From positions 310,001-374,000 of the forward strand of contig NZ_PYAS01000002.1 of the NCBI RefSeq assembly GCF_003014695.1: a DNA stretch of 64,000 nucleotides, in the 5' to 3' direction. Under the pieces are notes generated by a model. That model searched no databases. It saw nothing but the letters and a program-made list of their open reading frames with translations, and was not told the DNA's origin. The stretch comes from Dyadobacter jiangsuensis (lineage in GTDB: Bacteria; Bacteroidota; Bacteroidia; Cytophagales; Spirosomataceae). Position numbers and translations under genes: made by a program. Positions within the stretch are counted from its first letter, which is position 1, and each line of letters opens with the position of its first letter. Below are positions 1 through 64,000 of this stretch, in pieces.

Positions 1-563
1 CGGTTTCGGACTTCAAGAAAGTGGATATCGGCGGCGCGTATTCGATTATCATCCGCCAGGGCACTGAATACAGCGTAACGGCCGATTCGGATAACCAGGA
101 GCATATCGATGATATGAAGGTAGTAGTGGAAGATGGCGTGCTGCGTGTGAAACGTACCCGTGATTTTAACCTCTTCGACCACCAGGAATGGCAGCGTGTA
201 GGTATTGTGATTACCATGCCTACCATCGAAAACCTGTCGCTTTCGGGAGCCAACAAGACATTGGTGACCGAGTTCAAAGATGTGCCGAAGCTGAATGTGG
301 ATATTTCGGGTGCTTCGAAAACGGAGCTGAATGTATTCGCGGATCAATTGTCGGTGAATGTCTCGGGCGCTTCGAAGGCAACATTGAGAGGTTCCGCGAA
401 ATCGGCCAAGCTGGATGCGCACGGTGCCTGCAAACTGACGGCCACCGAAATGAATATCCAGAATGCGGACGTGAATGCATCGGGCGCTTCGAAAGTGGAG
501 CTGAGCCAGGTGCCCAACCTGAACAAACATGCCAGTGGCGCGAGCAAAATCAATGTGCAGTAA
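1..563 (+). CDS. DUF2807 (GIN domain) envelope protein, 5' end outside the window
   Basis: The reading frame is open from base 3 and continues upstream, so about 187 C-terminal residues are visible and the start and any signal peptide lie outside. The sequence is a run of short beta-helix turns, most carrying an SGASK-type motif (SGANK, SGASK four times, a variant HGACK), typical of the DUF2807 'putative auto-transporter adhesin, head GIN' family of Bacteroidota. Family members are exported and probably sit in the periplasm or at the cell surface; no biochemical role is established. The downstream gene at 633 is a paralogue with the same motif ladder, so the two are a tandem duplication. A hairpin follows the stop codon. 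Family confidence is high; function is unknown. Confidence 0.85.
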   Translation, partial: VSDFKKVDIGGAYSIIIRQGTEYSVTADSDNQEHIDDMKVVVEDGVLRVKRTRDFNLFDHQEWQRVGIVITMPTIENLSLSGANKTLVTEFKDVPKLNVDISGASKTELNVFADQLSVNVSGASKATLRGSAKSAKLDAHGACKLTATEMNIQNADVNASGASKVELSQVPNLNKHASGASKINVQ

Positions 564-570
564 AATTTTG

Positions 571-601
571 AATGCCGGTGCAACATCGCCGGCATTCTTT
601 T
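571..601 (+). terminator. Hairpin after the first DUF2807 gene
   Basis: AATGCCGGTG (571-580) pairs with CGCCGGCATT (587-596) around a 6-nt loop, with one G-T wobble, followed by CTTTT. It lies 8 bases after the stop codon and ahead of the next gene, so it is a likely factor-independent terminator or attenuating hairpin. Confidence 0.6.
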
Positions 602-632
602 CATCTTTTCGGAAAATCTAACTTATTAAACC

Positions 633-1328
633 ATGAAAAGAACGCAACTATTCCTCATTGCAGCCCTTTTGATCACCGCATTATCTTGCCAGGTATCCGC
701 ACAAGAGACCCGCAAATTCTCCGTTTCGGGCTTTACCAAGCTATCAATGGGCAGCGCATTCAAAATAGATGTGAAGCAGGGCAGCAGTTTCAGTGTAACG
801 GCGACCGGTCGTTCGGAGGACCTCGACGATATGGAATCGGCGGTGAAAAGCGGCACTCTGCGTTTGGGCTATAAGAACAATGGCTGGAACAAGAACCGCA
901 AGACTGTCGATATCAGCATCACCATGCCGGCGCTTGAAGGTGTTGACTTTTCAGGCGCTTCCAAAGCCAATGTCGCCCGTTTCTCCGGTGTGAAAAACAT
1001 GGAAATTGAAGTTTCCGGCGCATCGCAGGTGACGATGAGCGTTGCCGCCCCCAAAGTGGCTGTTGACCTTTCGGGTGCATCGTCGCTCACGCTTACAGGT
1101 GAAGGCGACGTCCTGACAGGCGATGTTTCGGGAGCTTCGTCACTTAAGGGCCGTGATTTCTCCGCCAAAACCGTGAACATCGATGCCTCCGGTGCCAGCA
1201 GTGCTGCCGTACTGGCCAGCAATACCGTCAATGCCGAAGCCAGCGGTGCCAGCAGCATCCGCTATTCAGGCGGAGCGAAGGACATTCATTCCAGCACCTC
1301 AGGCGCCAGCTCGGTCAAAAGAGATTGA
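633..1328 (+). CDS. DUF2807 (GIN domain) envelope protein, second tandem copy
   Basis: A 231-residue protein with an N-terminal signal peptide (MKRTQLFLIAALLITALSC, with a likely cleavage after VSAQ). The mature part is a DUF2807 beta-helix with repeated GASK, GASQ and GASS turns and ends in SSVKRD. It is paralogous to the preceding gene: both open with an F-x-K-x-x-(G)-x-A-(F/Y)-x-I motif followed by a Q-G-(T/S)-x-(Y/F)-S-V-T-A motif. A cysteine near residue 19 could be read as a lipobox, but Ala-Gln cleavage by signal peptidase I is more typical here. The gene is monocistronic or read through from the first copy, and a strong terminator follows. Function is unknown. Confidence 0.87.
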   Translation: MKRTQLFLIAALLITALSCQVSAQETRKFSVSGFTKLSMGSAFKIDVKQGSSFSVTATGRSEDLDDMESAVKSGTLRLGYKNNGWNKNRKTVDISITMPALEGVDFSGASKANVARFSGVKNMEIEVSGASQVTMSVAAPKVAVDLSGASSLTLTGEGDVLTGDVSGASSLKGRDFSAKTVNIDASGASSAAVLASNTVNAEASGASSIRYSGGAKDIHSSTSGASSVKRD

Positions 1329-1359
1329 AGAGAACCATCTAATATTCACCACGAACTAC

Positions 1360-1392
1360 AAAAAAGGCCTGCGACTGCGGGCCTTTTTTGTT
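1360..1392 (+). terminator. Rho-independent terminator
   Basis: AAAAAAGGCCTGC and GCGGGCCTTTTTT form a stem around GACT, followed by GTTT. The A-run on the left arm and T-run on the right arm would allow termination on either strand. It ends the DUF2807 unit. Confidence 0.85.
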
Positions 1393-1447
1393 TAAATCAG
1401 TTTCTTTTACAACTTGCATCACTCAACACGCATTACTGACATCACAC

Positions 1448-2293
1448 ATGAGCCGAAAATATTTACTATCCATTGCATTGTGCCTCACATTCTTTCACCA
1501 GCTGGCGATGGGGCAAGGGCGCTCCAAATTCGGCGGGCGCTATACCGATCCGTTCGGGATGCTGAGCGTGACAGCGGGAGTAGGCGTGGCCTATTACATG
1601 GGTGATCTCAACGACGGTATCCATATGAAGCACCTCGGGCTCGGGCCATCGGTGTCGCTGGGCGCACAATACAGGCTTACCGAGCACGTGAGCGCACGCG
1701 GGGAACTGCGTTTTTACCAGGTTTCCGGTGATCAGAAGTATTCCAAAAATTACCAGAATAACCTTTCATTCAAGACATTCAACCCGGATATTAACCTGGG
1801 TTTGCAGGCCGATTTGTTTGCCTATAACCGGCAGGCGCCGATCAATCCGTATCTGTTCGGAGGAGTAGGGTTTACATACCTGAGCCCAAAAGCGAAACTG
1901 GGGGGCACCTGGTACAGCCTGCCCGAGCTCACAACAGAAGGCGTGAAGTACAAACGAATGCCGCTCGTATTGACTGCGGGTATCGGCGTTTCCGTGAAAA
2001 CTACTGAAAAACTGAGCCTCGGCCTTGAACTCTGCAATAACTTCGTCAATTCGGATTACCTCGATGACGTAAGCACGGTTTACCCTAATCCCGATCAGCT
2101 GCCGAGCGACATTGCCCGTGCACTTTCCGACCGTGCACCCGAAATCGGGGAGCCGCAGCGCCAGCCGGGCTGGAACCGTGGCAGCGCCAAAAGCAAGGAC
2201 AGTTATTTGTTTTTGCAGGTGCGGGGAACCTACCTGATCGGCAACCGCGCCCAGAACCAGGAGCGGAAAAAGACCCGCTGCCCCAAATTTTAA
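1448..2293 (+). CDS. Outer-membrane beta-barrel protein (DUF6089/PorG-like)
   Basis: A 281-residue protein. I chose the ATG at 1448 over the frame's first start because it gives a clean signal peptide (MSRKYLLSIALCLTFFHQLAMGQ). The mature part has alternating hydrophobic and polar strands with glycine-rich turns, and a YYMGDLND segment near residues 43-50 resembling the GVSYYLGDL motif of small Bacteroidota outer-membrane proteins of the DUF6089/PorG type. A basic, lysine-rich tail follows the last strand. Residues 210-260 form a non-barrel insertion rich in Pro, Asp and Arg. It could be a structural porin or an accessory barrel of the type IX machinery; the sequence does not decide. Confidence 0.7.
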   Translation: MSRKYLLSIALCLTFFHQLAMGQGRSKFGGRYTDPFGMLSVTAGVGVAYYMGDLNDGIHMKHLGLGPSVSLGAQYRLTEHVSARGELRFYQVSGDQKYSKNYQNNLSFKTFNPDINLGLQADLFAYNRQAPINPYLFGGVGFTYLSPKAKLGGTWYSLPELTTEGVKYKRMPLVLTAGIGVSVKTTEKLSLGLELCNNFVNSDYLDDVSTVYPNPDQLPSDIARALSDRAPEIGEPQRQPGWNRGSAKSKDSYLFLQVRGTYLIGNRAQNQERKKTRCPKF

Positions 2294-2311
2294 ATACATC
2301 ATCATACCAAC

Positions 2312-2830
2312 ATGCTGAAACCGAAAAAGCCCCATCAATCCGAAGTTACCATGACCGAAATGGTGCTTCCCAACGATACCAATACACTCAATAACCTGAT
2401 GGGAGGAAGGCTGCTGCACTGGATGGATATTTGTGCGGCGATTTCGGCGCAAAAACACTCCAACCGCATTGTGGTGACGGCTTCTGTGGATAATGTATCA
2501 TTTACAGAGCCGATCCGGCTTGGGAACATCGTAACCATGCATGCCAAGGTAACCCGCGCTTTCAATTCCTCGATGGAGGTTTTCCTGGAAGTGTGGGCGG
2601 AGGATATTCCGGCAGGACAGCGGGTGAGTACCAACCGCGCATTCTACACTTTCGTGGCGGTGGACCAGAACGGCCGGCCTATCGAAGTACCGCCGCTCGA
2701 ACCGGAGACGGCCGAAGAAAACGAGTTATATCTGAGCGCCCTTCGCCGCCGTCAGTTGCGCCTCGTGCTCGCCGGCCGGTTGAATGCCGCCGAAGCTACT
2801 GAGCTGAAAGCGCTTTTTAAGGTGGAATAA
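2312..2830 (+). CDS. Acyl-CoA thioesterase (hotdog fold)
   Basis: A 172-residue cytosolic protein of the YciA/acyl-CoA thioester hydrolase family. The hotdog core shows the segment from N28 through MGG (30-32) to MD (38-39), which in the family carries the active-site Asn/Asp region and central helix, followed by the strand motif VTASVDNVSF. Members hydrolyse acyl-CoA thioesters to free acid and CoA. It starts 18 bases after the barrel gene and may be co-transcribed. The C-terminal 40 residues are Glu/Arg/Leu-rich and probably helical. Substrate chain length cannot be told from sequence. Confidence 0.85.
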   Translation: MLKPKKPHQSEVTMTEMVLPNDTNTLNNLMGGRLLHWMDICAAISAQKHSNRIVVTASVDNVSFTEPIRLGNIVTMHAKVTRAFNSSMEVFLEVWAEDIPAGQRVSTNRAFYTFVAVDQNGRPIEVPPLEPETAEENELYLSALRRRQLRLVLAGRLNAAEATELKALFKVE

Positions 2831-2854
2831 GGCGGTATGCACGGCATAATTTGG

Positions 2855-2862
2855 TAATTTTG
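2855..2862 (+). promoter_or_regulatory. Candidate -7 box for ridA
   Basis: TAATTTTG matches the Bacteroidota -7 consensus TAnnTTTG exactly and lies 13 bases upstream of the ridA ATG. No good TTTG -33 box stands at the expected distance, so it may be a weak or leaderless promoter. Confidence 0.4.
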
Positions 2863-2875
2863 CGGCATCAACTCT

Positions 2876-3253
2876 ATGTCACTTATGCCCAAACAAATCA
2901 TATTTTCGGACAAAGCACCGGCCCCCATTGGTCCTTACAGCCAGGCTGTTAAAGTAGATGGCACTGTTTATGTTTCAGGGCAAATCGCTGCCGAGCTGGC
3001 GAAGTCGGGGGATATTAAAGCAGAGACCGGGATGGTCATGCAGAACATCGGGCATATCCTGGGAGCGGCCGGCCTCGGCTTTCAGAATGTGGTGAAAGCC
3101 AGCATTTTCCTCCGCGATATGAACGACTTTGCATCGGTCAACGAAATCTACGGCAGCTTTTTCACCAAAGAACCTCCTGCCCGCGAGACGGTACAGGTAG
3201 CACGCCTGCCGAAAGACGTTAACGTTGAAATTTCCGTCATCGCCGTCGAGTGA
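2876..3253 (+). CDS. ridA: RidA family reactive intermediate/imine deaminase
   Basis: A 125-residue member of the RidA (YjgF/YER057c/UK114) family, which hydrolyses reactive enamine/imine intermediates from PLP enzymes to keto acids and ammonia. Family signatures are visible: PIGPYSQA near residues 17-24, VSGQI at 33-37, and PPARETV with the conserved carboxylate-binding Arg (R103) followed by E118 near the C-terminus. An alternative ATG lies 9 bases downstream at 2885 and would give the more usual MPKQIIF start. It is free-standing, followed by the phased repeat array and then gltX on the same strand. Confidence 0.93.
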   Translation: MSLMPKQIIFSDKAPAPIGPYSQAVKVDGTVYVSGQIAAELAKSGDIKAETGMVMQNIGHILGAAGLGFQNVVKASIFLRDMNDFASVNEIYGSFFTKEPPARETVQVARLPKDVNVEISVIAVE

Positions 3254-3264
3254 CGCCAGTTTTT

Positions 3265-3415
3265 GTCAGGAATGGTCAGTTATAGTCATGTATGGTCAAG
3301 AGTCGTCAATAAGTCAAGTGTTGAAAGGAGAGAAAATTTAATGACAATGCCTGACTATCAATGACAATACTTGACAATGTCTGACAACATTTGACAACAC
3401 CTGACCACCAATGAC
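3265..3415 (+). repeat. Helically phased GTCA/TGAC array upstream of gltX
   Basis: Six GTCA tetramers begin at 3265, 3275, 3285, 3295, 3305 and 3313. Eight TGAC tetramers (the reverse complement) then begin at 3342, 3352, 3362, 3372, 3382, 3392, 3402 and 3412. Within each block the spacing is exactly 10 bp, except the last GTCA at 8 bp. The six bases between tetramers vary. The two blocks form an inverted arrangement about a 25-bp centre. The array fills nearly the whole space between ridA and gltX and ends 36 bp before the gltX ATG. A related array lies at 39502-39575. Confidence 0.9.
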
Positions 3416-3450
3416 CAAAAACCATAGAACAGTAATTAATTTTTGAATAA

Positions 3451-5001
3451 ATGAATAACAAACCTGTCAGGGTGCGTTTTGCGCCTAGTCCAACCGGTCC
3501 GCTGCACGCGGGCGGTGTGCGCACGGCCCTGTATAACTACCTGTTTGCACGCCAGCAAGGCGGCCAGATGCTGCTTCGCATCGAAGATACCGACCAGAAC
3601 CGCTACGTTCCGGGCGCCGAGGCATATATTCTGGAAGCGTTGGAATGGCTGGGGATCGGCATCGACGAAGGCCCGCAGCAAGGCGGCCCGCATGCCCCTT
3701 ACCGGCAATCGGAGAGAAAAGAAATGTACCGCGAGTATGCGGAAAGGCTCGTTCAGGAAGGGAAGGCGTATTATGCTTTTGATACCCCTGAGCAGCTGGA
3801 TGATATGCGCAAGCGCCTGGAAGCTGCGAAAGTGGCTGCGGTCCAATACAATGCAATCACTCGTACCGAAATGACCAACTCACTGACGCTGTCGGCGGAG
3901 GAAACCAAAGCACGGCTCGAAAGCGGCGATCCTTACGTGATCCGGATGAAGATCATGCCCAAAGAGGATATCCGTTTCAATGACCTGATCCGCGGCTGGG
4001 TGGTGGTACACTCGTCGCAGATCGATGATAAAGTGCTTTTGAAGTCGGACGGTATGCCTACTTACCATTTGGCAAACATCGTGGACGACCATCTGATGGG
4101 CATCACCCACGTGATCCGTGGGGAAGAATGGCTGCCTTCGGCTCCGTTGCACGTGCTGCTGTACCGCTATCTGGGCTGGGAAAGCACCATGCCGCAGTTT
4201 GCGCATTTGCCTTTGCTCCTCAAACCGGACGGTAACGGCAAGCTCTCGAAACGTGACGCAGATCTCGGTGGGTTCCCGATCTTCCCATTGGAATGGACAG
4301 ATCCTAACACCGGCGAAAAAGCCCGCGGTTTCCGTGAAGAAGGCTATTTGCCCGGCGCTACTGCCAACTTCCTCGCATTACTGGGCTGGAATGCCGGTAC
4401 CGAGCAGGAGATTTTCAGCATGGACGAGCTCATTGCCTCATTCAGCTTCGAGCGCGTGCATAAGGCGGGTGCGCGATTCGATATTCAGAAGGCCAACTGG
4501 TTTAACCAGCAATATTTAAAACAGCTGGACGATGCTGCGATCATCGAAGAACTGAAACCGTTGTACGCAGCGAAAGGCATTACTGTCAACCAGGACCAGC
4601 TTGCACAGATCGTGCATTTGCTGAAAGACCGCGTACATTTCATCAAGGAAATCGTTTCGGAATCGCTCTTTTTGTTCGCAGCGCCGGAGGAATATGACCA
4701 GGATGTGGTGATCAAGAAATGGAATGAGGAGGCCGTGAATGCTATCGGCGGTTTCAAAGAGGCTTTGGCCGGTTTTGACGGCAACTTCGTAGCACACGAT
4801 ATTAAGGAAGTACTTTCGGCGACGATGGAATCGCTGGGTGTCAAAATGGGTAAGATCATGCAGGCACTGCGCCTGGCGGTAACCGGCGCAGGTGCCGGCC
4901 CGGATTTGATGATCATCATGGAGATACTCGGAAAAGACGAGGTCGTGAGAAGGCTTGAAACAGCGCTCAGCCGCTTGTCAGCACAAATAAGGCTGGCGTA
5001 A
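3451..5001 (+). CDS. gltX: Glutamyl-tRNA synthetase
   Basis: A 516-residue class I aminoacyl-tRNA synthetase that charges tRNA-Glu with glutamate in the cytosol. The HIGH signature appears as LHAGG (residues 18-22) in the family opening RFAPSPTGPLHAGG, and the KMSKS loop as KLSKR (264-268). The N-terminal Rossmann catalytic domain is followed by the alpha-helical anticodon-binding domain to residue 516, a normal length for Bacteroidota. The ATG at 3451 follows an AT-rich leader. The upstream phased repeat array is the only notable regulatory candidate. Confidence 0.97.
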   Translation: MNNKPVRVRFAPSPTGPLHAGGVRTALYNYLFARQQGGQMLLRIEDTDQNRYVPGAEAYILEALEWLGIGIDEGPQQGGPHAPYRQSERKEMYREYAERLVQEGKAYYAFDTPEQLDDMRKRLEAAKVAAVQYNAITRTEMTNSLTLSAEETKARLESGDPYVIRMKIMPKEDIRFNDLIRGWVVVHSSQIDDKVLLKSDGMPTYHLANIVDDHLMGITHVIRGEEWLPSAPLHVLLYRYLGWESTMPQFAHLPLLLKPDGNGKLSKRDADLGGFPIFPLEWTDPNTGEKARGFREEGYLPGATANFLALLGWNAGTEQEIFSMDELIASFSFERVHKAGARFDIQKANWFNQQYLKQLDDAAIIEELKPLYAAKGITVNQDQLAQIVHLLKDRVHFIKEIVSESLFLFAAPEEYDQDVVIKKWNEEAVNAIGGFKEALAGFDGNFVAHDIKEVLSATMESLGVKMGKIMQALRLAVTGAGAGPDLMIIMEILGKDEVVRRLETALSRLSAQIRLA

Positions 5002-5106
5002 GCTCGCACCGACCGCAGGATCAAATTCCATTGGTACCGCGGGGATCATTGCATATTTTCGTAACAAGTGAAAAACGGGTCTTAGCGGCCCATTGGCATC
5101 AAACAC

Positions 5107-5361
5107 ATGGCTAAGAAAAAACAGTCGGAAACATCCAAGCCTGCACCGGAAAAACCACGCGTGCACAAGGACCTGGAAGGTTTTGATATCCAGATCAACT
5201 CGTTCGGTGAGATCACCACGAGCTTTGATATGGACCGTATCAATGAATTTTTGAATAAAAATGTGGATGATAAAAAACTCCGTGACCGGGAGGATATCCC
5301 CGGCCGAAAAACCCGGAAATCGAAGAAAAAGAGTTCCGAGGAAGAAGAAGAGGAAGAATAA
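5107..5361 (+). CDS. Small conserved protein with acidic tail
   Basis: An 84-residue protein with three zones: a Lys/Pro-rich N-terminus (1-20), a middle region (LEGFDIQINSFGEITTSFDMDRINEFLNK, residues about 23-51) that resembles a small protein I recall as conserved in Cytophagales, and a charged tail with a KSKKK stretch and seven consecutive glutamates at the C-terminus. No catalytic motif is evident. It sits between gltX and the TIGR00266 gene, 22 bp upstream of the latter, so co-expression with it is likely. Function unknown; the poly-Glu tail suggests a flexible, possibly nucleic-acid- or protein-binding appendix. Confidence 0.75.
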   Translation: MAKKKQSETSKPAPEKPRVHKDLEGFDIQINSFGEITTSFDMDRINEFLNKNVDDKKLRDREDIPGRKTRKSKKKSSEEEEEEE

Positions 5362-5383
5362 ACCATAAACCTTTTGCGAAAAA

Positions 5384-6163
5384 ATGATCTCACACGAAAT
5401 CGATTACAAAATCATCGGCGACGACATTCAGGTCGTTGAAATTGAACTCGACCCGAACGAAACCGTGATCGCCGAAGCGGGTGCTATGCTTTTTATGGAA
5501 GACGGCATTCAGTTCGAAACCAAAATGGGCGACGGCTCGGAGGCGAACCAGAGCATTATGGGCAAGATTTTCCAGGCGGGAACGCGCTTGCTGACTGGCG
5601 AATCGCTGTTTATGACGCATTTTACCAACCGTGGTGTAGGTAAGAAGAAGGTAGCATTCTCGGCACCTTATCCGGGAACGGTTATGCCGATAGACTTGTC
5701 GAAAATCTACGGTAATGAGCTGATCGTACAGAAAGACGGTTTCCTTTGCGCGGCCATGGGCACGAGCATGAAAATCCATTTTAACCAGCGTTTCGGATCG
5801 GGCTTGTTCGGTGGGGAAGGTTTTATACTTCAAAAACTGAAAGGCGACGGGATGGCCTTCGTACATGCGGGCGGCGTGGTGATGGAGAAGCAGCTGAATA
5901 ACGAAACCCTACGGATCGATACCGGTTGCGTGGTGGCATTCGAGCAATCGCTGAGCTTCGATATCCAGCGCTCGGGTGGTTTGAAATCGATGGTGTTCGG
6001 TGGAGAAGGAATGTTCCTGGCTACATTGCGTGGTACAGGCCGTTGCTGGATTCAGTCGATGCCGATTTCCAAACTGATCCAGCGGCTTTCGGTATACGGT
6101 CCCAACAGCCGGAAAGAAAGCGGTTCGGTGATCGGAGGTTTGGGAAGTTTGTTTGAAGATTAA
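5384..6163 (+). CDS. TIGR00266 / AIM24 family protein
   Basis: A 259-residue protein of the TIGR00266 (AIM24-like) family, a beta-rich fold found across bacteria and in mitochondria. Family features visible are [12 protein letters not shown] near residues 30-42, a glycine-rich centre ([11 protein letters not shown]) and the C-terminal glycine-rich run ending GGLGSLFED. No enzymatic activity is established; members are described only as possible membrane- or protein-associated factors. It lies 22 bp after the small acidic-tail protein and ends at a large bidirectional terminator. Confidence 0.88.
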
Positions 6164-6169
6164 GATACC

Positions 6170-6240
6170 AAAGTCACCCTGAGCGGAGTCGAAGGGCATC
6201 ACGCACGATGCCCTTCGACTCCGCTCAGGGTGACTTTTTT
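6170..6240. terminator. 31-bp perfect inverted repeat, bidirectional terminator
   Basis: The arms 6170-6200 and 6207-6237 are perfect reverse complements around the 6-nt loop ACGCAC. The core CCTGAGCGGAGTCGAAGGG has the look of a dispersed repeat seen between genes in other bacterial genomes. Convergent genes end on both sides (6163 plus, 6240 minus), and the arm termini AAAG...CTTT followed by T-runs fit termination on either strand. Confidence 0.85.
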
Positions 6241-7235
6241 TATTTCAAAATATAGACGCCCCGGCCGGCACCCAGCCATATTTCTCCGGTCGGGCTCTGG
6301 CCGATAGTAAATATGCCGCCACTATCTTCGAGGTCTTTTAGTTCCCATTTCCCGTTTCTGAAAACGCCGTATTCTCTATCGCCCCAGAATGCGGCCCATA
6401 TGCGGTTGTCGCGGTCGGTAAACACGTGTTGGGTCATATAAACCTTTTTATCTTCCTCGGGGAGGTCGATCACCTGGCTCGAATGTCCATTGAACCGGAA
6501 TATCTGCGGGCGCCCAGGTACCATGGTGCTCGAAAGTCCGTAGTTGATGGAGGCCACCAAGTCATTGTTTTGATCAATTGCGATATTGCCATAATAGTAT
6601 GGGTTGAAGCCAAGCTCTTTTTCCGTGAAAATGTCCCACTGATCGTTTTTAATGCGGACCATGGAAGTTGCGGTGATTCCGTCGTTGAGCGCGGCCCAAA
6701 CGGTGTTGTTCCGGTCGATGGCAATGCCTGCTACAAGGTTACCGGGCAGTTGAGAGTTTTCGGGCGTGAAGGTAGTAAAGCGCTCCCCGTCATATTTAAC
6801 CAGTCCGCCCTGTTTGGAAGCGCCGGCCGAAAACCAGACATTGTCGGCACCATCTACGGTTACCGCGCGTACCGAATTGCGCGGCAGGTTGTACATGCCC
6901 GACTCGTACCGCGTGAATTTCGAGCCGTCATATTTGATCAGCGCGTCCGTTCCAAGCCATACATTACCTTTCTTATCGACATCTATATCCCAGATCGCTG
7001 CTTTTTTCAAAGTGGAATTAGAAGAATCAAAAACGGCAATGCTCGTGCCGCTATGCCGGATGAGCCCCTGGCCGAGCGTTCCGAGCCATGCGGTACCTGA
7101 TTTGTCGAATGCGATGGAAATGATGTGGTAATCTTTCAGTTTGGCGTCAGTAATTTCGAGCGGGACGGGACTGTCACCCGATGTGCAGGCATTAACCAGG
7201 AATGCGAAGAGCAGAATTGGTAATAGTCTTTTCAT
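6240..7235 (-). CDS. Beta-propeller lipoprotein (two-component regulator propeller repeats)
   Basis: A 331-residue protein. I chose the ATG at 7235 over an in-frame GTG one codon upstream. The N-terminus is a lipoprotein signal (MKRLLPILLFAFLVNAC, lipobox cysteine near residue 17). The body consists of about seven reg_prop-type blades with repeated motifs such as GTAWLGT, GNVWLGT, DNVWFSA, NTVWAAL and GEIWLGA, each followed by a G-L-(I/V)-(R/K)-(H/Y) type strand. These propellers are the sensor part of hybrid two-component proteins, but here no transmembrane, kinase or regulator domain follows. It may be a free sensor or scaffold on the membrane surface. It is monocistronic and ends at the shared hairpin. 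Confidence 0.78.
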   Translation of the reverse strand: MKRLLPILLFAFLVNACTSGDSPVPLEITDAKLKDYHIISIAFDKSGTAWLGTLGQGLIRHSGTSIAVFDSSNSTLKKAAIWDIDVDKKGNVWLGTDALIKYDGSKFTRYESGMYNLPRNSVRAVTVDGADNVWFSAGASKQGGLVKYDGERFTTFTPENSQLPGNLVAGIAIDRNNTVWAALNDGITATSMVRIKNDQWDIFTEKELGFNPYYYGNIAIDQNNDLVASINYGLSSTMVPGRPQIFRFNGHSSQVIDLPEEDKKVYMTQHVFTDRDNRIWAAFWGDREYGVFRNGKWELKDLEDSGGIFTIGQSPTGEIWLGAGRGVYILK

Positions 7236-7338
7236 CACGTAAAAAATTGCGGTTTGAGGAACGGAACATCATTCCTGTGGACACGCCGGGTTGGGCGATA
7301 GTTGGAATCGGTTGATTATTAGCAAGATATAAGTTGTT

Positions 7339-9381
7339 TCAGTAGAAAACAACGCTTTGACTCCGGGTCTGCCCGGCAGAAGTCACTTGAAGGATATATT
7401 TTCCTGCGGGTAGTGCATAACGCGGCCGAACAGAAAGTAGTCCCACTGCTTCCCTTGCCGAGATTTGCACGGGATGTTCGCGACCGGCCGCGTCGAGAAG
7501 GCGGCACGTAACATCAGCGAATTGGCCGGAAGGCATAATGTAAAACTGCTGTTGCGTGACCGGGTTTGGGAAAACGGTCCAGGGAGCCGGAGCACCGTCG
7601 CGAAACAATGTGACGATGGTCGAATAGGCGATTGCTCCATTGTTGTACCCCATTTTTATTCTGTAAAAGACAGTTCCGCTGCCTGGGTTATTATCTGTAA
7701 AACCGAATACACCCGACAAGCCAGGCGCTGGGGCAGGCAAAGTTTCGAGATCATTGTAATGCAGGCCGTCGGTTGTTTTCTGAACGGTCATGGATGCAAG
7801 TCCGGGTACTGGTGCAACCGCCCAGGCGACCTGGATGTTGCTGCCAAAGCTGCGCAGACGGATGGTATTCACATATTCGATTGTCTGGAATGCACGCTCC
7901 ACGTAAACCGGCTGGGAAATGCTGCCGGGAGTAATTGGAGCTAGGCCTGTGAGGCGGATGCGGTATTGTCCGTCAGGCAGCTTGGCTGGCATCCGGATTA
8001 GAAGTGGATTGGCATTGCCGGTACCTATCTGAGCAATGAACTGCCCTTGCGCGTCCAGCAGCTCAGCAGCGATTTGCATTGTTGCAGGGGCATTGCCGGT
8101 GACCGCAATAGGCAGATCAAATGCCGCGCCCGGATATACGCGTGCGGGCGTTACACCTGTATGTAATGTATACGCAGGCTGCAAAGGCAGGGTACGGGCC
8201 ATCGCGGTGTCCGCAAGGCTTCTGTTCCATGCTGCGGCAGCGAGGGTGAGGCCCTGGATGCCGCCGGGAACATTTTCAAAATGCGCGGAAACGGGACGCG
8301 GGATCTGGATAGTATCGAGGTAAGGGCCCTGGAATGCATTGAAATCCGGCAGCGCAATCAACCGGTTTTGCGCGTTCAGAACGGGCAGGTAAGGATCCTT
8401 CAACTGGTTGCTGGCAGAGTTACGGGCAATGTACCAGGGAATATTGTAGCCCGAATCCCTGCGGCTGTTCTGAATGAGCGTCCGGATTCCATCGAAGTAT
8501 TGCGTCTCGCTGAAACCGAGCTGTGCGTCGTTTTCGCCATGGGCCCAAAGCACCGCCCGGATGCCTGTCAGGGATGTCATGTAGCGCATCGTGTTGACGA
8601 TATTGCTATAAGGCTGCCGGTTGGGCCAGTATTTTCCTACATATAAATTATAGGCGTCCTTGCCCGATGCGGCGTCGCGGTAATTCTCGGAGTTGGCCGC
8701 TGCCCAGGCGGTATTGAAGAACAGCACCGGGGTTTTCCATCTTCGAAACAGCAGGTCGCCCAATTCGCCCCAGTACCACGAAGTCTCGCCATTCGGGAAA
8801 ATATTGTTACTGGCTTTGAGTGGCTCAAAAGTTGGAACGGGCATCGGGCCGTCGGGGGCCACGGTAATGTTCTCGTTGTTGAGGGTTTTGTTGATCGCAT
8901 TAAAGGAAACCACGTTTGAAGAAGCGTCTTTCGCACCAAGACCAGGCAGGCCCATCGCATTGGAATTGCCCGCAACGAGGAAAACTTCGCCCACGCCCAC
9001 ACGGGCGACCACCGCCGAATCTATAATACCATTGGCTGCGGTGCCGATCAGTTTGAGACGATACCAGCCGGTGTGGGCGGAGAAGACGGTGTGCAGAAAC
9101 CCCTGGGCCAGCTGGCTGGTTTCCACCTGCTGTTCCTGTGCGGCATTAGCATTGCCCTCGATGGGGATCAGCGATGCGCTGATGCGGGTATACGGGTAAT
9201 GCGCGTAAGCAGTGAGGGATAAGGTGGCGATGCCCGATGCATTGCGCTGCATGACCTGGTTTGAAACCGGGCTTGTGACAACCAGCTGTGCATGCGCCCG
9301 CATCATACCTGCGATTGTACAAAGCAGGGCAAACAAGCAATATGTAGGGCGTCCGGCAGCAGGGCAAATCCTATTCAACAT
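7339..9381 (-). CDS. Secreted sialate O-acetylesterase-like carbohydrate esterase with T9SS tail
   Basis: A 680-residue exported protein. The ATG at 9381 is preferred to a TTG two codons earlier. A signal peptide ends near AHAQ (residue 32). The SGNH/SASA esterase domain shows block I as VAGNSNAMG near residues 135-145 (nucleophile Ser) and the block LWAHGENDA near 280-290, matching the WxxGExD-type motif of sialate acetylesterases. A further beta domain follows, and the last 80 residues (from APWTVFPNPV) are a type A sorting domain for type IX secretion. It is probably a surface or secreted deacetylase acting on polysaccharide substituents. It lies downstream of SusD/SusC but is separated by 130 bp and a terminator. 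Confidence 0.78.
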   Translation of the reverse strand: MLNRICPAAGRPTYCLFALLCTIAGMMRAHAQLVVTSPVSNQVMQRNASGIATLSLTAYAHYPYTRISASLIPIEGNANAAQEQQVETSQLAQGFLHTVFSAHTGWYRLKLIGTAANGIIDSAVVARVGVGEVFLVAGNSNAMGLPGLGAKDASSNVVSFNAINKTLNNENITVAPDGPMPVPTFEPLKASNNIFPNGETSWYWGELGDLLFRRWKTPVLFFNTAWAAANSENYRDAASGKDAYNLYVGKYWPNRQPYSNIVNTMRYMTSLTGIRAVLWAHGENDAQLGFSETQYFDGIRTLIQNSRRDSGYNIPWYIARNSASNQLKDPYLPVLNAQNRLIALPDFNAFQGPYLDTIQIPRPVSAHFENVPGGIQGLTLAAAAWNRSLADTAMARTLPLQPAYTLHTGVTPARVYPGAAFDLPIAVTGNAPATMQIAAELLDAQGQFIAQIGTGNANPLLIRMPAKLPDGQYRIRLTGLAPITPGSISQPVYVERAFQTIEYVNTIRLRSFGSNIQVAWAVAPVPGLASMTVQKTTDGLHYNDLETLPAPAPGLSGVFGFTDNNPGSGTVFYRIKMGYNNGAIAYSTIVTLFRDGAPAPWTVFPNPVTQQQFYIMPSGQFADVTCRLLDAAGREHPVQISAREAVGLLSVRPRYALPAGKYILQVTSAGQTRSQSVVFY

Positions 9382-9459
9382 CTGCAAATCGTTTTGATAA
9401 ACTTAGGCAATGAATATAAAGCAAAATGGCTTTCGGATTGGGGCGTCGGTATAAGAACG

Positions 9460-9496
9460 AAAAAAACCGACCCTCAGATGAAGGCCGGCTTTTATA
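9460..9496 (-). terminator. Terminator of the first SusC/SusD operon
   Basis: On the minus strand, GGCCGGCTTT-type and AAAACCGACC-type arms form an imperfect stem around a 10-nt loop, followed by a run of seven T (plus-strand A-run near 9460-9466). It lies just past the SusD stop codon. Confidence 0.6.
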
Positions 9497-9513
9497 AAAC
9501 AGATAAGAAAATG

Positions 9514-11082
9514 CTAGTTGTAGCCCGGGTTCTGAGGTTTCAGGTTCGGATTGTTTCTCATTTCCTGGATACCCAGCGGGAAAAGCAAGTGTTTTTCCTG
9601 CAACGCTACGCCGCCGCTCACGTTCAGGTTTTTGTGGCCCACGAAGTTGTCGAACTTCTTGGTTTCCTCATTGAACACTTTACGCAGACGTACCATATCG
9701 AACCAGGTAATGCCTTCGTAAGCGAATTCGTGCCAACGCTCCTTCCAAACTGCCTCTTTGAATGAAGCAGGAGTGTAGGTGCCGATAGCCGGCGTAGTCA
9801 ATTTGGCACGGTCGCGGATTGCTTTCAATGCTGCGTAAGCTTCTGCATCGACAGTACCCAGTTCGGCTTGTGCTTCTGCATACATCAGCAATACGTCCGA
9901 GTAGCGCATCTGGTTTACGTTCAGGTTATTGAGACGGGTAGGGGTAATGCCCGGGCCGCCCAATGCTGCGATGTTGAAATATTTAAACACGTACGGAGCG
10001 CCCAGTTCGAATTTTGCACCTGTACCATTGGTGTAGTAGGTGGTGTAGAACCAGCCTTCCTGATCTTTGGTACGAAGGTCACCTGTTTCATACGAGTTGT
10101 AGAACGAGAGCGTAGGTACGGTGCTACCTGTTCCACCAAGTCCGGCATATGTTACCGCTTTGAAGTTCGGGAAGAAGTCGTTCAGCGGGAAACCAGCCAC
10201 TGCGGTGTTGTACTGGATCTGGAACAGGTGTTCCATGCGGTTTTTCAGTTTCTCATCGTGTAACTCCTTGTAAGTTGGGAACAAGCCGAGCGTCGAAGGA
10301 TTTTCCTTGGCGTATTTAATTACTTCCGCCGCTTTGTCGGCCGCGAGCTTGTAATGCGACTGTCCTTTTGAAAGCGGGAAACCAGCCATTGTCAGGTACA
10401 CTTTTGCCAGGTAAGCCTTTACAGCCATTTTGGACACACGTCCGTTGGTGTTGAAATCGGCAAAACCGGCGGCTTCGGCAGCCAGGAGGTCGTCGACGAT
10501 CAGTTTGTAAACTTCCTCCTGAGACGCTCTCGAAGCGAGGAAGTCCTCAGACTCGGTCGTTTGCGGCTTGGTGATCAAAGGTACATCGCCCCACAATCTT
10601 ACTGCATAGAAGTAAGCCCATGCACGGAGGAAGCGAGCTTCGCCCATCAGTCTCACTTTCTGAGCTTCATTGGCCGCCGGGAACTGGATGCCCGGGATTT
10701 TTTCGATCGCCAGGTTCGCATTTGCAATCACTTTGTAAACGCCGTTCCACCAGTTGCTGATGTGGCCCGTATTGCCGTCGTAAATGAGGGCGTACAGGTT
10801 GTTCAGGTCGGAGTTTTGGCCTGTTTCTGTATTCGCAGTACCGGTAGGGGCTTCCAGCATTTGCCAGTTGGCCGAGAAGATGCCTGCACTTTCACCGAAG
10901 AAGCGCGTATCTGCATAAGTGGCTGCGACAGCGGCTTCCGCGTGATCCGGAATGGTGTAAAATACATCTGGCTGAAGGTTCGACGGATCTTGCTCATCGA
11001 GGAAGTCGGAGCAGGCTGTCGGGCCCATCAGGATCGCTCCGCAGAGCAAAAGTTGATAGAATTTTTTATTATTAAGTTTCAT
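9514..11082 (-). CDS. RagB/SusD family nutrient-binding outer-membrane lipoprotein
   Basis: A 522-residue SusD homologue, the surface lipoprotein lid that captures glycan or peptide for its SusC porin. The lipoprotein signal ends LMGPTAC-SDFLDEQDP, with the cysteine near residue 24. TPR-like helices follow (EARFLRAWAYFYAVRLWGD and similar family motifs), and the C-terminal region has the conserved MRYSDVLLMYAEAQ and (K/R)ERWHEFAYEG(I/H) segments. I chose the ATG at 11082, which gives MKLNNKKFYQ, although an ATG 12 bases upstream (11094) is also possible. The gene starts 38 bp after the SusC stop codon and ends at a terminator. Ligand unknown. Confidence 0.95.
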   Translation of the reverse strand: MKLNNKKFYQLLLCGAILMGPTACSDFLDEQDPSNLQPDVFYTIPDHAEAAVAATYADTRFFGESAGIFSANWQMLEAPTGTANTETGQNSDLNNLYALIYDGNTGHISNWWNGVYKVIANANLAIEKIPGIQFPAANEAQKVRLMGEARFLRAWAYFYAVRLWGDVPLITKPQTTESEDFLASRASQEEVYKLIVDDLLAAEAAGFADFNTNGRVSKMAVKAYLAKVYLTMAGFPLSKGQSHYKLAADKAAEVIKYAKENPSTLGLFPTYKELHDEKLKNRMEHLFQIQYNTAVAGFPLNDFFPNFKAVTYAGLGGTGSTVPTLSFYNSYETGDLRTKDQEGWFYTTYYTNGTGAKFELGAPYVFKYFNIAALGGPGITPTRLNNLNVNQMRYSDVLLMYAEAQAELGTVDAEAYAALKAIRDRAKLTTPAIGTYTPASFKEAVWKERWHEFAYEGITWFDMVRLRKVFNEETKKFDNFVGHKNLNVSGGVALQEKHLLFPLGIQEMRNNPNLKPQNPGYN

Positions 11083-11120
11083 ACTGAATGTCATTTTGAA
11101 TGATACAACGGTCCCGTCGA

Positions 11121-14100
11121 TTAGAATGCAACCTGAATACCTCCCAGGAATGTGGTTGGCTTAGGATAGCTGTGCCAGATCATACCTTGTGAGAATACGT
11201 TGTCGCCATCGCCACCACGGATAGGAGTTTGCTCTGGATCGCCAAACGGATATTTGCTGATGATGAAGAAGTTCTGAGCAGAAACATACAATCTCAGTTT
11301 GCTCATTTTCAACTTACTAGCAATTTCCGATGGGAAGTTGTAACCCAGCAACAGGTTGCGGCCACGAATGAAAGAACCGTCGAAGATCCAGCGGGTGTCT
11401 ACGTTGGTCACGTAACCAGCCTTGGTATCGCGAATTTGTGCGATTGGCGTGTTCTGGTTTTGAGGAGTCCATGCATCAAGAACGGTAGCGTAGCTGTTGG
11501 CCAATGCCTGGCGGTCTTCGCTGGCGTGGAGGTTCATGTCCATCAGGTCGTTTCCGTACGAGAATTGCAGGTCGAGGGTCAGGTCGAAGCCGTGGAAACG
11601 TACGCTGTTTGAAAGTGATCCCCATCCTTTTGGAGAACCGTTACCAATAATGCCACGGTCAGCGTCGGTGATCGCATTGTCGCCGTTCACGTCTTTGTAC
11701 TTGATATCGCCTGGCAACATTTTCAGGCTGGCACGGTAACTGGTGAATTTGGCAGCCTGGTCGGCCTCAGCTTCGCTCCAGGTTCCCAGACGGGTCAATC
11801 CCCAGAATGCACCCACAGGTTCGCCGACACGGATTACGCTCGTTTGGTTAGTGATGGAAGGACCGCCCACTCCGAAGATGTCAGCAGGGGTTGCCAGCGA
11901 CAATACTTTGTTTCTGTTGAACGAGATGTTGAAGCTGGTATTCCATGAGAAGTTTTGCTTTTCGATGTTCACCGTATTCAAACCAAATTCGAAACCTTTG
12001 TTCTCCATAGAACCGACGTTGCGACGGATGGTCGCGTAGCCGCTTGTACGTGGTACCGGCGCATCGAGGAGCATATCGGTCGTTTTGCGGTAGTAGTAAT
12101 CCGCTTCGAGAGAGATTCTTCCTTTGAGGAAGCTGATTTCAAGACCTCCGTCGGTTTGAGCGGTTTTTTCCCAGCGCAAATCGTTGTTGGGGAGCCTGTT
12201 GATACCGGTTCCGCCGAAACGGGTATCGTTGTAAATCGCAGCGTAGTTAGATCTCAGCAAGCCCAGTGACGAGTAGGGAGGAATCTCCGAGTTACCGGTC
12301 AAACCGTAGCTGGTGCGAAGTTTCAAGCTAGAAATAATAGGGTTGCCTTTCAGGAACTCTTCGTCAGACACCTTCCACGCAAGGGCCGCCGACGGGAAGA
12401 ATGCGAACTTGTGGTCCTTACCGAATTTTGAAGAACCATCCGCACGACCAGTCACTGTCAACAGGTATTTGTCGAGCAAGGTATAGTTCAAACGACCGAA
12501 GTATGAGTTAAAAGCAAAACGTGACGCACCTGATACGTAAGGGCTAGAAGAAGGCGCTACCGACCCTGCCGCTAGGTTGTCGAAAGTATAATAGTCAGTC
12601 GCGAAGTTCTGAGCACCGACACCGGTTGTGGCAACATTGGTTTCCTGCCATGAAATACCCGCAAGAGCATTGATCGAGTGGATACCGAATGTTTTGTTAT
12701 AGGTCAGCAAGTTCTCCCATGACCAGAAAGTCTCTTTTCTGGTTTCTTTTCTGGCAGTACCCAGTTCGTTAGGCGTAAGCGTACGCGTTTGCGACTGGTT
12801 CACTTCCTGGCTGATCACGTTCACACCCAATACCGAACGGAACTCGAGCCCTTTTGCAAGGGTAATGTTTCCGTAAAGGCTACCGAGCGTAGTTTGAGTA
12901 TTCAGGTTGTATTTACGACCCATCAAACGGTGTACGGAGCTGAATGAGCCCTCTGCACCCGGATAATCACGGTTGTTGGCATAGGATCCATCCGGCCATT
13001 TTACCGGAAGGAAAGGGAAGTCTTCCACCATCTGACGAGGTACGGCATCGCTGATGTCGACCAGGTTCTCAGCCTGGTTGTTGTAGCTCAAAGTACCACC
13101 GAGGCGCAACCATTTCTTCACCTGATCGTCGATGCTGAAACGGGTTGAATAGCGTTTCAGGTAGGACGTTTTGATCAAACCCTGGTCGTCGCGGTAGTTA
13201 AGTGACAGCGAGTAGGTTGTTCTCTCATTACCGCCGCTGAAGCCCAGCTGGTGGTTTTGAGATACGCGGTGCTGGGTCGATTCTTTGAACCAGTCGGTGT
13301 CGTAGTTGGGGGCAAAAGTACCGTCAGGACGTACAGTGAATACGTCAGGGTGGGCAGCTGCCAGCTGTGCACGACGTACCTGCGGATCGTGAGATACATA
13401 TTTCTTAGCATCCCAGCCCGCCTTGTCGAACTTCTCCATGTTCTTGTAAGCGAGGTCTTCGACGTCCATATATTGCTGGGCGTTCAATACTTTCGCTCTT
13501 TTCGGACCGGCTGTCGGCACGCTAAGGTCGAGACCGTAAGTGATCGTGCTTTCACCTGATTTACCTCTTTTGGTGGTAATCATGATTACCCCGTTGGCAC
13601 CACGCGCACCATAGATGGCCGTCGACGAAGCATCTTTCAATACTTCCACCGACACGATGTCGTTCGGGTTAATGAAGTCGATCGCCTGGCTTTGCTGGTT
13701 CTGGTTACCCTGTGGAAGCATTACACCATCCACCACGTATAACGGGTTGTTGGAGGAGTTGATGGAGCTGAAACCACGGATACGCACGTTCGCGCGACCA
13801 CCCGGGCGACCCGAGTTCACGTTCACCTGCACACCCGAGATTTTACCTTGCAATGCCTGGTTCAATGAAGGAGCAGGGCGCTCTCTCAGTTGTTCTTCTT
13901 TCACGGAACCTACCGATCCCGTAAGGTCGGATTTCTTGGCGGTACCGTACCCGATCACGACTACTTCACTAAGCGCCTTGGAATCAGGAGCCAATGAAAT
14001 GTCGAGAGAAGTGCGGTTGCCAACGGCTACTTCCTGGCTGATGTAGCCCACGAAGCTGAAAACCAGCGTAGCATTGTCAGGTACAGAAAGCGTATAGTTA

Positions 14101-14351
14101 CCTTCTCCGTCGGTGGTAGTACCGCTGCTGGTACCTTTTACAACCACGTTTACACCCGGAAGGCCGTCGCCGGTTTCTTTATCGGTGATTTTTCCTTTGA
14201 GTGTTTTATCAGCGCGGATCGTGGTGGTGATACCGGAGTTGGCGAGGGCTGCGTTCACCAGCAATGGGCTTGCGAGCGCGGGCAGAAGCAATAAAGAATT
14301 ACGGATGCTCCGCATCTGGAGCAACCATGGATTAGTATCGGTAATTTTCAT
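11121..14351 (-). CDS. SusC/RagA family TonB-linked outer-membrane transporter
   Basis: A 1076-residue TonB-dependent porin. After a signal region (MKITDTNPWLLQMRSIRN, hydrophobic stretch to about residue 38) comes a CarboxypepD_reg-like domain (TLKGKITDKETGDGLPGVNV, residues about 50-130), the TonB box region EVVVIGYGT, the plug with SusC signatures (GVMLPQGNQ and the LKDASSTAIYGARGANGVI motif), and the 22-strand barrel ending in a terminal aromatic residue (QVAF). It pairs with the SusD gene downstream. The long 5' region holds a LacI-type palindrome. Substrate cannot be inferred from this pair alone; the esterase downstream suggests acylated glycan. Confidence 0.96.
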   Translation of the reverse strand: MKITDTNPWLLQMRSIRNSLLLLPALASPLLVNAALANSGITTTIRADKTLKGKITDKETGDGLPGVNVVVKGTSSGTTTDGEGNYTLSVPDNATLVFSFVGYISQEVAVGNRTSLDISLAPDSKALSEVVVIGYGTAKKSDLTGSVGSVKEEQLRERPAPSLNQALQGKISGVQVNVNSGRPGGRANVRIRGFSSINSSNNPLYVVDGVMLPQGNQNQQSQAIDFINPNDIVSVEVLKDASSTAIYGARGANGVIMITTKRGKSGESTITYGLDLSVPTAGPKRAKVLNAQQYMDVEDLAYKNMEKFDKAGWDAKKYVSHDPQVRRAQLAAAHPDVFTVRPDGTFAPNYDTDWFKESTQHRVSQNHQLGFSGGNERTTYSLSLNYRDDQGLIKTSYLKRYSTRFSIDDQVKKWLRLGGTLSYNNQAENLVDISDAVPRQMVEDFPFLPVKWPDGSYANNRDYPGAEGSFSSVHRLMGRKYNLNTQTTLGSLYGNITLAKGLEFRSVLGVNVISQEVNQSQTRTLTPNELGTARKETRKETFWSWENLLTYNKTFGIHSINALAGISWQETNVATTGVGAQNFATDYYTFDNLAAGSVAPSSSPYVSGASRFAFNSYFGRLNYTLLDKYLLTVTGRADGSSKFGKDHKFAFFPSAALAWKVSDEEFLKGNPIISSLKLRTSYGLTGNSEIPPYSSLGLLRSNYAAIYNDTRFGGTGINRLPNNDLRWEKTAQTDGGLEISFLKGRISLEADYYYRKTTDMLLDAPVPRTSGYATIRRNVGSMENKGFEFGLNTVNIEKQNFSWNTSFNISFNRNKVLSLATPADIFGVGGPSITNQTSVIRVGEPVGAFWGLTRLGTWSEAEADQAAKFTSYRASLKMLPGDIKYKDVNGDNAITDADRGIIGNGSPKGWGSLSNSVRFHGFDLTLDLQFSYGNDLMDMNLHASEDRQALANSYATVLDAWTPQNQNTPIAQIRDTKAGYVTNVDTRWIFDGSFIRGRNLLLGYNFPSEIASKLKMSKLRLYVSAQNFFIISKYPFGDPEQTPIRGGDGDNVFSQGMIWHSYPKPTTFLGGIQVAF

Positions 14352-14994
14352 GTAGTAAGGCTTGTTAAACGTTTTTCATGCAGTCTTGGAAAACACGTAG
14401 AATTTTAGTCTCAGATCTCTGTTCGTTAGGCTTTTGCGTTTTTTGTTTAATCATAGTTTGCGGTTTACAGTTAAAATGTTTCGGTGAGTAGTTAAATAGT
14501 TATAGTTGGTATTCGATAAATCACATTCCTCTTCGGGCGTAACTATCCTTGCCAAGGTTTTTGAATCAAATCATGATCACGAGTCCTGACAGCACTATGT
14601 CAAAAGGGGCAAAAAGATAACGTTACGCTTTCTCTGACGGAGGATGGAATGGACGGCGGATGTTCGGGACTGCAACCGGTCACCTGCCTGGTAAATGCTT
14701 CAAAAAGTCGGGTGGCGTCAGTTTGGTATTACTAAAAGTCTTTAAGAAAACGCGTTGCAATATTATAATATTTAACAATAGATTTCGAATAAAGCGGAAG
14801 GAAAAATGCAGAATTATTTATGCAAACGTTTGCATTGAGATTATAGGAAATTACCCTTTTCTTACGAAAAATCAACCAGTTAGAGGTTAATTTTGGATAA
14901 AAACAATGTTAATTTTCACTTCCGGTTGAGGTTGAAATTTTTGCCAAAATCCTATAATAATGAAGTGTAACCGAAGGGTTTTTAGCTAAAATAC
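14352..14994 (-). promoter_or_regulatory. Long non-coding control region upstream of SusC
   Basis: About 640 bp with no credible gene. It is AT-rich, with several short palindromes, among them TAACGTTA near 14618 and the strong operator-like site at 14821. Two near-copies of AAAATCCTATAATAA / AAAATACTATAAAAA lie at about 14949 and 14988. No canonical TAnnTTTG box was identified on the minus strand. It presumably contains the SusC promoter. Confidence 0.5.
14821..14834. promoter_or_regulatory. LacI-type operator palindrome TGCAAACGTTTGCA
   Basis: A perfect 14-bp palindrome with the central CG typical of LacI/GalR-family operators, 470 bp upstream of the SusC start and 220 bp downstream of the Gfo/Idh stop. 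LacI regulators commonly control sugar-utilisation loci, but no lacI-like gene is in this window, so the regulator would be encoded elsewhere. Confidence 0.55.
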
Positions 14995-15034
14995 TATAAA
15001 AAAGCCCTGCTCCGACGACTCGAAGCAGGGCTTT
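14995..15034 (-). terminator. Terminator of the Gfo/Idh/MocA gene
   Basis: On the minus strand, AAAGCCCTGCT and AGCAGGGCTTT form an 11-bp stem around a 12-nt loop, followed by TTTATAG. It lies 17 bp after the stop codon of the gene at 15052. Confidence 0.85.
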
Positions 15035-15051
15035 GAAAATGAATATGGGGA

Positions 15052-16143
15052 TCAGGCCAGATCTACGGTGCGGCCGGTCTTCACCGACTCGTCGCACGCG
15101 AAGGCAATTTGCAAGCTGGTTACAGCATCCTGCAAATGGTCGGTCAGGTCGAGGTCTTCGTTGATCGCCCGCAGGAAATAGCGCTGCTCGCGGTTACAAA
15201 GTTCCTGGTGATCCGGCTCGTCTTCGAGGTTAATCCAGGTGTCTTCCTTGGCGAACTCATCAGAGCCGTTCAGGTCGGCATGGTGTACACGTATCGATTC
15301 AGTCTTCGTATGTGCTTCTACGGAAGATGATTTTCCAGTACCGCCCGCATCTTTGGCCACGATTGAAGCCGAACCTTTCGGTCCGATTACGTCCTTCACA
15401 AAGAAGGCGGTTTCGCTGATCATCGGGCCCCAGCCGGCTTCGTACCAGCCTACGGAACCATCTTCAAACCAGATTTGGAGCTGGCCATAGTTGTAGTTTC
15501 CTGCCGGAATGTCTTCAGTAAGGCGGGCTCCGATTGCATTGACGCGGAGCGGCTTCGAGCGGGTCATCTGGCACATCACGTCAATGTAATGCACGCCGCA
15601 GTCCACGATCGGGCTAAGGCTCTTCATGAGGTTGCGGTGAACGCCCCACATGTAGCCGTGGCTTTGCTGGTTGAGGTTCATACGCATCACCAGCGGTTTG
15701 CCGAGGCCTTGTGCTTCGGTCACGAAACGTTCCCACGATGGGTGCACGCGGAGGATATAACCTACCACTACTTTCTTGTTCGCTTTTTTAGCAGCTTCTA
15801 CCACCCGCTTAGCACCTTCAACGGTATCAGCAAGCGGTTTTTCGATGAATACGTGGGCGCCGGCTTCGAGTGCTTTGACCGCGAAATTCTCGTGGGTATC
15901 AGGGTAAGTAGAGATACAAACAGCATCGGGCTTCGTCTCTTTCAATGCTGTTTCGTAGTCATTGAAAAGGGCATAGCCGCCGCCTAATTTTTCATTGAGA
16001 ACTTCCTTGCTTTTTCCGGTCGAAACGATCCCGCAGATCTCGAAACCATCCAGAAGCTGGTACGCAAAGGCATGGGAAGCACCCATGTTACCGCAACCGA
16101 CTACCAGTACGCGGATGGGGCTTTCGTTTTGAAAAGATGACAT
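15052..16143 (-). CDS. Gfo/Idh/MocA family NAD(P)-dependent oxidoreductase
   Basis: A 363-residue cytosolic oxidoreductase. The N-terminal Rossmann motif reads VVGCGNMGASHA (residues about 14-25), and the family signature EKPLADT (with conserved Lys of EKP) lies near residue 100. The C-terminal alpha/beta domain carries the GGxHxxD-like segment as VDCGVHYIDVM near 183-193, giving the usual catalytic His/Asp context. Members oxidise or reduce sugar and cyclitol hydroxyls or related substrates. Transcribed alone with its own terminator, upstream of the SusC control region. Exact substrate cannot be assigned. Confidence 0.9.
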   Translation of the reverse strand: MSSFQNESPIRVLVVGCGNMGASHAFAYQLLDGFEICGIVSTGKSKEVLNEKLGGGYALFNDYETALKETKPDAVCISTYPDTHENFAVKALEAGAHVFIEKPLADTVEGAKRVVEAAKKANKKVVVGYILRVHPSWERFVTEAQGLGKPLVMRMNLNQQSHGYMWGVHRNLMKSLSPIVDCGVHYIDVMCQMTRSKPLRVNAIGARLTEDIPAGNYNYGQLQIWFEDGSVGWYEAGWGPMISETAFFVKDVIGPKGSASIVAKDAGGTGKSSSVEAHTKTESIRVHHADLNGSDEFAKEDTWINLEDEPDHQELCNREQRYFLRAINEDLDLTDHLQDAVTSLQIAFACDESVKTGRTVDLA

Positions 16144-16358
16144 AGATTAAAGATAAATGTTAAGATTATGGGTTAGCAGGAACAAGAGCATGCAACATTG
16201 CAGCCTGGTTTGGGTGTCAAAATTAGGCATTAAAATCCGTATTCGGCCAGTTTCGTTCCAAGTGAAAAAAAATCCCGTTTCGGTGATAAAATTCTCTTTG
16301 AAAATCGAAATAAGAGTACGATAATGCATGAATTTTGTTACTCCTCATCTACTTGTTC

Positions 16359-18398
16359 ATGACCAACTTTTTACTTCCTATCAGGCTGTCCGGTCTGTGC
16401 CGCAGGAACGTTTTATCCATCCCATTCCTGTTGTTTTGCTTCACTTTTCAGGCTTTCGCGCAAGATGATTTCAAACCCAAACTGGGCCTGATCGATCGTG
16501 CCTCGCTCGAAATGACGGCCTACCCCGGCGACAGTACAGCCGATGCCGTTTTCCTTTACGATTACGGCAAGGTCACTTTCCATTACGACAATCTCAAAGG
16601 CCTGATGATGACCACCAATATCTGGGTTCGTATCAAGATCCTGAAAGAATCGGCGCTCGACAGGGCCTCGGTGGCCATTCCGCATTACATGGGTTCCAGC
16701 TACAAGGAACAGGAATGGATTGATGATCTCCGAGGCTACACATATAACCTCGATAACAACCAGATCGTCCGCACCGAGCTGGAAAAGAAGGCCATCCGTC
16801 GCGAGAAAACGTCCGACACCCGGACTACTGTTAAGTTTAACCTTCCCAATGCCAAAAAAGGTTCGATCATCGAATACTCGTACTCGCTCGTTTCGCCGAT
16901 GAGCGTCAGACATGAGCCGGATATGTGGGCTTTCCAGGGATCGATACCGCGTAAATGGAGCGAATACAATATTACGATTCCGGGTTTCCTGGATTATAAA
17001 ATGACGATGGGCGGCTATCTCACGCTGGATATTCACAAGCAGGAGCCTGAAAACGTGTCCGTCGGGCATTCCACCTATGACGGACCCGGAATAGCCTACC
17101 GGTTTGTCATCAAAGACGTCCCTGCGTTTGTGAATGAGCCTTATATCACTACGGAATCGGACTACATATCCAAAATCAACTTCGAGTTGGCGAGTATCAC
17201 CATACCGGGCGAGATGAAAAAGAACTTTTCGCAAACCTGGGACAATGTGGAGCGGACCCTCGACGAAGCCACCTGGTTTGGAGGAGAGTTGCGGAAAAGT
17301 AGTTTTCTGAAACAAATCCGCGATGAAATTGCCGCGAAAACGACCGATCCGACCGAACGTATGAGTCTGGCTTATAGGCATATACAGGACCATATGAAAT
17401 GGGATGGTTACTCGGGCCTGTTTTCCGACACCGGTATTAAAAAGGCCTACGACAACCGGAAAGGCAATGCGTGTGATATTAACCTGATGCTCACCGTGCT
17501 GCTCCGGGAGCTTGATCTGGAATGCAATCCTTTCCTGCTGAGCACCCGCTCACATGGTTACCTGCACCAGGAGATTCCGATGATCGAGAGCTTCAATTAT
17601 GTCGTAGCACATGTCAAAGTCGGGGAAAAAGCCTATTTCCTGGATGCGTCAGAGGCCTATGCCAAGCCGGGTATGCTGCCGGAGCGGGCCCTGAATGGCT
17701 ATGGAAGGCTGATCCCGAAAAAGGGAGCGGGCAAGTTTTTGGAAATCGTTCCGGCCGACTCGCAAAGTAAACTGGAAATGATCACGGCTACCGTCTCGCC
17801 CGAGGATGGCATCATGAAAGGTACTTACAGCATTTCGTACGGTGGTTACGAGGCGCTCGACTGGCGGTCAGAATATGCGGCCGGAGCCGACAATGCGTTC
17901 CAGGACGCGTTGAAAAAGGAGGTGCCGGAATGGAAGATCCAGCAGGTTAGTGTTAAAAACAAAACGGAAGATCTCAAAGGTACCGTGAACGTCAGCTGCG
18001 ATTTTGAGGCTGAGGATGAAAACGCATCACCCGGCGTGTTGTACTTCAATCCCATTATGGCGGGCCGCTGGACGAAGAACCCGTTTAAGTCCAAAGAACG
18101 CATTTACCCGATCGATCTCGGGACGGGTATCTCAGCGTCATTTATAGGGAACTTCACACTTCCCGAAGGTTATGCCCTGGAAGAAATGCCCAAGGCGGAG
18201 ATCGTGGTGCTGCCGGATAAGGGAGGAAAATTCTCTTATCAGGTACGGCAGGTAGGCAATGTCATCCAGGTAAACACCATGATTCAGGTCAGCCGAACCC
18301 GTTTCATGCCCGAAGAATATCCGGACCTGAAAGAGTTTTTCGAGCGCATTGTGCAGAAGCACGCGCAGCAATTGGTGATCAAGAAAAAGAACATATAA
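16359..18398 (+). CDS. Secreted DUF3857 / transglutaminase-like protein
   Basis: A 679-residue protein. The ATG at 16359 is chosen over a TTG eight codons upstream. A long signal peptide ends FQAFAQ (residue about 35). The N-terminal half is DUF3857-like (beta sandwich with the pattern VRHEPDMWAF). The central transglutaminase/papain-like core retains a catalytic triad: C372 in GNACDIN, H418 in VVAHVKV and D429 in FLDAS. A DUF3858-like beta domain follows. It is probably periplasmic or surface-bound; the family's reaction in bacteria (protease, amidase or cross-linker) is not established. It is followed after 15 bp by a second protein of the same architecture, so the two form an operon. Confidence 0.85.
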   Translation: MTNFLLPIRLSGLCRRNVLSIPFLLFCFTFQAFAQDDFKPKLGLIDRASLEMTAYPGDSTADAVFLYDYGKVTFHYDNLKGLMMTTNIWVRIKILKESALDRASVAIPHYMGSSYKEQEWIDDLRGYTYNLDNNQIVRTELEKKAIRREKTSDTRTTVKFNLPNAKKGSIIEYSYSLVSPMSVRHEPDMWAFQGSIPRKWSEYNITIPGFLDYKMTMGGYLTLDIHKQEPENVSVGHSTYDGPGIAYRFVIKDVPAFVNEPYITTESDYISKINFELASITIPGEMKKNFSQTWDNVERTLDEATWFGGELRKSSFLKQIRDEIAAKTTDPTERMSLAYRHIQDHMKWDGYSGLFSDTGIKKAYDNRKGNACDINLMLTVLLRELDLECNPFLLSTRSHGYLHQEIPMIESFNYVVAHVKVGEKAYFLDASEAYAKPGMLPERALNGYGRLIPKKGAGKFLEIVPADSQSKLEMITATVSPEDGIMKGTYSISYGGYEALDWRSEYAAGADNAFQDALKKEVPEWKIQQVSVKNKTEDLKGTVNVSCDFEAEDENASPGVLYFNPIMAGRWTKNPFKSKERIYPIDLGTGISASFIGNFTLPEGYALEEMPKAEIVVLPDKGGKFSYQVRQVGNVIQVNTMIQVSRTRFMPEEYPDLKEFFERIVQKHAQQLVIKKKNI

Positions 18399-18413
18399 TA
18401 TCCTCCTGTTTTC

Positions 18414-20348
18414 ATGCAAAAATTAAAATTGTCGCTAGGGTACGTGATCACCATGTGCCTGCTGTTTCCGCTGGGTGTTTCGGGACAGTCGGATTTCAGT
18501 GTGGATAAAATCAATCCTGCATTGATAAAGGATGCAAATGCTGTGGTGCGGGTGGATGAACTGGTTTGGGAAATCAAGTCCCAGGGGGAGGCCACTCAGA
18601 AGATCAGGACGGTGGTCACCGTTTTGAACGAAAGCGGGGAGGAGAAGCACGGGGCACTGTTTGTACGGTACGACAAGTTTACGAAGATCTCCGATATCAG
18701 TGGAACCTTGTACGATGCGGGCGGCAAGCAAGTCAGGAAGCTGCGCAACTCCGACATCGAGGACTACGGCTACGGCTCGGGTGGCGACGACATCAGTGAC
18801 GCCCGTGTGAAGCTCGCAAACTTTGGAAAGAAGAGCTATGCCTATCCCTACACGATCGAGTACGTGTACGAGGTTCGCAAGCGGAACATGATGATGTATC
18901 CCTGGTGGACGCCCGTGTCGGACGAGAAATCGGCGGTGGAACTTTCTACTTATAAAATCAAAGCGCCCGCAGGGTTTAAATTCAGGTTTAAGGAATACAA
19001 CGATGCTCCGGCAATGGTGAAATCGACGGACGCCGACGGCGGCGATCTGTACCAATGGACACTCAAAGACTATCCGGTTAAAAAATCGGATGACTTTTAT
19101 CCGCTTCCGCAAGAGGATCGTGTGCCGCTCATGATTGTAGCACCTTCCGAATTTGAAGTGCAGGATTACAAAGGCAATTTCAACACCTGGGGAGATTTGG
19201 GGAAGTTCTATCATACGCTGAATGCGGGAAGGGATGTGCTGCCGGCCAGTACCCTCGCGGAGATCAGGAATGTGGTGAAGACAGCCAAATCGGACCGGGA
19301 GAAGGCGGAGTTGATATATAAATGGATGCAATCGCGCTCCCGGTATGTGAGCATTCAGCTGGGGATCGGCGGCTGGCAGACGATCGACGCTACCACCGTG
19401 GCCAATACCGGGTACGGGGATTGCAAAGCGCTGACGAATTTCACCCTTGCGGCATTACGGTCGGTCGGTATCCAGGGTTACACGGCTCTCATTGCAGCCG
19501 GAAAAGAGGAACAAATCAAGCCCGATTTTCCCAGCAACCAGTTCAATCACGCCATTGCCTGCGCGTTGGTGGATAAGGATACCTTGTGGCTCGAATGCAC
19601 GAGCCAGACTACGAAGCCCGATTTCATGGGCTCCTTCACGGGCGGGCGCTATGCGCTGCTGGTGACACCCGATGGCGGCAAGCTCGTGCGGACGCACGAC
19701 TATAAATCGGGCCAGAATGTACGGAACAGCCGCGCGATGGTGAAGCTCGGGGAGACCGGCGACGGCGTGGTGGACGTGCAGGTATTGTACACCGGGTTGC
19801 AGCATGAAAGCCGCGCGAGTGTGATCAACGGCGGGTCCAAGGAAGAGCAGAAAAAATGGCTTTTGAACCATATTAATCTGCCCAGCCTCGATTTGCAGCG
19901 CTTTGAGCTGACCCAGGGGCAAGATCCCTCCGTGACGGAAAAGCTGACCCTGAACGTACGCAACTGTGCTACTAAAACCGGCACGCGGCTATTCGTGAAG
20001 CCAAGCCTGCTGAGCCGGCCGCTCGAACTCCCTTCGGTAAGCGAGCGGTCGTCGGATTTCTACCTGCCTGTTTCAGATTACAACTTTACCGATCTTGATA
20101 CAATATCATATGAAGTTCCGGCCAACTACAAATTAGAAACCACGTTGCCTGCATTCCAGATTGCTTCCGCATTCGGCAGTTATGAATTGAAAACTACCTA
20201 CGAGAACAACAAGCTCATTTGCGCGAGGAAAGTGGTAATGAACGGCGGACGCTACGGATCGAAGGATTTTGCGGCCTGGGTCGATTTCCTGAAAAAGATC
20301 AGAAAGGCCGACAGGGCGCAGGTGGTGTTTGTTGAAAACAAGCTTTGA
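18414..20348 (+). CDS. Secreted DUF3857 / transglutaminase-like protein, second copy
   Basis: A 644-residue protein with a signal peptide ending GVSGQS (residue about 25). It has the same order of domains as its upstream neighbour: DUF3857, transglutaminase-like core, C-terminal beta domain. The triad here is C337 (GYGDCKAL), H379 (NHAIACAL) and, where the neighbour has Asp, E394 (LWLECTS). GYGDCKD/A-type motifs are typical of this group. The Asp-to-Glu change could alter activity or be tolerated. The two paralogues, 15 bp apart, are very likely co-translated and may act on the same envelope substrate or as a pair. Confidence 0.85.
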   Translation: MQKLKLSLGYVITMCLLFPLGVSGQSDFSVDKINPALIKDANAVVRVDELVWEIKSQGEATQKIRTVVTVLNESGEEKHGALFVRYDKFTKISDISGTLYDAGGKQVRKLRNSDIEDYGYGSGGDDISDARVKLANFGKKSYAYPYTIEYVYEVRKRNMMMYPWWTPVSDEKSAVELSTYKIKAPAGFKFRFKEYNDAPAMVKSTDADGGDLYQWTLKDYPVKKSDDFYPLPQEDRVPLMIVAPSEFEVQDYKGNFNTWGDLGKFYHTLNAGRDVLPASTLAEIRNVVKTAKSDREKAELIYKWMQSRSRYVSIQLGIGGWQTIDATTVANTGYGDCKALTNFTLAALRSVGIQGYTALIAAGKEEQIKPDFPSNQFNHAIACALVDKDTLWLECTSQTTKPDFMGSFTGGRYALLVTPDGGKLVRTHDYKSGQNVRNSRAMVKLGETGDGVVDVQVLYTGLQHESRASVINGGSKEEQKKWLLNHINLPSLDLQRFELTQGQDPSVTEKLTLNVRNCATKTGTRLFVKPSLLSRPLELPSVSERSSDFYLPVSDYNFTDLDTISYEVPANYKLETTLPAFQIASAFGSYELKTTYENNKLICARKVVMNGGRYGSKDFAAWVDFLKKIRKADRAQVVFVENKL

Positions 20349-20423
20349 TGCGATTTTTGGGACTATGTTAAAATATGTAAGGAATTGATTAAAACATGTG
20401 AATATCCGCATGGAAGCATGGAT

Positions 20424-20431
20424 TAATTTTG
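20424..20431 (+). promoter_or_regulatory. Candidate -7 box of the hydroxyproline cluster
   Basis: TAATTTTG matches TAnnTTTG exactly and lies 26 bp upstream of the start codon at 20458, a usual distance for a Bacteroidota promoter. A clear -33 TTTG box was not found. Confidence 0.45.
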
Positions 20432-20457
20432 GACTAAAATTTTAACATAAGCAGGAT

Positions 20458-21390
20458 ATGAACAAAGAAGCATGGTCTGGCATTTTCCCAGCGTTGGTGA
20501 CGCCATTCAAATCAGATGATACGGTTGATTTTGAGCTGTTCGGCAAGAACCTCGAAGCGCAGGTTGAAGCGGGTATTACCGGGGTAATCGTAGGCGGTTC
20601 GCTCGGGGAAGCCAGTACGCTCACCCGCGCCGAGAAAATGGAACTGGTGAAATATGCTAAACAGGCACTTCCTGCCGGCCTCCCCGTAGTGCTGGGTATC
20701 GCCGAGCAATCTACTGCCGAAGCAATAAGCATTGCGAAAGAAGCCGAAAGCGTTGGCGCCGATGGTTTGATGATCCTGCCGCCGATGCGTTACAAGGCCG
20801 ATGATGATGAAACTGTAACCTGGTTCAAGACCATCGCCGAAAGCGTTTCACTTTCGATCATGATCTATAACAATCCTTACGACTATAAAATCGAGGTAAC
20901 GCTGTCGATGTTCGAAGAACTCGCCAAAGTGCCGAACATCCACGCGATCAAGGAATCGACCCGCGACGTGAGCAATGTAACGCGTCTGTTCAACAAATTC
21001 GGAGACCGTTTCCGCGTGTTCTGCGGTGTGGATACCCTGATTATGGAAGAAGTAATGCTCGGTGCCGATGGTGTGATCGGCGGCTTGGTGGATGCATTCC
21101 CGAAAGAGACCGTTGCGATCTTCAACCTCGTGAAGGCCGGTCAATATAAAGAGGCATTGGCGATCTACCGCTGGTACCTGCCGTTGCTGGAACTGGATAT
21201 TCATCCCAAACTCGTTCAAAATATCAAACTGGCCGCTGCCAAAATGGGTATCGGTTCGGAATACGTTCGCGCGCCACGCCTGCCGCTTCACGGTGCAGAG
21301 CGTGAAAAAGTGCTCGCGATCATCGATCAGGCCATCGCTACGCAGCCTGAATTGCCGGATTATTTGAATCTGGCGGTTGACGTGGCATAA
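20458..21390 (+). CDS. DapA-family lyase, probable pyrroline-4-hydroxy-2-carboxylate deaminase
   Basis: A 310-residue (beta/alpha)8 enzyme of the dihydrodipicolinate synthase/N-acetylneuraminate lyase family. The Schiff-base lysine is K165 (HAIKEST) and the partner tyrosine Y137 (IYNNPY); GGSLGEAS near residues 47-54 is the carboxylate-binding GG(S/T)xGE motif. Lysine biosynthetic DapA would be unlikely here: the next genes encode an aldehyde dehydrogenase, a 4-hydroxyproline epimerase and a D-amino-acid dehydrogenase, which is the known order of functions in bacterial hydroxyproline degradation. In that pathway a DapA homologue deaminates 1-pyrroline-4-hydroxy-2-carboxylate to 2-oxoglutarate semialdehyde. 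Assignment rests on context. Confidence 0.82.
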   Translation: MNKEAWSGIFPALVTPFKSDDTVDFELFGKNLEAQVEAGITGVIVGGSLGEASTLTRAEKMELVKYAKQALPAGLPVVLGIAEQSTAEAISIAKEAESVGADGLMILPPMRYKADDDETVTWFKTIAESVSLSIMIYNNPYDYKIEVTLSMFEELAKVPNIHAIKESTRDVSNVTRLFNKFGDRFRVFCGVDTLIMEEVMLGADGVIGGLVDAFPKETVAIFNLVKAGQYKEALAIYRWYLPLLELDIHPKLVQNIKLAAAKMGIGSEYVRAPRLPLHGAEREKVLAIIDQAIATQPELPDYLNLAVDVA

Positions 21391-21410
21391 TGCGGTAGCA
21401 TCCTTTCTTC

Positions 21411-21507
21411 CGGCGCTCTACGCCTTGTGATACGCATAAGGCGCAGAGCGCCGCAATACTTGTAGATGTGGGGTCGGGAATTTTGGGGTGGTAAGGTGCA
21501 GCGCACC
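21411..21507. repeat. Dispersed palindromic repeat between two hydroxyproline genes
   Basis: Arms 21411-21426 and 21438-21453 (CGGCGCTCTACGCCTT with one mismatch to its complement) form a 16-bp hairpin with an 11-nt loop. After GTAG at 21462 comes a GGTGCAGCGCACC palindrome at 21495-21507 followed by GTAAGA. The same palindrome plus GTAAGA occurs at 52371-52389 next to the IS200-type transposase, so this is a copy of that repeat family. Confidence 0.75.
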
Positions 21508-21555
21508 GTAAGAAAAATATCCCGGATGGTCTCAACCCCGCCAATAACCGTAATA

Positions 21556-21618
21556 TTGACAAAAAATGCGCAGCCTGATCGTTAGATTCTCTGCGCAGGA
21601 TTGTTCTGTTTTTGTCAA
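21556..21618. repeat. Nested inverted repeats in the aldehyde dehydrogenase leader
   Basis: TTGACAAAAA (21556-21565) pairs with TTTTTGTCAA (21609-21618), and inside it TGCGCAG (21567-21573) pairs with CTGCGCA (21591-21597). The structure ends 11 bp before the start codon at 21630, so it could fold in the mRNA leader and limit ribosome access, or end partial transcripts. Confidence 0.5.
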
Positions 21619-21629
21619 AACCATTCATT

Positions 21630-23099
21630 ATGAAATTGTCCGATCTAGACCTTATTCTTGAAAAAGCCCAGGAAGCATTCGTAGCGATGAACGCCTATGC
21701 TTTGCGCCGCAGGGTTGCGTTGATGAACAACATTGCCGACGAGATCGAAGCGCTCGGTCCCGAGCTGGTCCAGACGGCCATGGCGGAGTCGAACCTACCC
21801 GAAGCACGCCTTAACGGCGAAAAAGCACGGACGGTATTCCAATGGAGAAGTTATGCCGATGCGGTCGAAAAAGGTTATTCGCTCGACGCGAGCATCGATA
21901 CGGCGAACCCGCAGCGTGCAGTGCCGAAGCCCGATATCCGCAAAACGAATGTTGGATTAGGCCCGGTGGCCGTGTTCGGGGCTAGTAACTTCCCGTTTGC
22001 ATTTTCGACGGCGGGCGGCGACACGGCCAGTGCTATTGCAGCAGGCTGTCCGGTAGTAGTGAAAGCGCATCCCGGCCATCCGAAAACTTCCCAGATCATG
22101 GCGGATGCCATCAGTCGCGGAGTAGCCAAAAGCGGTTTTCCGGAAGGTACTTTTGCCCATATTTTTACGGACACCATCGAAGAAGCACAGGCATTGGTTG
22201 CCCATCCGGTGATCAAGGCAGTCGGTTTCACGGGATCTAACCGTGGCGGGCTGGCATTGGTGGAAGTTGCCAACAAGCGTAAAGAGCCTATTCCGGTGTT
22301 TGCGGAAATGGGAAGCATTAACCCGGTATTCCTGCTGCCCGGCAAGCTGGGCACTGCGGGCGCCGAGCTGGCAAAGCAATACGCAGGTTCGCTGACGTTG
22401 GGTGTAGGGCAGTTCTGTACCAATCCCGGCCTGCTGATCACCGAAGATAGCGCTGCTGCGGACGGCTTCATCGAAGCATTGAACCAGGAGATTGTGAATA
22501 TCCTTCCTGCGCCGATGCTGAATGCCGGTATTGCCGTCGCTTACCGCGGAAACCGCGAGAAGGTGATCGGGCAGTCGGGAGTAGAGCTGGTAGCGGTAGC
22601 TGCTACGGAAGCTGCCGAAGGCCAGGGGGCTGCTACCGTGGCAACTGTTTCGGGCGTCGATTTTCTGATCAATGACGAACTGCAAACCGAAGTTTTCGGA
22701 CCATTTGCATTGATCGTGAAATGCCGGAATGCAGATGAAATGCTGGCGGTAACCGAAAAATTGCACGGCCAGCTGACGGCCACCTTGCTCGCATCAAGCG
22801 AAGATCTTGCTTCTCACCGTGAGTTGGTAGCTGCGATTCAGAACAAATGCGGCCGCATTATCTTCAACAACTTCCCTACCGGTGTAGAAGTGTGCAAATC
22901 GATGCACCATGGAGGGCCATTCCCGTCGTCGAGCAACGCCCAGTTTACCTCGGTAGGCCCGGACGCGATCAAGCGGTTTACCCGCCCGTTGAGCTTCCAG
23001 AGCTGGCCCGACGAGTTTTTACCAGACGAATTAAAAAATGCCAACCCGCTCGGAATCTGGCGGACGGTGGATAACGAAATAACCAAAGCGGCGCTGTAA
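21630..23099 (+). CDS. Probable 2-oxoglutarate semialdehyde (2,5-dioxopentanoate) dehydrogenase
   Basis: A 489-residue aldehyde dehydrogenase. The ATG at 21630 gives MKLSDLDLI; an upstream in-frame TTG is rejected. The catalytic cysteine is C263 in GQFCTNPG and the general-base Glu is E226 in FAEMGS; the cofactor region includes VFGASNFPFAFS and FTGSNRGG. GQFCTNPG and FAEMGSINP are typical of the ketoglutarate-semialdehyde dehydrogenase subgroup rather than betaine or glycolytic types. It would oxidise the semialdehyde made by the DapA-family enzyme to 2-oxoglutarate. It is followed after 19 bp by the epimerase gene. Confidence 0.86.
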   Translation: MKLSDLDLILEKAQEAFVAMNAYALRRRVALMNNIADEIEALGPELVQTAMAESNLPEARLNGEKARTVFQWRSYADAVEKGYSLDASIDTANPQRAVPKPDIRKTNVGLGPVAVFGASNFPFAFSTAGGDTASAIAAGCPVVVKAHPGHPKTSQIMADAISRGVAKSGFPEGTFAHIFTDTIEEAQALVAHPVIKAVGFTGSNRGGLALVEVANKRKEPIPVFAEMGSINPVFLLPGKLGTAGAELAKQYAGSLTLGVGQFCTNPGLLITEDSAAADGFIEALNQEIVNILPAPMLNAGIAVAYRGNREKVIGQSGVELVAVAATEAAEGQGAATVATVSGVDFLINDELQTEVFGPFALIVKCRNADEMLAVTEKLHGQLTATLLASSEDLASHRELVAAIQNKCGRIIFNNFPTGVEVCKSMHHGGPFPSSSNAQFTSVGPDAIKRFTRPLSFQSWPDEFLPDELKNANPLGIWRTVDNEITKAAL

Positions 23100-23118
23100 C
23101 AGCAGCCCGGGAGCCTTT

Positions 23119-24120
23119 ATGCGTAAAACTTTTTTCTGTATCGACGCCCACACCTGCGGCAACCCCGTACGCGTAGTCGCAGGTGGCGGGCCGCTCCTCG
23201 AGGGCAACAGCATGATGGAGCGCAGGCTCCATTTTTTGAAGGAATTCGACTGGATCCGCAAGGGCCTGATGTTCGAGCCCCGCGGGCATGACATGATGAG
23301 CGGCAGCATTCTCTATCCGCCCATTGATCCCGCCAACGACATTGGCGTACTCTACATCGAAACCAGCGGCTGCCTCCCGATGTGCGGCCACGGAACGATC
23401 GGTACCGTCACCATTGCCATTGAAGAAGGGCTGGTAACGCCCAAGGTGCCGGGCAAGTTGCGTCTCGAAACGCCCGCCGGCTTGGTGCTGGTGGAGTATG
23501 TGCAGGAAGGCCGGAAAGTGAAGTCGGTCAAACTGATTAATATCAAATCATTCCTGGCAGCCGAAAAGCTGACCGTTGAATGCCCTGATCTGGGCACATT
23601 GACTGTCGATGTTTCCTACGGAGGTAACTTCTACGCCATCGTCGACCCGCAGGAGAATTTCAAAGGTATTGAAAACTACACCGCCGATCAGCTCATTAGT
23701 TGGAGCCGCGTGTGCCGCCAGCGGATGAACGAACAGTACACATTCGTTCACCCCGAAAACGAGCATATCAAAGGGCTGAGCCACTTCCTATGGACCGGCG
23801 CGCCAATAGATCCTACTTCCACCGCGCGTAATGCCGTGTTTTATGGTGATAAGGCCATCGACCGCTCCCCGTGCGGCACGGGTACATCCGCACGTATGGC
23901 GCAGTGGCACGCGAAGGGCAAGCTCAAAAAAGGCGACCGTTTCATACACGAAAGCATTATCGGATCCAAATTCATCGGGACTGTGGAGGAAGAGACGACG
24001 ATCGGCGATAAGCCGGCTATGATTCCGGGAATCGAAGGCTGGGCCGTGATTACCGGACATAATACGATCTTCATCGACGACGAGGAGGATCCTTACGCAT
24101 TCGGTTTCCAGGTGATTTAA
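23119..24120 (+). CDS. 4-hydroxyproline 2-epimerase (proline racemase family)
   Basis: A 333-residue member of the proline racemase family. Both catalytic cysteines are present: C89 in MCGHGTIG and C252 in SPCGTGTSA. Two cysteines mark racemases/epimerases; 3-hydroxyproline dehydratases have Thr at the second site. The family's 4-hydroxyproline epimerases convert trans-4-hydroxy-L-proline to cis-4-hydroxy-D-proline without cofactor. Neighbouring genes for the D-hydroxyproline dehydrogenase, deaminase and semialdehyde dehydrogenase make the hydroxyproline assignment much more likely than proline racemase. The protein is cytosolic and has no signal peptide. Confidence 0.9.
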   Translation: MRKTFFCIDAHTCGNPVRVVAGGGPLLEGNSMMERRLHFLKEFDWIRKGLMFEPRGHDMMSGSILYPPIDPANDIGVLYIETSGCLPMCGHGTIGTVTIAIEEGLVTPKVPGKLRLETPAGLVLVEYVQEGRKVKSVKLINIKSFLAAEKLTVECPDLGTLTVDVSYGGNFYAIVDPQENFKGIENYTADQLISWSRVCRQRMNEQYTFVHPENEHIKGLSHFLWTGAPIDPTSTARNAVFYGDKAIDRSPCGTGTSARMAQWHAKGKLKKGDRFIHESIIGSKFIGTVEEETTIGDKPAMIPGIEGWAVITGHNTIFIDDEEDPYAFGFQVI

Positions 24121-24121
24121 G

Positions 24122-24152
24122 AGTTTAAAGTTTATAGTTCAAAGTTTAAAGT
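24122..24152 (+). repeat. Heptamer tandem repeat AGTTTAA
   Basis: AGTTTAA, AGTTTAT, AGTTCAA, AGTTTAA and a partial AGT run head to tail with a 7-bp period in the 53-bp gap between the epimerase and dehydrogenase genes. It resembles short tandemly repeated intergenic heptamers. No function is evident. Confidence 0.8.
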
Positions 24153-24173
24153 GGCTGAAAACTCAGCGTTGGG

Positions 24174-25433
24174 ATGACTACAAAAAAAGGCAGCGCCGTC
24201 ATCATCGGTGGCGGAATTTCGGGTCTGGCTTCGGCCTATTATATGCTTAAAAGCGGATGGAAAGTGACGTTGCTCGACAAGGGCGACTTGTTCGATAACT
24301 GCTCCATCGGCAATGCGGGTATGATCGTGCCCAGCCATTTTATCCCGCTCGCTGCTCCGGGCATGGTTTCGAAGGGCATTAAATGGATGTTCAACAGCCG
24401 CAGCCCTTTTTATGTAAAACCATCCCTCGATTTTTCGCTGATTTCATGGGGTTTGAAATTCATGAAAGCGGCCACCGAAACCAATGTAGAACGAGCTGCC
24501 CCGCATTTACGGGACTATCATTTGTTGAGTAAAAAGCTTTACGAAGACCTCGTTCGCGACGAAAACCTGGATTTTGGACTCGAAGAAAAGGGCATATTGA
24601 TGCTCTACAAATCCGACAAAACCGGTGAAGAGGAAATTCACGTCGGTAAGCAAGGCCAGCAGCTGGGCCTGGACATTGAGATGCTCAACCGGGAGCAAGT
24701 ACAGGCATTGGAACCAGGCATTAAATTGGACGTAGCCGGCGCAGTGCATTACCGCTGCGACGCGCATTTGTACCCAACGGCATTGGTGAATGGCTTAATC
24801 AAAAGCATTACAACGCTGGGTGCCGAAATTGTCAAAAACACGGAAGTAACCGGTTTTGATATTCAAAGCGGAGAAATCAAAAGAGTTAAAACCGCGGGCA
24901 AAACCTACGAAGGGGATTTGGTAGTGATGACAGGCGGCTCGTGGCTGCCGCAATTGGCAAAGCAAGCGGGCCTTTCCATACCGGTAATGCCGGGCAAGGG
25001 CTATTCCTTTATGGAACCCAACGACAAGCATCCTATTGTGCACCCCGCATTGCTCCTCGAAGCCCGCGTGGCCGTAACGCCTATGAACGGGCAGGTGCGC
25101 TTTGGCGGGACCATGGAGCTCGCGCCGCTGAACAATCAGATCAATATTAACAGAGTGGAGGGGATCGTGAATTCCATTCCGCAATATTACCCTGAACTCG
25201 ACGTGGCCGTCCCGCAAAAGGACCGTATCTGGTACGGTTTCCGGCCTTGCTCGCCCGACGGCTTGCCCTATTTGGGTTATTCCAAAAAGCTGAGCAACCT
25301 GATCGTCGCCGGAGGACACGGCATGATGGGCATTAGCCTCGGACCTGGTACCGGGAAAATCGTGGCCGAGCTGGCCGATCGCGTCAAGCCTTCCGTGGAT
25401 GTTGCGCTTTACGATCCGGAACGGTACCACTAA
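24174..25433 (+). CDS. FAD-dependent D-amino-acid dehydrogenase, probable D-hydroxyproline dehydrogenase
   Basis: A 419-residue DadA/DAO-type flavoprotein. The N-terminal FAD-binding motif is VIIGGGISGLASA (GGGISG at residues 12-17), followed by CSIGNAGMI near residues 43-51. The C-terminal half has the family GFRPCSPDGLPYLG and GGHGMMGISLGPGTG segments that contact substrate and flavin. In context it should oxidise cis-4-hydroxy-D-proline to 1-pyrroline-4-hydroxy-2-carboxylate, passing electrons to the respiratory chain rather than oxygen. It is a single subunit and not the heteromultimeric form of some Pseudomonadota. Plain D-amino-acid dehydrogenase activity is the alternative. Confidence 0.85.
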   Translation: MTTKKGSAVIIGGGISGLASAYYMLKSGWKVTLLDKGDLFDNCSIGNAGMIVPSHFIPLAAPGMVSKGIKWMFNSRSPFYVKPSLDFSLISWGLKFMKAATETNVERAAPHLRDYHLLSKKLYEDLVRDENLDFGLEEKGILMLYKSDKTGEEEIHVGKQGQQLGLDIEMLNREQVQALEPGIKLDVAGAVHYRCDAHLYPTALVNGLIKSITTLGAEIVKNTEVTGFDIQSGEIKRVKTAGKTYEGDLVVMTGGSWLPQLAKQAGLSIPVMPGKGYSFMEPNDKHPIVHPALLLEARVAVTPMNGQVRFGGTMELAPLNNQININRVEGIVNSIPQYYPELDVAVPQKDRIWYGFRPCSPDGLPYLGYSKKLSNLIVAGGHGMMGISLGPGTGKIVAELADRVKPSVDVALYDPERYH

Positions 25434-25555
25434 CATCGCAAGGCGGCATTTGGGGGCCATTTTAGCGAGTGGCGGGGTGGGGATATTGTGAGTCGTCCAA
25501 ATACTTTGTAGTTTTCACAGATTAACACCTGACTTCATAAAACCTATTACCCTTT

Positions 25556-26980
25556 ATGCCACAAGAAAACACCTCTTTCAAGCCCTCATTAGGTCTTGTT
25601 GACGCCACGATGCTCGTTGCCGGCAGTATGATCGGATCGGGCATTTTTATTGTAAGCGCCGACATCATGCGCAATACCGGCAGTGTGGGCTGGCTGATGT
25701 TCGTGTGGCTCATCACCGGTTTTATGACGCTCACGGCCGCATTGAGCTACGGCGAGCTCAGCGCGATGTTCCCCAAGGCGGGAGGCCAGTATATTTATCT
25801 CAAAGAAGCCTACAATCCCCTGATCGGCTTCCTGTACGGTTGGAGCTTTTTCACTGTCATTCAAACCGCCACTATCGCCGCCGTAGCGGTGGCATTTGCG
25901 AAATTCACGGCTTACCTGATCCCGCAATTCAGCGAGGATCTGGTCGCATTGGATCTCGGTTTCCTCAAAATAAGTCCCGCCCAGCTACTGTCCATTGTCG
26001 TGATTGTGGTACTGACGTTTACGAATACACGTGGCGTCAACAGCGGGAAAATCATTCAAACCACATTTACGTTAACCAAGCTCCTGAGCCTTCTCGGCCT
26101 CATCGTTTTCGGATTGATTTTCATGAAACCCGAAGTGTGGGCAGCCAACTGGGGTGAAGGCATGTGGGATTTGCACAAACTTGCACCGGACGGCAGCATT
26201 GAATCTTACACTACTATTGCCGCGTTCGGCGCCATTGCCGCATCCATGGTAGGCTCCATTTTCAGCAGTGATTCGTGGAATAACGTGACGTTCATCGCCG
26301 GTGAAATCAAGAATCCGCAGCGTAATATCGGTCTGAGCCTTGCATTGGGGACGATCATCGTAACAGTCATTTACGTACTTACCAACGTGATGTACACGGG
26401 CGTGCTCTCCCTGGAAGAAATTGCATCCTCGGATAAAGACCGTGTGGCAGTGACCGCCTCACACGTAATTTTCGGAAACTCCGGCACGATCGTGATCGCC
26501 GTGATGATCATGATTTCCACTTTTGGTTGTGACAATGGCCTTATCATGTCCGGTGCGCGCGTGTACTATTCAATGGCAAAAGACGGCCTGTTCTTTCAAA
26601 AAGTAGGTCAGCTGAACAAAAACGCAGTACCGGAAATCGGTCTTTGGCTGCAATGTGTGATCGCCTCTTTATGGGCGCTCAGCGGGAAGTATGGCAATTT
26701 GCTGGATATGATTTCTTTCGTGGTGGTCGTATTTTATATGCTTACGATCATCGGGATATTCATTCTCCGTAAAAAGCGTCCCGATGCGCCTCGGCCCTAC
26801 AAAGCATTTGGTTACCCATTCCTGCCCATTATTTACATTATCATGGGTGTGGCATTCTGTGTGCTGCTGATCATCTACAAGCCTGAATACACCTGGCCGG
26901 GGCTCATCATTGTGCTATTGGGTATCCCCGTTTATTATATGGTTGCCAAAAAAGAAGTGGCTGCTGTGGAGCAAGATTAA
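25556..26980 (+). CDS. APC-superfamily amino-acid permease
   Basis: A 474-residue inner-membrane protein with about 12 hydrophobic helices. The first carries the APC substrate-binding motif GSGIF (residues 27-31), and TM6 shows the broken-helix region GAIAASMVGSIFSSDSWNN. It belongs to the amino-acid/polyamine/organocation family, most like LAT-type or SteT-like exchangers. It lies 122 bp after the D-hydroxyproline dehydrogenase on the same strand and before a terminator, so it is the natural candidate for hydroxyproline uptake. Substrate is inferred from position only. Confidence 0.85.
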   Translation: MPQENTSFKPSLGLVDATMLVAGSMIGSGIFIVSADIMRNTGSVGWLMFVWLITGFMTLTAALSYGELSAMFPKAGGQYIYLKEAYNPLIGFLYGWSFFTVIQTATIAAVAVAFAKFTAYLIPQFSEDLVALDLGFLKISPAQLLSIVVIVVLTFTNTRGVNSGKIIQTTFTLTKLLSLLGLIVFGLIFMKPEVWAANWGEGMWDLHKLAPDGSIESYTTIAAFGAIAASMVGSIFSSDSWNNVTFIAGEIKNPQRNIGLSLALGTIIVTVIYVLTNVMYTGVLSLEEIASSDKDRVAVTASHVIFGNSGTIVIAVMIMISTFGCDNGLIMSGARVYYSMAKDGLFFQKVGQLNKNAVPEIGLWLQCVIASLWALSGKYGNLLDMISFVVVVFYMLTIIGIFILRKKRPDAPRPYKAFGYPFLPIIYIIMGVAFCVLLIIYKPEYTWPGLIIVLLGIPVYYMVAKKEVAAVEQD

Positions 26981-27000
26981 TATCAGTTGAAAGAAATAGT

Positions 27001-27039
27001 ATGCCCCCTGACGGAACCGACCGTTCAGGGGGCATTTGT
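27001..27039. terminator. Bidirectional terminator between convergent genes
   Basis: ATGCCCCCTGACGG (27001-27014) pairs with CCGTTCAGGGGGCAT (27021-27035), with one bulged base and a 6-nt loop, followed by TTGTTTG. It separates the plus-strand permease from the minus-strand SRPBCC gene. Confidence 0.75.
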
Positions 27040-27059
27040 TTGTTGATGAAATGCAATGA

Positions 27060-27554
27060 TTACTTTTCCAGCAACTCGTCCAGATTACCAAGCGCCATTG
27101 TGAAGCCCTCTTTGAAGCCCATCTGCATGATCTGCTCGATGTCCTCGTATTTATCATATTGAATTACCACGGAAACTGTCGTCGTGCCGTTGGCGTCGGT
27201 GAACGTATTCGTCCAGGTAGAGCGCGCGAAATCCGGGCTCAGATTTCCCTCGGCATCGCAGAATGCGTCGAGCGCCGAGAAGCTCTTTTTCGCATCGATT
27301 GTGAGGTAATCGGCCTTCGACCAATGTTCTTCTCCCTCGGGACCTACCATGGCGTAGAGCCAGGTGCCGCCTTCACGGAAATCCATCGATTTGGTGCGGG
27401 CTTTCCACGGGCGCGGCGCCCACCACTGGTCGAGCAGCTCTTGTTGCGTCCAGGCGGCCCAAACTTTCCCCACCGGGGCGGCAAATTCCCGTTCCACATT
27501 GACACGGTTATTCTCCTTGTCTACCGAAAAATTCATTACGAGGCTAGTTTTCAT
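27060..27554 (-). CDS. SRPBCC (AHSA1-type START-fold) protein
   Basis: A 164-residue helix-grip protein of the AHSA1/SRPBCC group. It opens with a strand (VNVEREFAAP) followed by the family motif KVWAAWTQQELLDQWWAP (near residues 29-46) and FREGGTWLY. Such proteins bind hydrophobic ligands; their roles are mostly unknown. The start codon overlaps the end of the ArsR gene upstream by 11 bases, so the two are translationally coupled. The ArsR-SRPBCC pairing is a frequent bacterial arrangement. The C-terminal helix (GFKEGFTMALGNLDELLEK) is intact. Confidence 0.88.
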   Translation of the reverse strand: MKTSLVMNFSVDKENNRVNVEREFAAPVGKVWAAWTQQELLDQWWAPRPWKARTKSMDFREGGTWLYAMVGPEGEEHWSKADYLTIDAKKSFSALDAFCDAEGNLSPDFARSTWTNTFTDANGTTTVSVVIQYDKYEDIEQIMQMGFKEGFTMALGNLDELLEK

Positions 27555-27870
27555 CTGAATTGGAATTTAGGTTGATTAAAAGTTGATCTAATTGATTGAA
27601 ACGGTCTTCCCAGTGTTTTTTGAACTGTGTCAACCAGTGGTCGAGCTCTTTCATTTTGACCGGATTGAAGTAATAGTGGATCTCCCTCCCGACTTTGTTC
27701 TGCGTGAGCAGCTCGCAATCGGCGAGTACCTTGATATGCTTCGAAACCGCCTGCCTGGAAGTATCAAAATGTTCTGCCAGGGCATTGGGCGTCATGGACT
27801 GTGCCGCGATCAGCACGAGAATGGCCCTTCTCGTCGGATCCGCAATGGCTTGAAAAATATCTCCTTTCAT
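27544..27870 (-). CDS. ArsR-family winged-helix transcriptional repressor
   Basis: A 108-residue regulator. The frame is open further upstream, but the ATG at 27870 gives the canonical MKGDIFQAIADPTRRAIL start. The winged helix spans residues about 1-85, with the recognition helix region SRQAVSKHIKVL and wing NKVGREIHYYF. No ArsR metal-site motif ELCVCD is present, so it is of the non-metal subgroup usually paired with SRPBCC genes. Two GCAAC-N6-GTTGC palindromes overlap its own promoter, which fits autorepression. Confidence 0.92.
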   Translation of the reverse strand: MKGDIFQAIADPTRRAILVLIAAQSMTPNALAEHFDTSRQAVSKHIKVLADCELLTQNKVGREIHYYFNPVKMKELDHWLTQFKKHWEDRFNQLDQLLINLNSNSDEN

Positions 27871-27885
27871 ACACGATCGAAATAT

Positions 27886-27932
27886 GCAACTTGATGGTTG
27901 CAAATATATATGCAACTTTTGGGTTGCGCAAA
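27886..27932 (-). promoter_or_regulatory. ArsR promoter with two palindromic operators
   Basis: Read on the minus strand, TTTG (27929-27932) and TATATTTG (27901-27908) are a -33/-7 pair separated by 20 bp, close to the Bacteroidota consensus. GCAACTTTTGGGTTGC (27912-27927) lies between the boxes, and GCAACTTGATGGTTGC (27886-27901) touches the end of the -7 box. The two share the GCAAC-N6-GTTGC form and start 26 bp apart. Binding would block RNA polymerase. Confidence 0.7.
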
Positions 27933-28029
27933 TTTTTTGTAAAAATTTTTGCCGACGACTCGCCGCGCACAAATAAGTGATATCTAAAGTGTAGCTTCGG
28001 TAACCGATTATTTATTTACTCACCTCCAT

Positions 28030-29055
28030 ATGAAACCTCTATCAAAAATCTTTCTTGCTATTGCCTTTTTGTGCTCAGTAAATATTGCTTTCGGGCAGGA
28101 AATCAGTGATGTGCGCTGGGTTTCCAGGGATACTACCGTCGGGACGGTTCAGGTAGTTGCTTATTGGAAAAAGGGTGAGAAGAAGAAGTATCGGGCCTAT
28201 AAGCTCGATAAACAATATAAGGGTGATAGCCTCACTTCCGAGAAAAAGATCATGGACTGCATTGCCGAGTTTACCGTGACCGATTCGACCGCAGACTCCT
28301 ACGATCTTACTTTCAAGATCGTGGAAAACAAGCTTGTAAGTACTGCTGCCGGCGATCTTAATATTGCACAGTTGAATATTCGTGACGAAGATTTGACCTT
28401 ACATTATACCACCGATGCCAATGGCACATTTAAATCCTTTAAAAATCGGGCAGAAGTAGAGGGGAAGCTGGAAGCGCTGATGAATGTAATCAGACAGAAG
28501 CAAAAGGCGACTTTTAAAGCAAACAATGAGGCGGAACAAAAAGTATTTACAACAGTGCTGGATATGACTGCAAACGGGAAGATACTGTTTAGCCGCATGT
28601 ACGAGACGTTCCTTGCCCAATTTCACGGCGTGCACGGGTATCGAACGGGAATTAACGATACGCTGAACTTTCAGGAAGCTATTCCTCACCCGCTTATGAA
28701 AAAGCCGATCCAGTTTGATTGTTACCTGTACGTTGCGGCACTCGATACAATGGGGATAGCGCAATTCGATGCAGAAAAATTCGGGAATATGGAGCAATTC
28801 GCCAAGGATTATACCGCTTTCCTTAAAAAGACGCGGGAGGATTCCGGATTGCAGGCCGACAAAAAGATGGAGGACCAAATGGCAAATCTCAACATGGAAA
28901 TGGATACTTACTCCACCATCCTGATGGACCTCGACTCGGGATGGCCGACATATCTGAAACTAACGCGCTCCACCGTTGCTAAGGGGGCCAAAGAAGAAGA
29001 AACAATAACGAAGTACGAGATATGGGAGTTGGATAACGATTTGGAGGATCGGTAG
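28030..29055 (+). CDS. Secreted protein of unknown function
   Basis: A 341-residue protein with a clear signal peptide (MKPLSKIFLAIAFLCSVNIAFGQ). The mature region is soluble, rich in Lys, Asp and Glu, and has no transmembrane segment or motif I recognise. Patterns such as DLTFKIVENKL, LTLHYTTDANGTFKSFKN and GWPTYLKLTRST suggest a mixed alpha/beta fold with beta-rich lipocalin-like parts. It begins with its own AT-rich leader and is followed by a gap of about 120 bp before the subtilase gene. It is probably periplasmic. Not recognised beyond that. Confidence 0.7.
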   Translation: MKPLSKIFLAIAFLCSVNIAFGQEISDVRWVSRDTTVGTVQVVAYWKKGEKKKYRAYKLDKQYKGDSLTSEKKIMDCIAEFTVTDSTADSYDLTFKIVENKLVSTAAGDLNIAQLNIRDEDLTLHYTTDANGTFKSFKNRAEVEGKLEALMNVIRQKQKATFKANNEAEQKVFTTVLDMTANGKILFSRMYETFLAQFHGVHGYRTGINDTLNFQEAIPHPLMKKPIQFDCYLYVAALDTMGIAQFDAEKFGNMEQFAKDYTAFLKKTREDSGLQADKKMEDQMANLNMEMDTYSTILMDLDSGWPTYLKLTRSTVAKGAKEEETITKYEIWELDNDLEDR

Positions 29056-29174
29056 GGTGCCTGGTGGTTACCTTATTTTTTGGTAATTTATTTTGAATTG
29101 TTTGTACAGGACTCTTTACCGGCAGCTAATTTTTGTGCACCTTGAATACCAATCGCACCTTAAAAATCTGACCT

Positions 29175-30575
29175 ATGAAAAGTATGTACAATTTATTGAC
29201 ACACAGGGTCTTGTTCGCCTCTGCGGTCATGACCTTTGCCATCGCAGGCTGTCGGGAAACTTCCATTGAAAATCAATCGCCTGCACCTTCGGAAACCTCA
29301 GGAAGCACGTTGCGAACAAGCGGCGAAAGTGAGTTTGTAGAAGGTGAATTGCTCGTCCAGTTTAAAGAAGGCGCATCAGCTGCTGCCAAACAAAAGGCTT
29401 TCGACAAGGTAAAAGGACAGCCCGTAGAGAAAATCCTGACAAAGGCCATGGAACGGGCCGGTAAAAAAGAGGGACTCGCGCTGGTGAAGGTCAATAAAAA
29501 CGTCCTGGAAGCCATTGCGGAACTCAATGGCGCCGAGGGAGTGGAATTTGCCGAGCCCAATTATGTGTATTACCATACTGCTGCTTCGACAGACACCTAT
29601 TTCACAAATGGATCGCTTTGGGGCATGTACGGCCCGTCGACAAGCCCCGCCAGTACCTATGGCAGTAATGCGGCCGCAGCCTGGGCAGCGGGTAATACGG
29701 GCCTCGCTTCGGTGTACGTGGGCGTGATCGACGAAGGTATTCAACTCACGCACCCGGATCTGGCGGGCCAGGTTTGGGTTAATCCCGCCGACCCGACAGA
29801 CGGCATCGATAACGACGGCAACGGGCTTGTGGACGATACCAACGGCTGGGATTTCGCCAATAAGGACGGTTCTATCTACGACGGAGGCACCAAAGGCATG
29901 CTCGACGACCATGGCACCCACGTATCGGGCACCATCGGAGGCAAGGCTAACGGTCAGGGAGTTGTAGGAGTAAACTGGAATATCAAACTCATTTCAGCGA
30001 AATTCCTTGGCCGCCGCGGTGGTACTACGGCCGATGCCGTGAAGGCTGTCGACTACCTCACCAGCTTGAAAAACCGGGGGATCAACATCGTGGCCAGCAA
30101 CAATTCCTGGGGCGGCGGAGGCTATTCGCAAGCGCTGTATGACGCGATCGCCCGTGCCAACAATGCGGGGATTATGTTTATCGCAGCTGCCGGAAACGCC
30201 GGGACGAACAACGATGTCACTGCGAGCTATCCTTCGAACTACAATCTTCCGAATGTGATTGCAGTGGCAGCCATCGATAAAAACGGAGCGCTGGCAAGCT
30301 TTTCCCAATATGGCGCTACCACAGTTGATATCGGTGCGCCGGGCGTTGCCATCAACTCTACCACCGCCTATAATACCTATTCATCCTATAACGGCACCTC
30401 TATGGCGACCCCGCACGTGACCGGTGCGGTGGCCTTGTACGCATCCACACACCCGGGCGCGTCCGTCGCGCAGATACGTAACGCGATCCTGTCCAGTGCT
30501 GTGCCTACGGCTTCGCTGGCTGGCAAGACGGTTACCGGTGGAAGGTTGGATGTGAATGGGGCTTTGAGTAAGTAA
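29175..30575 (+). CDS. S8 family subtilisin-like serine protease with I9-type propeptide
   Basis: A 466-residue exported protease. The N-terminus looks like a lipoprotein signal (AIAGC, cysteine near residue 26). Residues about 55-135 form an inhibitor-I9-like propeptide (VEGELLVQFKEGAS, FAEPNYVYY). The catalytic triad is D186 (GVIDEGI), H246 (DDHGTHV) and S409 (NGTSMATPH). The oxyanion Asn region is NSWGGGG/AAGNAGT. The catalytic domain ends near the C-terminus with no sorting tail. It probably acts at the outer membrane or surface. Gene is monocistronic with a terminator. Confidence 0.94.
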   Translation: MKSMYNLLTHRVLFASAVMTFAIAGCRETSIENQSPAPSETSGSTLRTSGESEFVEGELLVQFKEGASAAAKQKAFDKVKGQPVEKILTKAMERAGKKEGLALVKVNKNVLEAIAELNGAEGVEFAEPNYVYYHTAASTDTYFTNGSLWGMYGPSTSPASTYGSNAAAAWAAGNTGLASVYVGVIDEGIQLTHPDLAGQVWVNPADPTDGIDNDGNGLVDDTNGWDFANKDGSIYDGGTKGMLDDHGTHVSGTIGGKANGQGVVGVNWNIKLISAKFLGRRGGTTADAVKAVDYLTSLKNRGINIVASNNSWGGGGYSQALYDAIARANNAGIMFIAAAGNAGTNNDVTASYPSNYNLPNVIAVAAIDKNGALASFSQYGATTVDIGAPGVAINSTTAYNTYSSYNGTSMATPHVTGAVALYASTHPGASVAQIRNAILSSAVPTASLAGKTVTGGRLDVNGALSK

Positions 30576-30632
30576 TTGAACTCACGAAGTTCAGAAGATG
30601 GATGCTGGCTTTTGACGAGCTAGAATAGCATT

Positions 30633-30666
30633 AACCGTAGCGGATATCGTTCCGCTGCGGTTTTTT
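30633..30666 (+). terminator. Terminator of the subtilase gene
   Basis: AACCGTAGCGGA (30633-30644) pairs with TCCGCTGCGGTT (30651-30662) around TATCGT, with one T-G pair, followed by TTTT. It lies about 60 bp past the stop codon. Confidence 0.8.
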
Positions 30667-30685
30667 GTTGGCGGTTTACCAATCT

Positions 30686-30838
30686 CTACCTATCCTCCGG
30701 GCAGCCGGCGATACGCAAAATTTCCCGAGCTTTCTCCATTTTTCTGAGCACAGCTGGGTCATTATGGTATTTCCCATTCAGTTCAGAATTGATTTTGAAG
30801 CCCTTGGGAAGCTTTCTGTTGTTCGTCATATTCTTCAT
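30686..30838 (-). CDS. Small 50-residue protein downstream of DUF6934
   Basis: Reading the minus strand from the ATG at 30838 gives a 50-residue frame beginning MKNMTNNRKLPKGFKI, with the middle GKYHNDPAVLRKMEKA and ending AGCPEDR before TAG. The N-terminus is basic, and residues about 28-44 could form an amphipathic helix. It starts 11 bp after the DUF6934 stop codon on the same strand, so the two are likely an operon. An alternative ATG lies three codons in. I do not know its function; a regulatory or antitoxin-like partner for the larger protein is a guess. Confidence 0.6.
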   Translation of the reverse strand: MKNMTNNRKLPKGFKINSELNGKYHNDPAVLRKMEKAREILRIAGCPEDR

Positions 30839-30849
30839 AGTATTCAAAT

Positions 30850-31293
30850 TTACAAATTTCTATGCACTAAAAAGGCATCGTATCGGACGTCTTTCTCGAA
30901 GGGAAGCCAGACATTCTCGTATAAGCCAAACACCGTAAAGTTTTCTTTGATTATCGACAAGTTGCTGGCAATGTTGATGTGATAAAGTCTGGTTCGAGAT
31001 AAGGTACTGCCTGTGATGATCACTTTGGCATGCGGATACTGATCTGTAAATGTCAGCAATGTCGATGCGACCGTGGCTAAAATCTTGCCACTGTCACCAT
31101 TATTAGTGACTATCAAATCGTCAAACTCGCCTGTATCGAGATTTTTGTCTCCAAAGCCGAGGTTGAAATAGTTTTTGAGTTCAAAAGGAGTGTAAAGTAC
31201 AATCTTTCTCACTTTACCTTTTGGGCCAATGCTATCAAATTCGAAAGTTGTAAAGTCAGTCGAGGTTTCGATATCAGTGTATTTTTCAAGCAT
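30850..31293 (-). CDS. DUF6934 family protein
   Basis: A 147-residue protein of a Bacteroidota family I recall as DUF6934. Recognisable features are FEFDSIGPKGKVRKIV (residues about 18-33), the NLGFGD segment, DLIVTNNGDSGKILATVA and a central GSTLSRTRLYH motif. It has no signal peptide or membrane segment. The segment with T-N-N-G-D followed by the ATGST/ITGST-S-R-T-R-L motif is the most conserved part of the family. Function is not established. It lies in an AT-richer patch with a 50-codon gene immediately downstream and repeat debris upstream, a setting typical of mobile small modules. Confidence 0.75.
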   Translation of the reverse strand: MLEKYTDIETSTDFTTFEFDSIGPKGKVRKIVLYTPFELKNYFNLGFGDKNLDTGEFDDLIVTNNGDSGKILATVASTLLTFTDQYPHAKVIITGSTLSRTRLYHINIASNLSIIKENFTVFGLYENVWLPFEKDVRYDAFLVHRNL

Positions 31294-31710
31294 TGATAGT
31301 GTGTCAATGAATAGTGTGGTATCCCTGGGAGGGATGCCCCCTCGAGTGCGTAGTGACCTTCATGCACCGCAGGCATTTTCAGAGTATGGAATACAAAGTT
31401 AATCCTTCCGCGGGCGCCAAGTCAACTTGCTTGATAAGCGAAATCAGCCACTTATTCATTTCTCCTTCAATTGAACGGTTGCGACTTTGTAATTAACGGT
31501 AAGCGTTTTAAGTTTACCCCGTCCAATCCAAGAGTAGAGTTACTGCCGAACATTCCGTTAACAGCCATGAACTGGTTGTGAATGGTATTTCTATCAATGA
31601 ACGGTGCCGTAACTACCGTAATGGACTACATTCCATTGCTCTACTCTTGAGTTGGACAACGGCAAGTGCGGCACCGTTTATTGCTGCATTCCATCATCAA
31701 CCTCATAGCT
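31294..31710. repeat. Non-coding accessory stretch with palindromes and inverted repeats
   Basis: No credible gene. ATCCCTGGGAGGGAT (31321-31335) and ATGCACCGCAGGCAT (31362-31376) resemble the palindromic modules found at 40579-40767. Two further inverted repeats are nested: 31522-31539 with 31639-31656 (18 bp, two mismatches), and 31595-31609 with 31669-31683 (15 bp, one mismatch). This could be the remains of a small mobile element or a structured RNA. No transposase is present. Confidence 0.6.
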
Positions 31711-31962
31711 ATGCACACCGATTTTTATCAACAGCGCCGTGATCAAGCGGCATTCAAGTTGCTCAAAGATTTCCTGAATGACGATGTTGATCTTGTGGAA
31801 TTAGAACACGTTCTCAACGATATGCTCCTTCACTATCTGCGGCCTGCACACGAATGGAACATCTCGCGAGAGCATGCGCTGTACGCGATTGATAATAGTG
31901 AGATTTTGATGCGGTTGTTGCGGAAAATGCGGGAGTTTGGGATGAAGGAGGAGTTGATTTAG
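31711..31962 (+). CDS. Small hypothetical protein (83 residues)
   Basis: The ATG at 31711 gives an 83-residue, probably all-helical protein (MHTDFYQQRRDQAAF start, acidic middle, basic LLRKMREFGMKEE tail). The frame is open further upstream to a GTG inside an inverted repeat, which I reject as a start. It ends 8 bp before the convergent DUF4062 gene. No motif recognised. It is possibly a small regulator of the accessory patch. Coding status is supported mainly by frame length and composition. Confidence 0.5.
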   Translation: MHTDFYQQRRDQAAFKLLKDFLNDDVDLVELEHVLNDMLLHYLRPAHEWNISREHALYAIDNSEILMRLLRKMREFGMKEELI

Positions 31963-31970
31963 CAATGCAT

Positions 31971-32807
31971 TTAGATGTCTGAGTTGTTAATCTTGTCGGC
32001 CAAGTTGTAACCTTCGGCTGTTATACGAAATCCAGTCCCTTGGGTACCTATACTGTGGATTAAGCCTAGGCTTTGTAGCTCTTTAATTGCTGATTGGAAA
32101 TTTGCCAAAGTTCTTGCTGAATTGTCTGTATTGATTTTCTTGTTGTTTGTTTGTAGTTCAAATCCTCCAATATAATTAACCATGTATATTTCACCGTCTT
32201 CGTCTAGCGCGCACTCTTTAAGTAACAATTTTGCCGAATCAGACATCAACGGAGTTGGATTAGGTATGGGAAGTTGAACATTAGTAACTATCTCTATGTA
32301 CTCACTTTCATTTAGTTTCGTAGCTAGTTGCCTTTGGAGTTTGGATTTAAAATCGTCGAGTGAATTGAAAGATTCAGAGAGTCCTCTTGGCTGAAATTCT
32401 TGCTTTAAACTTTTAACTCCCGCATGTTGCTGGGCATCGATTGTATCGGGATTGACGGGCTTGTTGGAGAAATATAGAAGAGTGGGCCGATTGGAATTGA
32501 TGTGATTCTCGATTTCTTCGACTGTGCCGCTAACGGCCTTGCCAGTGGATGTCCCGATTCGAGTCCAAAATATCCCAATCAGTATGTCGGCGTTGGTTAG
32601 CAATTGTTTGTTGATAATCTCTTGTGGTCTATCGCCCATCTCTGGTACAGCATTATACTCCCACCCAATGGGCATTAAAACGATTTTTCTACTCTGAGAG
32701 TGAACGTTATTCCATTCTAGAATCACTTCTCGTGCGACTTTTCGCTCTTCTGCTACATCGGATGGTGATGCAAGCATTACATTGAAAACTTGTGCAGTGT
32801 ACGGCAT
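31971..32807 (-). CDS. DUF4062-domain protein with C-terminal winged-helix-like region
   Basis: A 278-residue cytosolic protein. Residues about 6-120 match DUF4062, a TIR/deoxyribosyltransferase-like Rossmannoid domain. Visible markers are FNVMLASPSDVAEER (the family SPSDVxxER start), a DRPQEIINKQLLTNADILIGIFW core and SGTVEEIENH, the position of the acidic residue in related NAD- or nucleotide-processing folds. A linker follows, then residues about 190-275 look like a winged helix (ANFQSAIKELQSLGLIH, GFRITAEGY). DUF4062 is often fused to effector domains in conflict and signalling proteins; here it is fused to a possible DNA-binding or adaptor domain. Its A+T content is higher than that of the neighbouring genes, which suggests acquisition. 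Confidence 0.75.
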   Translation of the reverse strand: MPYTAQVFNVMLASPSDVAEERKVAREVILEWNNVHSQSRKIVLMPIGWEYNAVPEMGDRPQEIINKQLLTNADILIGIFWTRIGTSTGKAVSGTVEEIENHINSNRPTLLYFSNKPVNPDTIDAQQHAGVKSLKQEFQPRGLSESFNSLDDFKSKLQRQLATKLNESEYIEIVTNVQLPIPNPTPLMSDSAKLLLKECALDEDGEIYMVNYIGGFELQTNNKKINTDNSARTLANFQSAIKELQSLGLIHSIGTQGTGFRITAEGYNLADKINNSDI

Positions 32808-32914
32808 AGTTGAGATCTGTTGTTATTTTGGAGAGGTTGGATTTCCGTATTGCAATTTAGCTAAATAGTAATTTAGCCACAGGTAATAAATTAAGCAATA
32901 AGTTATCGCTTCGA

Positions 32915-34495
32915 CTAGTCTTCATTTTTGTAAAAAATCAACGTCGATAAGCTCCTGGGTGGAATTGAAAATAAGCCATTATTGATCCTTTTTACATTTC
33001 CCCGCCGCATATCAACCCCCTTCTCCCCGGTAGTCAAATAAACCTCTGCACCTTTCACCTTCAACCCGCCAATCTCCGGCTTTAACATCCGTTCCTCGTT
33101 CCCATAGTTAATAGCCACCAACACCACCTGTTTCTCATTGGCATAAGCCGAAACCATCAAATCCTGCGCAATTTGTTCCCTACTTAGCTTGTCGCCCCGA
33201 TCGATGTTCAGCCGATGCATGCCCGGGCGGATGAAGCGGCTGTAATGCCCTAATGCCCATAAATTCTTGGTGGCCGTGATGGTACCATCCACGTACTCGC
33301 GCGAGGAAGGTGCGAGGGCGATGAGGTAATATCGCGTGTCGAAGTCGGGATTGCCGGGTTCCCAGCTGTTCCAGAGCTGCCAGGCGGCGGCGTTGCCGTA
33401 GACGAGGTCGTCGTGGATGACTTTGGAGAGGAACAGGGCACAGTCGATGGCCGGGATGCGGCCGGTTTTGCCCTCACGGTAGCCGTCGGCGAGCATGGAA
33501 TATTCGGTTTGCCAGAAGGTGACGCCGTATTTGGCGGTGGTATCAGCTACGTGTCGGCGGATGGCGATGCGGGAGCTGTCGCCTTTGTCGGTGAAGTAGC
33601 TGTGGCCGCCGATGAGGCGCGGAAGGTTACGGAGGCCGGTTAATGCCAGCTTGCTTTTCGGGTTGAAAAAGGCTTGCGTTTGTTGGGTAGCGTTACCGGT
33701 TCTGGTGTAGAGAAAATCGAGTTGCGCGGCTTCGGTGATCAGAATTTGGGAGGTCGAACCGGTTGCGGTCAAAGCACTGTCCAGGGATTGGGCGACGTGG
33801 GCGATCTCGTCGTTGCGCCACGGGCTTCCTTCCTGCTTGGCCCCTTGCCCCGGAGCGTGGTACCAATCCCATTGCGGCTCGTTAACAGGACTGATGTAAT
33901 TGAAATGCAAACCTTCGTCTTCGAAGTGCTTTAAAACCGTCGTGAGGAAGCGAGCATAGTCGTCGTAATGCTCCGGTTTGAGATTTGAAATGTAATCTTT
34001 ATCGGTTTTATAGCCCCGGCCATTCTTCGTAAACTGTACCGGCGGCGTGTTAGAGAAGGCAATCAGGTTTTCGACGCCGTATGCTTTCGCTTTTTTGGTA
34101 AACCATATATAACCGGCTTGTTTCGACCAATCGTAGGTTCCATCGGGCCGTAGGAAGCATTCGACACGTTTGCGGAAATCGGTAATGCCGCTGCTGTCGC
34201 CCTGCTCGGCTGTACCGCCGCCAATGTTGAACCGCCAGGCCGAGAGGCCGATGCCTTTGGGGTTGCCATGGGCGTCGAATTCCTTGCTGAAAAGCCATTC
34301 GGCCATTTGCTCGCGGTTTTGGGTCGGCCAGTTTTTAGCAATGCCCTCGGTAAACCAGGCGCCGGCGGCACCAAAGTTGTCAATCTTTTGTACTTTGTTT
34401 TGGGTATTGATTTTGATGACCAGTTCTTTCGGCCGTTGGGCGTAGGAGAGAACGGAGCTAAGTACTGAAAGGGTAGTGATCAGAAGATTTTTCAT
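32915..34495 (-). CDS. GH30-family glycoside hydrolase (beta-1,6-galactanase/xylanase-like)
   Basis: A 526-residue secreted glycosidase. The ATG at 34495 gives a signal peptide MKNLLITTLSVLSSVLSYAQ; earlier in-frame starts are rejected. The GH30 (beta/alpha)8 barrel shows the acid/base E206 in VNEPQWDW and the nucleophile E331 in WQTEYSM. The C-terminal beta domain (LMVSAYANEKQVVLVAINYG) is the usual side domain. It most resembles the galactanase-like GH30 group, but subfamily is uncertain. Its start lies 7 bp after the NRAMP-like gene, placing it in the 5-oxoprolinase operon, an unexpected position for a polysaccharide hydrolase. Confidence 0.82.
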   Translation of the reverse strand: MKNLLITTLSVLSSVLSYAQRPKELVIKINTQNKVQKIDNFGAAGAWFTEGIAKNWPTQNREQMAEWLFSKEFDAHGNPKGIGLSAWRFNIGGGTAEQGDSSGITDFRKRVECFLRPDGTYDWSKQAGYIWFTKKAKAYGVENLIAFSNTPPVQFTKNGRGYKTDKDYISNLKPEHYDDYARFLTTVLKHFEDEGLHFNYISPVNEPQWDWYHAPGQGAKQEGSPWRNDEIAHVAQSLDSALTATGSTSQILITEAAQLDFLYTRTGNATQQTQAFFNPKSKLALTGLRNLPRLIGGHSYFTDKGDSSRIAIRRHVADTTAKYGVTFWQTEYSMLADGYREGKTGRIPAIDCALFLSKVIHDDLVYGNAAAWQLWNSWEPGNPDFDTRYYLIALAPSSREYVDGTITATKNLWALGHYSRFIRPGMHRLNIDRGDKLSREQIAQDLMVSAYANEKQVVLVAINYGNEERMLKPEIGGLKVKGAEVYLTTGEKGVDMRRGNVKRINNGLFSIPPRSLSTLIFYKNED

Positions 34496-34502
34496 AGTGC
34501 AT

Positions 34503-35660
34503 TTAAAATACATTGAAACCCATTGCGAGCAGAATAAGCACAACGGCCCACCCGGCGGCTTGGAGCAGTACCGGATGTCGATAACTGCCCATTAACCGTT
34601 GTTTGCGGCTCGCGACGAGCAAAATGGCGAGGGCAATAGGCAATACAAATCCATTTAAAGTACCTACAAATACCAGCACTTTGACCGGCCGACCTACGAC
34701 CAGGAAAATGACCGTCGAAATAAGGATAAAAACAATGGTAATGGAGGATTGATACTGCTCGATCAAAGGGTGAAATGACCTCAGAAACGAAATGGAAGTA
34801 TAGGCCGCGCCGACCACCGACGTAATGGCCGCTGCCCAGATCATTAACCCGAAAAGCTGCTTACCAAAAGAGCCTGCTGCATTTTCGAATACGGAGGCCG
34901 ATGGATTGTCGGGGTTAATGCTCGCACCGGCGAGGATAATGCCCAGCGTTGCCAGAAAGAGGAGATAGCGTATTAATGCCGTAATGAGTATGCCGGTGGA
35001 TGCGCCGCGGTTGACTTCCTTCAATGCGGTTTCGCCGCGCATGCCCGAGTCGAGCAGGCGATGCGCCCCTGCGAAGGAGATATACCCGCCCACTGTTCCG
35101 CCGACGAGTGTCAGCGTAGCAATAGGGTCGAATTTTTCGGGGAAAAAGGTATGGTGTATGGCGCTGCCCAATGGCGGGTGCGAGGTGAATGCAACGTAGA
35201 GAATGAGGGCGATCATCACGAAGCCGAGTAGCTTGGCAAAACTGTCCATGGCCTTGCCTGCTTCTTTGAACAGAAAGATGCCGATCGCAATGGCGGCGCT
35301 GAGTATCGCACCGGTTTCCACGCTGACGCCCGTCATGGCCTCCATGCCGAGCCCTGCGCCGGCGACATTGCCGATGTTGAATGCCAATCCACCGGCTACG
35401 ATCAGGAATGCGAGCAGGTAGCCGAGGCCGGGGAGGAGCTCATTGGCCAGGTCCTGGGCACGTTTGCCGGAGACGGTGATGATCTGCCAGATGTTGAACT
35501 GGACGGCGAGGTCGATCAGTATCGACAGCAGAATGACAAACCCGAAGCTGGTCGCCAGCTTTTCGGTGAAGACGGTTGTTTGGGTCAGGAAGCCGGGGCC
35601 TACCGCGGAGGTGGCCATCAGGAATGCCGCGCCTAGCAGCGCGTTTTTGTTTTTTGACAT
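34503..35660 (-). CDS. Divergent NRAMP-family transporter
   Basis: A 385-residue membrane protein with about 10-11 helices; the ATG at 35660 is preferred to a GTG upstream. It matches the NRAMP fold (GPGFLTQTTVFTEKL in TM1), but the canonical TM1 metal motif DPGN is replaced by GPGF and the TM6 MPH motif by an FAGAH segment, so the known Mn/Fe ligands are missing. Homologues of this kind (YcsG-like) occur beside 5-oxoprolinase genes in other bacteria, and here the gene starts 24 bp after the fused 5-oxoprolinase. Transport of 5-oxoproline or another organic substrate is a reasonable inference; metal transport is the alternative. Confidence 0.78.
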   Translation of the reverse strand: MSKNKNALLGAAFLMATSAVGPGFLTQTTVFTEKLATSFGFVILLSILIDLAVQFNIWQIITVSGKRAQDLANELLPGLGYLLAFLIVAGGLAFNIGNVAGAGLGMEAMTGVSVETGAILSAAIAIGIFLFKEAGKAMDSFAKLLGFVMIALILYVAFTSHPPLGSAIHHTFFPEKFDPIATLTLVGGTVGGYISFAGAHRLLDSGMRGETALKEVNRGASTGILITALIRYLLFLATLGIILAGASINPDNPSASVFENAAGSFGKQLFGLMIWAAAITSVVGAAYTSISFLRSFHPLIEQYQSSITIVFILISTVIFLVVGRPVKVLVFVGTLNGFVLPIALAILLVASRKQRLMGSYRHPVLLQAAGWAVVLILLAMGFNVF

Positions 35661-35684
35661 ATTGTTTTGCCACAAAGGCACGAA

Positions 35685-38600
35685 TTAAGCACCATAACCC
35701 CCGCCCCCTGGAGTTTCAATAGTCAAAACATCTCCCGCATTCACTTTCAGACTACAAATTCCGGGTAATTCATTAATTGAACCATTTGATAGCAACGTAT
35801 GCCGCCCGCAAGTGCCATCGTTGCCTCCTGCCAATCCATAAGGCGCATGCCGCCGGTGCTGGCCAAGCAGCGTAACCTGCAACGAGTTCAGAAATTCCAG
35901 TTTGCGCACGATACCATCTCCGCCCCGCCAGCGCCCCGCTCCACCCGAACCATGGCGAATGCCGAATTCCAGCAATCGCACCGGATACTTCCGTTCCAAT
36001 TGCTCGGGATCGGTAATGCGGGTATTGGTCATGTGCTGATGCACCGCCGAGCGACCATTAAAGCCGTTGCCGGCACCCACGCCGCCACCGATGGTTTCGT
36101 AATAACCGAATTGATCATTACCGAATAGGAAGTTGTTCATCGTCCCCTGGCTGCAAGCGGCCAGGCCAAATGCTTTCAGTAACGTATCAACCAATCGCTG
36201 GCTTACCTCCGTGTTCCCGCCGACTACCGCAGGACATTGCCAGGGATCGTCGGAGAATTGGGGATGCAGGAAACTGTTTGCAGGGAGTTTGATTTCCACG
36301 TCTTGCATCAAGCCGTCATTCAAAGGAATCTCCTTGTTGACCAAAAGTCTCAAAACGTACAGAATGGCGCTGTATAAAATGGAAATATTGGCATTGAGGT
36401 TATTCGGATGCACGCCCGAAGTGCCGGTGAAGTCGAAAATCTGCTTATTATCGGTTATGCTGATTTTTACGGCTATCCGATGATTGTTATCCAAAAGCTC
36501 GGAAGCCTCAAAAACCTGTCCTTGCAAGGGCTCCAATGCATTCCCAAGCTGCAAAACGGCGGTTTGTTTCAGCATTCCCATGTATTTCCGGACGGTTTCC
36601 AGTCCATGGTTTTCCACCAGTTTCAATAGCTGGGAACTGCCTTTTTTCAATGCAGACAATGCCGCAATAATGTCGGCCTCGTTGGAAAGAAACGACCGGG
36701 TGGGGTAGGGGCCGCCCGTAAATAATTCCCGCAATGCCTCCCATTGGAATTCGCCCGCCTTTACCAGGTATTGCGGCACAATTACAACGCCCTCTTCCGC
36801 CAGGCAAACGGCGTCCGGCGGCATCGAGCCCGGTGTTTTACCACCCACTTCGGCATGGTGCGCGCGGTTGATCACATAGCCTGCACAAGTTTGATCCTCC
36901 GTAAATACCCCGGCGATCAACGTAATATCCGGCAAATGCGACCCGCCGTATTGCGGATGGTTGGTAATCACCACATCACCAGGGCCGATTGCGATGGCCT
37001 CGCGCACGAGGCGCCCGCATATACCCATGCTGCCCAGGTGTACGGGAATGTGCTGCGCGTTCACAAGGAGCTCGCCGTCGGCGTCGAGCAATGCGCAGGA
37101 GAAATCGAGGCGTTCTTTGACATTGACTGAAAACGCCGTGCGCTGCAACTGGACGCCCATTTCGTCGGCAATGGCCTTAAAACGGTTCGTGAAAAGCTGC
37201 AATGCTACTTCCTCGCTTTGGGTTTCGGTGCGCGTTTGTGTAGTCTCCGTTTTCCACGCAATGGCATCCAGGCCTTGCTGAACCACCAGTTTCCAGCCTT
37301 TCGGCAAATAGGTTGTGGAGGTATTATTGAGCAGTATGGAAGGCCCTTCCAGCTGGTCGCCAGGATGGAGGTTGTCCCATTCGAAAACGGCTGTTTCAGG
37401 TAGGTTTATATCATGTAAAAATGGCTTAATGATACTGGTAGGAGGCATTTTTTGCCCATTTTCGATCAGCCGTAATGGAGCGATTCCGGGGCTGCGCTCC
37501 TGCATTTTGAGTTTGATACTTTCCAGTTCCACCACTGCATTGGCAGGATAATAACCGAATTGTCCACGATAGGTTTCCTCAAAGACAGCAAGCGTAGTGT
37601 CACCGGAATAGGCTATTTCAACCGTGTTCTCCTGACCGGAAAGGCGCAAGTAAACATGGCAGAATACGGTTTCAAAAGCGTCAATACCTTGATTTCTGAG
37701 CATTTCGGTTGCCCGCTTTTCTAAAACATCCTGCCACTCAAAGATGCTTTTTTCAGCTTCGGTCCAGGGCAGTAGAATCTGCTTTGAAACAATCGTGCTG
37801 ATCAGCGCCTCGCCAATGCCCGCTGCGCTGAAAAGTCCGCCGTCATAGGGTAGTAGTACCGTACTCATATCCAGCAATTCGGCCAGCTGGCACGCGTGCA
37901 AGCCTCCCGCGCCGCCGAAGGTTACCAGTGCAAACGCGTTGGGATTAATCCCTTTTTCCACGGAGATTTTACGAATGGCATCGGCCATTTTTTCATTGGC
38001 GATGCTTTCGAGACCGGTCAGGATTTCCTGGTGGCTGAGCTGGTTGGCGGTTTCGGTTTGAATGCGGGTACGAAGTTCTTCCAGCCTGGCAATGGCTGCT
38101 CCTGCATGGATAGGAATGCTGAATTTCGATGTTTCCAGCTTGCCGAGCAGCAGGTTGATATCTGTAACGGTCAATGGCCCGCCGGCACCATAGCAGGCAG
38201 GGCCGGGCGAGGCACCAGCGCTTTCCGGACCTACTTGCAGTGAAAAGCCATCAAACCAGCACACAGAACCGCCGCCCGCCGCTACGGTTTCGATAGCCAG
38301 GGTAGGGTTATGGAATTCGATACCGTCAATCTCGGTAATGTATTTCAGCTCCGGCTGGCCGTCGATCAGCGCGGTATCCGTGCTGGTACCGCCCATATCG
38401 AAGGTTATCGCTTTTGTGAAACCCAGTTTTTGGGCAAAATTGGTGGCTGCCACCATTCCGCCGGCCGGGCCGCTCAGGAGGCTGTCTTTCGCACGAAAAC
38501 CACCCACTTCGGAAAGGCTGCCGGTGCTGGTCATCACTTGCAGGCTGCCGCTGTGGAGCGCGCCGTTGTTTAGTACCCCACGGATATTAGTCAGGTATTG

Positions 38601-39461
38601 GTCAAGAATGGGATCGAGGTAGGCATTCACCACGGCGGTTTGGGTTCTTCGCAAATAGTGCGAAAACGGAAACAGATCAGACGACGCGGAGACGTATTTT
38701 GCCCCATTGTTCCGGAACCAGCTGCCAAGCTGTGATTCATGTTCCGGATTTTGGTAAGAATGCAATAGAGAAAGGGCAACTGACTTATAATCAGTAAGTC
38801 CGTGCGTCGATTTGAAATCAGTCAAATCCAGCGCTTCAATCACATTTCCGTCGGCGTCCAGCCGCTCATCGACTTCCAGCACTTCGCTGTAAAGTAATTT
38901 GGGTTCGGGAATATCAAGCTGAAAGAGCGACGGACGCTGCTGATTGCCGATGTAGAGCAGATCTTTAAAGCCCTTTGTCACAACCAGCAGTGTTTTTGCA
39001 CCTTTCCTTTCGAGCAATGCATTGGTGCCCCTGGTGGTGCCCAGCCGCATGGCAATGGGCGGAAGCGGTTGATCGAGCGGTGTTTGGGTAAGCAGCCGCG
39101 CGGCCAGAATGGGAGCTTCTTCGCCGGTCGTTATTTCAAAATCGACGGGTCGGTCGAAAGCAAGATCGTTGGTTAATGTAATGGTGTGCCGCTGCCGGTC
39201 GATGCTTGCAATACGGTTATGCGTTTCGCTTCCGTGCAGTTTGAATGTATAGTTTCTGAAAAGGTCGCCGTCGTAGGGCCAGGAGGCTTCGAAACGGAAA
39301 GTATTGGGGCTCAATTTATCCGTAATGCGGCCGCGAAGGCAGCTGGAACTAAGTACTTTGATGCGCGTCTTGCTTGCGGCGGGATCAATAGCGAGGCAAT
39401 CGGTAAAAGTCCCGCCTGTATCGATCCAGATTTGCCAGACGGTTTCGGATGTGGTTTTCAA
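35685..39461 (-). CDS. ATP-dependent 5-oxoprolinase, HyuA-HyuB fusion
   Basis: A 1258-residue fused hydantoinase A/B protein, close to the length of eukaryotic 5-oxoprolinase (about 1290). The N-terminal HyuA half starts with the ATPase motif DTGGTFTDC (14-22) and contains [12 protein letters not shown] near residue 355 and [12 protein letters not shown] near 520. The HyuB half begins near residue 745 ([12 protein letters not shown]) and ends with the glycine-rich [11 protein letters not shown]. It hydrolyses 5-oxo-L-proline to L-glutamate using ATP. Hydantoinase activity is an alternative, but the single-chain form favours 5-oxoprolinase. First gene of an operon with the NRAMP-like transporter and GH30; a phased GTCA array lies directly upstream. 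Confidence 0.87.
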
Positions 39462-39501
39462 AAGAACGGTTTATGAGAATAGGTAATCAGTTCCCAATTT
39501 A

Positions 39502-39575
39502 GTCAATTCGTGGCATCCTGACTACTCTTGACTACTTCCTGACTATTCTTGACAATTTCTGACAACCGCATGACG
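39502..39575 (-). repeat. Second phased GTCA array, upstream of 5-oxoprolinase
   Basis: On the plus strand TGAC tetramers begin at 39519, 39529, 39540, 39550, 39560 and 39571, a spacing of 10-11 bp, with one opposed GTCA at 39502. Read in the direction of the oxoprolinase gene, this is six GTCA followed by one TGAC, the same order as upstream of gltX. The two arrays also share GTCAAGAGT(A/C)GTCA. The array occupies the gap between the AraC stop codon and the oxoprolinase start, ending about 40-60 bp before that start. Confidence 0.88.
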
Positions 39576-39577
39576 CC

Positions 39578-40450
39578 CTAAATATCCCTGAAACCCTTCT
39601 GGTATTCTCCGGGGGACATGCCGGTCGTCTTTTTGAATACCCGGTTGAAATTCGTCACGTGGTCGAAGCCGGTCTGGTAGCAGATATCCGAAAAGCTGTC
39701 GAACTTACCTGAAAGAATAATTTTGCAAGCCTCATTGATGCGTACCTCGTTCAGAAAGCTGACGAAGGTCTTGTCGGTATGTTTCTTGAAGTACCGGCAG
39801 AATGCCTGAGGTGTGAGGTTGGCTATTTCGGAGATTTCGGCGAGGGAAATGTGCCGTTTGTAGTTGGTGACGAGGTATTGGAAAATGCGGTCCATGCGGA
39901 TACCCTCGACTTCGGAAATGACTTGTTCGCTATTGCTCGTCGCGAGCGGTTTCAGGTCGCGGGTGGTGGAAAACTGGTAGAGGAGCTTGATAAATGCCGC
40001 TACCCGCTGGCTTTCTTTATGGTGAATGATCTCCGAAATGATCTTCTGCACCGCTTCCCGCGCCTCTTCCGGTATTTGAAAACCATTATGCACGCCGTTT
40101 ACAAATTTCCGGATGTTGACCATTTCCGGCAGGCTCAGGATATTTTGGGATAAATAATTGGGATCGAAGAAGATGGAAACGGAGTGAATCTGCCTGGGCT
40201 CGTCGGGATTGAAGTAGGACTCGTCGTTCTTGAAAATGTGTGATTGGTTGGCCCCGATGATGTAAATGTCGCCCGATTCGAACCGCTGCATGTAATTCCC
40301 CGCGACCAGGATTCCCGAACCTTCCACCACCCATTCGATCTGTACTTCGCGGTGGCGGTGCAAATGCGGGTAGTAGTGCGGCAGCTTTTCCTCCTGAACA
40401 ACAATTGTACTTTCGCGGGAAACGGGTATGGTGAATTGTACGACTTTCAT
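39578..40450 (-). CDS. AraC-family transcriptional regulator with N-terminal cupin domain
   Basis: A 290-residue regulator. Residues about 20-110 form a cupin-like effector domain (HYYPHLHRHREVQIEWVV, a His-rich beta barrel). The C-terminal HTH pair spans residues about 190-290: ISLAEISEIANLTPQAFCRYFKK and the second helix-turn-helix FSDICYQTGFDHVTNFNRVFKKTTGMSPGEYQ. Such proteins activate sugar-use genes when the cupin binds its ligand. It lies between the oxoprolinase operon and the GH43/Sus operon, all on the same strand, and is likely to control one of them; the arabinan-type operon is the more natural target. Confidence 0.92.
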   Translation of the reverse strand: MKVVQFTIPVSRESTIVVQEEKLPHYYPHLHRHREVQIEWVVEGSGILVAGNYMQRFESGDIYIIGANQSHIFKNDESYFNPDEPRQIHSVSIFFDPNYLSQNILSLPEMVNIRKFVNGVHNGFQIPEEAREAVQKIISEIIHHKESQRVAAFIKLLYQFSTTRDLKPLATSNSEQVISEVEGIRMDRIFQYLVTNYKRHISLAEISEIANLTPQAFCRYFKKHTDKTFVSFLNEVRINEACKIILSGKFDSFSDICYQTGFDHVTNFNRVFKKTTGMSPGEYQKGFRDI

Positions 40451-40578
40451 AATATTAAATATACGCAGGAAGGTTGGTTAATGCTTCATGCCGGGTAATG
40501 TTTTCATTGATCTTTTGTATTTTTCAGGTATCATCACCGTGAGCGTAATGCGTACGCCGACGTTCTATTTGTTGTTAC

Positions 40579-40773
40579 ATGCCTACGGCATTCAATCGTC
40601 GTGCCCATGCATCGTTTGCTACCAATGTTTCATGCCTGACGGCATTTTGGCGGAAGGCATGAACGTATGGACTACCCATGTTTTGTGCTGTCGAATCCAA
40701 ATCGCGTAGCGATGTAATATTGGTAGCAACGAAATCGCCTCCCCGGTGCCAAAATCCCGTTAGGGATGTAACA
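40579..40773. repeat. Cluster of palindromic modules with a conserved linker
   Basis: Short palindromes ATGCC-TAC-GGCAT (40579-40591), ATGCC-TGAC-GGCAT (40632-40645), ATCGC-GTA-GCGAT (40701-40713) and ATCCC-GTTA-GGGAT (40754-40767) are joined to a linker: GTAATATTGGTAGCAACG follows the third, and the second is preceded by the reverse complement form TTGCTACCAATGTTTC. Modules point in both directions. The cluster fills the 320-bp gap between the AraC start and the GH43 stop codon, where no gene is seen. It looks like an expanded dispersed repeat. Confidence 0.8.
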
Positions 40774-41757
40774 TCAATGCAAACGCAACACAGGCCAATC
40801 ATCTTTCCAATCCAACTGTTCCACACGCAACTTCGATCGCCCATTGTCTTTCGCATTATACCCGTGGAATACCAGGTAGTCGACACCGTCAAACGTGCAA
40901 ACTGCATTGTGCCCCACGCCATGCCACTCGTCGTTGCCTTCGAGAAGCAATGTCCCGCCGCCTTGCATCATTGGGACACCACTACGGTCAACGTATGGGC
41001 CTGTTAATGATTTAGAACGGCCTATGCGCATTTTGTAGGTACTTTTTGCACCCCGGCAACAATAATCATAGGAGGCAAAGAGGTAGAAATAATCAAACTT
41101 TTTGAAAATAAATGGCGCCTCGATGGCCCCGCTACCAGCCGTGGAATCGCCGCCGGGCCTCGTGCGCGGTACGCTCGCGAGGGTAAACCAGGTTTGTGGC
41201 TGCGCAACGCTGCGGGCGTCTGCATCGAGTTTGACCAACTTAATACCATTCCAAAATGACCCAAATGCAAGCCAGGGCCGCTTTTGCTCATCGACGATCA
41301 GGTTAGGATCGATGGCGTTCCATTCATCACGGCCGGGAACGGATTCGATTACCTGACCATGGTCGGTCCATCGGTAATCGGCGCTGGCGGGGTTTAAGGT
41401 TTTGTTGGTGGCAACACCAATGCTCGAACGGTTTTTGCCAAATGTTGAAATTGAATAATAGAGGTAATACATGCCATTGTAGTACGAAATATCCGGAGCC
41501 CAGATGTGTCCTTTAAAACCCGGTACCGCTTTCACTGCCCATTCAGGCGGTGCATTGAATACCGGTTTCTCCTTCTTCCAATTCTGCATATCCTTCGATG
41601 ACCACATGCTGATACCCCTGCCTGTCGCGAAGACATAGTAAACCCCGTCCTGCCGGATTATCACCGGATCGTGAACAGGGATATTCGTTTGCAATGAATC
41701 CTGGGCGCGACCAATCTGCGCGCCCAGGATGAGTAGTAAGAAAATGAATGGCCTCAT
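40774..41757 (-). CDS. GH43-family glycosidase, probable arabinan endo-1,5-alpha-L-arabinosidase
   Basis: A 327-residue secreted five-bladed propeller. After a signal peptide (GAQIGRAQ) comes VHDPVII with the general base D30, WNAIDPN with D150 as pKa modulator, and GAIEAPF with the general acid E213, the three carboxylates of family GH43. The sequence between (GHIWAPDISYYNGMYYLYYS) is typical of arabinanases. The start codon overlaps the DUF3823 stop codon (TAATG), so it is the last gene of the SusC-SusD-DUF3823-GH43 operon. Action on arabinan or arabinose-branched pectin is likely. Confidence 0.9.
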   Translation of the reverse strand: MRPFIFLLLILGAQIGRAQDSLQTNIPVHDPVIIRQDGVYYVFATGRGISMWSSKDMQNWKKEKPVFNAPPEWAVKAVPGFKGHIWAPDISYYNGMYYLYYSISTFGKNRSSIGVATNKTLNPASADYRWTDHGQVIESVPGRDEWNAIDPNLIVDEQKRPWLAFGSFWNGIKLVKLDADARSVAQPQTWFTLASVPRTRPGGDSTAGSGAIEAPFIFKKFDYFYLFASYDYCCRGAKSTYKMRIGRSKSLTGPYVDRSGVPMMQGGGTLLLEGNDEWHGVGHNAVCTFDGVDYLVFHGYNAKDNGRSKLRVEQLDWKDDWPVLRLH

Positions 41758-42446
41758 TATTTCAGCATAATCTTCTGCGGCATGCCGAAAAGCATCTCGC
41801 CGACACCGGAAGTTTTCACACCTATACGCGCATAAATGTACTCGCGTGATGCAAGGTTAGCCGGAATGTTGGCAGTGAGCGTAATCGGTTTCGACAAGTC
41901 GGTGATGTTAGCCGCCACTTCCTGTGCATTACCGACGTTATTGCCGGGGTCGACGATCGTGGTGGTGCCTATGTAAAGGTTCACCCTCTCGAGTGTGCGG
42001 CCGGCCGCAACCTGCTGCACATTGAATGTCGCCGAGACCTTGCCTTCGCCTTTGGAATATGCATCATTTTTAATGACGAAATAAGGGTTGACAGGCACAT
42101 CGATCTCCTTAGAACCGCGCAATTCCACATCGATGGAGTCGGTATTGTCTACCCACGGGCCATTGCCGCGGAGTCTTACGAGTTTGTAATTGCCGTCAAA
42201 AAGTGAGGCCGAAAATGTGCCGTCCTGGGCCACCATCACAGGTATTTTGGTGAAAAGCTGGTAGCCGTGCTGCCAAAGTTCGAGCTGGACACCATTGGAG
42301 CGTACTCCTACCGGTTGCCCTTCAAAAACTACTTTGCCCTTCAAAACCGATTTCGGCTCGGTGCGGTTATCTTTTTCACATCCCGAAAGGCCGGCCATCA
42401 ATGCCAGCAGCAGCGCGGGAATGCTTTGTATGATTCTTGATTTCAT
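41757..42446 (-). CDS. DUF3823 domain lipoprotein of the Sus operon
   Basis: A 229-residue lipoprotein with signal ending MAGLSGC (lipobox cysteine near residue 23). The mature part has two beta domains: an N-terminal prealbumin-like region (LKGKVVFEGQPVGVRSNGVQLEL, residues about 35-110) and a C-terminal Ig-like region. DUF3823 proteins are found in Bacteroidota polysaccharide utilisation loci directly after SusD and are taken to be surface glycan-binding or accessory lipoproteins. It starts 12 bp after SusD and overlaps GH43 by one base. Confidence 0.88.
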   Translation of the reverse strand: MKSRIIQSIPALLLALMAGLSGCEKDNRTEPKSVLKGKVVFEGQPVGVRSNGVQLELWQHGYQLFTKIPVMVAQDGTFSASLFDGNYKLVRLRGNGPWVDNTDSIDVELRGSKEIDVPVNPYFVIKNDAYSKGEGKVSATFNVQQVAAGRTLERVNLYIGTTTIVDPGNNVGNAQEVAANITDLSKPITLTANIPANLASREYIYARIGVKTSGVGEMLFGMPQKIMLK

Positions 42447-42458
42447 TGCTTTTTCGGA

Positions 42459-44306
42459 TTAATGGAATGGGTTACGGACAATTTTCGGGTTGTTGTCGAT
42501 CGCGTTCTGCGGAATGAACGAGTAGTAGTTCGCGATCTGGAAGAACCGCGGGGCACGGAAGCGCGGGGCCACCAGCTTGTCAAACACATACTTGCCGTGA
42601 GTAGCATGGCCCGGGCGTACGACGCGGTAGGGGTAGAGCGCGTAAATCATCGCATCGGCATTGGCCGAGTTACCGTTCCACACCTCATGTGCGGTACGCC
42701 AGCGCATGAGGTCCCACACGCGGTGGTCTTCGAATGCAAGTTCCACACGACGTTCGTTTTGCAGCTTTTCGAGGTTAATCGTCTTGAGGCTGTTTGCAGG
42801 GAAACCGGCACGCTCGCGCAGGGTGTTGGTGTATTTCAATGCGTCGGCGGTTTGCCCGAGTTCAAGGGCGGCTTCGGCCGCATTCAGGTAAATCTCTCCG
42901 AGCCGGAACCTTACCCACCACATATCGCTGCGGATACCACGCGTGCTCGACATGGCAGTCTGATCCACGAATTTGCGCAGGTAAAAACCGGTGTTCGAAA
43001 CCTCCGTTTGCGAGCGTTGCGGACCGGAGGCGCCGGTTAGCAGGCCGCCATCGTCGTAGGTCGAGCCGAGAACGTTGGATTCTACGGTCTTGAATGCATT
43101 CGTAGCATTATCCCAAACCTTTACACCGGCCTGAATTTGCACCTCGGTACCCCGGAAGCTGGTGCCGGGATAGATAATCGTCCCGTACAAACGCGCATCC
43201 TTGTTCGCGAAAATATCCTGCAACTTGTCGTAATAGACGTAATCGGTATTGCCGGCGTTGCGGTTTTTCAGTTCGCCGGAAGTACCGTCGAGGTATTCGT
43301 AATCCTCCACGAGGTTCAGCGACGGGGTGATGGACGACGACGAGAGGTTGTCCTCGCGCACATTCCGGGCGATGTTGTCGTAGGTAAAGCCATGGCGTTT
43401 GTCTTTGCTCACCAGGAAGTCCTGTGCCCAGATCACCTCGCGGTTAGCACTCTTTTTAGTGATGGCCTCATAAAAATTCACGCCCTTGTCGGGGTTGGAT
43501 TTGTAAAGCTCAAAACTGCCGCTATTAATAATCTCGGCCGATGCCGCCAGCGATTTGGCATAATAATCCTTGGCGCGTGCAGCCGGAATACCCACTTCAC
43601 CACCCGGTGTCGAAATCGGCGAGGCCATCAGGTTATTGTATTTCGCGATGGAAGCGGCATAAAGCATTGCACGGCTTTTGACCGCCAACGCAGTAAACTT
43701 CGTCGCGCGGGTATTGCTGGTGCCATTGCCAAGCAAGTCCTTTACCGCATCCAGCTCGGAGGCGATGAAGTCATACACTTCTTCTTCCTTGGCTCGGGCG
43801 TTCTGAAGTGGGGATGGGTCGCCGCTGAAATCGTAAATGAGTTGTTTGGTGATCAGCGGCACTCCGCCCATGCGTTTTACGTGCTCGAAATACACATAGG
43901 CCCGCAGGAAGCGCAACTCTGCGTTAAACTGGGCCTTCTGCGCATCCGAAAGTTTCACGGCGTGAGTTTCGATGCTTTCCAACGCAAGGTTAATGTCGCG
44001 GATCAGGCCATAATCCCATAGTGTCCAGCGGGTAGTCGGGTAGTTGATAATGTTATTGCGCCCGTCGTCGTTGTTGGACCACATGGCTTCGTCGTAGGCC
44101 GAAAACTCGGCCCAACCGGTTGTGAGCGATGTGTGCGCGGGCAGGCGATCATAATAATTGGCCAGCAGCCCGGTGATCATTTTCGGATCGTTCCAGACCT
44201 GGTCTTCGAGGATGATATTCTGCGGTTTGCGTTCGAGCCAGTCGTTGCAGCCGGCGAAAACGAGCATGGAGGCAGAGACAAATATTTTGAGTGATAGTTT
44301 TTTCAT
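42459..44306 (-). CDS. RagB/SusD family lipoprotein, arabinan-type operon
   Basis: A 615-residue SusD homologue, longer than the first copy in this window (522). The lipoprotein signal ends SMLVFAGC near residue 19, then NDWLERKPQ. Helical TPR-type motifs include AELRFLRAYVYFEHVKRMGG (about residues 126-145), and near the C-terminus come the conserved WVRFRLGEIYLNAAEAALELGQ and NERRVELAFEDHRVWDLMRWR segments. It lies 9 bp downstream of its SusC partner, so they form one transcript and one outer-membrane complex for oligosaccharide uptake. Confidence 0.95.
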   Translation of the reverse strand: MKKLSLKIFVSASMLVFAGCNDWLERKPQNIILEDQVWNDPKMITGLLANYYDRLPAHTSLTTGWAEFSAYDEAMWSNNDDGRNNIINYPTTRWTLWDYGLIRDINLALESIETHAVKLSDAQKAQFNAELRFLRAYVYFEHVKRMGGVPLITKQLIYDFSGDPSPLQNARAKEEEVYDFIASELDAVKDLLGNGTSNTRATKFTALAVKSRAMLYAASIAKYNNLMASPISTPGGEVGIPAARAKDYYAKSLAASAEIINSGSFELYKSNPDKGVNFYEAITKKSANREVIWAQDFLVSKDKRHGFTYDNIARNVREDNLSSSSITPSLNLVEDYEYLDGTSGELKNRNAGNTDYVYYDKLQDIFANKDARLYGTIIYPGTSFRGTEVQIQAGVKVWDNATNAFKTVESNVLGSTYDDGGLLTGASGPQRSQTEVSNTGFYLRKFVDQTAMSSTRGIRSDMWWVRFRLGEIYLNAAEAALELGQTADALKYTNTLRERAGFPANSLKTINLEKLQNERRVELAFEDHRVWDLMRWRTAHEVWNGNSANADAMIYALYPYRVVRPGHATHGKYVFDKLVAPRFRAPRFFQIANYYSFIPQNAIDNNPKIVRNPFH

Positions 44307-44315
44307 AACCGGTTT

Positions 44316-47300
44316 TTAGAAAGTGAGGTTGAAACCTGCATTGAACAAGCGCTGCTGAGGATACACCAGTGCATTGCCTGATGAAATCTCCGGATCGATC
44401 TCGTACTTCTTCACGTTGTCGATCGAGAACAGGTTGGAGGCATTCACGTAAATGCGCAGGGCGGATAGACCCAGTTTTTTCGAGATTTTCTGGTCGAAGG
44501 AATAGCCGAGCTCGATATTGCGTAGACGGATGTAACGCACGTTGGTGATCCAGAAATCGCTTCCCCTGAAATTCACGTGGCTGGTATTGTCTTTGCGAAT
44601 GGCAGGGTAGGTGCCTGGGATCCATTTGCTGTTCGGGTCGAACGGATCTTCGCGGTGCCAACGGTCTTCGAGCATGAAATGCGGCGAGGTACCATTGTTC
44701 TGGTAAGGGATCTTCAACTCCCAGTTGCGCTGGAAGCTTTGCAGCGACGCGCCTGCGAAGTCGAAAAACAGAGAGAAGCCTTTGTAAGCCACGCTTCCGT
44801 TGAATGCGAAGCTCAGATACGGGTTAGCTCCTTCCGCATAACCGATTGGCCGCATGTCGAGGTTGTTGATAATGCCGTCCCCATTCACATCCTTGTAAAT
44901 GAAATCGCCGGGCAGGTGCGAGCGGTTGCCTTGGCCGTCGTTGTCGATTTTGTAGCTTTCAATCTCTTCCATCGACTGGAACTGGCCTACCACCTGATAA
45001 CCCCAGTTGATATTGCCCCAGCGGTCTACAAACGAATCACGGTATTCGTTGAAGGAGTTACCAAAACGGGGTTTATAGAAATCCAGGTCGCGACGGCGCG
45101 ATAGGGTCGCATTGGCACTCAAAGTATAATCCACTTGTCCTACCGAGCTTTTGTAGGTCAAAACACCTTCCACACCTCGGTGGGTATCGGAGTTCAGGTT
45201 CTCATTGGGCAAAGAATAACCTACTTCCGAAGGCAGTAGCACGTCGTAGCGGGCAGCAGGTAACCCCTCCCGTTTTCTTTCGAAAATGTCGAACTGGCCG
45301 GTAAGCTTTCCATCCAGCACCCCGAAGTCGAGACCGATGTTGGTGGAAATGTTGGTGATCCATGAAAGTGTCGTGATCGGTAAACCTCTCGGACGGACGC
45401 CAATGGTGTAGTTACCATCAAAAATGGCGCTGCCTTGCAGGAAGTTATAGCCCGGCAGATAGCTGAATGGCGCTACTACGAACTCGTTGTTGCTGAGGCG
45501 GTCGGCTCCCGTGCGACCATAGGAAGCGCGGAGTTTGAGGTTGCTGAATACATTTTCGAGTTTTCCTTTGAAGAAATTCTCCTCCGAAATGCGCCATCCC
45601 GCCGATACGCCCGGGAAGAAACCGTAGCGTTTGCCCGGTGCATACAGGAACGAGCCATCATAGCGGCCCACTGCCTCGATCAGATATTTTTGTTTGTAGT
45701 TATAATTAACCCTTCCCACATAACCCGCACGTGCTTCTGTGCTCCATTCATCGATCAGCAAATCCTGGTTCGCGAAAGACATTAGTGGAATATAGTTGTT
45801 CGGCGGAACGGTGTGGACGACCAGGTAAGTATTCACATTGTCGGAACGCTCGTAAGCGGCAACGGCCGAAATATCATGGTCGCCGAATGTTTTGGCATAA
45901 CTCAACTGGAACTGTGCGAACCGGTCGACGATATTGCGTTTCCGGCGTTCGCGCCAGGGGTTCTGGTTACCGCCGCCGGGTACTACATTATAGGTGTCGT
46001 TCTTGGCGTCGTAGGTGTAGGCGTCGTAGGTATATTCAAAACCGTCGAAATCGAAGTTGGTGAATGCATACGAGTAAGTTCCTTTTGCTTTCAGGCCGAA
46101 TTTGAAGTCATATTCGGCATAGAAGTTGCCCTTAACATTCCGCCAGACCTCGTCGATATAGCCGGTCACGTCCTTTTTGTAGGTCGCCGGGTTTACGTTC
46201 ACATTGTGGGTCTGGTTGATGTATTTCGGATTGTCGTTGGCATAGGGACGCTCCGTGGGCCACATGGTGAAAATACTGAGGAACGGGTTGAAATAGTCGT
46301 CCAAACCCGGTACGCCCACTTGGAAGCGGTCTTCAATGCGGCCGCTGATCTGCGTTCCCACTTTCAAACCTTTGGTTAGGCTTGCTTCGATATTAGCCTG
46401 GATGTTGGTCCGTTTGAAGTTATAGTCGCGGATCAATGCATCCTGGTTCAGGTGGCTGATCGACAGGAAGTAGTTCATCTTGTCGCTGCCGCCTTGTACA
46501 CTCGCGTTACCAAAGTATTGGGGCACATTCGGGCGCATCACCATGTCGTAGTAATCGAAGCTCTGGTAACCTTTTTCAGTACCGACGCGCCATTTTTCCA
46601 GTTCAGCAGGGGTAATGGACGGCGTGCGACCCTGGTTCACATCCGATTCCACGAGCCCACGCATGTGCTGGTACGCATTGGCGGGCTTGGGGTAGCGCGT
46701 GAAGTTTTGCAAACCATAGTAACCCGACAGGCTGATCTTTGTCCCGTCGCCTGCCTTACCTCTTTTGGTTGTGACCAAAACGACCCCGTTCGCTGCCCGC
46801 AGACCGTAAATGGCGGCCGAAGCGTCTTTCAGGATCGAAATGCTTTCAATATCGTTTTGTCCAAGGTTGTTGAAGGAGCCCGCGTCGGAAGGCACGCCAT
46901 CGATTACAAACAGCGGCGTACCCATATTCCGGATTTGAATGGTGGTAGCGGCACCGGGGCGGGCATCGGCCTTACGGGCGGTAATCCCCTGCACGCGGCC
47001 TACCAGTGCATCCGAGGTCCCGATGGCGGGGGTGCGGATCAGGTCTTTGGCCTGCACGCTGCTCACCGCGCCGGTAAGCGTGGCCTGGGATTGCGTTCCG
47101 TAACCCACGACGACCACTTCCGTGAGCTCTTCGCTGCTGGGTAGCAATGTTACCTGAATGTTCGACTGGTTGCCGATCGCGACTTCCTGCGAGGTGTAGC
47201 CGATGAACGAGAAGGAGAGCGTGGTAGCATTGTCGGCTGCATTCAGCGAAAAAGTACCGTCGGCGCCGGTAATGCTTCCGGTGGTGGTGCCTTTCACGAC

Positions 47301-47507
47301 CACGCTTACACCGGGAAGCGGGCTGTTCTTTTCGTCGACCACCTTTCCGGTGATCGTTTTGTCGACCAGTTTCCGGTAAGTAACGGCGGGTTCGAAGCGT
47401 AATTTTTCCGCCCAAACCTCCTGGGGCGACAAGCATCCTGCTGCCAAAAGGGCAAAAAGAGGCCTGCGAAGCCCCAGGAAGGGGTTTCGTCTGTTTTGGT
47501 TGTTCAT
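44316..47507 (-). CDS. SusC/RagA family TonB-linked transporter, arabinan-type operon
   Basis: A 1063-residue SusC homologue and the first gene of its operon. Signal region to about residue 33, CarboxypepD_reg-like domain (ITGKVVDEKNSPLPGVSV, residues about 52-135), TonB-box region EVVVVGYGT, plug motif LKDASAAIYGLRAANGVV, and a 22-strand barrel ending in AGFNLTF. Its substrate is suggested by the terminal GH43 arabinanase gene and the AraC regulator beyond it. The leader is AT-rich and contains hairpins. Confidence 0.96.
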   Translation of the reverse strand: MNNQNRRNPFLGLRRPLFALLAAGCLSPQEVWAEKLRFEPAVTYRKLVDKTITGKVVDEKNSPLPGVSVVVKGTTTGSITGADGTFSLNAADNATTLSFSFIGYTSQEVAIGNQSNIQVTLLPSSEELTEVVVVGYGTQSQATLTGAVSSVQAKDLIRTPAIGTSDALVGRVQGITARKADARPGAATTIQIRNMGTPLFVIDGVPSDAGSFNNLGQNDIESISILKDASAAIYGLRAANGVVLVTTKRGKAGDGTKISLSGYYGLQNFTRYPKPANAYQHMRGLVESDVNQGRTPSITPAELEKWRVGTEKGYQSFDYYDMVMRPNVPQYFGNASVQGGSDKMNYFLSISHLNQDALIRDYNFKRTNIQANIEASLTKGLKVGTQISGRIEDRFQVGVPGLDDYFNPFLSIFTMWPTERPYANDNPKYINQTHNVNVNPATYKKDVTGYIDEVWRNVKGNFYAEYDFKFGLKAKGTYSYAFTNFDFDGFEYTYDAYTYDAKNDTYNVVPGGGNQNPWRERRKRNIVDRFAQFQLSYAKTFGDHDISAVAAYERSDNVNTYLVVHTVPPNNYIPLMSFANQDLLIDEWSTEARAGYVGRVNYNYKQKYLIEAVGRYDGSFLYAPGKRYGFFPGVSAGWRISEENFFKGKLENVFSNLKLRASYGRTGADRLSNNEFVVAPFSYLPGYNFLQGSAIFDGNYTIGVRPRGLPITTLSWITNISTNIGLDFGVLDGKLTGQFDIFERKREGLPAARYDVLLPSEVGYSLPNENLNSDTHRGVEGVLTYKSSVGQVDYTLSANATLSRRRDLDFYKPRFGNSFNEYRDSFVDRWGNINWGYQVVGQFQSMEEIESYKIDNDGQGNRSHLPGDFIYKDVNGDGIINNLDMRPIGYAEGANPYLSFAFNGSVAYKGFSLFFDFAGASLQSFQRNWELKIPYQNNGTSPHFMLEDRWHREDPFDPNSKWIPGTYPAIRKDNTSHVNFRGSDFWITNVRYIRLRNIELGYSFDQKISKKLGLSALRIYVNASNLFSIDNVKKYEIDPEISSGNALVYPQQRLFNAGFNLTF

Positions 47508-47785
47508 TGTTAACCTGGGTTAGATGTGAGTAGTTGTTACAGCATTGTGGTTTTGTTAACCTTTTTGATTATTTATTAATAAAAATTATTGAATAAATAC
47601 TATTTAAAAAATGGCAAAAAAATAGCCCTCCGGCGGGTTTTGACAACCCGTCGCACGTTTGATGTTTCAAAATCAACCATCCAGATTCGCAGAAGGCACT
47701 TTAAATGCCCTGCGAATCTGAACGTTGATAACTATACGCTAAACTTGAATGAGTTTTGAAGCCATAGGCAAAACGCAGTTTAGAA
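47508..47785 (-). promoter_or_regulatory. Non-coding gap with two hairpins upstream of SusC
   Basis: CAGATTCGCAG (47682-47692) pairs with CTGCGAATCTG (47710-47720), with an inner GGCA/TGCC pair, 62 bp past the stop codon of the large lipoprotein. CGGGTT (47634-47639) pairs with AACCCG (47645-47650), and an A/T-rich run follows. These probably end the upstream transcript; the remaining AT-rich 125 bp should hold the SusC promoter, though no TAnnTTTG box was seen. Confidence 0.5.
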
Positions 47786-50700
47786 TTATAACCCTTTGTC
47801 CTTTACAACTTTCATGACCCCGGTCATCAGGCGCCAGTGGCCAGGGAACGTACATACATACGGATAGTCTCCAACCTGATCCGGTACTACAAATTTCAAG
47901 CGGTAAGTCTGGCCGGGGTTTACGAGCGGTGTCGCAGCCAAAACCTGAGGGATATTAGGTACATAATTCTTCTCTGCGCCGTCTTTGGCGGTGATCATCT
48001 TGTCGGCAGCAGCGCCGATGATCTCGGTAGACTTGGGACGTCCTACCACAATGTTATGCTGCATCGCATCCGGGTTCTCGAACACGATTTCAACAGTTTT
48101 GCCTGCCACCGCAGTGAATTCGGTGATGGTGAATTTCATTTCTTCACGAATAGCCTTAATCGTCACGACTTGTACGTTCGGATCAGTTGCCACTTCCTCT
48201 TTAATGCCGTAAGATTCCAGCAAAGTAGTGTAACGGCTGCTCAGGTCGTCGGGGATCGTGCTTTTAACACTTGCCAGCAGTTTTTTGCCTTCGTCGTTGG
48301 TGTCTTCCTTGCGTTTCGGGTTCCATGCGCCGAGGATACCTTTGATGATCGCATTGCGGCCCTGCGGATCGAGTGATTGCGAGGTCTGAATGAGTTTCAA
48401 CACATCGTCACCGCTTGCGTAAGATGAATAGCCGCGTACGGTACGTTCCAGCGCGAAGTCGGAAAGGCGGTCGAGGCGACGTACTTCGAACGACTTGCTC
48501 ATCGTGTTGTTTTTGTTCTCGTCTTTTTCAGGAACCACATTGTCCACGTCCACGGTCGCCGTTACATTCACTTTACCGGCTTCGTCGGAAGTGAAACCGA
48601 ATGCGGTTTTCCATGGGCCATTGTTACCTTCCACGAGCTTCACCGTTTCGCCCGGCGCGATGCCGTTGGTCAGCTGGCGGCTGATGTAGTTGGTGTTCAA
48701 AGAACGGCTGCGGATACCCACATTCACCGTTGGCACCTGCTCTTTGGTAACAGGCACACTACCGATATTGGTAATCTCGATCACCACGCGGGCATACTCA
48801 CGTACGTATGGCGTTTTCGGCTCGATGGTAATGTTGGTTACGGCAAGGTCAGCAGTGCCTTGTACGGTCACCTTGCTTGCGCCGTGACCTTCGTGGTTCA
48901 TTGCCGAGTGATCTGCGTGGCTGGCAGCGGCTGTTTGCTGGGTAGCCCCCGCTGAACCAGCTTTCGCAACACGTTGAGCAATGTATTTTGTGCGCAAAGC
49001 TCCGTCATGCGAGTTCAGAATTGCGGCAAAAGCATCCGGCATCCAGCGGTCTTCCGCATTGGAATAGGTATCCAGCAATGCCAGTACGGCTGTTTCGATC
49101 TGCGGGGTCAATGGGATCTCGGAGAATGCCAGGAGTGTGTTCAGCACTACCAATGGCTCTTTGTCATGCAATGCATCGGCGGTCAGCAATGCTTCGCCGC
49201 TCGCTGCGGTGCGTGGAAGCACTTTTACAGCCGTTTTGCGTACATCGTTGGATGGGTTCTTCAATGCTTCTACCACTACCGGCAGTACCTGCGGGTCGGC
49301 GATCGCATTCAAGCCTTCCAGCGTCCACAATGCGTGGATTGTAGCGGTATTCAGACCGATTTCATCGACGGATTTGTCTTTAACCAGTTCAACCAGCTTC
49401 GATACCACATCTTTGTTGCCGCGTTCCACCAAAAGGCGTTGCGCGTGCTGGCGCCAGAACATATTGCTGTTTTTCAAAGTCGCAACGAGCTCTTCCGGAC
49501 GTGATTTGCTCAAAGCAATCGGCGTGTATTTTGGCGCATTCTTCCAACCGATGCGGTAGAGGCGGCCGTGGGTGAAATCGCGCAGCGGCGTTTCGTAGGC
49601 ATTACCTTTTCCGTTTTCGGAGCCTTTCGGAGTCGGGTTGTGCTGGATGATGTAGCTGTACCAGTCGGCTACCCAAACTGCGCCATCCGGACCTACTTCG
49701 GCGAATACGGGTGCAACCCATTCGTCGGCACCTGCGAGCAGGTTGAAGCCGAGTTGATCCTCGTAGTCGGTTCCTTTTTTCACCATCACGTTCTGGTGCA
49801 GAATGTGGCCGGTAGGCTCGGAAACGAATGCAACTTTATTCCAGTATTGTTTCGGATACGCGCGGGCGGTGTAGAAGTTGTGACCGGCTGCTGCGGTAAA
49901 TCCACCGAAAACGTCAACCTGGCGAACTTTCGGCGTGATAGGCTGCATATCCTTGTGGGTATCCGTGCTTCGGCTGCCGTTATCGACTTTGCTGGCGCCG
50001 AAATAGCGGTTAGGAATGGCGCTGTACCAGCCGTGCGAGTTGTTGGCCGTAGAACCGAACAAGTCACCAGCCTCGTTGAAGCCCAATCCCCAGGTATTGT
50101 TGGAGGTTTTAGCTACAATTTCCATATCCGAGCCATCCGGTTTGAAGCGGAACAATGCCTGGCCGAAATCGAGCTGATCGCTGTTGCCTACCTTGCCTTT
50201 GAAGCCGGAGTAACCTACCGAGCCGTAAACCCAGTTGTCGAAGCCGTAATGCAGGTTGGAAGGTCCCGCGTGGGTATCGCCTGTACCAAAGCCCGAGAAG
50301 AGGATTTTCTTCACATCAGCTTTGTCATCGCCATTGGTGTCTTGCAAAAACAGCATGTGCGGAGCTTGCGAAACCACCAGACCGCCGTTGGCGAATGCCA
50401 TACCGGTAGGAATGCTCAGATCGTCGGCGAACTTGGTGAACTTGTCGGCTTTGCCGTCGTTGTTGGTATCCTCGCAGATGAGGATGTAGTCGCTACCGCC
50501 TGTGTCTTTGCGCTCGTTGGGATAATCTTTCGTGATCAATACGTACAATCTGCCGCGCTCGTCCCACGTCATTGCGATCGGGTGCATGACGTCCGGCTCG
50601 TGCGCGAAGACGCTCAGGGTAAAGTCAACCGGGATTTGAATGTGTTTCACCGATTCTTCCGGTGAAAGCGGCAGCTGCTGCAATTGCGGGCCGGGACGCT

Positions 50701-51532
50701 GCTCGTAGTTAGGGAGCTTCGCCTCGCGGTATTCGAATGGCTTCGGAGCCAATGCCGCCAATGCTTTGCGGGCATCGTCGTTTACAGCCCAGAGAATACC
50801 TTTTTCGATCAGATCCGCAAAGCCTTGCGTGCCCCAGGTACGCTCGTCGTGGCCGTACGCAGTGTAAAAAATACGGCCTTTGCCATGGGTTCTCACCCAG
50901 GTGTAAGGCTCTTTCTGCTGTCCGGGACGGTCTTTCTCCTGGTCTTTCTGGATCAGGCGCTCGGTGAGTACGATGTTGTCGGGTTGCAGCAACGTGTGCA
51001 GGTAAGTTTCATCCACCGTTTTGAATGGCTTCACGCCTGCGATCGCGGGGTGATCAGGCTTGGTCCATACGGGCTGGATCGTATCCCAGGTATGGCGCCA
51101 GAACTGTCCGCCGATCAGCTTCACCACCTCTGCATTATTGCGGAAGCAGTAAGAAGCGCAGTGAACCGGGATAAAGCCTTTTCCGCTGGCCACATAGTCG
51201 AGCAGCGACTTCGCCTGTTGCGGCGCGATCGAGTCCCAGTTGGCGTACAGCATCAATGCATCGTACTTGCTGAGCGTTTCGGGGTTCAGGTCGTTGAGGT
51301 TATCCGTATAGGTAAAGTTGAAGCCTTTGGGACCCAATGCAGCCATGATTTGCGGAACGCGTTCGGCGGGCTTGTGATGGCCCTTGTCGCCCAGAAACAG
51401 GATTTCCAGTCGGCGCGCTTTCGCCTCGCCTTTGGAAGAAGCAGTTTTAACCGACGCGTTCTGGGAGTTTTGCTGAGAGGCACATCCCAGCAGGACAATA
51501 CCTAAGATAAAGGATAACGCTTTGGTTTTCAT
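47786..51532 (-). CDS. Giant lipoprotein: ThuA, sugar/sorbosone dehydrogenase-like propeller, HEAT, CARDB-like and cupredoxin domains
   Basis: A 1248-residue lipoprotein (signal MKTKALSFILGIVLLGC). Domains in order: ThuA trehalose-utilisation-like (about 40-255, VHCASYCFRN); PVC-type glucose/sorbosone dehydrogenase propeller (about 290-680); HEAT repeats (about 690-860); a His-rich linker (about 866-882, SHADHSAMNHEGHG); a CARDB-like beta domain (about 890-1010); a helical spacer; and a C-terminal azurin/plastocyanin-like cupredoxin. The copper ligands are all present: H1159 (MQHN), C1227, H1232 and M1236 (C-x4-H-x3-M, as in azurin). No CxxCH haem motif is present, so the cupredoxin probably takes electrons from the propeller. 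Acts at the envelope, perhaps on sugars. Confidence 0.82.
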   Translation of the reverse strand: MKTKALSFILGIVLLGCASQQNSQNASVKTASSKGEAKARRLEILFLGDKGHHKPAERVPQIMAALGPKGFNFTYTDNLNDLNPETLSKYDALMLYANWDSIAPQQAKSLLDYVASGKGFIPVHCASYCFRNNAEVVKLIGGQFWRHTWDTIQPVWTKPDHPAIAGVKPFKTVDETYLHTLLQPDNIVLTERLIQKDQEKDRPGQQKEPYTWVRTHGKGRIFYTAYGHDERTWGTQGFADLIEKGILWAVNDDARKALAALAPKPFEYREAKLPNYEQRPGPQLQQLPLSPEESVKHIQIPVDFTLSVFAHEPDVMHPIAMTWDERGRLYVLITKDYPNERKDTGGSDYILICEDTNNDGKADKFTKFADDLSIPTGMAFANGGLVVSQAPHMLFLQDTNGDDKADVKKILFSGFGTGDTHAGPSNLHYGFDNWVYGSVGYSGFKGKVGNSDQLDFGQALFRFKPDGSDMEIVAKTSNNTWGLGFNEAGDLFGSTANNSHGWYSAIPNRYFGASKVDNGSRSTDTHKDMQPITPKVRQVDVFGGFTAAAGHNFYTARAYPKQYWNKVAFVSEPTGHILHQNVMVKKGTDYEDQLGFNLLAGADEWVAPVFAEVGPDGAVWVADWYSYIIQHNPTPKGSENGKGNAYETPLRDFTHGRLYRIGWKNAPKYTPIALSKSRPEELVATLKNSNMFWRQHAQRLLVERGNKDVVSKLVELVKDKSVDEIGLNTATIHALWTLEGLNAIADPQVLPVVVEALKNPSNDVRKTAVKVLPRTAASGEALLTADALHDKEPLVVLNTLLAFSEIPLTPQIETAVLALLDTYSNAEDRWMPDAFAAILNSHDGALRTKYIAQRVAKAGSAGATQQTAAASHADHSAMNHEGHGASKVTVQGTADLAVTNITIEPKTPYVREYARVVIEITNIGSVPVTKEQVPTVNVGIRSRSLNTNYISRQLTNGIAPGETVKLVEGNNGPWKTAFGFTSDEAGKVNVTATVDVDNVVPEKDENKNNTMSKSFEVRRLDRLSDFALERTVRGYSSYASGDDVLKLIQTSQSLDPQGRNAIIKGILGAWNPKRKEDTNDEGKKLLASVKSTIPDDLSSRYTTLLESYGIKEEVATDPNVQVVTIKAIREEMKFTITEFTAVAGKTVEIVFENPDAMQHNIVVGRPKSTEIIGAAADKMITAKDGAEKNYVPNIPQVLAATPLVNPGQTYRLKFVVPDQVGDYPYVCTFPGHWRLMTGVMKVVKDKGL

Positions 51533-51578
51533 TGAGGTTAATTGTTTCTTGTTGTATTTAAAACCTAATTAAAATCCG

Positions 51579-52052
51579 TTAGCTCCATTCCAGAATTTCC
51601 TGGAAATCAAACAGATATTCGTTTTTGTATTCAACTTCAAAGTCTCGCAACATTTGAAGGTATTCTTCGCGGAACGTCTTTTTTCTATGATGTTCCTCCT
51701 GATGGGCAATGTACCGGATCACTTTGTCGATGCTGCTGCGGCTGTTAGAAAATGCTCCGTAGCCTTTCTGCCAGCTGAACATCGGCACATTGTGATGCTC
51801 TTTGATCCACCTGTTGGAGGATGTTTTGATCTCTTCAACCAGGGCCGGTAGTGGCGTTGACGGATTGTAACCAATCAAAATGTGAATGTGATCGGGCATT
51901 CCGTTTATCGCCAAAGGCTTCGATTTATGGCTGAGGATGATTCCTCCGATATAGGCATACAAATCGTTTTTCCACTCTTTTCTGATCAGGCTTTCGCGGC
52001 CTCTCACCGAAAAAACAATATGTATGTATAGCTGTGTATAGGTATTTGCCAT
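51579..52052 (-). CDS. IS200/IS605-type Y1 single-strand transposase (RAYT-like candidate)
   Basis: A 157-residue HUH endonuclease. The metal-binding motif is HIH (H55 and H57 in GMPDHIHIL) and the catalytic tyrosine Y114 sits in VIRYIAHQEEHH; the family WQKGYGAFSNS motif precedes it. It is intact. No TnpB gene lies nearby. Immediately upstream is a dense array of short palindromes and tandem units (52121-52389), the setting expected of REP-associated tyrosine transposases, which are domesticated relatives of IS200 that act on repeats in trans. Classic IS200 ends were not identified. Confidence 0.88.
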   Translation of the reverse strand: MANTYTQLYIHIVFSVRGRESLIRKEWKNDLYAYIGGIILSHKSKPLAINGMPDHIHILIGYNPSTPLPALVEEIKTSSNRWIKEHHNVPMFSWQKGYGAFSNSRSSIDKVIRYIAHQEEHHRKKTFREEYLQMLRDFEVEYKNEYLFDFQEILEWS

Positions 52053-52120
52053 GATATAATGTGTGTTGTTGTTAGAAATGTGGCGTTCGGTAAAATTTGC
52101 GTGCGCCGTATTTTAATCTG

Positions 52121-52389
52121 CAAATCCTGCGGTTTCCACAAATCCTTCGGGTTCTACAAATCCTTCGGTTTCTACAAATCTTTCGGTTTCTACAAATCTT
52201 TCGGTGCTCTGCACCTCGGCACTTGTATTGGTCTGCACCGTTTTTTCAAACCTTTCGGTTTCTACAAATCTTGCGGTGCGCTGCACCTTGGCCAATCATC
52301 TATCCCCTCGCAATGGTGCAGAGCACCCAAATAATTGTAGGAAATCCAGACGTCACCCCATTTTTCCCAAGGTGCAGCGCACCGTAAGA
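52121..52389. repeat. Composite repeat: 18-bp tandem units and GGTGC-N3-GCACC palindromes
   Basis: Five 18-bp units of the form CAAATCTTTCGGTTTCTA run from 52121 to 52210 and two more from 52247 to 52282. Palindromes GGTGC-TCT-GCACC (52203-52215), GGTGC-GCT-GCACC (52275-52287), GGTGC-AGA-GCACC (52315-52327) and GGTGC-AGC-GCACC (52371-52383) follow; the last two are the reverse complements of the first two, with related flanks, so the region is an inverted pair of composite elements. Because 18 is a multiple of 3 the array reads open on both strands, but I do not call a gene there. Confidence 0.88.
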
Positions 52390-52437
52390 TTTATGATACC
52401 GTTTCATCCGACCGTTTATCCCTCCAAACATTTTTTT

Positions 52438-53562
52438 CTACACATTCTGAAAATCAGGCAGCTTGATAAGCGCGCCGCCTTGCAATGCCGATTCGTGCGC
52501 GAGGATACCTACGCTCGTCCAGTTGGCCGATTGCCATGCATTCGGGAAAGGCTCGCGGTCTTCGATCAATGCGCTGATGAATTCGTGCGCCAAATGCGGG
52601 TGCGAGCCGCCATGGCCGCCTCCTTGTACGAACGACAAGTGTGCATTGTCATCCAGATTATAAACGCCGTGACCGGTGAAATGACGGATTTCCTCAGGCA
52701 GGTAATGCGCGTAATCGGGCGTCGTTACTTTCTCAGGAATTTCGTGCTCAGGCTTTTTCGCGGTGTGGATCACCGGATCTTCACCTTCGATCAATGGCCA
52801 TTCAAAAGATTTTTTGCTGCCGTAAACTTCGAAGCTCTCGCGGTACTGGCGCGCCACGTCAAACAAAGAGCGGTATACATAAGCCGACAGGTCGCTGTCT
52901 TTGAACTTGATATGCGCCGATTCCACCGCGAATGGCGAGTTATGGATCTTGATCAGGTCTTCGGAGATCGTTCCTGAACCGAAGCATGATACATATTCCG
53001 CTTCCAGTTTCAGCAAACCGGCTACCGGGCCAACGCAGTGCGTCGCATAATGCATGGGAGGCAATCCAGGCCAGTAATCAGGCCAGCCTTCCATATCCTG
53101 CTGGTGGCTCGCTTTGAGGAACTGAACTTTGCCCAGCTCGCCTTTTTCATACAATTCTTTCACAAACAGGAATTCGCGGGCGTATACCACGGTTTCCATC
53201 ATCATATATTTCTTGCCCGTTTCGCGGGTTGCTTTCACGATCTCGATGCAATCTTCCACGCTCGTCGCCATGGGTACGGTACACGCCACGTGCTTGCCTG
53301 CGCGCAGGGCTTTCAATGTCTGCTCCGCGTGGTTAGGGATAGGGGAGTTGATGTGAACGGCGTCGATGTTGGGATCTTTCAGCAATTCGTCATAGTCGGT
53401 ATAGCGCACTTCAATGCCGTACTGGTCGCCCACTGCATTCAGTTTCGATTCGGTACGCTGGCAAATCGCGTACATATTGGCATTGGGATGTTGCTGGTAA
53501 ATGGGGATAAACTCGGCGCCGAAGCCTAATCCGATAATGGCAACATTAATTTTCTTAGACAT
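52438..53562 (-). CDS. Gfo/Idh/MocA family oxidoreductase, second copy
   Basis: A 374-residue cytosolic enzyme of the same superfamily as the gene at 15052 but a different subgroup. Rossmann motif IIGLGFGAEF (residues about 9-18), signature as TVPMATS in place of the usual EKPxA, near residue 95, so the conserved Lys is absent there. MHYATHCVGP near residues 170-180 supplies the His region. The missing EKP lysine points to altered chemistry or a hydrolase-like relative of the family. Single gene; its stop lies close to the repeat array. Confidence 0.85.
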   Translation of the reverse strand: MSKKINVAIIGLGFGAEFIPIYQQHPNANMYAICQRTESKLNAVGDQYGIEVRYTDYDELLKDPNIDAVHINSPIPNHAEQTLKALRAGKHVACTVPMATSVEDCIEIVKATRETGKKYMMMETVVYAREFLFVKELYEKGELGKVQFLKASHQQDMEGWPDYWPGLPPMHYATHCVGPVAGLLKLEAEYVSCFGSGTISEDLIKIHNSPFAVESAHIKFKDSDLSAYVYRSLFDVARQYRESFEVYGSKKSFEWPLIEGEDPVIHTAKKPEHEIPEKVTTPDYAHYLPEEIRHFTGHGVYNLDDNAHLSFVQGGGHGGSHPHLAHEFISALIEDREPFPNAWQSANWTSVGILAHESALQGGALIKLPDFQNV

Positions 53563-53864
53563 ATTGATTAACAGGTTAATGATTCAGTAGATCAGCAGTT
53601 TAGCCTAAAACACGGTTTGTTTCGGTTTCAACTGTCCGCCGGATTGGCCGGTGTTTCAAGATGAGTTGGTGTGGATAGTAATCGACAATACAATTTTAAA
53701 GCAAAATAGTGCTAAAAACTTTTCAGGTTTTGATTAGTACTGTGCGTATTTTGATCTATTTTTAGATTAATATCGGTTTTAATGCAAAAAATAGCTAGAA
53801 AAAGCGCTTGAAAATGTCGATTTTGCGATAATTGAGCCATATTCTTTACCAAAATTCCCACTTT
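53563..53864. promoter_or_regulatory. Divergent intergenic region
   Basis: A 302-bp AT-rich gap between the minus-strand oxidoreductase and plus-strand GNAT genes. It must hold two divergent promoters. No repeat, RNA gene or exact TAnnTTTG box was found; TATTTTG near 53757 is a partial match. Confidence 0.35.
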
Positions 53865-54416
53865 ATGATCCGATCCGCCCGCCCCGAAGATGCCGATGCC
53901 GTAGCACCGCTGCTGATCCTCGGCATGGGACATATTGCAGGCATTTTCGCCCGCTCGGACAACCACGCCGATGCGATCCCTTTCTTCCGTGAATTTTTCC
54001 TGCATCCGGCCAATCAGTACAGCTATGCCCACACACTGGTTTTTGAAACCGGGGAGGGCATTATCGGTTCCATCAACGGCTATGACGGTGCATTGCTGCA
54101 TACGTTGCGGCAGCCGGTTCTGGATAAGCTGCGGGAAGCGGACCCGGCTTTCGATCCGAACGATGAAACCGGCCCCGGCGAGTTCTACCTCGATTGTATC
54201 AATGTGCACGAGGAGCATCAGGGAAAAGGAATCGGGAGTCAGTTGATTCGCGCCCTGTGCGCACGGGCAGGGGCGCTCGGGCACAAACGCGCCGGGCTGA
54301 TCGTGGATATGGTAAATCCGGCCGCCCGAAAACTATATGAACGGTTGGGCTTTGAAGTGATCGGCGAGAAGGACTTTATGGGTCACCGTTACTTCCATAT
54401 GGTACGCGATCTTTGA
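53865..54416 (+). CDS. GNAT-family N-acetyltransferase
   Basis: A 183-residue acetyltransferase; the ATG at 53865 (MIRSARPEDADAV) is preferred to a TTG 11 codons upstream. The acetyl-CoA-binding motif A is visible as EEHQGKGIGSQLIRAL (Q/R-x-x-G-x-G/A), preceded by a beta-strand FYLDCINV, and motif B as NPAARKLYERLGFEVI. It transfers acetyl from acetyl-CoA to an amine; substrate unknown. It is 27 bp upstream of a membrane acyltransferase-like gene on the same strand, and the two may be co-transcribed. Confidence 0.9.
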   Translation: MIRSARPEDADAVAPLLILGMGHIAGIFARSDNHADAIPFFREFFLHPANQYSYAHTLVFETGEGIIGSINGYDGALLHTLRQPVLDKLREADPAFDPNDETGPGEFYLDCINVHEEHQGKGIGSQLIRALCARAGALGHKRAGLIVDMVNPAARKLYERLGFEVIGEKDFMGHRYFHMVRDL

Positions 54417-54443
54417 AATGCATTTATCCTAAACCTTATATCA

Positions 54444-55715
54444 ATGAAACAACGGCTCATTTCCCTGGACGTCCTGCGCGGGCTGACCATGATCCTCATG
54501 ACCATCGTGAATAACCCGGGCGACTGGGGACACGTGTATCCGCCACTACTCCACGCCGAATGGCACGGTTGTACACCTACGGACCTGGTGTTCCCTACAT
54601 TTCTGCTGATTGTCGGTGTTTCGATTGTGCTGGCTTCGCCGGTAAAGGTTTTGAACGGGCCTGCTTTACAGCGGATCGTCACCCGCACGCTGCGTATATT
54701 TTGCCTCGGATTGTTCTCGGGCTTCTTCGTGCGGATCCATTTGTTCGGGTTGGAAGGGAATGCATTGCTTGCGGCCCGACTGGTCGTGACGGCGGTTGTG
54801 GTGGTCGCATTGTTTTCAGATTATGACCGGAAGTGGCAGTTCATTACCGCAGCGGGTATTTTCGTTTTGATGATCGTGCTGGCATTCAGTGGTATCGAAC
54901 CTTTCAATACCGTGCGGATTCCGGGGGTGTTGCAACGCATCGCCGTGGTGTATCTGGTCGCTTCCCTGTTATACCTGAAAACAGGCTGGCGTACGCAGGC
55001 TACGGTGGGGGTAGTGTTGTTGCTGGCTTATTGGGGAATTATGACGCTGATTCCGGTACCCGGCGTGGGAGAGGCTAATCTGGAAAAAGGGACCAATCTG
55101 GCTGCCTGGCTCGACAACCTTTTATTACCCGGACATTTGTGGGCATCATCAAAAACCTGGGACCCGGAGGGTATTCTGAGCACGTTGCCGGCGATCGGGA
55201 CTGGTATTGCGGGATTACTGATTGGTACAATGCTGAAATCGGAGGGTTTGGGCAAAGTTGAGAAGGTTAAATACATGCTGACAGGTGGTTTGGCGGGAAT
55301 CGCAGTGGGGTGGTTGTGGAATCTGGCGTTTCCTCTGAACAAAGCTTTATGGACGAGCTCATTCGTCTTGTACGCCGGAGGCTGGGCGCTGCTGCTGCTT
55401 GCTGTGCTGTATTATATGATTGATGTAAAAGGGCATTCCAAATGGACGACTTTTTTTGTGATTTTCGGCGTGAATCCGATGGTAGTCTTCTTTTTTACAG
55501 GAATGATTTTCAGGATCCTGAACGCCGTGAAAGTGCCGAACCCATCCGGCGGATCTGAAAAACTGGATTTTGTGCCCTATTTCTACCAATACCATTTGGT
55601 ACCGGTTTTCAACGATCCGCGTAATGCGTCGTTGGCACAGGCATTGCTGCTGGTTGCACTTTGGTACGTAATCCTGCTGTTCCTGTATCGAAAAAAGCTC
55701 ATATTTAAGGTTTGA
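54444..55715 (+). CDS. DUF5009 / heparan-alpha-glucosaminide N-acetyltransferase-like membrane protein
   Basis: A 423-residue protein with about 10-11 hydrophobic helices. The N-terminus RLISLDVLRGLTMILMTIVNN and the following AEWHGCTPTDLVFP match the HGSNAT/DUF5009 family, in which the WHG(x)TxxDLxFP segment contains the conserved loop histidine that accepts acetyl from cytosolic acetyl-CoA and passes it across the membrane to a glucosamine. In Bacteroidota these proteins usually lie in glycan-degrading loci. Here a GNAT lies upstream and a GH125 downstream. Its natural acceptor is unknown. Confidence 0.85.
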   Translation: MKQRLISLDVLRGLTMILMTIVNNPGDWGHVYPPLLHAEWHGCTPTDLVFPTFLLIVGVSIVLASPVKVLNGPALQRIVTRTLRIFCLGLFSGFFVRIHLFGLEGNALLAARLVVTAVVVVALFSDYDRKWQFITAAGIFVLMIVLAFSGIEPFNTVRIPGVLQRIAVVYLVASLLYLKTGWRTQATVGVVLLLAYWGIMTLIPVPGVGEANLEKGTNLAAWLDNLLLPGHLWASSKTWDPEGILSTLPAIGTGIAGLLIGTMLKSEGLGKVEKVKYMLTGGLAGIAVGWLWNLAFPLNKALWTSSFVLYAGGWALLLLAVLYYMIDVKGHSKWTTFFVIFGVNPMVVFFFTGMIFRILNAVKVPNPSGGSEKLDFVPYFYQYHLVPVFNDPRNASLAQALLLVALWYVILLFLYRKKLIFKV

Positions 55716-55839
55716 TTAAACGGGTCTTGTTAGTTATCAAACGGTTAGGTTAAGGTTGTAAAATTTATCACTCGGCATCTGCAATTTTTGTCTAAATTGC
55801 TTTTTTTATTGTACTGAGCATCCCTTATAAACCTACCTC

Positions 55840-57270
55840 ATGTTCTTAAGAAGAGACTTCATCAAAGCAGGGGCGTTGGCGGTGGCTGGCATGGCCTTGC
55901 CCAAATGGTCGTTTGCAAAAAGTGCCGACTTTCCGGTAGTGCGCATCCCGGTCGATAAGCGCAATTTCACAAGTCCGGCTGTGGAAGCAACCATAGCCCG
56001 CATGAAAAAGGTGATCAAAGATCCCGAGCTGGCGTGGCTTTTTGAAAACTGCTTCCCGAATACGATCGATACCACCGTACATTATAATCCGACAGATGGC
56101 AAGCCCGATACCTTCGTGATCACCGGCGACATCGATGCGATGTGGCTTCGTGACAGTACGGCGCAGGTTTGGCCTTACCTGCCTTTGTTGAAAGAGGATC
56201 CGAAACTGAAAGACATGGTCGCGGGGCTTATCAACCGGCAGACCAAGTGCATTCTGATCGATCCTTATGCCAATGCATTTTACGATCGCCCGAAAGAGAG
56301 CGAGTGGACCAAGGACCAGACCGAGATGAAACCCATGCTCCACGAGCGCAAATGGGAGCTCGATTCACTTTGCTACACCATTCGTTTGGCATATAACTAT
56401 TGGAAAACCACCGGTGATACCAAGCCATTCGACGCCGACTGGTTGAAGGCGATGGAACTGGTGCTCAAAACCTGCAAGGAGCAACAGCGCAAAGATGGGC
56501 CGGGACCTTACAAGTTTGGCCGCGTTACTGCCTGGTCTACCGACACCGTTCCGGGTAATGGCTACGGTAACCCCATTAAGCCGGTTGGGTTGATTGCGAG
56601 CACATTCCGGCCGTCGGATGATGCGACTATATTCCCGTTCTTCATACCGTCCAATTTCTTCGCCGTTGTCTCGTTCCGCGAGGTCGCTGAGTTGCTCGAA
56701 AAGGCGTCCGCTACCAAAAACGCGAAACTGGCGGCTGATTTCCGGGCGCTGGCTACGGAGGTCGAAGCTGCGTTGAAAAAGCATGCGGTCATTCAGCATA
56801 CGGAATACGGAAAGATTTATGCATTCGAGGCCGATGGTTTTGGAAACCACGTCATGATGGACGATGCAGGTATCCCGGGGCTTATCAGCCTACCTTACCT
56901 GAATGCCGTTTCGGTGAAAGACCCGATTTACATCAATACGCGGAAATATGTGCTGAGCAATACCAATCCGTATTTCTTCAAAGGGAAGGCCGGTGAAGGG
57001 TTGGGTAGTCCGCATACGCTGGTGAACCAGATCTGGCCAATGGGGATTATCGCGCGCGCCATTACCTCTACCAGCGACAAGGAGATCGAAGCGCAGCTGA
57101 AATTGCTCAAAACGACGCACAACCATACCGGTTTTATGCACGAGTCGTTCGATAAGGATGATGATTCGAAATTCACGCGCAAATGGTTTGCGTGGGTGAA
57201 CACGCTGTTCGGGGAGCTGATCCTGAAACTTGAAAAAGAACGTCCGCACCTGCTGGCGAAAATATATTAG
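55840..57270 (+). CDS. GH125 family glycoside hydrolase (exo-alpha-1,6-mannosidase)
   Basis: A 476-residue exported protein. The N-terminus has a twin-arginine signal ([11 protein letters not shown]4-R5) with a hydrophobic stretch to about residue 27, unusual for enzymes in this window and pointing to folded export. The mature (alpha/alpha)6 domain has family DUF1237/GH125 hallmarks: [19 protein letters not shown] (residues about 88-106), the KWELDSLCY segment and a long C-terminal [10 protein letters not shown] run. GH125 enzymes remove alpha-1,6-mannose. It is monocistronic. Confidence in family is high; export route is inferred. Confidence 0.92.
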
Positions 57271-57297
57271 GCAACTGCATTGATGCCTTTCCCGAAT

Positions 57298-59070
57298 GAG
57301 GGTGTCTCAAAAAGACACCCTCTTTTGTGTGTTAAGTCTTTGCCGATTTTTTACGATTGATTATCTTTAGATATAAGCAATCTAGGATCGATGGCCAGAC
57401 GACAACCTACTTTTAAGCCTTACCATCAGCAGCAATTAATGCTGCTCCCCCCCAGTTTAGATGAGTTGATTCCCAAAGACCATGCTTGCCGCGTGGTCAA
57501 TGATGTGATCAATAAAATCAGCTTGGAGCCACTTCATGCGGCCTATCACACGATAGGTTCATCGAGTTACCATCCCCAGATGCTTCTAAAAGTGCTTGTT
57601 TACGGCTATGTAAGCAATATATATTCGAGCAGGAAGCTGGAAGCAGCCTGCAAAGAGAGCATCTACTTTATGTGGCTGAGCTCGATGAGCTACCCTGATC
57701 ATAATACAATCAATCGGTTTAGGGGTGTCCGCTTGAAAGATGCATTGCGGAAGATCTTCGAGGAGGTGGTGCTATTACTAGCCCAGGAAGGGCTTTTAAG
57801 CATTGAAGAGGTCTACACAGATGGCACCAAGATTGAGGCCAATGCTAATAAGTACACTTTCGTCTGGCGGAAGGCTATTGCGACCAACAAGGAAAAGATC
57901 AAGAAACAGTTAGCTCATATCTGGGAATACGCCCAGAGCGTAGCCACAGCCGAAGATGGCCTTCCTGATCCGCCGGACTTTACCACCATTAGTAAAGAAA
58001 AGGTCCAAGACACGGTTGATAAACTCAATCAGGTGCTGGGCAAAAAAGAGAGTATTGACAGGAAGATGAAAGCCAAGTTAGGCTATGTGACCAAGCATTA
58101 TCCAGCTAATATTGCCAGCTATGAGCAGCAGGAGGCAATTTTGGGCAACCGTAACCGCGGCGGCGGACCGCTCTTATAGCAAGACCGATCCGGACGCTAC
58201 GTTCATGCGTTTAAAGGAGGATCACATGCGTAATGGGCAGTTGAAGCCTGCTTATAATGTGCAGATATCGACATCGAATCAGTTTGTTGTCAATTACAGT
58301 ATCCATCCTAATCCCACCGATACTAACACGCTGGCCGCACACCTGGATCAATACGAAAAAAGCTTTGGCAGGTCACTAAAATCAATAACGGCTGATGCCG
58401 GGTACGGCTCAGAAGAGAATTACACGATGCTGGAAGAAAAGAAAATCGCTGGGTATGTGAAATACGGCCTGTTTGACAACCGGCAGCATCGAAGCTTCAA
58501 TAGCAAACATCCGTTCAGCGCCGACAAACTCCACTATAATCCCCGTGGAGATCATTACATCTGTCCCATAGGCCAGAAGATGCGCTACATTGGTAACACG
58601 ATCAACAGGACTGTGACGGGCTTCTTGCAAACCGCCCGCATGTACAAAGCCAGCAACTGTAGTAAATGTCCCTTGAACGGAGCTTGCCATAAATCCAAAG
58701 GCGACAGGATTATCCAGGTCAATCTCAATTTGGAAAGACAGAAACGACAGGCCGATGAGTTATTGACGAGCCAGCAGGGCATTCAGAAGCGGAAGAGGCG
58801 GTGCTTTGATGTCGAACCTGTCTTTGGTAACATTAAGCATAACCACAAGTTCCGCCGCTTCATGCTTCGTGGCAAGCAAAAGGTTGAAATCGAGTGGGGA
58901 TTGATTGCACTAGCCCAAAATATCAGGAAGAAGGCCGCCTAAACCAGGCTTACAGGTCGCGCCGGCAGCCGTTATGATCAACTTCACCCATACTTTACCA
59001 ACTTCACAAACCGAACTTTCTATACCCAATAAAAACAAAAGACCGTCCCAAATTGATTTGAGACGGCCTC
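57298..59070 (+). mobile_element. IS1182-family insertion sequence, disrupted
   Basis: Terminal sequences are related: GAGGGTGTCTCAAAA at 57298 and, on the opposite strand, GAGGCCGTCTCAAAT ending at 59070, each within a local hairpin (left stem GAGGGTGTCT/AGACACCCTC at 57298-57322; right stem at 59041-59070). About 1.77 kb between them encodes one transposase. No target duplication was found by eye. The left hairpin also could terminate the GH125 transcript. Confidence 0.7.
57391..58942 (+). pseudogene. IS1182-family transposase broken by a 16-nt insertion
   Basis: Two frames together give one DDE transposase. The first (57391-58179) carries DGTKIEANANKYTF with the first catalytic Asp. The second, read in the +1 frame, holds ADAGYGSEENY (second Asp) and EPVFGNIKHNHKF (Glu). 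The junction is at 58156-58171, where CGCGGCGGCGGACCGC separates codons for RN from codons for SYSKTDPDATFM. Removing these 16 bases restores RNSYSKTD, the conserved motif of this family, so I read this as a disabling insertion. Programmed frameshifting would need +1 or -2 and is less likely. The rest of the protein is full length, so the inactivation is probably recent. Confidence 0.85.
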
Positions 59071-59136
59071 ATTTTTGTTTGGCCGGACTACGGGGTTTCT
59101 GCTAAACCGGACGCAATACTGCGCCGGTCGGCGGGC

Positions 59137-59144
59137 TACATTTG
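59137..59144 (+). promoter_or_regulatory. Candidate -7 box of bioB
   Basis: TACATTTG matches TAnnTTTG and is 19 bp upstream of the bioB start codon, just past the right end of the insertion element. No good -33 box was found. Confidence 0.4.
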
Positions 59145-59163
59145 GTTCGAAAACAATGTCACC

Positions 59164-60135
59164 ATGCAAACCGCAACCATCCGTAACGACTGGACGCTCG
59201 ACGAGATCGAGACCATTTACAACCTCCCCTTAATGCAACTAATCTACGACGCAGCGACCGTGCACCGTGAATGGCACGACCCGGAGCGCGTTCAGGTATG
59301 TACATTGTTATCCATCAAAACCGGAGGTTGCCCCGAGGATTGCGCCTACTGCGGGCAAGCGGCCCGTTACCAGACCGGCATTAATGTAAAAGCATTGATG
59401 AAAAAGGATGATGTGGTAGCCATCGCCCGCCGTGCCCGTGAGGGAGGTTCGAGCCGTTTCTGCATGGCCGCCGCATGGCGGGAAGTGAAGAATAACCGCG
59501 ATTTCGACCGCGTGCTTGAAATGGTAACCGAAGTGGCCGGGCTGGGCCTCGAAGTATGCTGTACCCTCGGCATGCTCACCGAAACCCAGGCCGAAAAACT
59601 CAAAGCCGCCGGCCTTTATGCCTACAATCACAACCTGGACTCTTCCTCGGAATACTACGATCAAATCATCACCACACGCACCTACGACGACCGCCTGAAC
59701 ACGGTCGACCACGTGCGCAACGCGGGTATATCCGTGTGCTGCGGGGGCATCATCGGTCTGGGAGAAACCCGCGAAAACCGCATCCAGATGCTCCATACGT
59801 TATCCACCATGCCAGAACACCCGGAGTCCGTACCCGTGAACGCCCTCGCCCGCGTACAGGGGACACCGTTGGGTGATATGAAGAAAGTCGATACCTGGGA
59901 AATGGTTCGCATGATCGCCACCGCGCGTATTCTCATGCCCAAAGCGATGGTCCGTCTGAGCGCCGGGCGTATGGAAATGAGTGAATATGAGCAGGCGTTC
60001 TGCTTCATGGCCGGGGCCAACTCTATTTTTACGAATGAGAATGGGGAGCTGCTCGTGACACCGAATCCGGGAATGGGGCAGGATCGGGAAATGATGGAGG
60101 TTTTGGGGTTGAAAGCACTTGTTAAAGAGGATTGA
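59164..60135 (+). CDS. bioB: Biotin synthase
   Basis: A 323-residue radical-SAM enzyme that inserts sulfur into dethiobiotin. The SAM cluster motif CxxxCxxC is C56, C60 and C63 in GGCPEDCAYCGQ. Further family features are CMAAAWR near residue 100, YNHNLDSSSEYY and CCGGIIGLGET, with the conserved Arg of RLSAGRMEM near residue 260 beside the [2Fe-2S] cluster. Length and motifs are normal. It stands alone here, with no other bio genes adjacent, between the insertion element and a toxin-antitoxin pair. Confidence 0.97.
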   Translation: MQTATIRNDWTLDEIETIYNLPLMQLIYDAATVHREWHDPERVQVCTLLSIKTGGCPEDCAYCGQAARYQTGINVKALMKKDDVVAIARRAREGGSSRFCMAAAWREVKNNRDFDRVLEMVTEVAGLGLEVCCTLGMLTETQAEKLKAAGLYAYNHNLDSSSEYYDQIITTRTYDDRLNTVDHVRNAGISVCCGGIIGLGETRENRIQMLHTLSTMPEHPESVPVNALARVQGTPLGDMKKVDTWEMVRMIATARILMPKAMVRLSAGRMEMSEYEQAFCFMAGANSIFTNENGELLVTPNPGMGQDREMMEVLGLKALVKED

Positions 60136-60146
60136 GTTTCGACTGG

Positions 60147-60530
60147 TTAAGCATGATGCAGGATGAATTCAACAGGAATATCAAGCTTCTCCTTAATCAC
60201 TTCCAGCAGTGCAGCATTAGGCTTTTTATCTTCCCATAAGATCATTTCAAGCTCTGCTTGCGAGATCCCAAGCGTTTGAGCCAGGTCTTTACCTTCCCGT
60301 CTCATATCATACATTCGGCGTTCAAGAAATTCTTCAAATGTGGAAGGTTCGGGAATTGGATAGGCGACCTTCTCATATGCCATCAATGCTTCGGCCATTG
60401 CGCGAATATGTAGTTTTTCGTCCGCAGTAACGTTGGCTTCGCCTTTCTTCATCAGTGCTCCAACGACTTCGAGCATTGCCGAATGCTCATCTTCGGTAGT
60501 GACAGTGTAAGCTGGTTTTGTGTCTTTCAT
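60147..60530 (-). CDS. HigA-type antitoxin (helix-turn-helix)
   Basis: A 127-residue protein with an acidic N-terminal region (EDEHSAMLEVVGALMKKG) and a C-terminal HTH (KDLAQTLGISQAELEMIL, residues about 81-98), the order found in HigA-like antitoxins of Bacteroidota. Its ATG overlaps the HigB stop codon in the sequence ATGA, so it is translated just after its toxin, the reversed order typical of higBA. It should neutralise HigB and repress the shared promoter. It ends 11 bp before the convergent bioB stop codon. Confidence 0.88.
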   Translation of the reverse strand: MKDTKPAYTVTTEDEHSAMLEVVGALMKKGEANVTADEKLHIRAMAEALMAYEKVAYPIPEPSTFEEFLERRMYDMRREGKDLAQTLGISQAELEMILWEDKKPNAALLEVIKEKLDIPVEFILHHA

Positions 60531-60820
60531 AGTGATCGAATGTTAATTTCATCGTACTGCTGGTGCGTTCCAATGAATCTGACATAGACGGTGCGGATGT
60601 CAAAATGGATCCGGGTTATCAGTCTGTACTTGTTGCCGCGAATGTTAAAAATGTAAAGGTCGTTGCCAACGCAATCAACCGAATTGAAAGCTCTTTTAAC
60701 ATCATGGAATGTGGAAAAGCTTGCTTCTTCCATCGTCTTATGCCAGTCAATTAACGCTTCTTTCGAATGAGGATGTTTTTGGAAGAAATTTCTTAAAGTA
60801 TTAAAACTCAATATAACCAT
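60527..60820 (-). CDS. HigB-type toxin (mRNA interferase)
   Basis: A 97-residue RelE/HigB-fold protein. The ATG at 60820 (MVILSFNTLRNFF) is chosen over an upstream in-frame start because it gives the family length of about 100. Markers include DVKRAFNSVDCVGNDLYIFNIRGNKYRLI with basic residues and the C-terminal strand VYVRFIGTHQQYDEI. HigB toxins cut mRNA on the ribosome. Overlap with HigA in ATGA marks a functional type II pair. No frameshift or stop is seen, so the module appears intact. Confidence 0.88.
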   Translation of the reverse strand: MVILSFNTLRNFFQKHPHSKEALIDWHKTMEEASFSTFHDVKRAFNSVDCVGNDLYIFNIRGNKYRLITRIHFDIRTVYVRFIGTHQQYDEINIRSL

Positions 60821-60841
60821 TAATGTGTGATGAAGTGTTAA

Positions 60842-60889
60842 CAAAAAAATACCCGATAAAATTAAGAGCATCTTAATCTTATCAGGTAT
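60842..60889 (-). terminator. Terminator of the PepSY gene
   Basis: A 19-bp arm (60849-60867) pairs with 60871-60889 around GCA, with two mismatches. On the minus strand it is followed by a run of T (plus-strand A-run 60843-60849). It lies 44 bp downstream of the PepSY stop codon and separates it from the higBA pair. Confidence 0.8.
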
Positions 60890-60932
60890 CTATTTATCAA
60901 CGAACCGGAACGGCTTATCCGGCGGGAATTAT

Positions 60933-62108
60933 TTAACTAACGGTCGCTCTTGTGCGGACGGTCGGATGTGACGCAGCAGGGCTTTTCCGAGTCTTCTTCT
61001 CCTTCTTCTTAAACTTCCTCCCAACCCAAATCACTACCCCGGTAACCGGCAACGTCGCGGTAATCAGTGCTACAAGCAATGCCAGTGCCTTCGTAGGCCA
61101 CCCCCAAATGCTCCCGGTATGAATCGGGAATACGAGCCTGCGGACTTTCATACCCGCGGTTTCGTCGTCATAAAGGCGTTTGCTGAGCAAATGGCCGTCG
61201 TGCTGGTCGAAGTAGAGGAAATCGACGACGTTGCTGATCGAGGCTTCGTCATTGGTTTTGGAAACGGTGATGGAAAGGCTGTCGGACTCGGGTAATGTGA
61301 ATTGAATGCGGCCGGGGTGGGGTAGGAGGCGACCTGTTTCCGTGGCGATTTTGGCTAATTTGCCGGTAGCTGCTGCATTTGCGAGGGAGATGTTTGCAGG
61401 AGCTTCGCGTTTCTGTTGCGGCTTGCCGTCGAATGTGAGGTAGATCATATTATTGACCCATTTGTAGCTCCAAACGAGGCCGGTTAATGCGATCAGGAAT
61501 GTGAATGGCAGTACGTAAAAGCCGAAAACGGCGTGCAAATCCCAGTTGAGGCGCTTGAATTTGGCATTCCATTTGATGGTCAGGCGCTGCTTGGTTTGCT
61601 TGCGGTTGGGCCACCAAAGGACGAGGCCGGTGATCATAATGACGATGAACATCACACAGGCGACGCCGGTAATGGCTTTGCCGGTGTCTTCCATGCACAA
61701 ATAGCGGTGCAGTTGGAGCACAATATGGAAGAACGATTCGTTTTCGCGGCGTGTATCGGTGATCTCAGCGGTGTAAGGGTTTACAGCTACCGAAAAGACA
61801 TTCTTTTCCTTCTTGCCTTTCACCAAACCGAATATGATAGTCCGGTTGGCGTGGGGCTCAATGGCAATCCGGGCAATGCGTTGCTTAGGATAGGCGTTCG
61901 CAACGACGGCGCGCAGATTATCGAGGGGTAGTGGCGACGGATCCTTCGGAGCTTCCACGACGTGGAATTTTCGGTAAATCACCGGTTCCAGCTCGTCTTC
62001 GAAAACCAGGATACTCCCGGTGAGCGCTACTATAAAAACTACAAGGCCGGAGGAAACCCCCAGCCATAAATGTAGTTGCGATGCGATTTTCTTGAATGTC
62101 TTTTTCAC
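60933..62108 (-). CDS. PepSY-associated transmembrane protein
   Basis: A 391-residue inner-membrane protein with four hydrophobic helices and a large periplasmic PepSY-like loop. The first helix region is HLWLGVSSGLVVFIVALTGSILVFEDEL; histidines at the helix ends (QLHLWLG, LQLHRYLC, WDLHAVFG, FPIHTGSIWGWP) match the PepSY_TM family, some members of which are thought to bind haem and reduce ferric siderophores. The start codon is GTG at 62108; no in-frame ATG lies between it and the preceding stop codon. It follows the siderophore receptor by 24 bp, which supports a role in iron release from siderophores. Confidence 0.9.
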   Translation of the reverse strand: MKKTFKKIASQLHLWLGVSSGLVVFIVALTGSILVFEDELEPVIYRKFHVVEAPKDPSPLPLDNLRAVVANAYPKQRIARIAIEPHANRTIIFGLVKGKKEKNVFSVAVNPYTAEITDTRRENESFFHIVLQLHRYLCMEDTGKAITGVACVMFIVIMITGLVLWWPNRKQTKQRLTIKWNAKFKRLNWDLHAVFGFYVLPFTFLIALTGLVWSYKWVNNMIYLTFDGKPQQKREAPANISLANAAATGKLAKIATETGRLLPHPGRIQFTLPESDSLSITVSKTNDEASISNVVDFLYFDQHDGHLLSKRLYDDETAGMKVRRLVFPIHTGSIWGWPTKALALLVALITATLPVTGVVIWVGRKFKKKEKKTRKSPAASHPTVRTRATVS

Positions 62109-62132
62109 CGGTTTTATGAAATAGCACGCATT

Positions 62133-64000
62133 TTAGAAAGTGTAGGAAATGGTCGCCATGAAGTTGCGAGGTGCGCCCGGGAAGAGGCGGAGGTAATCGT
62201 AACCACCTACCCAATAGGTTTTGTTACCCAGGTTATTGAGGTTCACCTGAAACTGGAATTTGTCGATTTTGTAGTAAACAGCCCCATTCAGTAAAGCGTA
62301 GCCGGGCAATGTCTGGTTGTTATTCAGAGACAAGTTCCGCTCGGTCACGAAGTTGCCGCCGAGGCCCACGCCGAAACCGTTCAGGAAGTTATCCACGAAG
62401 GTATATTTAGTCCAGACGCTCCCCTGGTTTTTCGGAGCATTCGGTTTTTGCAGATTCACCAGCACCTGGTCGGTTGCCTTGGAGCCCGCATCGGTGATCT
62501 TCGCGTCGTTGTAGCTGTAAGTCATGATCACGTTCCAGTTCGGAAGGATGTTCCCCGTCACATCGAATTCCACTCCTTTTGCAGTCTCTTTGCCAACCTG
62601 GATCATCAGGTCCGGGCGATCGGCTGCATTGGCCGAATACAGGGTGTTGCTCTGCGTGATTTTGTAAACCGAAACATTCGCGGTCAGGCGGCCGTCGAGC
62701 CATTCTGTTTTCAAACCAGCTTCCGACAGGCTGCTCCGGATCGGATCGAATGGCCCGCCGGATAATGGGTTGCTCTGTACGGTCGGGTCCTGTGGATTGT
62801 AGCCTTTTGTGTAAGTACCGTATACATTAATGTTGTTCGTGAGCGTATATACAGCCCCGATGCGCGGCAGCAATGCGTGCTGCGTTACATTCGACTCGTT
62901 GTTAGTGGTGTAGCCCTTTTTATCAATGTAAGTATCATAACGTAAGCCAAGCAGGATCTGCAACTTTTTGATTTTCAGTTGTTCCTGCAAATACAAGCCA
63001 TGCAATTTGTAAAGCACGGGCGTAGTTGCCGAATTGGCCGTCACGTTGTAAATGTACTTGGAAGGGTCTTCCATGTTGTTGTTCTGCAACGTGAGGTCGT
63101 AATGCGAAATGTTCGGCTTCGGAATGCTGTAAGTAACGCCGTTTTCGGTGTAGTTGTAGAACACATATTTTTCAGGCGTTTTGGGATTGTAAGCCGCCGC
63201 GCCGCCCGCTTTGAGCAGGTAACCGTTCGCGGTCTGCTGGCCGGAGCCTTTCGGGGTCGACGATTGGATAAAATCATAACCCGCCACCAGCTTATGCTCC
63301 GCAATGCCGGTGTTGAAGTTATGGTTGAAGAACAGCGACACATTATCCATGAATGACTTTGTTTTACGGACAAATACTTGCCGCGCTACCAGGTTTTCAA
63401 TAGCCTTCCCGGCCGAATCGACTCCGTTTACATTACTACTACGGTGTTCCAGCAAATCCTCGGAATAGCCCGTACGCAGGTAGGCGACATTGAACGAGGT
63501 GTTTTGGGTAAACTGGTGGTTCAATGAAGTCGTGATCAGATAAGTTTCTTCATTGAGATAATCATTTACTGCATTCAGCGATGTCTTGATCGAGCTCGAA
63601 TAAAGGTCATTTCCTTTCACCGATTGCCCGCGGTCGAGGCGACTATTGGAACGGTTGAAAACGAGGTCAAAGTTGATACGGGTTTTATTGGTAGGCAGGA
63701 AGGATACAGACGGCGCGACAATGATATTTTTGTCAAACTGCATATTCCGGAAATTCTGCGCATTCACATAACCCAGGTTGAGGCGGTACAGCAAAGTTTT
63801 GCTTTCGTTCATGGGACCTGTGAAATCGGCCAGGGTACGCAGGGTATTGAAGCTGCCAGTCGTGAAGCTTAACGATTTCCGGGGTGTGTCGAGCGGTTTT
63901 TTTGTCACGCGGTTAATGGTACCACCGGGAGAAGTGTTGCCATACAATGCCGAGGCCGCCCCTTTGATCACCTCCACGCGTTCGAGGTAGTTGACCGGCG
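62133..64000 (-). CDS. TonB-dependent siderophore receptor, 5' end outside the window
   Basis: About 622 C-terminal residues are visible; the frame is open to the window edge, so the signal peptide, TonB box and most of the plug are missing. The visible part begins PVNYLERVEVIKGAASALYG, followed by SPGGTINRVTKKP, the plug-end motif of FhuA/FoxA-type siderophore receptors, and then about 22 barrel strands ending in MATISYTF with the terminal Phe. It transports ferric siderophores across the outer membrane with TonB energy. It is the first visible gene of an operon with the PepSY protein. No CarboxypepD domain can be judged here. Confidence 0.93.
   Translation of the reverse strand, partial: PVNYLERVEVIKGAASALYGNTSPGGTINRVTKKPLDTPRKSLSFTTGSFNTLRTLADFTGPMNESKTLLYRLNLGYVNAQNFRNMQFDKNIIVAPSVSFLPTNKTRINFDLVFNRSNSRLDRGQSVKGNDLYSSSIKTSLNAVNDYLNEETYLITTSLNHQFTQNTSFNVAYLRTGYSEDLLEHRSSNVNGVDSAGKAIENLVARQVFVRKTKSFMDNVSLFFNHNFNTGIAEHKLVAGYDFIQSSTPKGSGQQTANGYLLKAGGAAAYNPKTPEKYVFYNYTENGVTYSIPKPNISHYDLTLQNNNMEDPSKYIYNVTANSATTPVLYKLHGLYLQEQLKIKKLQILLGLRYDTYIDKKGYTTNNESNVTQHALLPRIGAVYTLTNNINVYGTYTKGYNPQDPTVQSNPLSGGPFDPIRSSLSEAGLKTEWLDGRLTANVSVYKITQSNTLYSANAADRPDLMIQVGKETAKGVEFDVTGNILPNWNVIMTYSYNDAKITDAGSKATDQVLVNLQKPNAPKNQGSVWTKYTFVDNFLNGFGVGLGGNFVTERNLSLNNNQTLPGYALLNGAVYYKIDKFQFQVNLNNLGNKTYWVGGYDYLRLFPGAPRNFMATISYTF

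Follow-up and report, generated by a model that had tools for sequence, protein, structure and literature searches.

The inverted array of GTCA units that precedes gltX in Dyadobacter jiangsuensis is probably a gene-less pair of arms of an element whose complete form carries a protein gene between two such arms. It would be selfish or near-neutral and putatively recognised by a pentamer of that protein, here called IVP (PF05635, also S23p), the 23S rRNA intervening-sequence protein, a four-helix bundle. The full element consists of a degenerate tandem arm, usually G-rich, an IVP gene of the PF05635/TIGR02436 type and the reverse-complement arm. The array was found in a stretch of 64,000 nucleotides (the window). 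It is unremarkable as a feature of gltX and of high interest as a lead to IVP elements.

Layout of the Array Upstream of gltX

The array lies between a gene of the RidA type (PF01042; 2876–3253, plus strand) and the glutamyl-tRNA synthetase gene gltX (PF00749, PF19269; 3451–5001, plus strand), beginning 12 bp past the stop codon of the former. Its 5′ arm (3265–3316, plus strand) contains GTCA at 3265, 3275, 3285, 3295 and 3305 in 10-bp steps, followed by a sixth, off-phase GTCA at 3313, 8 bp past the fifth. The 3′ arm (3342–3415, minus strand) holds eight TGAC, from 3342 to 3412 in exact 10-bp steps, corresponding to GTCA units of the minus strand. A hidden Markov model (HMM) of the unit assigned eight units to each arm (3255–3323, score 51.5; 3338–3415, score 54.8). 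The arms are separated by a loop of 25 bp (3317–3341), and a leader of 35 bp (3416–3450, plus strand) connects the last TGAC, which ends at 3415, to the gltX start at 3451.

The existence of the array was confirmed: the pattern GTCAN6GTCAN6GTCA has 10 matches in the window, nine of them in this array, compared with a mean of 0.02 and a largest value of 1 in 100 dinucleotide shuffles. The original prediction of six GTCA and eight TGAC in two opposed blocks with a near-exact 10-bp period also holds, with five GTCA and all TGAC in exact phase. No open reading frame (ORF) of at least 80 aa that could be an IVP is found in the loop, and inspection of the loop sequence revealed no IVP remnant. Since the loop measures only 25 bp and contains no IVP gene, the gltX array is an orphan. 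A second array of the same family, at 39516–39574 on the minus strand, is a single arm of six TGAC units and adjoins the stop codon of a minus-strand gene (291 aa) that is presumably of the AraC type.

Repeat Unit and Distribution of the Family

In 213 units from the same genome, some of them counted twice as the selected loci overlap a joined region, the unit reads GTCA-D-K-W-R-T-D. Of these units, 97% have T at position 9, 92% have A or G at position 8 and 75% have G at position 6, and C is almost missing from their spacers. The six bases between the tetramers, initially described as variable, are so only in part, the spacer being loose but constrained. A step of 10 bp is usual without being strict, as other arrays have 11-bp units. 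When units of seven loci were paired between D. jiangsuensis (G000) and another genome (G175), a pairing that required similar spacers beforehand, mismatches amounted to 6/124 in the tetramer versus 29/186 in the spacer (p 0.003). Longer blocks, e.g., 20- and 30-mers, are repeated inside arrays. The earlier assertion that this is not plain slippage was borne out, as were the conserved tetramer at a fixed step and the two opposed arms. Membership among slippage-type simple repeats, with near-identical units and even drift, was considered and rejected in view of the fixed core and the loose spacer.

The 8.27-Mb genome contains 470 matches (215 + 255) to four units in a row and the reversed control none, while the unit HMM found 16 segments scoring at least 28 in 604 kb of it, compared with zero when the sequence was reversed. 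Matches occur in 35 of 48 Dyadobacter genomes (range 0 to 610). The advice to scan genomes with the GTCA(N6)GTCA pattern proved sound, as did the naming of Dyadobacter as a host. A family-level sample of 200 genomes gave 50 with matches, mostly Dyadobacter and a few in four other genera, and in a phylum-level sample of 394 genomes three had matches, namely G000 and G232 with the GTCA family and G593 with another word. The five-unit pattern hit at least 114 stretches in a public collection of genome contigs, and Dyadobacter was the array-rich genus among the matches listed. Among the 80 loci listed, those from outside Dyadobacter mostly consist of exact tandem repeats or of other words, but L142/L161, L145, L168/L189, L185 and L200 have units like those of the GTCA family. 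Viral contigs gave at least 120 stretches, and none of the six inspected belonged to the GTCA family.

Position, Polarity and Turnover

Sixteen array clusters (score of at least 24) were located in the 604 kb, 11 between called genes and five, mostly weaker, inside called genes, a placement that rests on a crude gene caller. The neighbours of the 11 intergenic loci are co-directional in six cases, convergent in three and divergent in two, and eight of these arrays start no more than 13 bp from a stop codon. By extrapolation from eleven per 604 kb, a genome would hold about 150 gene-less intergenic array loci. According to the original prediction, the array probably overlaps the promoter or leader of gltX. 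Genome-wide, however, the arrays are not tied to promoters, given the 6/3/2 orientations, and on the same grounds classification as a gltX promoter operator array was rejected. The array is not specific to gltX, and nothing in this analysis shows that it is tied to gltX control.

Random placement relative to genes combined with absence from the gltX region of relatives had been named as the outcome that would speak against the original prediction, and the result was mixed: the arrays are not promoter-tied, yet one precedes gltX in 23 of 30 Dyadobacter species (both arms in 21, one arm in two, none in seven). In one genome with no array before gltX (G204), a similar leader lies directly 5′ of the gene. 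No clean target-site duplication was seen on comparing filled and empty sites, among which there was no clean pair; G204 may be a deletion. Arrays are gained and lost between close species, and their unit number and spacers change fast. At two loci of G175, the same spacer contains another tandem array, namely an octamer near TTGAATGA and the heptamer GCCGAAA. The gltX spacers of G175 (L053) and G206 (L055) carry a GC-rich insert with CGCGCGGCGGACCGC inside the array, at different places.

Adjacent opposite arms no more than 400 bp apart face inward, GTCA first and TGAC second, in 36 of 36 pairs, which comprise 14 selected loci of the D. jiangsuensis genome, 11 gltX orthologues and 11 pairs in joined regions and are partly the same loci. 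A pair of reverse polarity, with the TGAC arm 5′ of the GTCA arm, is found at G169:C1:711126–711199, extra outward arms are present at two IVP loci (L488 and L492), and the order of the arms at one gltX locus out of 21 (G032) is not a simple one. Both in its unit and in its polarity, the gltX array belongs to the family. Tandem-repeat scans revealed additional families with units of 7, 8 and 9 nt, several of them forming inward pairs. Inward-facing degenerate intergenic arrays of these three lengths are present in the joined regions (G175 C9 and G000 C2), and some of them match the arms of IVP genes in the same genomes. As for the complementarity of the arms noted at the outset, it follows from the shared motif, but co-evolution of the arms within a locus was not seen, since own arms fit no better than swapped ones (permutation p 0.23).

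Complete Elements with an IVP Gene

In a distant member of the Bacteroidota (G232), an ORF is enclosed by two GTCA arms (L356), and GTCA arms likewise enclose an ORF at L145, L185 and, in the D. jiangsuensis genome, L038. The latter element (G000:C2:25116–25472) is flanked by lpd and prfB and precedes the window by about 285 kb. Both PF05635 and TIGR02436 match the proteins of L038 (99.3 bits with a cut-off of 33.8, and 98.4 bits, respectively), L185 and L145, and the L356 protein shares 61% identity with that of L038 over 116 residues. PF05635 occurs in 41 of 48 Dyadobacter genomes with 113 rows, of which 92 rows were fetched as 91 loci and 21, many of them fragments, were left out.

The arms were evaluated at 88 IVP loci, taken from 94 by leaving out L356, L145 and L185 (outside the genus) and L519, L477 and L464 (fragments). 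At 56 of the 88 loci, the upstream flank shares at least four 9-mers with the reverse complement of the downstream flank; direct-orientation sharing was found at 8 of 88, and control genes gave 6 of 222. Thirty-two of the 88 loci fall under the 8-mer arm threshold, and seven or so of these are in the GTCA group. Shared 6-mers were rejected as an arm statistic, being noisy and no better than controls, and replaced by 8- and 9-mers. Among 62 loci with clear tandem segments, 45 have a G-rich upstream and a C-rich downstream arm, and four have the reverse.

The GTCA-type IVP of Dyadobacter occupies a single orthologous site, between lpd and prfB, so that its 17 Dyadobacter rows represent one insertion and are not independent. 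The neighbour genes of the out-of-genus GTCA-type members differ from those in Dyadobacter. A second site, beside an ABC transporter gene, is occupied in different species by two IVP clades (10 and 8 loci) with different arms. The motif GTTAC-N14-22-[CG]GT[ACT]T is present in 12 of 88 IVP leaders versus 8 of 949 control genes and resembles an ECF-type promoter; a similar stretch also lies upstream of a RAYT gene.

Correspondence between Arm Unit and IVP Clade

The arm unit (7, 8, about 9 or 10 nt long) tracks the protein clade. GTCA decamers accompany MKLEELQVYQ-type IVPs in Dyadobacter and in other Bacteroidota, a GTTCG-type decamer accompanies two proteins nested in the GTCA clade (L486 and L494), and TTGAATGA-type octamers accompany one IVP clade. 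Other clades have GAGTTTA-, TCGGCTG-, AGGCTTT-, TTGGCTG-, GTGAGAT- or TTAATTG-type heptamers or a GGAGGAAAG-type unit (by eye). In a tree of 116 proteins, GTCA units flank 20 loci on both sides, and every one of these belongs to one of two neighbouring groups (11 and 17 rows); the remaining 88 rows include none with GTCA units on both sides and three with them on one side. This tree is built on few columns and leaves many forks open; it omits L519, L477 and L464, the duplicates L521 and L526, the frame-broken L533 and L542, and the short-flanked L544. Of eight out-of-genus members, which belong to other families and were chosen by protein alone, four have both arms, two have one and two have none, as scored with an HMM trained on Dyadobacter. 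More distant IVP members have arms of 7 or 8 nt. The GTCA- and GTTCG-type arms, from one clade at one site, provide a close natural pair for testing the code.

Array Numbers and IVP Presence

Nineteen of 48 Dyadobacter genomes have a GTCA-type IVP, whole or in part (fragments only in G181, G130 and G201; a stop inside the match in G209 and G202). The median number of array matches is 60 in these 19 versus 2 in the 29 others (Mann-Whitney 9e-6), where G172 and G154, of the GTTCG-type subclade, are counted as lacking the GTCA-type IVP. Arrays are above zero in 19/19 versus 16/29 genomes (Fisher 5e-4), the medians are 56 versus 2 with the own arms of the element removed (p 1e-5), and the 14 genomes with an open, fetched GTCA-type gene have a median of 101 versus 2. 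Octamer arrays show the corresponding excess, with medians of 84 versus 7 with and without the octamer IVP (p 1e-4); for five of the 20 octamer-IVP genomes the assignment came from the score class with the locus unfetched, and the 15 fetched give 99 versus 7. The octamer arrays do not follow the GTCA-type IVP (p 0.59), and GTCA arrays weakly follow the octamer IVP (p 0.018).

On a gltX tree of 30 species (30 of the 48 genomes), IVP presence is scattered, with 11 changes and 396 of 500 shuffles as low; hence, shared descent is not the simple cause of the association. Independent pairs on firm branches are too few, six in all; a cut of 10 matches gave about 3.7 pairs in the expected direction and 0.2 in the other (median p 0.25), and at cuts of 25 and 50 matches fewer of the six pairs differ (median p 0.25 or more). 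The GTCA-type IVP is missing from two array-rich genomes, G211 (342 matches) and G203 (97), exceptions that recent loss of the gene may explain. The lpd-prfB spacer was read in four genomes without the IVP (G211, G204, G203 and G151); in G211 and G203 an unrelated palindrome is found instead of the IVP. The palindrome CCCTGAGCGAAGTCGAAGGG is present in this spacer, the IVP site of other species, at L551, L552 and L553 (G211, G204 and G203, respectively). The gltX array itself is present without a GTCA-type IVP in, e.g., G211, G213 and G187.

Structural Model and Proposed Mechanism

The structure model of the IVP has a mean pLDDT of 91.7 and matches the S23-family entries 2gsc and 2rld, each with five chains per entry, followed less surely by Avd. 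In the sequence search of solved structures, 2gsc (E 0.0012) and 2rld (E 0.0024) were likewise matched; the lowest E-values belonged to designed TPR proteins, none of which passed on any single stretch. The IVP family is probably ring-forming.

What the computations show is the existence and polarity of the arrays, the constraint on their unit, the agreement between arm unit and IVP clade, and the surplus of arrays in genomes with the cognate IVP. Beyond this, we infer that an IVP pentamer may bind the repeats, most likely in single-stranded form, RNA or exposed DNA being our guess at the strand that would be bound. One unit would be held per subunit, with GTCA as the contact and the spacer as the stretch between subunits. 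Acting in trans, such recognition would help arms to grow, spread or be maintained, and the arrays would behave as selfish or near-neutral repeats, like REP sequences with RAYT. A five-fold ring with one unit per subunit would explain why an arm has several units, why a fixed core is combined with a loose spacer and why the step is clade-specific. The gltX array would then probably be a passenger of its intergenic spacer.

More broadly, we tentatively propose, with slightly less than even confidence, that IVPs and inward degenerate arrays may form an undescribed class of protein–repeat partnership in Bacteroidota and perhaps wider, with a word and length (7, 8, about 9 or 10 nt) specific to each clade, one unit per subunit of a pentamer ring, and numerous gene-less arm pairs spread or maintained by the IVP in trans. 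Four-helix-bundle proteins of PF05635 are common, and the IVP of the D. jiangsuensis genome has 2582 relatives at E 1e-10; to our knowledge, no settled role has been assigned to the family outside rRNA intervening sequences. Should every clade be flanked by a word specific to it, scattered through the genome where the protein is present, PF05635 would acquire a concrete role, and a type of intergenic repeat noted long ago would acquire a cause. IVPs would then make or maintain part of the intergenic simple-repeat DNA in this group, and this large uncharacterised family would have a role open to testing.

Alternative Explanations

The arm-clade code and the surplus of arrays where the IVP is present would be equally expected if the IVP were an RNA- or DNA-binding regulator, with the repeats at its own gene serving self-control and the scattered arrays, including that at gltX, forming its regulon. 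The retention of arrays before gltX in 23/30 species also agrees with this, and a post-transcriptional regulator has been proposed for TAACTGA arrays (PMC4679880). Such a regulon is nevertheless unlikely, as the arrays occur in all gene orientations, often beside stop codons, turn over between close species and, at gltX, persist in genomes that lack the GTCA-type IVP. We consider it improbable, and more so than a regulon, that the arrays are plain slippage tandem repeats that involve no protein, the link to the IVP being a by-product. The repeated 20- and 30-mer blocks do show slippage or unequal exchange, and repeats of 5–11 nt occur in many bacteria according to PMC4679880. Against this stand the retention of the tetramer while spacers change, the inward polarity, the presence of the same unit in distant Bacteroidota, and the tracking of IVP clade by arm unit and of cognate IVP by array number.

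Protein-binding sites on one face of the helix that regulate gltX, as envisaged in the original prediction, would fit the exact 10-bp steps at gltX and the closeness to this gene in 23/30 species, but must be regarded as very improbable: helical phasing is an unlikely principle given sister elements with the same build and steps of 7 and 8 nt, units of 11 bp are tolerated, the arrays are not promoter-tied, and the gltX leader is similar in G204, where the array is absent. Moreover, helical phasing would account neither for several units per arm, nor for a fixed core with a loose spacer, nor for a clade-specific step. The lowest probability of all is given to an RNA hairpin between the ridA-type gene and gltX that acts as a terminator, processing site or mRNA stabiliser. 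The minus strand does fold better than 200/200 shuffles (z −3.7), and stems of rRNA intervening sequences (IVS) are cut by RNase III (PMC4990558). However, the plus strand, which corresponds to the ridA-gltX transcript, is not special (z −1.5, with 16/200 shuffles as good), own arms matched no better than swapped arms, several loci have a single arm, and the T run before the arms and the A run after them are the opposite of a terminator. An Rfam scan returned nothing above gathering, its four weak miRNA matches all being far below this threshold. As the arms would pair in either order, a hairpin alone leaves the polarity unexplained, whereas descent from one arm-gene-arm ancestor would explain it.

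Relation to Known Systems

Cyanobacterial STRR and long simple sequence repeats are other examples of intergenic short tandem repeats. TAACTGA arrays also have short units, are mostly intergenic and are patchily distributed over phyla including Bacteroidetes and Cyanobacteria (PMC4679880). In contrast to TAACTGA and STRR repeats, the GTCA family combines degenerate units having a fixed core with opposed inward arms and a cognate protein gene. The 23S rRNA IVS shares the protein family, has inverted arms around its gene and is called selfish (PMC4990558); in the same paper, tandem GACAGAT heptamers, unequal in number between strains, are reported to precede the start codon of S23p. That sequence lies within 23S rRNA and has a 28-bp stem, while IVP elements lie between protein genes and have long degenerate arms as well as scattered gene-less arms. 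Neither the IVP element between lpd and prfB nor the gltX array between the ridA-type gene and gltX is inside 23S rRNA, and only the full element has the PF05635/TIGR02436 protein. The IVS with tandem heptamers before S23p (PMC4990558) and the intergenic TAACTGA arrays (PMC4679880) are already known. No paper joining IVP genes to flanking tandem repeats was found among openly licensed PubMed Central papers, which is weak evidence of absence.

Avd of diversity-generating retroelements has the same fold as the IVP (4dwl and 8ub7, TM about 0.76–0.81 on the query), with weak matches (E 0.012 to 0.11, 7–9% identity). Animal foldback transposons have inverted arms of short tandem units around a variable loop, a likeness of architecture; no clean target-site duplication was found at the GTCA arrays compared. 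TRAP is an RNA-binding ring that reads spaced triplets, and its likeness would lie in the ring-reads-spaced-units mode proposed by analogy for the IVP, the fold being unrelated.

In REP/RAYT systems, the repeat brackets a protein gene on which numerous gene-less copies, scattered elsewhere, depend. IVP elements share the framed gene and the scattered gene-less copies, but have no Y1 transposase and no hairpin per unit. RAYT as a partner of the GTCA arrays was rejected: PF01797 is found in 47/48 genomes, but 20 RAYT flanks contain no array scoring at least 24, the best score in these flanks being 20.2 with two units (the RAYT flanks of the D. jiangsuensis genome were read by eye). The window itself contains a RAYT-type gene (PF01797; 51699–52040, minus strand), beside which an 18-bp tandem repeat of about 4.9 copies (52117–52205) is present, with GC-rich palindromes around.
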